Assembly: GCA_947561715.1 (NCBI GenBank)
Contig: OX387202.1
Span: forward strand, 8,755,001 to 8,819,000
Length of the DNA: 64,000 nt
Origin: Ascidia mentula
Taxonomy: Eukaryota; Chordata; Ascidiacea; Phlebobranchia; Ascidiidae
Reading direction: 5' to 3'
In this document: one piece after another, positions 1 to 64,000 of the stretch
Position numbering within the stretch: position 1 is the stretch's first letter
Layout: the number at the start of each line of letters is the position of its first letter
Made by a program: the position numbers and the translations under genes
Notes under the pieces: generated by a model
Told to the model about the DNA's origin: nothing
The model's database searches: none
What the model saw: the letters and a program-made list of their open reading frames with translations, nothing else

Positions 1-315
1 TTTATTGATTGTGCGTCAAAAACTGATTTCGAAGATGCTTACACAGTGCTTTTAAGTAGTTGGTCGCAATCGTTCAAAAAGTATTTTGACGCAAATTTGC
101 AAAATGATCTCATACAGCACTACTGCAAGTTTGTGACAGAATCGTTTGCAGCGTTTCAACAAGGTGCTGTGACCAACAATATTGCGGAGAGTATGAACCA
201 CGTGCTAAAGGCAGTAACAGAACACAAACTTTTTCCAATAGACCTGATTTTGAAACAAGTTCAGGATATACACCACTACGACTTTTTACAGAGCATCAGC
301 TCATGTGGCATATGA
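1..315 (+). CDS. C-terminal tail of a MULE-type transposase-like protein (5' truncated by window)
   Basis: The frame is open from the first base and ends at a TGA at 313-315, so this is the last ~104 codons of a protein whose start lies outside the window. The residues TNNIAESMNHVLK followed by a Leu/Ile-rich helix resemble the end of the MULE/FAR1-type transposase core, where an asparagine-rich NN-x-x-E-S-x-N segment precedes a helical tail. There are no introns in the visible part. It may be an element remnant or a domesticated gene; the catalytic residues are outside the window. Family assignment rests on motif feel only and is moderate. Confidence 0.45.
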   Translation, partial: FIDCASKTDFEDAYTVLLSSWSQSFKKYFDANLQNDLIQHYCKFVTESFAAFQQGAVTNNIAESMNHVLKAVTEHKLFPIDLILKQVQDIHHYDFLQSISSCGI

Positions 316-999
316 ATTGCTCAGAATCTAAGGAATATAAAAAAATGACAAGAATTTATTTGATTATTCCAATATTTTTTAGATAAGTATCAACATTTAT
401 TTACTGTTTAATGTACATTTGCATAAAAAATGAAAAAGGGTCAGATTTAAATATGGTCAATTAAGCAAAGACAATTTTTGAAAAAAGCAGCGAAATTCGC
501 CACTATCCTATCTGGAGATATGAAACATTTTAATACATACCCAATATAATGACTGCAAAAATGTGACCTCGGAGTCGGACTGTTTTGTTCATAAATACTA
601 GGTTTCTGAATCCCATGACTGCTTTGTAGGCAGATATGCAAATCTAAAACATTACGTCATCACTTGAATGACGTAATTACATATCTTACGTCATCCTTAA
701 GGTTGATGCGATGACGTATTTGCAATTTTTCAGTCAGTACAAGGTGACTTGTAACACACGGTTAAACAGTGTATTATAGCGCGTCATAATTAAAACCATG
801 AACATATTTTTAAAGATTAAGGATGGAACTACTTGAATTTTATTTAAATAAATTTCTGTGGTTACATTAACTTAGAGTTTTTACCCGCTGATAAACGCCA
901 AAATCGCGTTTAACCCAATGCATTTTTCATTTTGCGTTGCTCATGCGTGACGAAAAGAGTTTCCACTCCATGTTTTAGTATTCTATGGCTTGACGAAGT
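316..999. other. Intergenic, AT-rich; CRE-like cluster inside
   Basis: No coding frame I would support. The only structure I see is the CRE-like cluster, listed separately. Confidence 0.4.
652..719. promoter_or_regulatory. Cluster of four CRE/ATF-like motifs
   Basis: Four copies of TTACGTCAT or its reverse form lie within 68 bp, at 652-660, 669-676, 686-694 and 711-719, in alternating orientation. bZIP factors of the CREB/ATF class bind TKACGTCA sites. Whether this is a promoter, an enhancer or a transposon-derived repeat cannot be told from sequence; no gene start is obvious nearby. Confidence 0.3.
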
Positions 1000-1224
1000 A
1001 TGAGTAATTGTTTTCAGGGAGTGTCCACCAATCCACCATTGCATCACCAAGCTGTGTGTGCGTGGGTCACAGCCGCCGATGGATGCTCATGCTGGTATGA
1101 TAAGAAATTATTGCCATCATTCAGGGAGTTTTTGTTGTCCGATGATAAGAACACTTTATCTCACAATGGACAAGAGACTTTTCAATGCCTTTTTCTAACA
1201 ATATTTCAACAATATAGCCCTTGA

Positions 1225-2990
1225 TCAGGTGACTATTTGTTCATACAGTCATGCGTCCAATCTTTCCCGCCACTCTATTGAATGATCGCAGTTTGTTTGT
1301 CGAGGTGTAGAAGGTGTTGCATCACCGCGAACCCAACATTAAACCTGTCCAGAAAGTCCCAATGAGACAACATGCTGCCTGCAGGTCCTGTCAGAACAAA
1401 ATGAGACCAAAGGCCATGATCTGAGAGACCGAAAACTATGATCTAGGAGAGATCACATTATGATCTGTTGGACCGAAAACCAAGATCTGTTTATTTGTGG
1501 AAACAGTCGCAAATATATAGGGATACATCAAAGACGAGAGAGAAACAAAGAGATAATTGCTGCGATTACGCGACAAAGGGGACTTAGAAGAAGTAGCGCA
1601 AGTTGAAAGACGTAACGCAAGCGAGCTTTATTAGCTTTAACGAATTACTCCATAGTGAAGGTTCTGCTCTCACAGTCATTCTAACCACCGAAACTTCCTT
1701 CCACACGTATCAACAGAATTGGGCTAAACATATATAATAAAAACGCTTTTAAATGTGGAACAACATTCCTGAAAACATTAGAGTACAGTTTAGCTTCGTT
1801 ACAGCATTGCATTTGCAATTTTCTAATTCCTACGCCTTCAATGCAACTTAAAAAAATTTAAACAAAAGTTTACAAAAATCAGACGAAAGAATACTGTTCG
1901 GATCAGCAAAAAATTTTACTGGAAAACCCCATGAATGTCATTGTAGGCAGACTTAAGAAAATACGTTTCCACGAAATGAATTAAAATCGACCACAAAGGA
2001 CGAGGGACAAAGTGACACAACGGTACTGCTACATTTTTCCCAACGACTCGTGTTCCAACTTTAAAGATTACAACTCAGAAAGGATTATATGCAAGCAATC
2101 ACTTTCTTGTTACATAATAGAATAAAGAGCATATTGCTCGTTTATGAAATAAAGCTGTCAACATTGCACGATAAATGTTGTACACTTATATTATACCAGT
2201 ACATTCTCTCAATATGCGACATCAACTCAAAAATACTTCAGACTCTTCGCTGACAATAAAGGCAGCAGGGCTTCTTATAAACATGGGTGGCGACCCCGCC
2301 AAAATATCATTTTGGGGTCGTGAAACAAATTGGCTTTTGTGTGCTTATTACAATTCTCGCACTTATTGTTAGCTAAGCGTCGCGTTGTATTTTTTCTTGT
2401 AGATAGGGAGGCTTAGAAATTTATTCCTCAAATGGGGTTACGAAGCACAAGTCACCCTCTGTTTCCGAAAAAATCTTGTTTTTTTAACGAGATGCAAACT
2501 TTGCACCTCTCCATCTTAACGCAACGTTTTTATATTTTTTTGCAGAAAGTTGCACCGTTTGTTATTCAGAATACAAATTACTGCGAACTTAGTTCAGATT
2601 TAGAAAATATGTAACCCAGACTTTTAACTATCGAGCACACATTTAACACATAACGCAAATTATTAGTCAACATTGTTTGTAGATTACTGGCAATTATAAG
2701 ATAATATTTGATAGCCCTATCGGTTTCGTTATAAGCATGGGTTTGAAAAAATGCACGGACATACAAATTTGTCCAAGGATGCGTGCCTGGAGGAGTATTT
2801 TGTGAAGTGAAGTGCAAATATGTTGTGTTTTGTGTGACGTTGGTAAACTCTTTCAATCCATAAAATTCGTTCTGCGTCCCAACGCAGGATCGCGAGCTCA
2901 AGTTTGAGAGCCGCCATGTATGGTATAGAATGGATGGTTTATTTGTGTGATACAGCACGTTCATAGTATGAAGCGCTTTTATGACAAAAA
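1225..2990. other. Intergenic, no supported gene
   Basis: AT-rich DNA with only short chance frames. A local imperfect direct repeat sits at about 1419-1488, where two ~29-base units beginning ATGATCTG and ending GATCT flank a GACCGAAAAC core. Its meaning is unclear. Confidence 0.4.
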
Positions 2991-3000
2991 ATATTTGTGT

Positions 3001-3098
3001 GTATAAGCTGCAGACAGATGGCCACTGTTTCGACCTAAAAGGTCTCATCAGTGCAGCTGGTGTTACTATCAGACGACTTTGCTGACCAACGGCCAACA
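3001..3098 (-). ncRNA. Solo element with a complete type I hammerhead ribozyme
   Basis: Read on the minus strand, the element holds every conserved hammerhead part in order. Stem I 5' strand GCTGCA is at 3057-3052, core CTGATGA at 3051-3045, stem II GACC/GGTC with a TTTTA loop at 3044-3032, core GAAA at 3031-3028, and stem III CAG/CTG with a 7-nt loop at 3027-3015. The cleavage residues TC are at 3014-3013, and stem I 3' strand TGCAGC at 3012-3007 pairs perfectly with the 5' strand. Cleavage would fall between 3013 and 3012. Flanks 2991-3000 and 3099-3108 match at 8 of 10 positions, a likely target-site duplication. Related copies lie at 15.5, 36.3, 53.0, 54.3 and 63.2 kb. Hammerheads of this type are known from Penelope-like elements and retrozymes; activity here is predicted only. 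Confidence 0.85.
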
Positions 3099-3108
3099 AT
3101 ATTTTTAT

Positions 3109-3790
3109 TGGCATACGTTTGTCGTCATACACTTGTGTCACAAAATACACGAAAGAAGTTAAAATTTAAAGTTAATTGCGACAAAGAGAACCTGTCGGAT
3201 AAAGTCAGTTGTAGTGGGTATCGCTGTAACCAGTATAGCCGTAAACATGCGAGGATGTGGTTTGTGTGACCTTTTCATAAATTTTCTGCCACTGGGTGGA
3301 GACTACTAGCTATGTAAATTTACAAAATTCATGCTGAAAACATGTTTACCTTTGCAGTGTCAGGTTGGTCTGGTTGGTGTAGCGGTGTTAACGGTTGTGG
3401 CAAGGTCTGTTTTGTTTTTCTTTGAGGGAAATTAACATGTTTGATTTTCAACAATGCACTTAATCAGGTTTAACATTAAAATTTCAGGTCAAAAAAATCG
3501 GTTTAAATGATGACAAATTACACTAAAGAAGAATAGAAGATAACACCAGTAAGCAGCCTTTTTGTTTACAAAAGTTGAAATGTAATAACAATTAAGAATG
3601 TTGCAAGCTTCTTTGTTTTGTGTATATACCTGGTCTCTTAATAATATTTAACTTGGCATATCATCTCCAAGAAAACTGTGCAAAAAAGTGCATCGTTTGT
3701 GTTTGCAGATGTGATTAGGTGTCTTGTTTGTTGTTGAGTGCCTCAGTAGATTGTTTTTATTACGACCTTCTTTGCAAAGTTTACTCTAAG
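3109..3790. other. Presumed 5' region of the CP2 transcription factor gene
   Basis: This stretch must hold the promoter and first exon or exons of the downstream gene, because its first recognised exon has no in-frame Met. I could not pick a first exon with confidence. Confidence 0.35.
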
Positions 3791-6245
3791 AAATCAATCT
3801 GGCTTCCAAAATCACCACAGAGTCTCCCTCTTCCTCGTCCAAAACCTATTTATTGGTTGTACCTTCAGTGGCACCATCCAATAGTGAACAAAGCAAGAGA
3901 CAGGCTGTTGGGAATTTAATTGCATCTGAGAAAAACACAAGCCAGTTTTTTCATTTTCTTGAAGATGACCAACAGCAAAAAACATTAAAGAGAAAAGTTC
4001 CGGGAACCCCCAGTCCATTGTCAGGACAAAGACTTGCACATGTACCTGTCAGACAAAAAGAACAATCTCAGGGTATTGGCCGGATTTACCAAAACCAAGG
4101 AGCTGTTGTGCATACAAGCTCACCTCCAAGTAGCAGCAGCAGTTCTGCCTGTTCAGTATCCTCGTACCAGCACAGAATATCATCAGGGGCAACTATTAGT
4201 GTAAATTTTCAGCAGGAGCCAGAAGCTGAAAATTCATTTGATCTTACTACTCAAAGTCTTTTGTCATCACTTCCAACAAACACTTCTAATGCAACTGAAG
4301 TTTCATCTCCCTCTCCTATTGCAACAGTTCAAACTGGAGTATGTACAAATTTTATGTACACTGTTAAAGTTTGCCAAAGGTGGCTTATTAGTAAATTAGA
4401 TTCGTTGTTAAAGTTCTTTCTACATACGAAAATACAACAACAAGGCATATTTTACAGCATTGCTAATGTAAAAGGTTCCTTCAATTGATCCAATTGTTTT
4501 TGAGTATTTGGCTCATAGTATATATGTTACAAATAACCCACAGAGTTTGATGACTCATATTTTTCTTTTGTCAATCCCTGTAGTTTTATAAATGTTACAA
4601 AAATTAATCTATTGTTTTGATTTAGGTACCAGACAAACAAGACTTGACAACGTGGACTAAAATTGATGGCATGGAATCTGATTTGGTCAAAGATTTTGAC
4701 AATAACTTATCTGGTTTGGGACTAGAACTAGGTGCGAATGCTTACAACATGAGCGAAGTATTAAATTTGCCCATCTTTAAACAAGAAGGCATTGGCCTTC
4801 CACCCTTGCAATATATGCTCTGTGCGCCAACATCTCCTGCTACCAAAGTGTATGAAGAAACATTAACTTATTTGAACCAAGCACAGTCTTATGAAATTAA
4901 GTTAAAAAAGCTTAGAGATATGCCTGATATGGGAGGTCTAAACTTGGTTAAGAGTCAATTAAGGGTTGTTTTTCATGACCGAAGACTCCAGTATACAGAA
5001 TATGAACAATTTCAAAGCTGGAAATTTAATCGCCCTGGGGACAGATTACTCAACATTGATCTTCCTATGTCAGTTGGTGTGATACAACCCAAGGAAAATC
5101 CAGACCAGGTCAACCTTGTGGAATTTATGTGGGATGTTGACAAAGAAGCATCAGTGTGGATTCAAGTTCACTGTATCAGTACTGAATTTACACCTCGCAA
5201 ACACGGTGGTGAAAAAGGTGTCCCTTTTCGGATACAAATTGACACATATCTGCTTGATAGCAATGGAGAAATGGACCAGCACATTCATTCTGCAAGCTGT
5301 CAAATCAAAGTGTTTAAACCAAAAGGAGCAGATCGAAAGCAAAAAACAGACAAAGACAAAATGGACAGACGTTCTGCGCAAGAAAGATTAAAGTATCAAC
5401 CATCCTATGATTCAACCTTATTGAGTGAATGTGCTCCAAATTATGCTCAGCCTGAACAATTAGAAGAAATCAAGGAAATACTCATAACACAACCTAGGAA
5501 CAGATTAATGGACCAGTCCACTGATATATCTGGGCAAAGGGTGGACTTCACAATGTTGCAGCAAACAAACAACAATGCAAGTTATGCTGATAAACGGTGC
5601 AGAAGTATTGTAACGTATAATCCTTCTATTGAACCATCAATTCCACCACCACCTCCTTGTATTCCAATCAACAACCCTTCGAACAATTCCCACCAAGAAA
5701 GACCTAATAGTGCTCAAACTATGATACAAAAGCAGGAAGTTCTTTGTGGTTATGCCACTGTTTCCCAAACTCAAGAGTGGTTGCAACGAAATCGTTTTGG
5801 TAGTTTTGTAAAGACATTTAGTAACTTCACAGGATCTGATCTGCTTACATTATCTCGTGAAGACATTATTCAAATATGCGGGCATGCTGATGGAATCCGT
5901 TTGTTTAACGCACTGAGAGCAAAAAATGTTCATCCACGCCTAACATTGTATCTGACGCCTGCAACTATTACAAGTGAAGGTGACCTTTGCATTTACAAGG
6001 CTTACTACTTAGAAAGGGCTACAGTTGCAGAGTTGGTCAAGGCAACTAGTGATTGCATCTTTGAAGACCATGAACTATCTTCCCGTACACAAATTTCGAG
6101 AATATTGTATCAACCTCCACAATCCTCAATCCATGTGCTAGTGACAAATGAGGTAGTGTCACTGATGAAGGATGAATCATCTTTTAATGTTTCTTTGATA
6201 AAAAATGAAGTTTCCTCAAGTTTTCAAATTATATTGAAGCACTAG
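3791..6245 (+). CDS. TFCP2: CP2/LSF-type transcription factor (TFCP2/UBP1/TFCP2L1 group)
   Basis: Sequence-specific nuclear DNA-binding factor of the grainyhead/CP2 superfamily. Coding exons seen: about 3791-4338 (phase 1 in, phase 0 out) and 4626-6245. The second exon encodes a nearly complete CP2 protein. It starts with a stretch ending ALPIFKQE-type (here NLPIFKQEG), followed by the CP2 DNA-binding domain (LEFMWDVDKEASVWIQVH, with RKHGGEKGVPFRIQ further on), a SAM-like domain around TQEWLQRNRFGSFVKTF, and a C-terminal ubiquitin-like dimerisation domain starting LCIYKAYYLE. This matches vertebrate TFCP2 order and length. The first exon adds ~180 Ser/Pro/Gln-rich residues absent from the vertebrate proteins and has no in-frame Met, so an upstream exon is missing from my model or translation starts at Met 4671. 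The 1.6-kb body has no intron, unlike the vertebrate genes. Orthology within the TFCP2 group is not resolved. Confidence 0.93.
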
Positions 6246-9200
6246 TGATATTTCGCTTATTTTTGTTGTGATGTTGTTTCACTTAGTGTATAAAGTTCTT
6301 CTGTTGCTCTTTGGAAATGTTACATCATTCAAAGAAAACACAATTGTGTATGGTGAAACCACAAGAAGTTTTAACAGTACTTTTACCTAAGTATGTTTTT
6401 TGACCCTTGTTTTCTGCCATGTTTAATGCATAAAGGGGCAACACCCCTGCAAACATTTATATCAACAAACTTAAGTTAAGTTTTATTGTGCAGTAGTTGA
6501 GTTTTAGCAGTTAAAAACACAATGTATGTAAGTTGTAGAAATACGCTATCGTTAGTGTGTTGAACTATTTAAATTCCTAATTCTGCTAGCTCTTATTCGT
6601 ACATTCATACTTGGTGACAACGTTGCATTTCAAAAAGTGTCTGTGTTGTGATCCTTGCTTGTATGCTGTTTGCCCACCCATGTGATGCATTTAATGAGAC
6701 AGTGAAAGCGGTAATTCAAAACAGCTAAAAGAATTGCTAAAGTTGTTTGGCATATTTAATTGTGTTTTTTTTTACTATCCCAGAAAGACATTTTAGTAAA
6801 TGTTTTTAATTGACAGTGGTCAACATTCGTGCTAGGTCAACCAAATCGACGGTTTTAAAAATCGGGGGATTTGCAGTGAAGAAAATATTATATGCTAAAA
6901 TCGAACCTGTGATCAAAAGATAATTTTTATTCAGTTATTTGCGGTTCTTAAAATGTGCGTTTAAAGGTACAAGTTGTTTCGTAGCAGGAATTCCCAAGCA
7001 CATGGCAGAAGACTGATACAGCAAGAATAAATGTCGGTCTGAATTAGAGGAATTACATCTGCACGACTACACGAAAACATGTTGTAACCTAATCCAGCGA
7101 CCAGTAGTTGTCACGTTGCATTTAACTGAGCTTTATTGGTATAGCGTTATGGAGGGTTGTAACTAAAGTGCACTTCACATCTTTTCATACTCTGTATATC
7201 TGTCACACCTAGAAGGCCGTTCCATGAAAATAGTACCTTTGTCAAACCGGTCCTCGGTGCAAAAAGACCCGTGCTTGTTCCAAAGGATCCTGTGCTACTG
7301 TGGGAGGACAGGGTTTCGAAAGAAAGATATGTTTTTGTAATTGGGGGTTTTGGCCGCTTGTCTTTGAACGTACTGCACAGCAGCTATATGGCCTACTATA
7401 GTTGCATGAAACAAAAGTTGAAATAAAATAATTTGCAAAGTTTGGCACCCTGCCAACGTTTTATGCAATTTGATTTTGGCGGAGTTAAGATACCAAGGAT
7501 AGAAATAAAGATTTCTGGAAATGGTTTTCATCAATACCAAAGGATGGAACACCCTACATATTCTGTGAAGTAATTCATTTTTATAGGTAACTTTATTGGA
7601 ACGTTTGATCAAGAAAATAAATGCCAAAGCTAAGAAGTTGCTGTAATATTCGCTGAACTGATAATGAAAACAGTTGTGTTTAAAACATGCACAATTTTGG
7701 TTGACAAATTCGTAGCTCCGGCATAGCTCATAATTCACTTTCATGGAATTGAATAATGATGGAATCGGTGTTTAAACCAGATATCCCAACCTTTTTGCAC
7801 TAAGAACCGGTTTAATCTAGGCATTTTTGCCACGGTTCTAAGGTCTGTACTTGGCACCTTTGACTGATTCAAACTAGGACCCGGCCGCGGTAAAAACGTT
7901 CCCCGCAGTTTACCAATCAGACCAAGCAAGGTAGCATATTCCTGAACTTTGCTTTCCAACGTTGTTTTGAGGCGAAGTACAGGTAGTATTTATACCGGGC
8001 CCCATTATCTAATCTGGACCGGGACCAGCACAGATTGACGGATATATAAAACAAACATAGATAACGCAAGTATGGAGCAGGAAACTATCCATAGCACTGT
8101 ATCAGAGAGTCTTGATTAGGATTGTCGCTGCGCGAAGCCTGGCAAGATCATGATTAAGTTTCAACCTGTTTTTGTATAACTGCGTTCATAGCGTATTGGG
8201 CTATATACGTCTTGTATATTTGGGGACATGCCCGGCTTCAATTTCGAAAAAAATAATGTCCTCCGAGGACTTTAAAATTATCCAAAGACTTTATAGACGA
8301 CTCATATGTCGGTCGTATTATGACGCTATAACAGACAATATTGTGTTAATGGGCGTTAATTCCCAGTATAATGCCTGTTGCAAAACAAAAAGTACCATTC
8401 TGAAGATTCACAAAACACCGATATTTAGGCCCTACAAATCATAGTTCGTAAGGTAATTTTTCGCTTTGACTTGCAAGCGACCCAAAAATACAGAAAAAAT
8501 ACACGATAATTTTGGTTTAATTAGGCTTACAATGACAACGAAAGGTAATAAACCTGTGGCAGATCTAGTTATATGCACTCATTTATAACCTAATTTAGCA
8601 CACAACCCAAAGACGCAGACGGAACGAAGTATGCATCAGACGAGTTTTCCCGCATAACTCCCACAGCCTTATCTGGCATCCGACTCGAAGACATGTACCT
8701 TTTTTATCGCACCTTGTTGTAAATACCAACTGTATTTAACTCAAACACTCAACTGCACGCGACATGAACTAAATAACTTGCGCTCGCCCACTTGAACAGT
8801 ATAGTACCAGTCTATTTATTTTCTGGTTCTTGCGCTTGTATGCACGCACGCATGCTCGCTAAAATTCGATCATCACGTGTCATGATTGTTATTATTTGGC
8901 TCAGCAGTCACTAACGCTCTTGATCATTTAAATTCAACAGCCGCCTAAAATTGCAATGTTCAGTTTAGTAGCCTTTCGCAAGAACACGCTTGCAAGCAGA
9001 TTTGGTTCCAGTTACAGCAGCCAAGTGAATTTATTTGTAAGCTCCAAACCTCGTTTGCGTCTAAAGCTTCTACAGCGCCCGGCAACAAAACATGTCCGTT
9101 TTAGTGACGAAAATATGGTATCCCTGATGAAGCATATATTCTCAAGTTACTTCAGTCTGCTCTTCCCATGGTTTCATAAAAATAACAATCAAAATCTGCA

Positions 9201-9569
9201 ACAAGGCTCGAACCTACATTATCGAAAGATGAAAAAGATGCATTAAAATGTTGAATAATAACCACAAAACAACAGTATACGTATACTCTGTTCGATGCTG
9301 AGGTAAACCTGCATGAATGCAAATGGAAAAGTTAGAAATCAGTTTTCAAATTAAGTTTTTGATAGAGGGCGCTATGAATTAAGTCGTTGCTGGGGGTTCC
9401 CCGTGTAGTCACCTGAGTGAGGTTGAAAAGCCAAAGTGTCAACAAATCAAAGTTGAATTTTTCCAAACAATTAAAAGTGACGGACATTAGGTACCTTTAA
9501 TAGTAGTGTGTTGTAAACGAACGTTTAGTTTTTATGTGATTTTCAGAACTTTAGTAAATTTTTGTTACA
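6246..9569. other. 3' UTR of the CP2 gene, then intergenic
   Basis: The first part is presumably 3' UTR. An AATAAA-like site lies near 7026. From about 7770 to 8015 a stretch with CCCAACCTTTTTGC and CCGGTTTAAT looks like a worn hAT-type MITE. An ATG-initiated frame of 96 codons at 8956-9246 contains KHVRF, which fits the RVxF PP1-docking pattern, but nothing else supports it as a gene. Confidence 0.35.
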
Positions 9570-11480
9570 ATGACAAGTTTTGCGATTGTCCAAGTTGTTG
9601 TAGCAGCCACGCTGTTGAATGGACATGTTGCAGAAAACATTGTTATTAAAGTTGACGTTGACGTACTTCACAAAATGGTGCCGTTAGATCATTTTTGGGA
9701 GAGTACAGGACTTTGCCCTCCATTGCCTCATAGTAATGCAAGTAGGTTTTTGTTAGAAACAGACATGCAACAAAATTTACTTTTGATTGCTTCCACACCC
9801 CACTCAGGAATCAAACAAGTTCGGATACATTGGCTTTTTGAACTGATATCTAAAGATGAAAATGCTTTTAACTTCACAAACTTAGATAACTTGGTGAAGT
9901 TTCTTTACACAAATAACCTATATCCTGGTTTTGAACTTATGGGAAACCCATCTGGAATTTTTTCTGATTTTGATAACTTTACCCAAGTGCTGCAATTAAA
10001 AACACTTGTGACACAACTTGCTCAGCGGTATATCAAGTTGTTTGGTTTGGACTATGTTGCAAAGTGGAATTTTGAATCCTGGAATGAACCAGATCACAAG
10101 GATTTTGACACAGTCAAAATGTCAGTACCTGGCTTTTTGAAATACTATGATGCATGTTCAGAAGGGCTAAAAGAGGTTGATTTTTCATTGGTTTTTGGTG
10201 GACCTGGAGGTTCCTGTAAAGACCCATCCTACTCCAAACGCTGTTGGGCATTAATGGCCCATTGTATTAATGGTACAAATTACATAACGGGAGACAAGGG
10301 CAGTCGAATAGATTTTATTTCCATTCATAAGAAGGGGGATGGAAAAGCAGAAAATATATTGAATGGAGAGCTCAGCACAATTAAAACATTACACTCAAAT
10401 TATTCACAGTTGACAAACATACCGATTTACAATGATGAAGCTGATCCATTAGTTGGATGGAATAAACCTGAGTGGTGGAGAGCTGATTCAACCTATGCTG
10501 CCCTGATTGTGAAAGTTATTGCCTTGCATCAAAATAAAATTATAGCCAAGCAGAATAACATAAAATACACTCTTCTTAGCAATGACAATGGTTTTCTAAG
10601 CTATGCCCCACATTTTTTTACTCAACGGACTTTAAATGCACGCTTTCAAATTAACAATACTGATCCAAAGTATGTTCATTTCATTAAAAAGCCATCACTT
10701 ATTGTAATGGGTTTACTAGCAAAGCTGGGTGACATGCAGATTGCAATGAACATTAGCTTCAACAGCATGGCCACAGTAGGTGGAATAGCTTCAATCTGTG
10801 TGGGTTGTAAAGATCTGGAAGTCTCAACAATACTATACAACAGTCTAGACACAAAACCAATATCAGGGAAAACTATTGTCCAACTCAATTTTTTTAATTT
10901 GTCACAAGTTGCAGAAATATTTTATGCCAAAAGGAGAAGTCAACTGCCCAGGGATGTCAAGCTAGTTATGTGTGAAGTGAACAATTGGAAAAGTGACCCA
11001 CACGCACTCTGGAAAGAAATGGGAAGTCCGGTCTTCCCAACCAATGAGCAACTGAAATTATTGCATGATGTTGAGGGACCGGATTGCTCTGAACCTTTGA
11101 CAGTTTACTTTGACTCCATAGGAAGTTGTACCAGAGAGATATTATTACCACTGCCAGGCATTATGTTGCACCAAATATGCTGGAAGCCAGCCCACTTTAA
11201 AGATGGCCCAGTTGATTTAAAGGCTTTTAAAATTAACAAACAACAAGTTTTGCTCACTTGGAGTGACAGGAACATACAGACTAAATGCATCAAAACTTTT
11301 TTGGTGAAGTTTGCCCATGGTCACAACAATTCTCTATTTATAACTATTAACTACAATAAATTGCTTTTTACATCATTTGTATTTATAAGCAATCATACAA
11401 TTGTGGGGTCATTTAAAGTTCAAGCTGTGGACATATGGGATCGCAAAAGCCAGTTTTCTGAGATTATTTATTTCTACTGA
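9570..11480 (+). CDS. IDUA: Alpha-L-iduronidase (GH39)
   Basis: Lysosomal glycosidase that removes terminal iduronic acid from dermatan and heparan sulfate. The product is 636 residues against ~650 in mammals, in one uninterrupted exon. The ATG at 9570 follows an in-frame-free leader and gives a hydrophobic signal peptide of ~21 residues. The acid/base Glu is E173 in FESWNEPDH and the nucleophile is E290 in YNDEADPLVGW; both sit exactly 9 residues before the human positions 182 and 299, so the core is colinear. Several N-glycosylation sequons (for example NAS, NFT, NGT) fit a lysosomal protein. A C-terminal fibronectin-like region follows the barrel. Poly(A) signals lie at 11641 and 11729. 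It converges on CCDC102A. The lack of introns contrasts with the many exons of vertebrate IDUA. Confidence 0.96.
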   Translation: MTSFAIVQVVVAATLLNGHVAENIVIKVDVDVLHKMVPLDHFWESTGLCPPLPHSNASRFLLETDMQQNLLLIASTPHSGIKQVRIHWLFELISKDENAFNFTNLDNLVKFLYTNNLYPGFELMGNPSGIFSDFDNFTQVLQLKTLVTQLAQRYIKLFGLDYVAKWNFESWNEPDHKDFDTVKMSVPGFLKYYDACSEGLKEVDFSLVFGGPGGSCKDPSYSKRCWALMAHCINGTNYITGDKGSRIDFISIHKKGDGKAENILNGELSTIKTLHSNYSQLTNIPIYNDEADPLVGWNKPEWWRADSTYAALIVKVIALHQNKIIAKQNNIKYTLLSNDNGFLSYAPHFFTQRTLNARFQINNTDPKYVHFIKKPSLIVMGLLAKLGDMQIAMNISFNSMATVGGIASICVGCKDLEVSTILYNSLDTKPISGKTIVQLNFFNLSQVAEIFYAKRRSQLPRDVKLVMCEVNNWKSDPHALWKEMGSPVFPTNEQLKLLHDVEGPDCSEPLTVYFDSIGSCTREILLPLPGIMLHQICWKPAHFKDGPVDLKAFKINKQQVLLTWSDRNIQTKCIKTFLVKFAHGHNNSLFITINYNKLLFTSFVFISNHTIVGSFKVQAVDIWDRKSQFSEIIYFY

Positions 11481-11640
11481 CTTTTTCCGTTCTGAAAAAA
11501 TGAGTGCAATTATTTTTTTTATTTTTTCCTTATATAGATCATCAATTTGTAGCATTTTATACCTTTATATTCATTCAGTATATATGTAATTTGCTGTTTT
11601 ATATTGTTAGTCAGTGTTGACCCGACAAATATTTTCTAGA

Positions 11641-11734
11641 AATAAATTGAGACATTTGTGGACACTGCAGCTTGAAAAGATCTGCTGTAAATTCCCAGTT
11701 ATCTGTAATATATGTTAACTGTTGAGCCAATAAA
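11641..11734 (+). terminator. Poly(A) signals of the iduronidase gene
   Basis: AATAAA occurs at 11641-11646 and again at 11729-11734, 160 to 255 bp past the stop codon. A TTTATT at about 11816 would serve the convergent CCDC102A gene. Confidence 0.5.
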
Positions 11735-12486
11735 AATAAGAGATGACAGTGCCACCCTTCATGTATCCTTCTATTCTGCCAATGTAAGTTTCACTGGTGA
11801 TTTTTACTAAAAGGTTTTATTCATTTAAGAAGTGTTACATGTTCTGTACAAAAATAGATAGAAATATATAAAAGGGATGGACGTGGATTGAGGTCAGACA
11901 AGCAAACTTGTGCAAACATGCAGAAGGAATTGCACTTTTTAAACATTAAACTTCAAAAGTCATGGATTGAAGAAAAATAGTGTGAACTATTATTTAAGGA
12001 ATATCGACAGCTGCAATATAAAAAAAATAGTGCTATGAAACTTAAAGAAATAAACACATCCGTAAGCTGGGAAAACAAACAATTAAGTCAGCAGAATGTA
12101 CAAAACATTAAATCATTTGGTTTTAACGTTACTTACCATTTATACACTTCACTGATCAGACATATGAAAATTTACCTACATTTTAACTGATGGACAGGTA
12201 AGGTAGTCGCAACAGTCGGGCAATTGTTAACATGCGGCGAAGATCTTCTACAAAGTTTGTCACAATGCAGTTTTGTTTACCTTTCAATTAATATTTCATT
12301 ACATAAAATGTTGTTTCATAATAGCTAAAATACCCTTACTATAAACATTTACTGAAACTAAGAAAATGGGAGCAATTATGACATGGTAAATTCAATCAAA
12401 CTTTAAAACCACTGGTTTAAAAAAGGACAGTTATAAGAAAATGGGAGCAATTACGACATGATAAATTCAATCCAACTTTTTGGGTA

Positions 12487-17788
<5,302 letters not shown>

Positions 17789-18427
17789 TTTTTCTGAGTA
17801 TGCTTCCGTTGTTCTACTTCTAACGAATGCAACATTTTACTGAGTAGACACACGGCGTCACTTCGTCACGCATCAATTCATTTTCGACATGCTTTACTGG
17901 CTGTGTAAAAGTACACAAAAGTTTACATTTCTACAACAGCTGGATTAAAGCATTAAAGCCAATCGCCCGAAAATTCAGATCATTTCAACCGAAAAGATCT
18001 TGGTTCCAATCTTTATTTTTTGTACTTTTTCTCACTCACAACTTTTGCTAAAACTTCTCATCCAAGCCACATAAACAGACCGCTAATATTAACAACAACA
18101 CAGCAAGCTTATCAAGCATTTTTTTTTATTGTTGCGTGGAAATGGAAAATATTCTTAAGGAACATATTCTAAATTACTCATATATTTTCAGCATTGCATA
18201 AAACACTTTGAAGATAAAATTTTTCATGACTACAATAGGTGTGTATTCTGGTACACCAGTATAAATATAGCCAATAACATGCAGCTTGTGTTAAAATATT
18301 TGGTTCAAGAAACGAATTAGACACAGCACGTTTACAATATTCACATAAATATATTTCTAAAAGAATGGTTTCAATAACTATTGATGCAGAAATGATTTGT
18401 TAAGTAACGGATGACCAAAACCATCAT
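17789..18427. other. Spacer between CCDC102A 5' end and the SLC22 3' end
   Basis: About 640 bp between two head-to-tail minus-strand genes. It should hold the CCDC102A promoter and the SLC22 3' UTR; TTTATT at 18125-18130 is a possible minus-strand poly(A) signal. Confidence 0.4.
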
Positions 18428-21400
18428 TTATTGGCCACCTTGCTTTCTTCCACACAAAATCCGTTCCAACAACCCTGGATTTTCAGAGAGAAACTTTGAA
18501 GTTTCTTCAATGGTTTCACACATTGGGGCATTTTTTGTTTCGGGAAGAAGTAAAACAAGAACACCTAAAAAAATCCAGTTTAAACTATTATGAAAGCAAA
18601 TCAACAAAGCATGTTAGCAACAGGAAAGTTAGTTTTAAATTGTTTTAATCAATTCGTGTTATTTTTAATTCTAAGAACATGCGCAACACTCAGATTTTAC
18701 TAACAAACGGATTAATATTTAGACGAGACGAAAACAACTATTGTTGAATTAAAAATAACAACGCAGCAATGCCTGGACTGCGAAGTTTTGTAGCCTGAAC
18801 CTAACAAATAAAAATAACACTTTTTGCAGAATATTGTTTACCAGCGAGTACTGTAACAAATCCAAAGGTAATGTAGGGCAAGGTTGGGTGGATCAACTCT
18901 GTCATGGCGATTGCCGGAGCAACGATGGCACCAATACGCGCACACGAACTTCCGAAATTTACTGCAGTTGATCTAAATACAAAAGCAATGATACAGGCGA
19001 CATGGAAGTTATCGTTTAAAAAGGCATATTTTCAACAAGCTAAATCAACCAATAATACTACAGTGTGTTAATTGTTTGCAAATGATTTTCAGCAAAGTAC
19101 ATTACATTGCCGAAAAAGTAATTGTGTGCAGCTATCTGGAACGTGCCTGCACCTTATAATATACATAATGTATTCGTTAGTAATGTACTCTGACTTAGGT
19201 GCTGTTATAGTACATCTATAATGTTCTAGACTGACTGAAAGTAAGCACAAACCTTATGACAGTTGGGTTGATTTCAATTGTATACAGATAGAGGGTATTA
19301 AACGGAATTAATGCGAACACTCTTCCAAATAAAAACACCGTGATTTGAAGAAATTTAAGTTCTGAAAAAGGAATTTTACCTCTTTTGCAAACTTTCAAAA
19401 TGAATTAACTTTTAGCAATGGTCACGAATGGCAGAAATAAACATTTTGCAAACCTGATGGAATGAAATACATGGAAGCGCAAAACAAACCGGCCAGTACA
19501 AAACTAGTTGAAATAACAAATCTTCGACCAATTTTCTGACATAGATAAATAGCGAGGGGGTAAGCAGGAATAGCCATTAATGCCATCACGAGTGAAGTTG
19601 TGTAGATATTTCCACCCACACTTGCTACGTTCAAAGTTAGTCCATAAAATGCACAGGACGAGGCAAACCTGGTAAATTAATATTTAATCTATAAAAACCT
19701 TCAGTAGTATAAGATTTGCAATTAGGTGATTGACAAAGTTTAACAGTTGTAGGATTTTGTCGTTAAGACGAATAGCATTTTTCAAATTTGCCAAACAAAA
19801 TATAATTTTTAACGTTGATTTTAAGCTGCCAATGGTGCAGACAGAACCAAATAAATTATAGTTTTAATTGAAAAAAAAGTTTATAATTCCAAACTTTGTC
19901 TCGAAAAGCAGAAAAAGAGCGTGCTTAACTGAAAACTACTAAAAAAAATTAACCACAATATGGCATATTGACAAAATTCAACTTAAAGACCCGTTGGCGC
20001 CTCCGTCACTACAAAGGAAAGCTGTCACCATACAAAACGAGGCCCCGCTTTTTATCTCTTATCACGTAAACTTATTTTCTAGATAGACTTGTCACTGCAA
20101 AACAATCAAGCCAAACTGCAACAGGCGGCGAATTAATCAATGAACTCAATCAGCTGAGGGTAGCATATTTGATTTAGGTTTTCTGATAGGCCTTATATTT
20201 TAAACTTACCAACTGTAATTTAACACCAATGTCAGTTTACGTAACTGTGGACATTTCAAAATGCTGATGATTCCCTGGTTCAAGGATTTTGATATTCCGG
20301 CTCTGATGTTCGCATTGTTAACCACATTATCCTTGTATCTAAAAGAATGTATCAAGATGTTGATTAAGCGTTTTCTATTTTACAGAATATAAACCTATTA
20401 TCAAAAGCAACTTAACCACTACTGCAAGCAAAATTTTAAATTGTGCCCATGGCTCTGATTACAAATTAATGACAATAATTGTCGAACGTTAACAATGTTT
20501 CCGGCATTTCGACTTTGTTGATCTTTGAAATTTTTTCTAGTATTTTCACAGCTTCGTCGTTTCTTCCTTTACTTGCCAACCAGCGCGGAGATTCATCTGT
20601 GAACCTAAGGAGCATAGAATTTTCTAAACAATGAATAGTTTGTGACATAATATGGTTTGTAAAATAAAATGTATCATTACCCGTCAAAATACAGCTTTGT
20701 TCATAACAAAGTGACTGGTACTTTTTAATGAACAAAGATACATATGTTTATTGTTACGTATTTCATACCGTATTGAACAGTTGTATGCAGACATAACATT
20801 CAATGGTTAAGTTTAATTAGGCGGGTAGCAATTATGTGGTGGATAATTTCAATTGTCAGTTAATGTATACGTTTTGTATATGCTAGTTCTTACCACCATA
20901 TTATTGAGAAAGTGATTGACAGGATGCACGTTGTTAATTGCAACATTTGCCAGGATTTGATACAGTAGGCAAGGAGTACAAGCAGTAATGTTCCAATTGA
21001 GTACCCAAAACCTCCAATTTGCAAAGCCCAAGCTCGTTTATTTGTTTTTGTTGATTCCGACACTGCATCAGAAAATGTTTTAACCGAAGCAACACTTTTC
21101 GGTTTTGTGTCCACATAACTAGATAAAATTAACACAAACCCTTTGTATATACCTAGAACAAAGTGGGTAGGTGCAATAAAACAAACAAATCCAACAATTG
21201 TTCGCAGTGCAGCATAAACTGGGAAAGATTTTGCAAAAGTGATGGCGAAGCTAAAAATCAAAGTCCCAATGTTCATCAACAAAAAAACTTTTCGTCTTCC
21301 AAATCTGCAAAAAATGAAACAAATAATATGTTGATGAGATTAGTTTAGCCAAGACATAACATTTCGCGACCTATTGCGTTATATCTGGTTGTTTATTAAA

Positions 21401-23093
21401 CTAAAAAAATCAAGTATGTATTTTTCACATACTGGGTTTACTTGCATTACAGCCAAGCTAAATTAAGGCTACTTTATCCTGATATTTTGGGCTTTCAAAA
21501 TGACGCACCTGTGCAAAGACAAGTTATTTACTTTTCAAAGTGAAAATAAATGATGCATAGTAATTCGTGATTTTTCATGATGACCCGACTGGCACCATTT
21601 CTTTTGCCTTTGTTATATTGTAGTTTTTAATGCAATTGTGCTAATTATTGTCTTGATAAAACGTGCACACACCGTTTAGCTACGTTAAACGAAGTGATTG
21701 TTATCGTAATCATCAGAACTATTTCATTGGTATTTGCCAATGTTTGTTTGCGTACAAAGGATGATGCAGCTGAGATTGGTATAATTGTTCCATCAGATGA
21801 TGGATAAATTTTCCAACACTAGGAATAACTTTATGAACCCTATGTTACCAAAAGTCAAAACGAAAAGTATTTTTGGTACACCGAACCTATCAGATTGTTT
21901 TCCAAAAATAAGACCGTTGAAGAAAACTCCGACCATAAACAGGGACTGAAGAAGATAGTTGTACGATGACTTGCTGCAAACCATTTGATATTCCGCAACT
22001 ATGGAAGACTCCACAGTTCCGTCGCTTGTGAAAACAAACTCGCTGCAAAGCCTTGTCTGAAAAAAATACGCTTCGTCAATCGTTAAAATTACAGTTACTC
22101 AGTAAAAGTGTCATAGATGTAGTTCGATTACGTTTGTAATAAAATCAGGTTACTATCTCTAGATCCTTCAACGAATTTTATTATAGTTTTATTGAAGGAT
22201 TGTATATACATAACCAACCCTAATGATACAACATCCACGCAATGCTTACCAACATAGCTCACCCGCTAGGGTGACCATAATTCTTGTAAAGTTCTAATTT
22301 TGCAGTCAATGCCATTATTTCGTGCTTTTCAATTGAAGCTGACGTACAAACCTGGTTTAAACGATAGAGGGTAAGATTTGCTTCGTCGCATGAAATATTT
22401 TCTCCATTAACCAAATCCGGATTTATATACCTATAAAAACAAATTATGGAACTGTTTCCAACCGACAGTATTAAAATTTATTATTTTCGCAGGAAGACTA
22501 ACGTTCATGCTGTTGGTTTTGTTTCAATTTATGCTCAGAAGTAAGCAATCATTTAAGATATGATGTATATAATGCGACTTACTCTCTGCAATGATCGTGA
22601 CCGTTTGATTCTAATGTCGAGGGAACAAACAAAACTGATTGGTTTAATTGGAACGTAGTGTTGCATGACTGCAAAAGATAAACAAAAAATGTACGAGCCT
22701 ACAACCGCTGGGTAGTGACGAAATGTTGGTATTCAGTGATAATTACCTAGAAGCACACCTAGATGGTACAGTAAGCTTATTCTAAAACTTTTCTTTACAC
22801 CCGAAACTGATCACTGAACACCAACATTTCGTCTTTCTGTCTATAGTGACTTAAACGAAAGCAAAACTTCTTAATTTTTTCTGGTAATGGCCACTTTAAT
22901 CACAAACTCGCAAAATACTCACCATTTCAACTTGTTTTTTTGCAGCGGTGTTGCATGTAAAATTCATTGGGTACGCTATGAAAATAGGGGACAGTATATG
23001 CGTTGCCAAGACTGCAACGACGATAAAAGAGAAAATCGTGTTTCGTATTTGATACCAACCCCAGCCTATTTGAGTTATGACAGTTTCAATCAT
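18428..23093 (-). CDS. SLC22-family organic ion transporter (major facilitator superfamily)
   Basis: Twelve-helix plasma-membrane transporter of the organic cation/anion/carnitine group; substrate unknown. Exons from the 5' end: 23093-22923, 22668-22583, 22430-22352, 22056-21887, 21304-21153, 21062-20894, 20604-20494, 20338-20210, 19668-19454, 19361-19253, 18972-18842, 18564-18428. They total 1659 nt, 552 codons plus stop, the usual SLC22 length. TM1 lies near residues 18-40, followed by the long Cys-rich extracellular loop with N-glycosylation sequons (exons 1-4). Then come DRFGRRKVFLL at the TM2-TM3 loop, DESPRWLASKGRNDEA at the central signature, QKIGRRF in the second half, and a late YTIEINPTVIRST block. 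The exon 5/6 junction was chosen (donor after 21153, acceptor before 21062) because it restores FVLVSE-type SLC22 sequence; reading through is also open. The exon 7 donor at 20494 is weak but phase-correct. Confidence 0.9.
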
Positions 23094-23831
23094 CTTGATT
23101 TTGACTACGTTTAGAAAAGATATATTATAAAAACAATGTTGTTCTTAGTTGGCATCTTCACAAAATTCACAATGTACAACTGTTGCATCAGCAAATTTAT
23201 TCACAACTCTAAAAGATCTGTAACTTTACAGTGCCGCATTAATCTTGTAATAAATGCACAATAACTTTTACATCTGGTATATTGATGGTAACATTCACCA
23301 ACGTAAACCCACAACCTGTGTCTGCCTCAGCTTACATATATTAGGTCGGATTTTCCTTGTTTATCACATATTTATACCAAGCACACATGCTCAAGCATTT
23401 CGTTGCAAAACTGCATGCATCATTAACCAACGCAATCTCAGCAGCAACTTGAGGTTCAGTCGACTGTGTCTACTCGGATTTCAGCATTGCAAAACATGTT
23501 TGCATCATCACTAAATCCAATCCTGCATATTTCTTTGCGTAGATATTCCATGAACATAAAAACACAACTGATGGGTAAAGTTATTTGCGGATAGCATCGT
23601 TAACATGAAAGGGGTCAATATTACAACAGAGCTTGCTTTTTTATTGTTTAAAACTGTTTAAATATACATTTAACAAAGCTTTTGAACGAATATTTAAAAA
23701 TACATTCTCAGGTAAATCGTAATCACAGTTGCAAATAAATACGCCGCTAAACATCAAGTGCATGTAGTTGATATAATTGCAATCAGAAAATTAAAAAAAA
23801 ATAAATTCACAAACATCGAAAGTGCACAAGA
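23094..23831. other. Spacer upstream of the SLC22 gene
   Basis: About 740 bp holding the SLC22 promoter and the KY-A 3' end. A minus-strand poly(A)-like TTTATT is at 23640-23645. No other structure seen. Confidence 0.35.
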
Positions 23832-26800
23832 TCAATCAACGATGGAGAATTGAAGTGCGTAGTTCATAGACTGGTTATTTGCATCGGGTTGGATGATAAC
23901 TCCAACTTTTTTCTCGCCGGGTCCACCAATATAACTCCACTCATATTCACAATTTCCACCCGCAGTTGCTTCTTGAGGCGTGGAGTCGTCGATCAACAAC
24001 AGAACTCTGTGATAGGGAATAACCTTGACGTCACTTCCGCTATGCTCATAACTTCCCAAAGACAGTTTGATGTTGGTCGGAACTTTGCGCTTTATTTCCC
24101 TCAAAAGTGGCTCCTGGAGATGAACACAACTCATCGCCCACATGTTCAGGGCGTTGGGAAACGGTGAATTGATCTGACTTTTTGTTTCCGTGTATATCAG
24201 TGTGTTGTGTAGAGGTGCAAGTTGGCCGGCGCTGCTCCCAAAACATTCTCCGTAAAGAGACAACGAGTACATTCCCGTCTCACTGAATCTGACCACGACT
24301 GTGCTGTCGGTCGACGAGCTTTTGGAAACAAACGAGAAACCTTCGTGTTCAACAGAAGCCCCGTTGTCGACCTTTAAAAGCTTTGGCTTTAGATGCAATG
24401 GACCGGAATGCTGTAATGTGATTTGAAAATTGTCACCGCCCTTGTAACATCTAAAGGGAAAAGTCCTGGGTGAAGAGGATGCAATGGATGTCACCGAATT
24501 GGTAAATTTCACATTTTTTATTCCGCAAGAATAATACCTCTCACCGAAAGGACCCCAGATTCGGTTCGGTGACTGTGGTAACGCTTGGGTGTTTTTTATG
24601 GTCGTTTTCACTTCAACAAATGCTGCAAAAACGCAAGGCAAACCAACCGCTTGGGTGACTGGCGCCGCGTAAAGTTTAAGTAGAAGTATTTCACTATTGC
24701 TTGCCAACGGAGGGGAGCGAACCAGGACGGTTGAACATTCCCCATCTGTAATGACTGTGGTGAAATCATCATATGTTACAGTTGATGAGAGAAGATTAGC
24801 GATAATTATCACGGGCTGTTTGTGACTAAAACTAAAATATGCCTCGCCTTTGTCATTAAATTCCAGCCAACATATCTCATCACCACCAGAGCAAGACACA
24901 ACTTCAAGATCTAGATTGGAAAATTCAGGCTCAAGTTTACCAAGAGCGCCATTGGGAACTGCAGGAAATTGCTTCCCGGATGTTGGTGATTGTTGTTTTA
25001 ACGTAACGAGGTAATGACAAAATGCTGTCAGACCCTGCGATGAATCGAGTTTGTTTCCGGCAAACAACGTCATAGAGTAAGTTCCTTCTTTTGGTACACG
25101 TATATGAAAAATCAATAAGTTGGAGTTCGGGCTGCTTTTGTCAGGGACCAAACAATGTAAGGCAGAATTTGGAACACTGGTTTGATTTTGAGTCAAGTCT
25201 TGGGTGAATGTTAAATTAGATTGTGTCTTGGGAGCAGATAAAACTATTTTGGCTTCACCGTTTTTATCACATTCAACAACTGGACCAAGGTGACTTACTG
25301 CCTCCAATTCGAAGTCATGCATCATTTTACTCGGACCGTAGCAGAAGTTGACAACTGGAAACGGTGGAAGATAGTTTGTCTTCGGGGGCGATTTTATTTT
25401 TGGACATTCGATTTGATAAATGCAGATATTGGTGAAAAGTTCATCCTCGCTTAGATTAGACGACAACCCAAATATTTTGAAGAGAAACTTCCCAGGATTT
25501 GGAAGAAAAATTTCAAAAATCTGTAACATAAACATCGTCCAAACTTTATTGCTTTGCAAGATCGAACAATTTTACAAGTCGCAGTTTAAGAGTACAAGAT
25601 TATTAAAAATATTTTGTCCCTCTCTGGCTAAGCCAAGATATAACAGAAGAGTGAAAGTATACGCGACTATAACACCATACACACCTCTTCCTTTTCCGTG
25701 GCATAATGCAAAACGTATTGCTGAAGGTCAGTGGAGTTTGTGACATTTTCTCTGTGCCTCAATTCGCCTCTGAACTTTGCATCAGACCTCGCGAAGGCAG
25801 AAACTCCCAATCTGATTTTTATGTAGCCATGTTCGTCCGCATTTATCAATCCTCGTTGGTGAGAGTTTTGTGATAGTTTCAGCTTGTAGAACAGTGGCCA
25901 TTGCTTAATTTTTTCCTGGTAATAAGGTTATTTTCACTGTGTTTGTCGATATTGTATTTATCTCAATTATTTTTATTTTTTTTATAGTACGTTTATTAAA
26001 AGCTCTAGCTCTTGAGTTTAAACATTACAAAAAAGTGCACAACGCATATCTTATGCCAGAAAGAAGCAATTCCTGATTTACCTGAAACTGTTCCAGATTT
26101 ATAGAATTCGACAAAAGTTGCCATTCTTTGTCGTCGGGAAAATGTGTACTTATCAGCTTATCAGGGTCAGTTAGGAAATAATGTTCTTCATAACGGTATT
26201 CTGTTTGCCAGGTTTCCCGGGCCATGCCGTTTTCCTCTGTAAATATATTATTAATAATTTATATTATTTGTCTCAAATCGTCGTGCAAATTTATAACTTG
26301 GCAATTAAACTTATGTACTTACATATACCTTTCATTTCCTAGTTAGTTATAGGTCGCGAAACCATGCAAGTATGTCCATGGAAAATATCATAGAAATCTC
26401 ACCATTAACATGCCTTGCACCCCAATGTGTATCGATCAGTCTCCACTGTCTGTCAATAAGAACAGCATTCCACGTTCCCCGCAATGGATCGGATGATCCA
26501 GAGAATTTATAGTCTGGTGTGTAGCCTACTCCTTTCAAGTAACCCTGAACTAACTTCGCATGCAAACCAGCAGCACTAAAAACACGGTTTTATTGCGGTG
26601 ATCATGTATCAATCGAATTGTGTAAAAATACATTTTCCATTATCTGAAGATAAAAAACATACTTACTGGCACAAACGCTGGAAGAGTGAAGCGTATGATT
26701 TTATGTCATCCTTGACAGCTTTTAAGTAAGCCATTGGCGAATCTTCTGGTAGTGATGGGGGAAATTCTATTGTGTTCAAGTTTTGTGCAGTGATCCAGTG

Positions 26801-29280
26801 AAATAAAATTCGAACCTGTTGTGGAGATTTTCGTCAATTTTTCAAAGAGTGCCAGACCAGAACAATTTAGTCGCCAATTTTTGTGTTGTGTTTTTGCATG
26901 TTTTTCATCCAAATTACATTCCAAGGTTTGTTTTCAAAAATATCAACCGAGTAAAAGTAAATGTAACAAAAAAAAGCGTTTTTTAACCAAATTACTGCTA
27001 AACACGTGAGTGCATACAACTTGCCTTCTCAAGGTCAGAAAGATCGCTGATGAACAAATTCGACATTAAAGTTTCAAATGTCACGTGACTTGTTTCCAGG
27101 CTCACCGCGTATTTCTCAAGGTCAGTGAAAAGAGCAATGTTGTCATCACTGGAATCAAAAACACGCTTTCATACTATTATTTACTTACGGATAAGTAAGG
27201 CTGTAACAGCCCTAATCGCATTTTGTTCAGAATCAAGACATCGACATGCCTAAGATTGGAGTTTTATCGTCTGTATGTTAACAAGCTTGTATTACAAACA
27301 GGAACACGGCCAAAGCATGAACCTGTATAAAACGTCTTTTGATGTGATTGGAGCGATTGGTTTGGGAGCTTCGTCTATTTTTGCATCCGTAAAAAAATCT
27401 TTTCCTGCTTTTACATTCACCTGAGCAGGGACCTAAATAACAGGACCAACCATCAATGTATTTGTATTTTTTTTACAAACCAACCTCAGGCTCTATAATG
27501 ACCACCCCTCCATCATTTCCAAGCTTTTTTTGTTTTCTTCTTCTCAGTTTTTCTTCCAAACGTAACTTGCTCATCATTTGTTGTTGGTTCAACTTATCAT
27601 CGTTACTGGCAAAAATTATGTGAAATTATTTTTCTCGTATAGCTTAGCAGTACATGTGAAACTTTTTTCAAAGACGAAAAAAGTTAATTTTTAATTAACA
27701 CGCATCAACAACGGAATTCTCATATACTTTGAGCTTCGGAAAGTAAAATATATAAATGGGAATTACATCTCCTGTTGCTTTTTAAATTCGCTGAGATGTT
27801 GTTCAACATCAGTCTTGATTGCTTGCTTAGGAATAACTACGGCTGGTCGCGGCGCTCCTACAAACAGTGTAACTTAAAAAAAAACTTGACAAGAATTTAA
27901 TAACTAACCAGTTGTGTTAATATTTGGTAGCGGAGGTGAAACTTTTTCTTCAGTCTCTCCGTCCAGGTTGTCGCTATTTTTGTCATTATCCAACGCATAT
28001 TCTGTTAAAATCAAGGGAAAAGTAGATACAAATAGGATATTTTGTAAACCGTTGTTTTTTCTGTCTTAGGTCCCCAAACAAAGGAAACAACCTAATAGAC
28101 TAACTCGAAAAGCCTTATTACAATTTTATCAGTGCCCATTTATTACGTTTATTGTTTATGTGTGTAGCAACTTTGCGTCAAAAAAGAAACGTTCGGCAAT
28201 TGATGTTAATCATTGCAAAAAGGGTAAAATCCCCCCAAAAATTTTTAGAATACCTCTTATTGCATCCGAATTGATAACTGCAAAACTTCCTTCGGTCGGA
28301 CTGGAAAGGGCATGACTATCTTTAACGTCAGTGTCTGAAATAGTCACCTCAGGTGGGACATGAGATGGTTTTGGAGGTGTCGCGTCATATCCATTTTTTG
28401 CGGCAGGTTTACCCTGAACACACTTTTGTTCTTCAACAAGTTTTATACCAGAGATAGGTGTGGTTTCCAACGTTTTGATAAAAGGTGATTTTTAGTGCCA
28501 ACAAATTGACATGGTTGTAACGGTTCCGTGCTGATGGGTACTGTTGACATTTAATTATTCTCAAGATATGTTTAAAGAGCAGAAAGCACTTGATAAAATA
28601 CCACACACCATCTGTCCTAGCGGGTTATCACATCACGTGACTTGACAACAGGCAGGAACAAATTGTAATATTAATCCAATTTAAAGGGACCTATATTAAT
28701 TCATTTATGCAAGTCAAGTTTTTTCAGCTGTTGCCTGGTGATAAGCATAATGAAAACATAAAGACCAAACTTAAGTGAAACTAGTTTTAGTTTGTTTTGG
28801 AACCTGTAGCCTATTCTTGTATAAGCAGATTTTGTTGCTGTGTTCAAAGCAAGTACCGCGGCTGCGAGAGCAACATAATAATTAGTACGTGAATAGGCTT
28901 TTTGTTTAACCTAAATTGTACATAATTGTATAACTTCACATGGTTTGGTAGAGTTTTATTCAATAGTTTCAATTCTGGTATAAAAAGTATTTAATCCTTT
29001 CCACACGTTACAGAATCTTTGCCCTGTAAATATTTAAAACATTTTTAAAATGCCATAGGCCGAACGAGCAGTTTGCCAGGTATACGATTTGTTTGCATTG
29101 TCTGATCAATTTAACAGACCGGCAAGTTTATTTCTCTCCTGTTCCTCTTTACAACTGCGGGTGTTTGTCTGTGACGTCATACAGAAGTAATTGTTTACTT
29201 TGCAGGTTCAGACACGTACGTTTCTCGTAACTCACCTGACGAAGGACTTCAGTGGAAGCACTGCTACTTGCGCAGCCCAT
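23832..29280 (-). CDS. KY-A: KY/hillarin-like pseudo-transglutaminase with N-terminal acylation signal
   Basis: Cytoskeleton-linked KY (kyphoscoliosis peptidase) family member. Twelve exons, 5' to 3': 29280-29236, 28413-28254, 28001-27909, 27857-27767, 27605-27485, 27432-27323, 27148-27025, 26815-26667, 26575-26403, 26236-26082, 25915-25685, 25520-23832. They total 3141 nt, 1046 codons plus stop. Exon 1 encodes MGCASSSASTEVLRQ, a strong N-myristoylation plus palmitoylation signal. A charged linker (to ~248) precedes the transglutaminase-like core (~249-355), then three or more KY beta-sandwich repeats fill the 563-codon last exon. In the core, the position of the nucleophile (GVCxxYA in relatives) reads DIKSYA and the His position (HxWNAV) reads GTWNAV; only the Asp in LIDTHWG remains, so enzymatic activity is unlikely. 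The exon 7 donor is GC (27024-27023). Last five internal exon sizes equal those of KY-B. Confidence 0.88.
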
Positions 29281-30890
29281 TGTCCGGGTTTATACTGCAG
29301 GCTTGCTGTGGCAGCAGAGTGAAAGCATAGCACTTAAATGAACGCGGTCCCCTTATACACAAAAGAAAAATCCTCACTGACGACACAAGCTCGTGGACAT
29401 GTAACAGTATGTCGCCATAAAATAAATTCCAATTTTACAACTTTCAATTACGAATTTTACCACACACACACGCCAGTTTAACTCCCAACTGTAAAAAATT
29501 CTTGTTCCCCAAAAGACGGGTCTGAGACAGTCTAATTATGAAAATCGATTTTGAACTACCATATTTGGACTCAGCAAACACTCTCTGTGTGGGTGTTTTC
29601 TTGTAAATACAAGGTTTTTCATATTTGTCAGGATATTAAGGGGTTTTAACTGCAAATACAGGAAACGTGCCTAACAGATGTCACTGCCTTCATTGCCAAA
29701 GATGCGCCCAATTTGAAGCCGGGAAGCACTCTTTCTACACACTCAGTCTGCATATCAAGTTTAGTGCTCAATAGTGGCCTATTTTTAATTTATCAAAGAA
29801 AGTAGGATTGTTAAACCTGCCTGTTTACTCTTTGAACAACAAGAAATCTTCTCTGACTGGCTAGTCTTCCCACCTAGCTGTAGCTAAGCACCTTCAGCAA
29901 TAAATATGACTAAACCAATATGCTCCGTCTACTGGTGAATTGTTTACCCCGCCGTATACCACATCAATCAACATCACAAAACAAAGAGCAAACATTCAAC
30001 AATTAATATAAGCCTACGTGCATGTGTTTGGCTTCGTCGACTATTGAAGACCAACGACAAACAAAATATACGCTTGAAGCCCTTCTGGGACCTTTTCAGC
30101 GCACAGCAAACGCCGACAATGAACAAATGATCTCGAGACTAGTTCGCGTCACTTGCTTTCTCGTAGTGTATTGAATCGGTGAGTGTGTGTGCGCTACAAT
30201 TTCCACACTAAGAATTTCGTCTCAAATAACAGTAAGTGCTTTCGTGGGTGATGTTTTATATTGGCTGTTTACACATTAAAGCAAAATATCCCAGGATTTG
30301 AATGATTCGTATTCAAATTTTCAAATTCCGTAAACATCGGATAAAACCCAAAGCAGTATTGTTAATTCACAAAATAATAACATACCAATACATTCATGCG
30401 TTTGTTACACAGCAGCGACAACAAATCATCGCACGAACACTTCAAATAGCCCGAGGATCGCATCCGCACCTGGAAGTAACAGCAATACCATGCAACGTCA
30501 CACACAAAAGCAACGACCAAGTCTTATACCTTGTATGGTACCATTATTAGCCTATTGTGATGCCATAGTAAAACATTACCCATACGTCACTATATGTGTA
30601 ATACAATAACTGCAAATGTCGCTATAACTATACACAAATTAACACTGTATTGGATTTTTCGACAGTTTCGGATTATTTTTGTTTCAACCTGGGTAACGCA
30701 GTAAATGTTTGAAACATTTTTTAATGCCATTTTTTAAAGTCTGATGCATTTAACTGACGGGCTAGATTAGTACTGCTGGTCAGTTTCTTTTCGATATACT
30801 GTTTATAAATACGGGTCATGTCACATCTCACGTAACAGCAAAAAAAAGAAGTATTCTAAAAGCAACAAGAGTAATCGTAGTGATTAGCAA
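29281..30890. other. Intergenic: KY-A promoter side
   Basis: No gene I would support. It separates the KY-A start (minus strand) from the Penelope-like remnant (plus strand). Confidence 0.35.
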
Positions 30891-31774
30891 GTGTTTCTCG
30901 ACGTTCTGCACATTGCTCAAGCCGACGCACAGTTCGGGTTTGTGCTACAAGATTACAAAGAAGAAACTGCAACGCACAGAAAATTTCTCCACGGCACTTC
31001 GCATCACCCTATGTCAGTCTTTCAGGCAATCGCGAAGGGTGAAGCAATTAGACTACGAAGACTGAATGAAAGGGATAAAGACTATCTATCCAGTCGTCAT
31101 AACCGCCGCATAAAGTGTGTATCATCGAATTTTTCTGCAAAAGCCTACAAAAACATACTTCGAGGGGCGGAAGAATGGCAAAGGGAATTCACCCGAAACA
31201 GCCACAAAAACAGCGCGAAAACCCTGTTAGTTTGGGCAACATCTTTCCCAAAACTTGTACGCCATACACACATAGAAAAAGAACTTGAACCTAGGGCGAT
31301 GATTACATACAAAAGACAACCAACGTTGGGAAGCACACTCCACAAGGGAGATTGCTCACGACAGCGATAATGCACCCGAGACTGGGCGATCACAACCGTG
31401 CTTTGATTACACCAAACGAAAACCACCAACTTTCACAAGTGCTAAGCTGCCGAAACTTTGGCAGCTATGTTGCCACATGTATGATATGTTGCGACAACTA
31501 CGTCGGCCAAACAAAAAAATCATTTTCCACAAGGTGGCGTGGCCATAGAGCGTTGTGGGGTAAAGCCCACACAGAGATATGCAAAAGCAAAGACGATAAA
31601 GCTGCTCTTTTTAGACACTATGTCAGCAAGCACAATACGGTGGATAAATGCTACTACGTAACGTTTGTCGAACAACCTTGCTGCAGAACACTTGACGTAT
31701 GCGAGGCGAAATGGCAAGCCATAACCAATGCAACAATTAACATTGAACGCATAGTGTTGCCCAGGATACGATAA
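30891..31774 (+). mobile_element. Penelope-like element remnant: end of RT region plus GIY-YIG endonuclease, frameshifted
   Basis: Two overlapping frames make up the 3' coding end of a Penelope-like retroelement. Frame one (30891-~31345) has FLDV, then FLHGTSHHPMSVFQAIAKGE and IRLRR, the conserved block after the reverse transcriptase. Frame two (31352-31774) has a Cys-rich linker and the endonuclease core GSYVATC...YVGQTKKSFSTRWRGHR. A single frameshift near 31340-31350 separates them, and a stop at 30885 cuts off the RT, so the copy is 5' truncated and dead. An (ATTTTT)-rich tract follows at 31789-31850. This element class is known to carry hammerhead ribozymes, which makes it a candidate source for those in this window, though none flanks this copy. 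Confidence 0.82.
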
Positions 31775-34160
31775 ACACCACGTTTTCTTGTTGTTTTTAT
31801 TTATATTTATTTTGTTTTTATTTATTTTTATTTACATTTTTCATTTACATTTGAACCGTTCTAATCCATCCAGCCACTGGTGTGGTGCCTATACATGCTA
31901 TCTTTACACCTGCGAGCAAACCGCTGACGCAACAGCGTTTTTCGTTGCAAACGTTCAAATGCTGCTGTGCTTGTGTGTTGTTATTTGGTTTCGTACAGGA
32001 TTGCGGTCTGGAGGTTAAGTGTATGTTAGTCTTGATGTGTGCTTTTAATGCTAATCACTACGATTACTCATGTTGCTTTTTGGAATGCTGTGGATGCCGC
32101 ATAGGCGAAATATTTCAAAAAAAACATCTTGGTTGGATGATTAAGTAGCAATCTAGGCCAGTCCTAGGTATCACTTTTTGATCTTCCTGTATTTATACAT
32201 TTTGGAATAAATCGTTGTTGAACTTAAAAACTAAACAGTTGCCAAGACACATCAAATTAAAATGCTTGAGTTTGCATTACCGTGCGGCAGCATTTCCGCT
32301 TTCAGTGGACGGGTCGTATAACAGATTGTCTCACCGCATCGCAATGCGCAAGTCGCCGCAATATGACGATTTTGCGCAGAAACACATTCAGTGTATACAC
32401 CTTTACTTTGGAAAGGCTTTTTCTACAATATGCAAAACTATCGTTTTGCCAATGATTTGTTCCATATTTTCTCATGATGTAAATTAAATTAATTTCAAAG
32501 AATCTTTGTGTTATTTTAATCTTTGGTTCATGGAAACTGTTTCAACATTGATTTTTTCCCGCCTTTTTGTTGAGTTTGTTCTGTAATAATAGTTTGCTTT
32601 GTAATTGCTCCTTAAGGAGAACATCACTTTCGCTGTATTTACAAAAAACGTATGAGAAGCAACGAATATAATTTTAGAAATTGCTTGTAACTTACACTTT
32701 TCCCTGAATTCGACAAACATCTAACATTTCGACGTGTGACCTTTCGACAAAGTTTTTCTTTACATATTGTGAGTTGACGTGAATTTCTATAATTGTTTGA
32801 AACTGTACATAAAAGTTTAAAGGAGGCAAACAAAACTATTAAGAAGCATTGCAGCGGAAAGTGCCCAGTGTATTTGCATTGTTAGAATCCAAACTGCAAC
32901 TCATCTATGCAAGCAGGAACAAAAATAATTTGTTCAAACTAACACGAGTTCCAAAATTGCTTAATCACGCCAAACCTTGGTGTGTGTATGAATCTGCGGC
33001 ACCGCTTAATTGTGGATCAACAGCATTTCTGGTTTGAACGTTTTCCGAGATTTCAGTGTGATTCTGCACAACATCTTCCGAGTCCTGCAGGTCGCAAAAA
33101 GGGAAACCGCTAAGCTACGAAATACACAATATTTAATAATAGTCTACTTACTTCATGCACACTGATTGTCTGCATACTGCTTGTACAACCGATTATTTAC
33201 GGTTATACTCGGCTTTGTAGAAACAATGAAAACGTTTTTGCCTCACGAAATCAACTTTGAAAACTTCAGTGTAAAATTTAAAATATTATAAACCTTGTGC
33301 CGAACGGTTTTATTTTTGAAAACATGTTTCGCTTTAATAAGCATCTTCAGTTCTTATTCAATAGAATGGTAGCAGTAACTTTAAAAAATATATTTTTTTA
33401 GTGAGGGTGCTGGTGAGAAAAAATAGCTACAACGCCTCGACTTTTAGATAACCATAGTAAATACTTCATATCGTTACTTTATCTCTTTAACTTTTTGGCG
33501 CTTTCTTCATAAAAAGCTTGGCTTGGAAATACGACCGAAAGTAATGTCATGCAAATTACGCAACAATTTTCTCCCACTAATTTTTTGGGTTTGACGTTCA
33601 TACAACAGAACCAATAGATTTGGTTGCAATTAAACCTTACGCGTTGATTTACCACTGCAAAATGTGCCAACCTAATCCTGTCATTTTATCAGTTGACTTC
33701 AGGTAATTATACAAAGTAAAGGGGTTACTTGTACATGCACCCACATGACAAGCTGTGTACGATAACCAAAGATTAACCACTGTTATGGTGATCTCCTTGG
33801 CGACCGATGCTGCAAGCATTTTGTAGAACAAAGTTCAAGTTTGGCAAACAGTTCTGCGAACTCATTAGCGCGTTTAAGTTTGTGAAGTAAATGGCCTTTG
33901 CAAATGATCAATGTACAAATATTTATATTGTGTTTGCCATAAAGAATGACAAAATAAGCCAACCAATTATTTGTCGTACGTGCAACGTGGAGAGTAGGAC
34001 TTGAATAACAACAACCGAGCAATTAAGATACGCTGCAGTTAAGGGTCTGGGCAAATGATTAAACATTTCCTCAAGCAATCTTCGAGTTTAGTTAGATCAA
34101 CTTGTCGAACGGAACAGTTAATGACCGTGATTGTCCATTTTATTTCATTCGATTGAGAAA
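31775..34160. other. Intergenic, no supported gene
   Basis: Starts with a T/A-rich low-complexity tract to about 31850. The remainder has only short chance frames. Confidence 0.4.
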
Positions 34161-36800
34161 ATGGGTTGCTCAGGTAGTATTCAAACCAAGAAATCTTTTG
34201 AAGTAAGTAAGTTGTTTTTATGTTATGTTTCCTATGTGTAACACAACGATCTACACCAAGCATGGGTTTTATTCATTTTACATTTATAGCAGGATTATTA
34301 CATTCTCAGAAAAAAATTGCGATGTTATACCTTCGCTTACCTGAACACAGCTACTGCTACAGTCTTCTTAAATATGAAACAGCTTACTGTGGCCGCAAGA
34401 TGTGTATTTATTGCGTTTTAGTAATGTTAATGAATGTAATGGGTGTGAGTTATGGCTTCATATTTTTAGGTGTTTCCGCCCGATTTAGATCAATCAAAGT
34501 CAAACTCACAAAATCCCAAATTGTCATTTGAAAATGCTCCAGATTTAAATCAGAAACCAACTCACCACTATAAACAAGGTATTTATTATAAGTGGAAAGT
34601 ATAAAATAAACTTGTGTGAGCATTTTTATGTGTACTCCCTAGACACAGAATTAGACACAGTAAACCATCCAGTTAAAATAAGACAAAATCATGATGAAGT
34701 TCTGGAAGCTTACCGAAAACAGCAAAAACTGTGAGCAAGCTAAATTTAATCTTTAACTACACTGAGTGGTATTATTTTCTAACTAAGAAAAACGTTACAG
34801 TAAAATATATTTGAACAGATGGAATTAATTTCTCGACATTTATGGAAAACTTTAGCCAAATGTAGTGATATTTTTTGAACTTAAAAACTTTGGAAAACAC
34901 AAATTAAAGTCTAAAATGTTTTTTGGAGTTGGTCCTGGGTCAAAAATGTTTAAGACCGATGTACTGTGCTGCTGTTTGGGGATTGTTGACCAAAATGAGC
35001 ATTGGGCAACTTTAAATTCCATTTTTTATTGTTTAAGGGAAACAGAAGCACTCTTTCAGCAACAATTACAAGGAAAACAAAAGTTACAAGAAAAACTCCA
35101 TAAAATATCGAGAAACAAGAAAATTTCTGTCGTTACCGGTCAATTGGTATCGTCAATTATTTTGAAAAGTGACTTTGCATTTTTTGTAATTATTCTCTAA
35201 CTTAGAAACCGGAGAAAGGGTTGGAATCATTTACACCAATCACAGGAGAAAGCAATGCGTTTTCCTTGATCAACACAGATTCCTCTTATTTGACCAGGTT
35301 TGTAGTATTTAAAAGAATATTCTTTTCCCTTACTTTACCACGTTTCAGAAATGCTGATATAACTTCTACAATTCCGACGAATGAAAGCTGGTTAGTCAAC
35401 GAAATATCGCAACAAAAGGTGGGATTAGCAAATCAGTAATCGATATCACGTGCTTGTCAACCTTGCGCCCTGATTTTCTTGCAGATGAACAGAGATTTGT
35501 TGTCCGAAATATCGGATGAGCGTGAACAAAAATCTTCGAACGAAATCAACACCATCGATTGGCAACAGTTGTCGGTGAAAGAAACACTTGCCAGGCGCAT
35601 TCCGACGCCTTTCCCAACTTGAATCTTGAAGTTGTATCATTTTCCAGTGGCCTTGATTCGTACTGTCTGGCACCTAACGACAAAGAAGAATTTCTACACG
35701 TTTAAACATGACAAACCTCTCACTTTTCTTGCTGACCTTGTCTTCGTATTTGGGAAACACGAAGATTTCGTGACAGTTTTCACAAATGCCGATGTATCGA
35801 CCAGACTTGACCGCAGTCCACCATCGTTACATGCAGGGGAGTTTCTTTTGCTTGAAGTTACGCTGGTCCTATATTGCAAACTGAGGACATTCCACTTGTG
35901 TTTTCCACTTTTATTTCTGTAAACGAAAATATCAAAAACGTCTTTCCTTTGCCTTCATCAACCAACAGGGGATGGGGCCCAACGGCATCTTTCTTCTCTT
36001 GTGATGTAAAAGCTGTGAAGTGTCGCAACTCTACATCTGCATTTAAACCAACTCCATCGGTAACTACAACATTCTACCAACGATATGACGGAGGTTCGGA
36101 CATGGAAATATTATTGGATCACTTCTCAAAACTCACTCTTCGGTGATGTTTATCCAAATGTATAATGATCCACACATGTAGAGGGCGAAACTTCTTCCTT
36201 CGTCACATTCAGCTCGACAACGAGTTTCACAATCTGTGAGAGATTTTGTGACACAGGTTCATATGACGTTTATGGTGAAAAATATTCAACTGAAAGTGGA
36301 GAAAGTCTTGTGGGCTTCTGTTCAATATTCTGATTCTTGTGTATAAGCTGCAAACAGAAGGCCACTGTTTCGACCTAAAAGGTCTCATTAGTGCAGCTGG
36401 AGTGACTATCAGACGACTTTGCTGACCAAACGGCCAAGCAATGACTTCCACTTTGTGGTGACTGATTTTTGTTCTAAACCTAGTAACTGTCGTCTTCCCT
36501 TTCCTGTTGCTTTCATTGTTTGGGAGAAAAACGAAGTACGATCGCCGGATCCTCTTCTATCAAAAATTGTCAGAAACCTTCCAGTTTCCTTTCAACTTTC
36601 GTTGGGAAGATGTGAGAACACATAGGATGAAGGAGAAGTTGTTCCTTTTCACAAAGTTTTGCTTCTCTCAGATGATGGATCAAGAAAATGGTTGTGAATA
36701 CGAATGGATGCATGAGCCTGGTCCAGACGAAAAAAATCTGTATGTTGCCGTGGAAAAAACTGCTCGAGTACTCAGTTCAATTGTGATAATTTATAATTAG
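34161..36800 (+). pseudogene. KY-C: decayed KY paralogue with open N-terminal exons
   Basis: The 5' part still looks like a gene. ATG at 34161 opens MGCSGSIQTKKSFE (acylation signal). Phase-compatible exons follow: 34161-34202, 34470-34578, 34643-34730, 35038-35146, 35206-35297, 35349-35418, then 35485 to a stop at 35620-35622, 215 codons in all. The exon at 35349 begins NADIT, like NVDIT of KY-B exon 7. All transglutaminase-core exons and the first third of the KY repeat exon are deleted. From ~35620 the sequence aligns with KY-B 47.5-48.5 kb but is broken by several frameshifts (about 35700, 35870) and stops (36143 and beyond), and by a 121-bp hammerhead insertion at 36341-36461. The repeat part is dead. 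Whether the short N-terminal frame is still expressed is open. Confidence 0.85.
36341..36461 (-). mobile_element. Hammerhead-ribozyme element inserted in KY-C
   Basis: A 121-bp insertion shares ~95 bp with the 3.0-kb element. It is flanked by CTGATTCTTGT (36330-36340) and CTGATTTTTGT (36462-36472), an 11-bp target duplication with one mismatch. The KY-B gene keeps the uninterrupted site. On the minus strand the core reads CTAATGA instead of CTGATGA (G5 to A) and the cleavage residues are TT, so the ribozyme is probably inactive, although all three stems persist. Confidence 0.82.
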
Positions 36801-37953
36801 TGTATAGACGCTTTTCAAGAAAGATTACAGTGAAACTTCGTTATCCGCGAGTACAGTGTTAGTTTTCTGTATTTCTCTACCTTGCTCCTGTACATTTCTT
36901 TGTGAACTTTACAATAACATTTTGTTTTGCCACCATTTTCTGTTTTAAGGCTTTTGTGATTTTCCCAATTTGCCCTTGATTTGAATTAGTCTGTGAAAAA
37001 TTGTGATGTTTCTGATGCGATCATGGGAACAGTGGAACGTAAAATGCAAATTCGCTCAAAAGTCCTAAGCAGTCTAAATAGAAAAGCCAAAGCTAGAATG
37101 CTGTTGATCATAATGCTAGTAAACGTTTCTAAGTCATACAGGGTCCATCAGGAGTACTCAAGTCCTAAGCAAATGTTACACTTATTCTGTCTTTGCTTTG
37201 TTAGCTGTAAGGGGCAACCAAACATTTCACCAAGCGAGGCAAACATGTTTAATCAAAATTATTTAACGCATCGAATTTCAAAATCAGTGAAACAAAAACT
37301 TGCAAAATCAAATCATTTGTAATTTGGGCAAAAAACAATTACGCGGATATAACAACAAACACGACAAATGAAATGAAATGGGCACCAATAAAATCATAAG
37401 GTCAAGTTTAACGTAGATGAATTTATATTGTTGCGCATCACGTGTTTGTGTGACGCGTCTTACATAAAAACAATACTATTTTTATTTGACGCATTATTTG
37501 ACACTCTCGTCACGTGAGAACGGCCACGAGGGGGTAAGAACGAGGACATAACAATCAACGTTGAATGGTTACTGCGTATTAGAACCCTGATCTGAAGGTG
37601 GATAAAGCAAGCATAGTAGAATCGTGAGCTGCGATTGGTCTCGCCGCCTTCGAATGAGATCCTTTTCAAAGGAAACACCGACATGATTCGCCTTTGATTC
37701 AACACTACAGCAAAAAATTAACTTACAAAGAGGCACGAGATGAAGGCAACCACTTCACTTACACGAGAATATAACAAAAAGCGCGATGTTTAAGTTAGGT
37801 TTTAAATATCTAACAACTACAATGCTAGCCTTATTTTGCTTTTATCGAATGAGTGATTTAATTTAACTAGATACAAATATAACCTGCCTAAAATTTTGAT
37901 CACTGTGTATTATAGTATCACATTAAATTTACTTTTAAAAAAATTGAGGGAAA
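36801..37953. other. Spacer between KY-C and the kinase gene 3' end
   Basis: No supported gene. TTTATT at 37491-37496 is a candidate poly(A) signal for the minus-strand kinase gene. Confidence 0.35.
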
Positions 37954-40900
37954 TTATTCATTTTGTTCGTTGATAACAGACGACATTTGATTGAACAAAG
38001 TTGCCTCCGTGTACTTCATCTGGTTTGTGTGTTGATCTGCGATCTTCTGTAAGTCGGTAGAATTCATACCAAGATCTTGAAACTTCCTTAAAAGCTGTTT
38101 TTTCGTTTCAATTGCTTCACTGTGTTCTTTGTTGTTCTTTTGTTTGACGTACCTTTTAACCAGCTCACCAGGCTGCATGGATTCGTCTGTAAAACACATT
38201 TTTGCATGTAATCGTGAACCAATCCACATATATCTTCTGTTCATAGCAACATTCGAGAAAAAGCTGACCTGCTGAGCTCGAAAACTTGTTTCCGTCGGAA
38301 ACACGTGGTGGAGTGATGGGTGTTGTCCGACTTGTTTGCGGTGTTTGGAAAGATGGTCCAGCTTCTTCCACTGAATCATCATCAGGTTGTTCAACACCAG
38401 AAACCTCGTCTGTTTGTTGATTTTTGCCAACAGAAGGTTGGATTGATGACTCTGACTCACTGTCCTGCAAAGAAGACGATTCCGAAATATCATCAGCAGT
38501 TTCGGAGAGGAGGACTGGAGTGCTCGTGGTAGCTGCAAAATAGGTCACAAAAGTTTCGCAATGACAAGGTTTTTATAAGAGTCTAGCAGGATTCTTTGAG
38601 TACCACGCAACCGTCTCCATACGTTTTTCCAAAAAAACAAAATTACATATATGTTTGTTAATCGATTCTGGGAATTATTTCCGCATTCTATATTGCAATA
38701 GCAGTGAATATTTTCAATTATGGTATGTGTAGGCCTTAACGTTGGTTGTACACTGCATTATATTAAGTAGTTGCCGTATACAATTTTGTACGAAAAATGG
38801 CACTATTAATCTTTTACCTATTTCAAGCGACGAATCTTGATTAGACCTATATTCCTCGCTTTCACGTTCCGCAGTGCTTTGTGGGCCAGGTTCTACAAAA
38901 ATTTACTTACTTGTCGCGCAAAGCAATTTAATTATTATACATATAACAATGAATTACCGACTAAACTTCTTGCTCGAGTAGAGAATTGATGAAGCGGAAC
39001 ACGCTGGTTTAGATTTTCACGTCTTGGTATTCTCATCTGACGTACAATGTCACCTACTTGTTCTCTAATCACATCAGGGTTCTGTTTGTCAAGAAGCTGC
39101 TGGAACTTTTCTCGGACCAATGCCATGGACGGACGTTCTGATGGATTTTTGGCCCAACATTTCCTCATTACCACTAGACCTTCCTCCACACTGACTTTTT
39201 CATCATCTGTAGCCAAATTTCTTTTCCATTCTTCGATTCCAGAACAATCTGGCCTTCTTCCATCGATGACCTGCTTTATTAACTTCTCGGCATCCTCACC
39301 AGGGTAAGGTGTATTACGTCTGAAAACTGCGTAAGTCACAGAGCCATAAGAATACACGTCATGTTCCTTGGTCGGTTTCATTCCGATATCTTTCAACTTT
39401 TCTGGGGCGGTAAACTGTTGTGTGTACTGAATTCGCACCTTTTTGCTGCGTGCACGGGGGTCGACTGTAGTTGAACTACTGAGTGTTGCTAGTTCTGCAG
39501 CCCCAAAGTCACACAACTTTGCAACCAGGGTCACAGTCAGCAATATGTTGGCTGGCTTTATATCGCCGTGAATCAGTCTCTTTAGAGCCAAAGCATGACA
39601 CACGGCGAGACCATTTGCAACGTTGGATAGAATCCGAACTCGCAATGAAACACCTATGTCAATAGAATGATCCAAGAGAAGTTCCAGCAGATTTCCGCCA
39701 CTGCAGTACTCCAAGACAATTCCAAATGCGAATCCCCACTGAACCCAACCATAAACCTCCACTATGTTTTCGTGGCTGACTTTTTGAAGAAGCTCTTTTT
39801 CTTCCTGAAACCTGATAAATTACAATGTTTGTGCGTTTTCAAGAAAAAGGCAAGCGTGATTGTACCTTCGAACAATTACAGACTTTGCTCTCTTTCCTCC
39901 TTCTACAATCAAAGTTTTTATGGCCACGTGACGGTCATGGTTTCTCTGATATCCAACCAAAACATCACCTGATGCTCCGGCTCCAGCTTGGTACCAATTG
40001 GGATCGCAAAGGATATCTTCAACATCATATTCCAACAACTGTAAAAACAGATATGTAAACCCTGCTGAAGTTGGCAACTATAGTTTATTGCTTCTTTTCC
40101 TCAGATTTTTTTAGTAGCCTAATTGCAACCCCAAATAATAAAACTTACAAATGATGTTGGCAATTGCTGCGTAATTAATAAATTCAACTAACGTAGTTTT
40201 TGCATCAATGTTGTGTTCGACCTTTACTGGAATTAAGTTACCCAGGGAAGCGAAATACAACACTGTCCTTTTTCAGGATTGTTTTGACTGTAAACAAAGC
40301 GCGACTAACCTACAATGAAGCTGACGCCAAGTGACTTTGCCACTTCGATCAAGTTATATGGTCTTGCATACATACTAAAATTTATCAGATACCTGCGTGA
40401 TTTCTGGAAACGAGGATTCCAGTGTAGATACTTCAGGTGACTCTTCGTTTGGCTCATTTCCATAACTCCCCAAATCTTCTCCAAAAAAACTTTCTGCAAC
40501 CACAAATTGTTCAATTTTTTTGCTAATTTTTGTAATTTAAAGCAACTTTCGCCCAACCTTCAAAGCGCATTGTATCAATGGAAAACTGCCGTAAAGGCAA
40601 GCGGGGTCTCAAGACCGCCATGTTGTCATCTAGCAAACCAACTTCCTTTGCTGTAGTCGTCACTTGTTGAAGCACAACAGAGGTGCTTTGCTGATCAAAC
40701 ATTTGTTGTAACTTTTTGCTTATTTCTTCCATTGACGGTCGTGATGTGGGCTCTTCATTCCAACACATTTTCATTATCGCAACCAATTCAGCCACAATTG
40801 ATTTGTCTCCAGCTTCTAGATTATTTTTCAATTGCTCTATTCCTTCACAATCAGGTCGTTTTCCCTTTTTAATGGAATCCCACAAAGAATATGGATCAAC

Positions 40901-41879
40901 TAACGCAAAAGGCTCCTCGCGGGCAAGTATGACGTAAATCATCATTCCAAATGCATAAACATCAAGCTTACTTGTCGGTGGAAGGGTTGCATCATTGAAT
41001 TTTTCAGGTGCGGTGTACGCACAAATTTGGGGCCGTTCTGTTGCAATTTCTCCATTTTGACAATCAATTTCTCCACTGCCATGACTTACTAGGGTTGCAC
41101 ATCCAAAACTAGATAATTTGCAAATCAAATAATCTGCAAGCAAAATATTTGCTGGCTTCACACCGCCATGCACAAAATAGGAATCCACCAAACTATGGCA
41201 AATGTGCAATGCTTTTGCAATATTGCATAAAAATTTGAGACGCAATGCAACACCAAGCTGAATTGATTTGTCCAAAAGAAGCTCTCTTAGATTTCCGCCT
41301 TTGCAAAATTCCATCACAATTCCCTTGGAGTTGCTCCATTGTACTAAACCAATAACTTTAACGACATTTTCATGCTGAGCTCTCTTTAAATGTCGAATCT
41401 CTGCTTTAATTCTGCATAAGTTGCAATATACACAAATTTTGTGTGTGATTAACCAAAAAAAATCTTACTTATTTTCTGCAACGGCCTTTTCTCTGTTTTC
41501 ATTCGAAGAGCGATAAATTTTGACAGCAACAAGCTTTTTGAATGTTTTGTGATAACCAAAAACAACATAACCCAATGTTCCAGATCCTGCCTCATATGCA
41601 GCAGGATCAATTTCAATCTCATCAGGATTAATTTCACAAATCTGTACACAAATAAAGAAGACAATGTGGTACTGTAGTGAACATTACACTATGCAAACAT
41701 TTTGCTATAAAATACTTTGTACATAGCTATTTAATACTTGAGGCACATGAACTACAGAAAGAAAAAAGCCGAAGCTAAGAATTCACTGACTAACTTTATG
41801 CAAAGATTTTGATGTGTCAACATTTTAAGCCTTATTACAAACAAAGTTAAATGATAGAACTTACACTTTCCGTCGTCAT
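37954..41879 (-). CDS. Tandem pseudokinase-kinase protein, RIPK/TKL-like
   Basis: Exons from the 5' end: 41879-41865, 41641-41469, 41411-40558, 40493-40393, 40038-39866, 39811-38958, 38892-38818, 38532-38269, 38186-37954. They total 2742 nt, 913 codons plus stop. Domain 1 (~residues 6-300) keeps VAVK (K46) but has HGGVKPAN in place of HRD (Gly at 146) and SSFG in place of DFG (Ser at 164): a pseudokinase. Domain 2 (~382-670) has GAGASGDVLVG, VAIK (K422), HGDIKPANILL (D522, N527) and CDFGAA (D540): catalytically competent. Both end in a similar tail (RLPLRQFS, RVPLHQFS). A Ser/acidic linker and a C-terminal helical region follow. Domain 2 has no Met before its Gly-rich loop and its first exon opens in phase 0, so it must be spliced to an upstream exon. 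Family is tyrosine-kinase-like by sequence style; receptor or pathway unknown. Confidence 0.86.
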
Positions 41880-43915
41880 TTTCAACAAGCGTCAGTAATT
41901 GGCATCACACCTGCTACAGAATGACTGAGGTACTGAAGCAGCCACAGTTTCCTGTTCAAAGAAGAAGCGTGAATGAACGCCTACGTCAAAATCAACACGA
42001 ACGACCTCAGCAAGCTGAGCTTCGCACAAAAGAGAAAAAAGTTTCGCTCTTAACCTTACGTAATTGATTTCGATACCCAACAGTGTTGACAGGGTGGCGT
42101 TTTTTTTCGCCGAATCAGGATGGTTTTCGCTATCGAGTTTCTGACTGCTTTTTTTGAGCGCTATATGATGCGTTTAGAAAATAAATCTAAACACGAACAG
42201 TCAGCTTTCTTCCTTATAATTCCACCTCATGTAAATTATCTTTGGCTTTTAGCGCATCACTTCCACAGTTTTAAAAAAATTCGGCCAAGCATAAGCTTGT
42301 TACAGTTTGTATAACATCAATAATTAGTTAATATGTTGCCCAAAGAAGGTGGTCGTTTATACACGGTGCAGAACCCGTTCTTTAAATGCTTTACTGTTTG
42401 GGTAAGTTGGAGAGGGGAAATACCGTGCCCCAAGCAACCATTGGAAATTTAACTTTGTTAGGGTGTTGGGGTCCGACCACATTAGAATATTCGCAGTGGG
42501 AATTGTTTCCTCATTTTTGTAAAATTAAAAGAAAACGTCTGTTTTTGGCAATATTTGACGTTACAATAGTTGGACAATTCATTAAAGTACTTGTGACACG
42601 AAAAAATAAAAAAATGTTATTATAATTAAACTAAGAGATGTTCATAACTTTAAAACATTTTTGGCGAAAAAAGTAGGTTGATATGGCGACTGGTTTCTGA
42701 GATACAGCTGATCAAAGTCGCTTTCATACCGCTGCGAACGAAATCGTGCGAAAGCAAAGAAACGCACCATCCCTGTCTTATGGAAGTACAGAGTAATGTC
42801 GTTGCTGTTATACCCTATGGTTTTCCGATAATAAGGAACAAATAAGCCTTTGGTTTGTGACGTCACAGTGAAATATTTTTGTGAGATGGAAAACTTTGTC
42901 CTGACCTTTGAGGTAACATAATCTGTGGATTCTCCTATATTTGAAACTATTTGATATCTGCAATATAAAGTGCCTTCTCCTATGTAAACAATGCACTTTT
43001 TCGTCGCGAGCGACTTGTGTGATGTCAATTTCGCCACAGCGCAAAAGGTTTACGATTTTCGTCGCTACTTTTCGTGCAGTTTTCTACATTTTTTAATTGG
43101 CGTAGAATCGAAAAACTTTCGATATATGTTTGTTGTAGATGTACCTTTAGTTTTACGCAAAGTTTTCATGGCCGTGTCATATACGCTTTAAGGCTAATCG
43201 CATTAACTCTATACTAAGAAGGCATTTGTATATACCCATTTATAAATTTGGTTAAGGTGTACCGCCGAATTTTAAAAGCTGATAAGTGTGACGTCAGTCA
43301 AAAAAGTTTGCAGAGCATTGCTCAACATGATTTAGTTGCTGTTTTGATGGCTATGTCAATAATGCTTCCGTTTACACTGAACATATTGCTTTACAGATTT
43401 GTTCACGCTAAGTTTTACGCATTTATTCGGCTGATATGTTTGTCGGATTGCAGTAAATTACGTTGTAAAAAACGTAAATATTTAATAAAAGTTTTCTATT
43501 TTAAATACTCATCACCAGTGACCATTGTGTAAAATTAACCCTAGTAAATCATCAGCTCGCCCAACCTGTAGGAGTCAGAAATTCTGGTCCAAAGTAAACA
43601 AACCCAAACAATGCGGGAATTACATTCAGGTGACTGCAATAAAAAGCAACTTGAGGATAGCGGAGGGCCGTTGCAGAGTAATGGTCAAACAGTTGTGACT
43701 AACAAAAAACGCACAGACATATTATAGTCAGCTGAAGGAGTATTAAATGTCTGATAAAATCAGGGAAAGTTACTGTAGTTGTTTTATGCATGATTTTAAC
43801 TAATATTTCACATTGCAGAGATAAATTACTAAATATATTTGTTTTGGCAGGCACATGACTTCGTCCAGAATTGGCTGTTTTTACTGTGAACACGTAAAAA
43901 CAAAACAATCAAAAC
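41880..43915. other. Divergent intergenic region between the kinase gene and KY-B
   Basis: About 2 kb that should carry both promoters. It contains a dispersed repeat at 42631-43193; the rest shows nothing recognisable. Confidence 0.4.
42631..43193 (-). repeat. Dispersed repeat, copy 1 (second copy near 63 kb)
   Basis: The reverse strand starts CCTTAAAGCGTATATGACAC and ends AACATCTCTTAG. It shares long blocks with 62690-63558 on the plus strand, notably the block around GATCAGCTGTATCTCAGAAA and a block around GCAACGACATTACTC. The copies are mosaics with different internal content. No coding capacity or target duplication was found; class unknown. Confidence 0.7.
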
Positions 43916-46900
43916 ATGGGCGCCTGCTTCAGTATGCTCAGAACGTGTGGGGGCAATAAGGAGAAAAAGGTACAAGTTCTTTAATCGTATAGGTACTTCA
44001 AAGAAATCAAAAATCCTGACTTACCATTGCAGTCAAACATTGTATGGATATTTTGAAAAACTCAAACTTGCGAATCTTTTATAGTGCTACTTTTGCTGCC
44101 AGGCATAGTAATTAATAGGTTTCAATAAACACTTTCGAAACTTAAGTGCCACAAGAGCAATTCCTATAAATTGCGAATCTTTAACTTACGAATTTGGAAG
44201 TGTCTATATAGCCACTTTGGCCTCTTCCTGCCTACGCCTATGTACGTACGACAGCCTTTCACTAAGACAGAAAAGTGATTATTTAAAGAAATTTGTAGCT
44301 AATGCAAAAAGGCCATAATACCAAACTACAAAACCTCAAAACTTTTGTAGCAACGGGAATTTAAGGTAATATTAGAAGCTCTCCAAAGTGCCACATACCA
44401 ATCGGTATCAGCTTAAAAAATGTTTGATAATGTATAGCCTACATGCTTTTTACAGGTTTCGAAACCAAGAAAATGTGCCTGCGACATCTTATTTTGTTTA
44501 ACAGTTTTGTACAAATTACTGTTTCAGCAAAGCAATTCTACGCGAAGCAAAGATTCGCATTTACACTCCGGAAATGACAACGATGCTTTCGACAACGTAT
44601 TATCGAATACGACCACATTCATAAGTCCTTGTAATGAAGAAATTGATGAGACAGAGGTAATAAAATCAGCATCATTTCCGCAACAATTCATTTCGGCAAA
44701 TAACAAGTCACAACTTTGGCAGAGTCCTCCGTCACAAATCAACGAATCGTCGGGAAATTTTAACGGTGCTTTTGACAATGCAGAAAACCAACAAGAGGTC
44801 GCGTTAACAGACACTTCCAACCAGCATGAAAGTGGTGAAACCTCAGAAGTGGTGAGAACAACCACAACTGCAGCAGTAACCTTCAAAATCACAGTTATAT
44901 TTAAACTTCTGCGTAATATTTAGAATGCAAAACCTGTCCATACTGACGAAAATAATCAGGAAAATGGAAGAGAATCTACAGAAGGGAAAAATATAATCTC
45001 AGGTGAAAACAACAACCCGTTCCATAACAACCTAAAAAATTAATATTGACTTTACAGACATTGACAACAAAACTAGGTATATGTCTGAATCCCGATCCAA
45101 AACCATGTAAGTACATGACAAGATTTATTTATGATATGTACAAATTGTAACAAATAACATGTATAAGGAAATTACATTAAACCTCAGACAACTTAGGTTC
45201 CCGGTAACAAATCATTCTCAGTCTCTTCATTCTTTTCAACACAGGGATGAAATCGAACAACAAATATTGACCCTTCGACAAAAACTTGATGAAAGAGAGA
45301 AAAAGAAAAGACAAAATGAGCACATGGTAACAGTGTGTTCATAAAAAAAATAATCGTTATTGACCCTCTCTGTAACATTAGTACGAGAATGTGGAATTAC
45401 CAACAACATCGACAACACAGATCGATGAAAACGAAACGGAACCAAAACAAATTTCCGCACCGTCGACAAACAAGGAATCTTTGTACATGTGAGTTTAGTG
45501 GTTATTCCCCACATGACTAACTCTACATGTGAATAACATTGTGCGATGTTTGAGATGCATATGTTATGCAGGAATGTGGATATCACCCTTTTCTCTGATC
45601 TGGAGAGACACGCCGTGCATTTGACATCAAATGACGTCACTTTCGACGCTCTAATGGAAAGTTTGTTTATCGACGAGTTATCTGACCTTGAAAAAGTTGG
45701 TTCCGCAATTGTGACCCCACAAAATGTTTCGGTTCAGTTACAAAAATTTATTTCATGAACTAAGGTTCGCATCTTGTTCCATTGGATCACAGCACAAAAT
45801 CTCAACTCGATTGAATTCCCATCATCTGTGGATGAGGACTCACTTCTGGGTTACTTAAAGGCGATCAAAGAAAACAAGAAATCGTATGCCGCACTGTTTC
45901 AACGGTTATGCAAGTAAGTGTTCTCGTCTGTGTGGTAGCGCAACACAAACGTTATTGTTAATATTAAGATGGGTTGGTATATATTTTCACAACGTTGTGG
46001 TCGGTTTTATGACGTCACTTGTCACAAAGTAATGATATTATAACAGCATAGCGAGAGTGCCATCCAAAACAATTCAAGGTTACGTGAAGGGGGTCAGCTA
46101 TTTTCCTGATCATAAGTTTTTGGATAAACCTGATTTACTTCGAGGGTCATGGAATGCTGTGTTTATTAACGGACAGTGGATGCTGGTGGACACTGATTGG
46201 GGTGCACGGTCCCTAATTGGTAGGTGATCTTTTTTTTTGACGATTAATATGTGGTGGGTTTAATAATATCTAATCTTTCCAACAGAGGATTTCAACATCC
46301 CCTGGGAAAGGTGGAGTACCAAGTACTGTTATGATGAACACTATTTCCTTACTGACCCCGAAAACTTCATCTATTCCCATTTTCCAGACCAAACGGAGTG
46401 GCAGCTTTTGCCACAACCAATAACTTTAGATAATTTTCAGGTAAAAACAAGTGGAACGTGAGTTTTGTTAGTGTTGTAGCTCAACATTGCAATTTGTCTA
46501 AAATTTGAAGGAAACAGTACAGCAGTGGTCGCTTTTCTACAAATTGAAGCTTTTTCAAGTTTCCCACAGAAAAGGAATCGTTACTACAGATCATCAAGGC
46601 TATGTACAAATTAAATTGGGAATTTCCGACTTTGCCAGATCCGATGCTATGTTTAAAGGAAAACTGTTGAAAAAAGAAAATGATGCATCGTTTTCAACTG
46701 TGGGGCAACGCGTGTTTCATTACTCAACGCACACTGAAGAGGTTACAGATCCGTTAATTGCCCTACGATAAGTTTAAACTACTGTAACCGTTACACAAAC
46801 ATCGTCATTCAAAATTATATAAATTGGTTAAAGTTTAACTATTAAAATGTTAACGACGGTTGCACAGTGCTCGTATGATCGCGTTAACAACTTTCTTTTT

Positions 46901-48571
46901 TAGGTGTTCGAAATATTCCTTCCTGAGCCTGGCAAGTTTTTCTTTCAACTGTATGCAACGTCCTTAAAGTTTTGCGAGAACCACTACAGTTATATCTGCC
47001 GATATCAGATTGAATGCCAAACGATAAATTCTCCACCAGACTCAAACCACCTCCCACCGTTCCCAGAGGCTGATTGCTATGGTCCAAATCAGATGATGAC
47101 CAATCTCGGACTGACGACAAAAAGTCACCCTGGTCCAACTGTTTTGTGTGACGAAAACGGCGAAGCTACAATAGTGTTAAGTGTACCAACAAGTGAATCA
47201 AGTCTTACATTTTCGCACAATGTTAAAAGTGTTACTTCAGAGTGCATTGAAAATACATCAGTGCATACTTTGACTCCAGATGAAAATGCACCGGAATTCA
47301 ACAACTTAACGGTTTTCGTTCGTGTTCCTTCAAGCGGAAACTTTCTGCTAACATTATACGGCGGACAGCATGATTCGACCACTCTAAGTCCGTTTTATTT
47401 CTATTTCATTAATTCTACCAAACAAACGCGTGTTTTAACATTCCCAAAAGTAAGTGGCAAGTCCATTGGCAAAAAGGAGCCGTTTTCCAGGTTGAATCTA
47501 GAGGTTGTATCGTGCTCTGTTAATAATGGGAAACATTGGTTGACTCCAACATACGGAGAAGCTTTCTACACCTTTAGGCACAGTGAACCCCTCAAACTTA
47601 TTTCCAAACTTATCTCTGCAGTTGGACGGCACGATGATTTTGTGACAGTTTTCTCTGATGGTAATTTGTCAACGATTTTAATCCGTGTTCCACCATCCTT
47701 AAATGTTGGGGAGGTACTTTTGCTTGAGATTTACGCGGGATTGATAAAGGAAACTGAGGGCATTCCACTTGTGTTTTCCACTTTCATTTTTGTCAGCGAA
47801 AATAGTGAACAAGTCTTTCCTTTTCCCTCAACCAACAGGGGATGGGGACCAACGGCATCTTTCTTCTCTTGTGATGTAAAAGCTGTGAAGTGTTGCAACT
47901 CTACATCTGCATTTAAACCAACTCCGTCGGTAACTACAACATTCTACCAACGATATGACGGAGGTTCGGACATGGAAATATTATTGGATCACTTCTCAAA
48001 ACTCACTCTTCGACCACATATATCCAAATATAATGACGCGAATAAAGAACGGTGCGAAAATTATTCCTTCGTCACATTCAGCTCGGCAAGGAGTTCCACA
48101 ATCAGTGTTAGGTTTTGTGACACAGGTTTATACACACTTGACGTGTATGGTGAAAAATATTCAACTGAAAGTGGAGAAAGTCTTGGGCTTCTGTTCAATA
48201 TTCTGATTCTTGTTTCTCAACCGAGTAACTGTCGTCTTTCCTTTCCTGTTGCCTTCAATCTTTGGGAGCAAAACGAAGTACGATTGCTCGAACCTCTTCA
48301 ATCAGAAATTGTCAGGAATCGTCCAATTTCCTTTCAACTTTCGTTGGGAAGACGTGAGAACACACAGGATGAAGGAGAAGTTGTTCCTTTTCACAAAGTC
48401 CTGCTTCTTTCAGACGATGGAACCCCAAATGAAGCGAATAAACAAAATGGTTGTGAATACGAATGGTTGTATGTTGCTGGTCCCGGCGAAAAAAAAGTTT
48501 ATGTTGCGGTGAAAACCCTAAATGAAGACAAAGTGTACAGGCATGTCCTTCAATACAAGGTCGTCCCGTAA
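43916..48571 (+). CDS. KY-B: KY/hillarin-like pseudo-transglutaminase with N-terminal acylation signal
   Basis: Paralogue of KY-A. Exons: 43916-43969, 44528-44851, 44924-45002, 45058-45076, 45245-45326, 45382-45488, 45572-45695, 45765-45913, 46047-46219, 46286-46440, 46511-46741, 46904-48571. They total 3165 nt, 1054 codons plus stop. MGACFSMLRTCGGNKEKK at the start predicts myristoylation with palmitoylation. A long Asn/Ser/Gln-rich linker and a short coiled coil lead to the transglutaminase-like core (~264-370). There the Cys position reads NKKSYA, the His position GSWNAV, and Asp is kept in LVDTDWG. KY repeats fill the last exon. Exons of 124, 149, 173, 155 and 231 nt match KY-A exactly, so the two are true duplicates with fast-changing 5' exons. 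The 19-nt microexon is inferred from phase. AATAAA follows at 48632. Likely a membrane-tethered scaffold; function inferred from family only. Confidence 0.88.
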
Positions 48572-48631
48572 ACAAACCCTGGACAGAACGTACAATTTTT
48601 TTGTTGCGTTGTATAAAGGTGTAATATACAA

Positions 48632-48637
48632 AATAAA
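48632..48637 (+). terminator. Poly(A) signal of KY-B
   Basis: AATAAA 60 bp past the KY-B stop codon. Confidence 0.6.
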
Positions 48638-49918
48638 TTATCGCAATCGTTTTTTAAGATTGATCGCTTTTCTGTTCAAATGCTTTTTTTAATATATTTG
48701 TTTTTTTTTGTATATTACAGTGCGTAGTAATTTTAAAAGCGATTGAACGGATGTGTATATTTTGTCGGATTTTCAATAAATGGTGATAGGCCTATATACC
48801 GCTGGACCAATATTTCCTAGCACGAGGCCACAAATTTTGTTTAGGTCAAAATCAATTACTTTACACTTTATGAATGCTGGGAAATTCGTTAGACCTCTTG
48901 GTAATAAAGTTTTTGTGAAAATAAGTCCTTCTCGAAGTGCCAAAGCATTCGAAAAGAATAATCAATTAAATGGAGACTGTGATACGCAATACCCAGGCAT
49001 TACAGCCTAGCTGAATCAATCACTTTTTCCTGGCAAGTCGGAAAGAGATCTTAAAAATCAAGCTTCCGTTGAGGTTTGAACTCTCGACCTTAGGCTAACC
49101 AAGCCAATCAAGGGGGCATATTGTGATGAAGATGGGCAAGCTCCCCTTTAAGTTGTTTACAGCATTTTCTTTTAAGGGATTGTGAGATATGTTTGAGGGA
49201 TTGTGAGACAGCCACTGTTGGTACGGGTAAATTTTTTTGCCCTTTGCCGTTTCGGGCTATAAGGTCAGTGCGTAAAGTTGGAATCACGCGTGCAAGTTTC
49301 AAAGATATCTTACCTATGTTTAATTACACAAACGTTTTTGGACAATCCGAAACTTCGCCCAGGCTAACTTTGGACAAATCGAATCCAGATCAAGTGGGTG
49401 AAATCTAGTGAATTGCATTGCTAATGTTTTTTTTTGCTTTTTGATAAAATTTGAATGAACTCAGGCCGGGTTTACACTCACGCTTTGCGCCAGCGGATTC
49501 TTTGTTTGTTTCATTATACGTCGGGACATTTAAACAAACAAAGGTTCCGCCGGCGCAAAGCGTGAGTGTGGACCCGGCCTTAGGGGATTTCCCTCAGGGT
49601 GTGCCATAGTGGGCACCATGGTGGCATGATATAATTTTTGCAGGTTGTGACGTCGCACGAAACTTATATCCCACAATTTTTTTACATAATTTTGGTTTAG
49701 TCAGCAACCTAAATGGTTATCGTGCATAATATTATGATCGGCCACAAACCATTTGCGACGTGCTGATTTTTCATGCTTGACTAGTTTCAACAAAACAGAA
49801 ATAGAACAAATAATGTTTGCGTTGCGATTCGTTTTGTGCGTATTAATATTTCACAATTTGTCGCTGTTAATTGCAGGTAATGACCAGTATACACGACGTT
49901 CAACGTATTTAGGAAAAA
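48638..49918. other. Spacer upstream of ALKBH5, with a foldback MITE
   Basis: A foldback MITE is listed separately. At about 49060-49100 there is a tRNA-like GTTCAAACCTC box on the minus strand, perhaps a SINE fragment; it is too incomplete to call a tRNA. Confidence 0.35.
49463..49580. mobile_element. Foldback MITE, 118 bp
   Basis: Arms of about 49 bp run from AGGCCGGGTTTACACTCACG to the matching right end CGTGAGTGTGGACCCGGCCT; roughly 42 of 49 positions pair, leaving a ~20-bp loop. The TTA after the right end and TCA before the left end could be a decayed 3-bp duplication, as in PIF/Harbinger-type elements, but that is weak. It lies 340 bp upstream of ALKBH5. Confidence 0.75.
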
Positions 49919-54183
<4,265 letters not shown>

Positions 54184-54327
54184 ATTAACCAACTACACAA
54201 CATGGTGTTTCATTTGCTTTTTTTACAGTTTTGTTTTTATTTCTGTCTGTATCTCTGTAAAAATTGGTTTATAACGTAAGAATCGTTTCCCTTCAATTGC
54301 AACTATAGCTAAGTCATTATTTTGTAA

Positions 54328-54397
54328 GCTGCATGCAGACGCCCACTGTTTCGACCCATTAGGTCATTGGTCAAAACAGTCTTCATCTGCATGCAGC
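54328..54397. repeat. Foldback of two hammerhead half-motifs
   Basis: A 70-bp inverted repeat. Both strands begin GCTGCATGCAGA, then five divergent bases, then ACTGTTTCGACC or ACTGTTTTGACC, around a 12-bp centre. Read from either strand this is the GGTC-GAAA-CAG ... TGCAGC half of the hammerhead. It is likely a rearranged, inactive family member. It lies just past the ALKBH5 stop, probably in its 3' UTR (poly(A) signal at 54736). Confidence 0.65.
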
Positions 54398-54735
54398 GCA
54401 AAACATTCATATTATTAGCTCCATGCTTTTTTGTAAGTTATTATTGTTTAAATCAACATAACTTTTTGGTGAATATGTCACGTACGTTAAGTTATAATCA
54501 TCGAGCCGCTCCGGTAAAAAACGTGATTCTTTCAAATATAATGCAGACAAACTCTTTGGTGTTTTGTATTTGGCAGACTTCGGTCGCTCAGTAACTTCTT
54601 TGATAACTCACCACAATTATTACTGCTTATGAAAAACCTAAAATGTACGTTAGGTCAAATATGTGAACGTTTTAGTGCGATTCTCGGAGTAATAATTAGT
54701 TTTTTGCATCTAAATATTTGGTGGCTGTTGCTAGT

Positions 54736-54741
54736 AATAAA
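54736..54741 (+). terminator. Poly(A) signal, likely for ALKBH5
   Basis: AATAAA 553 bp past the stop codon; the first exact match on this strand after the gene. Confidence 0.4.
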
Positions 54742-54952
54742 CTAATTTGCGACATTCCTATGAGCTGTGGTACATAAGTAATACCTTGGGGACATAAAGT
54801 TCAGTAGGTGCGTCGACATAGAATAGAATGAAAGATCTCTTTTCACAAACCTCGTAAATATGCTGGGTATATTCCACAATATTTGATTCACAGAGTGCGT
54901 CTATATATGTCATACATGAATGAAACTCAATTGTTAAAACATGCGTCACCAA

Positions 54953-54958
54953 TTTATT
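54953..54958 (-). terminator. Poly(A) signal of the GPCR gene
   Basis: TTTATT on the plus strand (AATAAA on the minus), 44 bp past the GPCR stop codon. Confidence 0.5.
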
Positions 54959-55001
54959 AAAGTTACGATACATATTTGTGCTTAATAATCGTTTTTACAA
55001 T

Positions 55002-56859
55002 TTAAACTCCTTTTATATTTGAATTTTTACAATATCTATCGTAATTTAAGTTTTTAGCAAAGACATTTTTGACAAAACGTTTGAACTTTTTGTGGCCGAA
55101 ATATAAAACAATTCCATTTGCGGCTGAATTGAGACACACCATACGAGATGAAAAATACATGCAAATATTGAAAATACAATTCGAGGTGGTATTAAATTTC
55201 GTTGGATGTTCTACCAAAGAAATGCTCTCTAGCTTGGAAAAAGACTGGGTTATAACGAGGGGGAGACAACATATTGTAAAAGCAAAAAATATGGATGTTA
55301 GCATTTTTGCCACAGAGCGATCACGACTTCGATGCATGGATTCCAGAATTTCCAGCACTTGTTTACTATTGTTGCTTACTGTGATAAGTATGGCCTCGCG
55401 TTTTTGTTCATGTTTAAACCACAAGTAAGTTATTCCAGTTACAAACCAAAGCACAATTAAACTCAGTGTAAGTATTCCTTGGTAAAGAAAATTTCTGTCC
55501 ATCAACCTTGACAAAGTCATTCCCATAGGATGAATAAAATATTCATCCCCATGATAAAATATTGGGCCCAGTCCTATTATAGAAGCCATCAACCAGCAAG
55601 ATATGATACAACGCGTTGACAAGCGGTGTAAATGGCTTCTTTTGGCTGCATACACCTCCGGTTTTATCATTGCAATGCTCCTGTAAACAAGGTTCATTTG
55701 AAACATGTGTCAAAATACAAGGCATTGTAGCGTTTTTAGTGTTAACATTTGAAAAATATAAATCTTACAATTTTTTTAACTTACCGAAATATTGCAACAC
55801 AAAGCAAAACCAACAGAGATGAAGCGAGTGAAACAGCAGTGAGAAATCCAAAAACGTTCACAAATGGTCTACTCATTTCAAACGTATTCCCAACAAAATT
55901 GGTATACTTATTGTAGAATGCGACGATTGTCATAGGTATTACAAGCACTCCAAAGGTTAAGTCAGATGCAGCCAAAGAAACAACAAAATGCCTGCAAAAG
56001 TTATAAAAAAATGATACAGCCGAAACTGACCAGTTTTACTAAAATTGGTAAAGCTATTAATTGTGGAATGCCAACCGACAATCGAAATGTCAAGTATTGA
56101 TTCCACAGGTAAAAAAAACTACCGCAAAGTACAATGGTTAGAAGCAGTTCTATGTCACTCCTTTAAATCTTACCCGTAAATGGTATTCAGGTGAGAAGTT
56201 CTGTAGTGAAACATCAAAACAAAACTGTTTATAAGGCAGATGAACAGTGATAGGAACACGTCGATGAACATGTGAACGTAGAATGTAGTTTTGCAGGTGG
56301 TATTCATGTAGTCAAACACAACAGCGGAATTTCTACCCTTTCTGTTGTAGAGTTTCTGGTCCTTTGTCAGCCAGTAGGGCACCACAAATACGGGGCAGAA
56401 CGGCATATCTTCAACAATCAGTTCCTTAAATTTTACTGTTTTTTCTGGCATAATTTTTTTGAGCATATCGCAGCTTTGTGATGACTCAATAGAAAAATTT
56501 GTAAAGTGTTTTGGAGAAATTGGTTGATGACGCTGAAATGTGCTGGAGTTTAAGGCTTGGTTACAAAAACACTCACACGTGTTCTTGTGGTATACCGAAA
56601 TTTCGCAAACAGAGTTTTGCAAACATTTTTTTTCAAAGATCAGTCGGAATTCATCAGGTTGGACTGCCATGTAAAATAAAAATGAATCTTCCTGTGGACG
56701 GTACGTTGACTCGTTGGGTTGGGTGTTGATATTTTTGTCATACAAAAGGTTAAGGGAATGTGTAAATATCCCTTCTTCACAGAAAATGCATTCGGAGTTG
56801 CATCCAACCAATAAAGAAACAAAAGCAAACAAACCTATGCAAACCATTTTACCTTGCAT
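55002..56859 (-). CDS. Divergent class A (rhodopsin-like) GPCR with a long N-terminal ectodomain
   Basis: Exons 56859-56174, 55991-55785 and 55680-55002 total 1572 nt, 523 codons plus stop, with phases 2 and 2. A signal peptide (residues ~1-20) and a ~175-residue Cys-containing ectodomain with several N-glycosylation sequons (NES, NSS, NFS, NTT) precede TM1 (~197-217, with the conserved Asn in LINSFVL). TM2 carries SLAASD. The TM3 end reads CVAIFRSIAMIKP, so the DRY triad is FRS: Arg kept, Asp and Tyr lost. TM7 ends NSAANGIVLY, a modified NPxxY. The ligand cannot be guessed; I do not recognise the ectodomain as a known fold. A lost or altered DRY can mean biased or absent G-protein coupling. 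A decayed copy lies at 58.5 kb. The gene converges with ALKBH5. Confidence 0.8.
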
Positions 56860-58500
56860 TAATCAAAAAATTCTGCAACACAACAAAACTAAACTCTCGC
56901 AGCTTAAGTTTTTGCAATGTTCCTTACGCCAACATTTTGGAAAAGTGGCGTTTAAATCGTCAATGCATTAGTTTTTAAGCATTTAACCAGCAGTACTTAT
57001 TTGGTGCCGCAGTTCTTGTTTCCCAAGGTTTGGTGGTTTTGCAGTAGGGTGTTGTAGCAATACGCATGTTTCCCTACACATCTGCGTAACCCGAGTTATC
57101 GGCAATTTATTGCATGTTATGCAGCATACAAAATTTCACACATAACTATATAGACAACCAAAGTGAGGCATTACACGAATTTGTATCTATATTTAAAAGC
57201 TACCAGTAAACTTTTAAATTGCCTTTCAAAAAATGTAATCTTGTAGCTACAAAACATCTTTCTGTATATAATCGTTTGTACTATTTGCTGGCTTTGGTGA
57301 GATAGTACCACCCCGCACATACCGCAGACCTTAAACTGGATCGACTGTAACGCATTTAACCTCTTCAGTAATGCTTGATCCCAATTAGTTACGCTGATGC
57401 AGCCAATTTATCCTGTCTGGGATAATACCTGCAGCATATGGTAAAAACCACAAGCTTGCCTTATCGTAAACTTGCATCTTCACCGCGTAACTCAACTTTG
57501 TCATGGGCTACATGGTGACGGTAATTTTAACGTTTCTCGTTTTTGCTCAATGTCGTTGAAGTATTGATCCGTTTTTACATTGATAGTTTTAATATAAATT
57601 TGTTTCTCTTTGAGTTTTGTACGTGATCAAAAGCTGTAAACATATAAAACATGTTGCATATATTAATAATTAATTACAGTGTTATAGAATTAAACATTGG
57701 AATACGAAACAAGTGTGTTTAGCCCTGTTCTTTAAATTCCTTGTTCTGGTGGCAGGCGGCTGCGTGTTAATTGTAACCGAACTGAGATATAATCAACTTG
57801 CGACAGTGGTGATAAATTTACTCTACTTTTGTTGTGCAGATTAATGGCTGATGTAGGTTCCTGACTATGACATACTCTCACTAATGGAGAGGCCATTAAA
57901 ATTTAATGAAGGTAAAACCCTGGATGTTTTTTTTTGTATATTAGAATTCTTTCGTCGCTTTAACTTAGATGCAAATTCTGTAGTTTAAAATGTTTTTCAG
58001 TAGATGCCGTGATTTTTGGTGTTGCTGTATTTCATCGTAAACTTGCGTCCTGCACCATACGCACATACAATGTCGGTCCATTAGGGAAACAAGACACATG
58101 TCTTAAGGTCAGTCAAAAATCCAGGCCACCTATAAATAACTTCATGAAGATCTTCGAGCTTAAGAGGTCAGACGACCAACGCATCGTCAACTCCTTCACG
58201 AGCTTGACTTACGATCTGTTCTTTAGTGTTGTTTTGTGAAGCACATCAGTATATGTGTATGGTTTCGGACCCCTTTCACAATTTATACCTCAGGGCCAGC
58301 ATAATCCTAATACAGCAAACAAAGTCAGAAACCACACTTATTTCAAATATTAAATTCGAAAATGGAAAATAATTTGATTGCCACGCTCAAGGAAAAATTG
58401 CCAAACTCCTTACCTGGCTAGTTACTCAGCAATTAAGACAATCGCCAGCAGTTTTCAAATTGCTGTGGCTAGGCCTTAATTATAACAAACCCAACAACAA
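56860..58500. other. Intergenic upstream of the GPCR
   Basis: No supported gene; should include the GPCR promoter. Confidence 0.35.
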
Positions 58501-58930
58501 TCAACCTTGACAAAGTAATTCACGTATCCTATAGGATGAACAAAATACTCATCCCCACGATAAAATATTGAATCCAGTCTTTTTATAGGCGCCATCGACC
58601 AGCAAGAAACAGTAAACGCGTTGACACGCTGTTGAAATTGCTTCTTTTGGGCTTATTCTTTGTCGTAATCTTAAAAAAGTTTACATCTTACATGCTTTTC
58701 AAACTGAAATATTGCAACGCAGAGAAAAACCAGGAAAAACATATAGTCAAATATATAACTTATAATTCTTCTTGCTATCGCCTTTGTTACAGAATATAGT
58801 TCAATTTCCAGATTTGGCATAGACACAGGCTTTAAATGCGCAAAAGTATCCACCATCCAATGCGAAAGTGCAATTGCCGTGATCAAGCCATAGGTACTGT
58901 CCATGGACATGGTCAGCCTATCTAAATGCA
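58501..58930 (-). pseudogene. Decayed fragment of a second GPCR
   Basis: 58501-58645 aligns with the exon 3 stretch near 55500-55645 of the intact receptor gene (shared runs such as ATCCTATAGGATGAACAAAA-type and ATGATAAAATATTG-type sequence with substitutions and indels). 58690-58740 resembles the TM3 end, with LVFLCVAIF. Frames are broken and the N-terminal part is missing. A relic of tandem duplication. Confidence 0.65.
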
Positions 58931-60375
58931 TGGAGGTTCTTTATTTCGTTTCGTATGACACCAACTATAATCAAATCTGGTCTTTTCCTCAAAACAAAGG
59001 GTATTAACAAGATAACTTAAAAGAATTGAATTAACCTAGATACTCATTCACGGCGCCGACTCCGTTAACTAATGGTCCTGACGTCACAATACTACAGGTA
59101 TGATGCTGGCTAAACATGCATTGGTTTAGGCTGGAGTTCTTCAATGAAACGCGTGTAACGCAGCAAGAGCTCATTTTTTAACTCAAGCATCAAAAGCGAA
59201 AATTTACGTATAAGGAAAGATAAACATCAGGAATTAACGGCAAGTAGCAACGTCTGGCGGTTACTTGGCTTTGGTGTGCGCTTTTAGTACCTCGTTAGTA
59301 CGAAAAATCGTAACATATGAAACAAAAGACACTAAATTAAATTAAAAAATGTGTTCTATTTTTGTCAGTGCGTACAACTAAAAAAAATTATCATTTGTGT
59401 GCTCTGTGCGATTTAGCATATGTTTAAGGTAGTGCAGCGGAGATAAGTGTTGTTTGCGCCATTCACGTAAATATCGCTGCTGAAACGCCAGTTCAGACAT
59501 TTTGTAAACACTTTCTGGTGCCGATCATACGTGTTCTATTCTATTCTGATACGTTATTGGACGTTATTATTAAAAATTAAACTCCATGAGATAGTCGAAT
59601 TCTCATTGGCAAAGGCTCTGTTTAGTTACTTTGCCATTCGATAAGGTTAAAGAAGCAGAAAGAGCACATAGGAGCGTCTTGCACGTTACCTAAACCGGCG
59701 GCCAACTTCGAATCAAGTCAAAACATGTTTATTTTAGCGCAAACAAAAATTATGTTTCAAAATCACATTTTTATACGATTTCAAAATAATTAGTAGGTTT
59801 CTTCCTTGTTAAACAATTTGTTGCTAATGCTTCCATGTTATGTGAAAGCGTTTTTTTCCATTGAACACCTTGGCAAGAAAACGGAATTTTACCAGGTTTT
59901 ATAATATGTTGTTTTTCAGAATAATTTTTTTAATAGCTTTTCTGCTCTGTTTGCTTAAGGCATTATATACAAGAAAGGGTTACTGAAAATATAAAAAGCA
60001 TTTTTCGAAACGTTTACTAATGATTAACAGCATTTTAGCTTTGACTTTCATTTTCAAAGTTATCAACTCCAAATATTTTGCACCCATTTTTCCCAGTTTG
60101 GTGGAAATCTATTATAAGTTCGAAAATTTGAATTCTATATTCTTGGCGCGATAATAGACTGTTCTGTGTATTTTTCCAGAACCACGTGGGATTGGGGCGG
60201 CCAAAGTCGCTGTGATTTTTATTGAAAATCATTCTGTTGTTTTTACAGATGTAAGAGTCATTTGTAAGGGTTGCAATTATATGGGTCGCACAAAAACGCA
60301 TTTTAGCTGTCGAGTTGTCGAATCCATCGTGGAGGCACGTCCAACCAATATATTGATGTTTTCTATTTTCAATTC
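58931..60375. other. Intergenic, no supported gene
   Basis: AT-rich with short chance frames only; the last part may be 5' sequence of the LINE that follows. Confidence 0.35.
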
Positions 60376-62457
60376 TTGCATTTCACGTCAATTTTTGACT
60401 GTCTAGCTGTGGTTTGTTACATCAATGCTCGAAGCATTTTCGCCTGCAACAGCTCTGCCAAATTAGATGAATTGCAATTCATAGCGTTAAACCGTGGTTT
60501 CGACATTGTCTGTGTGACAGAAACATGGTTAGATTCCAATATTTCTGGCGAATGTTTGGTATTTGACGGTTTTCAGTTTCCGTTTTAAAAGGACAGAAAT
60601 ATACATGGTGGTGGGGTGTTGGCTTATGTGCATAATGGTAATCGCTGCGTACGTCTGTATGATTACGAGTCCGACCAATACACGAGTCCGAGTTAATGTG
60701 GCTGGAAATTACCACGATTCTCAACAGAAGGCCAATATTGATATGTGTTGGATACCAACTTCCCAGTTATAACAAAACTTCCAATGATTTTTTTTCGGCA
60801 AAAATATGTTCCACAATTGATATGTTACAACTGTCCACCAAATGCGTTGTTATTGTAGGTGATTTTAACCAGCCGAACGCAACCATTTTAAACTCCGCTT
60901 TGTATTCTTCTGTTACCCAGCGGGGCTTCGTGCAGCTAATAGACCAGTCAACAAGGCTTAGTAACATTCTAGATTGGATCTTAGTAGATAAACCCGTGTA
61001 CGTATATTGTCGTCCGGGGTACTACCACCACTTTTATATTTGGATCACTGCGTTGTTTAAGCTTTACTTAACATACCTCGCAACGCTCTGCCTAATTATG
61101 TGTTTCATAAGTGGAATTTCGCTAACGCTATATTTTGAATCGTGACAATACGTTAATCGCTTATCCCTGGGAAGATTTACTACGCGTACCACCGGTTGGG
61201 AAACACTGCTCTTAAACAATATCACAGAATGTTACCCAGACCTGCAAAACTTTTATTCCGCTTCGATCTTACACGCTTACTGCAAAATGTAAGCCATGGC
61301 TGAATCACGAAATCAAACTTCTTTTTCGGAAGTGACATCGCTGGTTTACCAGATGGAGAAATTCTGGTAATCCGCAGCACAAATTACGTAACAACAAACT
61401 TAGAAACGAAATACAACGTAAAATTAAGAATGCAAAAGCGAAATACCATGCGCACATCGTTAACGAAGCCTGTTTTTCCAAACCTTCCTCGAAGCGGTTT
61501 TGATCGCTCACACAAAAAATTCTTAACACGTATGACAGTTCTGTCAAAAGCAAAATTACACCAAACTTTGTTCACAACGGAGTAACCTTCGTAAATGACA
61601 TTGAGAAACCGAATCTCTTGAGGATTTCGCATTCATTTCTGCACTTCCTTCAAATCTGCTTTCACTGTCTCTTCCTCCAACTTCCAGCCTGCTCAACCTA
61701 TCACTATCCTCTTGACATTACCCCGTTTGATGTGTACCGCGTATTACGTAAACTTGACCCCAGCAAATCTTCTGATCCGCTAAATCTTCCAAACAGCATT
61801 TTAAAGCAAAGTGCAGAATCCCTAGCAACGCCTTTCAGCTATACCTATTTAATTAAATAATTTCCTCTGCTGTCTTTCCATCAGAGTGGAAGAAAGCCAC
61901 AATTATTCCATTACACAAAACCGGGTTTGTGTTTACAGCGAGATCTTTCCCTTCTTGACTAATGGGCTTCCACCTGGGCGATTAATTTCAAACCATCCAA
62001 ATCTAAAGTTTTATCAATTTGCAAAAGTTCAACTCGTCCCAACATTTTCTTCAAAGCTGTAGTTTTGCCGGAAACTTACGCTCATTCTTATCTAGGACTT
62101 ATATTTACACGGACACTTTCGTGGCACAATCACATTAGCTTTGTTTGTAACAAAGCGCTAACACAAGTTAACCGCTTGCGAAAAATATCCAACTTAGTCT
62201 TCCGACGCGTCATTCTTGCGCTATACAGTTCTTATGTTTTGCCTATACTTGAGTATGGCGACATTCTGTTCGACAATTGCATTCTCTCGGACAGTGAACT
62301 GCTTGAAAATGTGCAATACAATTCGGCTAAACTAATATTAGGCTGTATGAAGACTACATCACATGAGAAAATATTACAGGACCTCGGCCTCACACCCCTC
62401 CACGTTCGTCGCAATGTTCACGCGTTAGTTCAATTTTTTAAGTTTTTAATCGCGTAA
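60376..62457 (+). mobile_element. Degenerate APE-type non-LTR retrotransposon (LINE)
   Basis: Pieces in several frames follow LINE ORF2 order. The start of an apurinic endonuclease domain (YINARSIF, DIVCVTETWLD) is followed by GGGVLAYV. Then comes its end (VVIVGDFNQPN and a TR...LDWILVD block), the reverse-transcriptase entry (VLRKLDPSKSSDPLNLPNSI), a deletion of the RT core, and the thumb/C-terminal region (YLGLIFTRTLSWHNHI, then ALYSSYVLPILEYGD) ending at 62455. Multiple stops and frameshifts show it is dead. The style fits the Jockey/CR1/L2 assemblage; the clade is not resolved. The A/T microsatellite tail near 63920-63945 could be its 3' end, displaced by the repeat at 62.7-63.6 kb. Confidence 0.82.
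61184..61208 (-). repeat. Terminal 25 bp of the 50.8-kb hAT MITE family
   Basis: Exact reverse complement of positions 50772-50796, the left end of the hAT MITE in ALKBH5. No matching second end was seen nearby, so it is a fragment or an orphan end within the LINE remnant. Confidence 0.6.
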
Positions 62458-62689
62458 GACCAGCATATTTACAAGGCTGAATATACCCAATACTTAGTTG
62501 AATATGATCTTCGAAACCGTCTTAAAATAAAGTTCAAAAGCATCTGTTTACACATCCTGTCAAAAATGTACACTTATAATAATTGCCATTCATTGCATGC
62601 TTCGCCTTGGCCACAGTCCACTAAACATCAACCCCAAGCATTTTCGCCACTGCACCAGTCATACAGTCGACACCGCGGGACATTTGTTT

Positions 62690-63558
62690 CTTAAAGTGCA
62701 TATGACACGGTCAAACTTTGCGTAAAGCAACGACATTACTCAGTACTTCGAGAAGACGGGGATGGTACCTTTCTTTGCTCAGTGACATTACATGACGTCA
62801 TTTTGGGTGTGATGTCATAACTTTAACCTTACCTTTGTGTTGACTTTAATTTGATGATTCCAACATTTCCAGTTACAACTATATTGCGAAAAATACATTA
62901 GTGGTTGATTGTGGCGAATTACATAAATCATTTATGACGCGAATTCGTAGGCAACGCTCCTGTCGGACAAAAAGTGGTACTATGACAGAATAACAGTGTT
63001 GTGTTGCATAATCAGCAAATTTGGTCGTTTTTTCTCGGCGGTCTTTGCCGGCCTCAAAAATGAATTAACCTACTTCTGTGTTTACCGTGAGTGGACAAAA
63101 CGAAAATGCTAAATTTACGGTTTGTCTCTGTCGTGTTTTCAAAAGTTCATGTATCAAGTTAACGATCATAAATGCTGTAACAACAAAAACACCCTGTCCC
63201 AGTAACCGTTTTATTATTACACAACTAAATAAGACATAATAGGTCGAAACAGTGGCCATCTGTCTGCATCTCAAATTAACAAATCCGTTTGTTGCACTTG
63301 TTGACTTGTTGTCCCCTGTTTAATGCAATACTATACTAAACTAGTTTTACAATGTTTTTCATTTCTATGCGTAAGGCTTGTTGCCAGCACTCGCACGACC
63401 AAAGCGCCTTCTATGATGTCACGCAACAATAATATCTCGCTTTCGGATGATTTCGTTCGCAGCGGTAAAAATGCGATTTTGATCAGCTGTATCTCAGAAA
63501 CCAGTCGCCATATCAAGCTTCTTTTTTGCCAAAAATGTTTTAAATGACCATCTCTTAG
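62690..63558 (+). repeat. Dispersed repeat, copy 2, with a hammerhead fragment inside
   Basis: Begins CTTAAAGTGCATATGACACG and ends GACCATCTCTTAG, matching the ends of the 42.6-kb copy in opposite orientation. It is ~300 bp longer. The central region, including the hammerhead half at 63241, is absent from copy 1. Confidence 0.68.
63220..63270 (+). repeat. Decayed hammerhead element within the 62.7-kb repeat
   Basis: Plus strand reads GGTCGAAACAG, 7-nt loop, CTGTCTGCA, identical to the 3' half of the intact 3.0-kb ribozyme. Upstream, CTAAATAAGACATAATAGGTC replaces the CTGATGA core and left stem II. Inactive by inspection. Confidence 0.65.
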
Positions 63559-64000
63559 TTTAATTATCAACATGTTTTATTTTTCTGTGTCACAAGCACT
63601 TTAATTGACTCTTGCCAGTTTGTCCTCGCAACTCTTTTGTTATCTGCGGCTTCAAGTATTTTGTCTGAAAAAGTTCAATGTCTCTTTTCTTGGCAATCTC
63701 TCCCCCCATGCAATTGTTCGTTTCATGGTTTTTGGTCACCTTGTCCCTGTTCAGTGCAGTTCGCGAGTATCTGCGTGTTGGCAAAAGATTTTGATATCAA
63801 CAACATACAGATAGTTTTGTTATCTGGTTTGTTTGCTTTTCATCCTTCGTGTACTTTTTTTGAATGGTGTCGCGACAAAGGGCACTTATCAGTTTTCGGA
63901 CTGTCGTCTGATTGTCGTTAAATAATAATAAATAAATAATAAAAAGTATTGTTGTGTCTTTCTTTATTGCTGTATAGGGGAGTTGTTTTTGAGTCCCGCA
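63559..64000. other. Window end: AT-rich, short A/T microsatellite
   Basis: A TAAATAATAAT-type tract at 63919-63945 may be the LINE 3' tail. No gene supported. Confidence 0.35.

What the first reader, a model, noticed from the sequence alone, without database searches (positions are those of the whole stretch)
3001..3098. Complete type I hammerhead ribozyme on a ~98-bp solo element
Every invariant core base (CTGATGA, GAAA, UH before stem I) is present on the minus strand and all three stems pair without mismatch, including a 6-bp stem I formed by segments 40 bases apart. The flanks look like a ~10-bp target duplication (8/10). A tiny self-cleaving RNA unit that moves by itself would resemble retrozymes or solo pLTRs of Penelope-like elements. 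Seen: the motif and pairing. Known: hammerheads occur in Penelope-like elements of many animals. Inferred: activity and mobility here.
Basis: partly seen in the sequence, partly recalled or inferred. Interest (0 to 1): 0.85.

Follow-up and report, generated by a model that had tools for sequence, protein, structure and literature searches.

The report
Truncated hammerhead retrozyme in sea squirt
The 98-bp hammerhead element is a truncated copy of a 284-bp jumping element (a retrozyme) in a genome that matches a sea squirt, and the insertion scars of its relatives look like those of Penelope retrotransposons, which points to what moves such elements.

Summary
The hammerhead is real: complete type I core and stems I-III on the minus strand, window 3006-3058. 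It is not a 98-bp unit that moves by itself. Window 2998-3099 is a truncated copy of a dispersed, non-coding 284-bp tandem repeat that fits the published metazoan retrozymes. The assembly matches Ascidia mentula.

The added result is how the family inserts. Of 40 places scored, 29 have two outward RNA-3' ends in opposite orientation; 28 of these have one end about 18 nt (S1) and the other about 45 nt (S2) past the ribozyme cut. None is S1/S1 or S2/S2. With eight more from a first set, 30 of 36 share at least 12 bp of flank. Penelope-like elements (PLEs) of the same genome, with RT and GIY-YIG domains and minimal hammerheads, show the same plan in 13 of 13 pairs read, 12 by script. A purified PLE is reported to cut and extend both strands from two internal sites. 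Most likely PLE protein moves these retrozymes by priming on both DNA strands, as was proposed in 2020 but not shown. Self-cleavage, circular RNA and the partner PLE remain untested.

The parts
2998..3099 (-). truncated retrozyme copy: unit positions about 200 to 15 of the 284-bp repeat; RNA 3' (reverse-transcription start) end at 2998-3001, truncated 5' end at 3096-3099
   Evidence: 98% identity over 99 bp to the L009 unit; aligned
3006..3058 (-). type I hammerhead ribozyme (stem I 3006-3012 with 3052-3058; CTGATGA 3045-3051; stem II 3032-3044; GAAA 3028-3031; stem III with its loop 3015-3027)
   Evidence: energy of the hammerhead fold -15.1 to -16.0 against a minimum of -17.4 kcal/mol
3012..3013 (-). 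predicted self-cleavage site, C (3013) | U (3012)
   Evidence: position relative to the conserved core; not tested
2990..2996 (.). left half of a possible short target duplication, AATATTT
   Evidence: 7-bp match to 3098-3104; 7 bp or more is not rare among mismatched pairs
3098..3104 (.). right half of a possible short target duplication, AATATTT
36323..36463 (-). second, older truncated copy of the same family (93% over 141 bp; core reads CTAATGA)

Best explanation
The feature is a truncated copy of a metazoan-type retrozyme, a non-coding 284-nt RNA element with a type I hammerhead, in a genome that matches Ascidia mentula. Proposed cycle: tandem copies are transcribed; the hammerhead can cut the RNA into monomers (inferred), which may be closed into circles (inferred); the protein of a Penelope-like element cuts both strands of AT-rich DNA about 12 bp apart, leaving two 3' ends (inferred from the duplications); each 3' end primes reverse transcription on retrozyme RNA, one at site S1 and the other at site S2, downstream of the ribozyme cut (the fixed ends of the copies are shown; that they are priming sites is inferred); the cDNAs, often more than one unit long, are joined tail to tail, which gives inverted halves between 12-bp duplications (structure shown, joining inferred). 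The window copy is a one-sided product: a single cDNA started at S1 that stopped after about 99 nt.
For: Dispersed family: 70 matches (40 of 1283 candidates scored) and 160 matches at 40 scored places of 2169 candidates (150 of the 160 listed). The unit is 284 bp, 47.5% GC, longest ATG frame 46 aa, present as head-to-tail arrays. Ends: the listed rows gave 22 S1/S2 places of 40; reading the fetched flanks showed six more whose second half was short or unlisted. Together 28 S1/S2, 0 S1/S1, 0 S2/S2, 1 with an end elsewhere, 8 one-sided, 3 not classed. Independent choice of ends would give about 3e-9. Inner junctions differ between insertions. Flanks: of 36 S1/S2 insertions (28 plus 8 of the first set) 30 share at least 12 bp and 32 at least 10, against 0 and 2 of 1260 mismatched pairs; modal length 12. 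PLEs in the same genome (RT and GIY-YIG domains; 121 GIY-YIG matches, 150 of 382 candidates scored) carry minimal hammerheads (found in 18 of the 30 loci L029-L058) and show the same plan in 13 inverted pairs: 12 S1/S2 by script, the thirteenth by eye, 12-14 bp shared in 12 of 13. An anole PLE protein cuts and extends both strands and starts at two adjacent internal sites in vitro (PMC11167929, parts 1-2 of 4 read).
Against: The Rfam score of the window copy is below the gathering cut-off. Free-energy folding of the window motif prefers a competing ACUG/CAGU helix over the hammerhead by 1.4-2.3 kcal/mol, its structure z-score is only -0.69, and the minimum of the L058 relative is not a hammerhead either. 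No sequence similarity was noticed between the RT-start regions of retrozyme and PLEs, so no partner PLE is identified. Unit sequences within an array are not significantly more alike than between arrays (239 of 2000 permutations as low), and L010 holds unlike units, so a circular template is not shown. One insertion with a 16-bp shared flank (C2:16187859) has an end at unit 273 instead of S1. In a sister subfamily one place (C1:25505248) reads as S2/S2, without a duplication. Six of 36 S1/S2 insertions share fewer than 12 bp of flank. The window copy itself lacks a convincing duplication.
Confidence: 0.82

Rival explanations
1. A 98-bp autonomous ribozyme unit that moves by itself.
For: Sharp edges at 2998 and 3096-3099; complete ribozyme inside.
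Against: In the 20 loci read out (L009-L028) the same sequence is part of longer copies of the 284-bp unit, and one-sided truncations stop at different unit positions. No second copy with exactly these two ends was noticed; only the scored candidates were seen.
Confidence: 0.03
2. A solo pLTR fragment of an autonomous Penelope-like element.
For: PLEs with hammerheads and inverted copies are present, and the insertion ends look alike.
Against: The 284-bp unit has no long frame and closes on itself in tandem; the PLE hammerheads found are minimal (GAAA followed by 4 nt) and have unrelated flanks. Only part of the PLEs was read, so a PLE whose pLTR resembles the unit is not excluded.
Confidence: 0.06
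3. Retrozyme moved by a LINE through ordinary twin priming.
For: Inverted halves joined by a few bases of overlap and duplications of 12 bp or more also fit LINE twin priming (recalled).
Against: Both halves begin at two fixed sites, one at each, in 28 of 29 two-sided places. PLEs of the same genome share the plan. Homology to a LINE 3' end was not sought.
Confidence: 0.07
4. Satellite or fold-back DNA amplified by recombination or by a DNA transposase, ribozyme irrelevant.
For: Tandem arrays and inverted repeats; one copy (L015) sits in a near-perfect palindrome of about 2.5 kb that includes flanking DNA.
Against: S1/S2 insertions have their own duplication, inner junction and length; core and paired stretches are identical in the L020 sister copy while both loops differ.
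Confidence: 0.02

Closest known systems
Metazoan non-LTR retrozymes (Cervera and de la Pena 2020, PMC7229834; parts 1-2 of 6, the Discussion and passages read)
   Same: Type I hammerhead; unit of about 300 bp; tandem copies; below 50% GC; duplications longer than 4 bp; co-existence with PLEs
   Different: Here 28 of 40 scored places are inverted pairs with two fixed start sites; that main text describes tandem repeats and does not hold the word 'inverted'. Circular RNA was shown there, not here.
Penelope-like elements (PMC3846280, passages; PMC11167929, parts 1-2 of 4)
   Same: Inverted copies, an optional 30-40 bp 'tail' on one of the inverted ends, short duplications, start sites downstream of a hammerhead
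   Different: The retrozyme has no ORF, a full rather than minimal hammerhead, and S1-S2 spacing of about 27 nt
Plant LTR retrozymes (PMC4918200 seen in the search listing only; features from PMC7229834 and PMC7761336)
   Same: Non-autonomous hammerhead elements
   Different: Type III hammerhead, LTRs, 4-bp duplications, Gypsy machinery; not seen here
LINE twin priming (recalled)
   Same: Inverted halves from two primers on one target
   Different: In twin priming the second start varies from copy to copy (recalled); here both starts are fixed and unlike

Membership tests
metazoan retrozyme | canonical type I hammerhead core and three stems | tested here: met
   below Rfam cut-off; the sister copy in L020 folds into the hammerhead as its minimum, the window motif and L058 do not
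metazoan retrozyme | unit of 150-450 bp in tandem copies, GC below 50% | tested here: met
   284 bp, 47.5% GC; halves up to about six units
metazoan retrozyme | non-coding, non-autonomous | tested here: met
   longest ATG frame 46 aa in the tripled unit
metazoan retrozyme | loop 1-loop 2 tertiary contact in the hammerhead | tested here: inconclusive
   no clear internal loop in stem I from the folds
metazoan retrozyme | self-cleavage in vitro and circular RNA in tissue | not testable with these tools
   needs transcription, RT-PCR or reads
Penelope-like element | one ORF with RT and GIY-YIG endonuclease | tested here: not met
   the unit has no long frame; PLEs elsewhere in the genome do. So it inserts like a PLE but is not a PLE
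Penelope-like element | insertion plan: inverted ends, tail on one end, short duplication | tested here: met
   28 of 29 two-sided retrozyme places; 12 of 13 PLE pairs by script, 13 by eye
Penelope-like element | retrozyme RNA used as template by PLE protein | not testable with these tools
   biochemistry needed

The most novel reading that the evidence does not exclude
Paired-start rule: each two-sided insertion of a retrozyme or PLE is built by a two-subunit complex in which the two broken DNA strands must prime at two different sites of the RNA, one at S1 and one at S2, perhaps on one and the same RNA, so that the known PLE 'tail' is the trace of an obligatory second start site and retrozymes are parasites that keep both sites beside their ribozyme.
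Probability: 0.45. Interest if true: 0.72.

Novelty: new member of a known kind. Interest (0 to 1): 0.52.

Why it matters
Which enzyme moves animal retrozymes was left as a hypothesis by those who described them (PMC7229834, Discussion). Here insertion scars speak to it: retrozymes and PLEs of one genome share duplication length, inverted layout and the one-S1-one-S2 rule. That makes the question directly testable with an existing in vitro PLE assay and with other long-read animal genomes, and it offers a concrete role for the PLE 'tail'.

Tried and rejected
Conserved hairpin between S1 and S2, and a compensatory GUGG/CCAC to GUGC/GCAC helix: suggested by comparing subfamilies; the hairpin was dropped because its 3' strand in the L020 copy is shared with the left flank, so target and not element (my reading); the short helix rests on two subfamilies and is not claimed.

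Single-circle template from within-array identity: inconclusive. Length asymmetry between S1 and S2 halves: none in the 22 pairs (Wilcoxon p 0.50). Partner PLE through a shared motif: hits in L029, L040, L058, L061 and L062; only that of L058 lies beside a ribozyme, and L058's is a retrozyme relative. Pile-up of cDNA ends at the ribozyme cut, expected for linear cleaved templates: 1 of 15 ends within 5 nt (these are the ends that read as truncated, some since shown to be inner junctions, and those at 143-144 are edges of the query).

The flank count (35 of 56 pairs with at least 10 bp; one of them, C70:13397465, is element sequence) used the uncorrected edges and is replaced for S1/S2 insertions. 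A home-made extent function failed and was replaced; the S2 motif of L139 was misread. L015 was left out of the end counts (palindrome); L026 was not classed. L003, L004 and L008 (L003 is the same place as L014) look like duplicates of one insertion and were counted once.

Literature: no report of this end pairing in retrozymes showed up in the listings of searches and the passages read of the papers opened from them; subscription papers and supplements were not seen. [quoted passage not shown]

Full report
What is there. On the minus strand of window 3006-3058 lies a complete type I hammerhead: 7-bp stem I, CTGATGA, stem II, GAAA, a short stem III and the UC before the cut. A similar scan gives one hit in the window and none in 20 shuffles. 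Rfam models score it well below their cut-offs (20.8 and 20.0 bits), and the free-energy minimum of the isolated motif is a competing fold, 1.4-2.3 kcal/mol better than the hammerhead. The sister copy in L020 has the hammerhead as its minimum; the relative in L058 has not. Between the L009 unit and L020 the core and paired stretches are identical while both loops differ; L058 differs also in stem I.

Where it is. The genome held has 195,842,439 bases in 79 contigs. The printed totals differ slightly (196,975,169 bp, 95 scaffolds), so this may be another version. AGA/AGG codons of COX1 fall at positions that I recall as glycine, as in the ascidian code.

What it belongs to. A genome search gave 70 matches (40 of 1283 candidates scored). 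In the 20 loci read out, the sequence is part of a 284-bp repeat that occurs as head-to-tail arrays and inverted pairs. The unit is non-coding, 47.5% GC, and more structured than its shuffles (z -3.56). The window copy is 98% identical to unit positions 200 to 15 over 99 bp; its 5' side is missing. A second subfamily with copies spaced about 280-291 bp exists too. This fits metazoan retrozymes as published (PMC7229834).

How the family inserts. A query rotated so that the ribozyme lies inside gave 160 matches, 150 of them listed, in 40 scored places of 2169 candidates. Grouped by place, the listed rows gave 22 places with one end at S1 (unit 13-32) and one at S2 (unit 38-59), in inverted halves. 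Reading the fetched flanks added six whose second half was short or unlisted. Result for the 40 places: 28 S1/S2; none S1/S1 or S2/S2; 1 two-sided with an end at unit 273 (C2:16187859); 8 one-sided (7 with an S1 end, 1 with an S2 end); 3 not classed (C67:12524269, C70:13397465 and the complex C70:6587127). Eight further S1/S2 insertions are in the first set (L014, L017, L019, L020, L022-L025). Of these 36, 30 share at least 12 bp between their flanks and 32 at least 10, against 0 and 2 of 1260 mismatched pairs; the commonest length is 12 and the duplications of 12 bp or more are 78% AT against 63% in the window. Inner junctions and half lengths differ from case to case (22 cases), so these are separate events and not copies of one master. 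Independent choice of ends would give 28 unlike pairs of 28 with a probability of about 3e-9.

Exceptions. C2:16187859 has a 16-bp shared flank, of which 7 nt also match the element at its odd end. L015 is S1/S1 but is the centre of a palindrome that includes its flanks and was left out. In the second subfamily (40 of 1395 candidates scored) I read six S1/S2 places: C69:13006266, C2:5153318, C70:4487737, C70:4557331, C73:5531323, C2:15887322; the two on C70 have the same layout and may be one event. C1:25447461 reads as S1/S2, but C1:25505248, with the same inner layout, reads as S2/S2 without a duplication, so that event is unclear, as is C2:12419. The query used there cannot tell S2 from read-through.

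The same plan in Penelope-like elements. The genome holds PLEs with RVT_1 and GIY-YIG domains (three ORFs tested; in one RVT_1 is under the cut-off). Minimal hammerheads were found in 18 of the 30 GIY-YIG loci L029-L058 and in L059-L063. I read 13 inverted PLE pairs: eight from loci held, and five of ten pairs that I had first asked for. Twelve are S1/S2 by script; the thirteenth passes S1 and ends near S2. Twelve of 13 share 12-14 bp of flank. Retrozyme and PLE thus share duplication length, inverted layout and the unlike-end rule, but I noticed no common sequence at the start sites.

Reading. The anole PLE protein cuts and extends both strands in vitro and starts at two adjacent internal sites, the stretch between which is the PLE tail (PMC11167929). 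The authors saw no difference in start site between strands; that agrees with S1 and S2 occurring on either side here. Pairing of the two strands of one product was not reported in the parts read. For a bdelloid PLE the tail was noted on one of the inverted pLTRs (PMC3846280). I infer that retrozyme RNA is used by PLE protein, with one strand primed at S1 and the other at S2. S1 is only about 18 nt from the 5' end that the ribozyme would make, yet in the 22 pairs each S1 half is 61 bp or longer; so the template must have been uncut or circular at that point. Within-array identity did not decide between the two.

Judgement.

Noticed in passing
window 15482-15523, 52953-53018, 54317-54443, 63229-63288: Further decayed fragments of the same retrozyme family, one of them (54317-54443) an inverted pair; with the finding and 36323-36463 this makes six places in 64 kb, the one at 52953 weak.
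   Followed up: partly
L015:2269-4833: Near-perfect palindrome of about 2.5 kb with a retrozyme at its centre; real inverted duplication or assembly fold not decided.
   Followed up: partly
L059 (C67:6131000-6140900) and L043-L045: Tandem and inverted array of long-ORF PLEs with a 2870-bp period; two neighbouring units are 99.97% alike, which suggests recent activity.
   Followed up: partly
L058:2890-3060: Diverged retrozyme relative directly upstream of a decayed PLE, with the highest Rfam hammerhead score of the searches made (30.5 bits, below the cut-off of 48.5).
   Followed up: partly
L003, L004, L008 (C69:14.91-14.97 Mb): The same retrozyme layout at three places within 60 kb, apparently segmental duplications of one insertion.
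   Followed up: no
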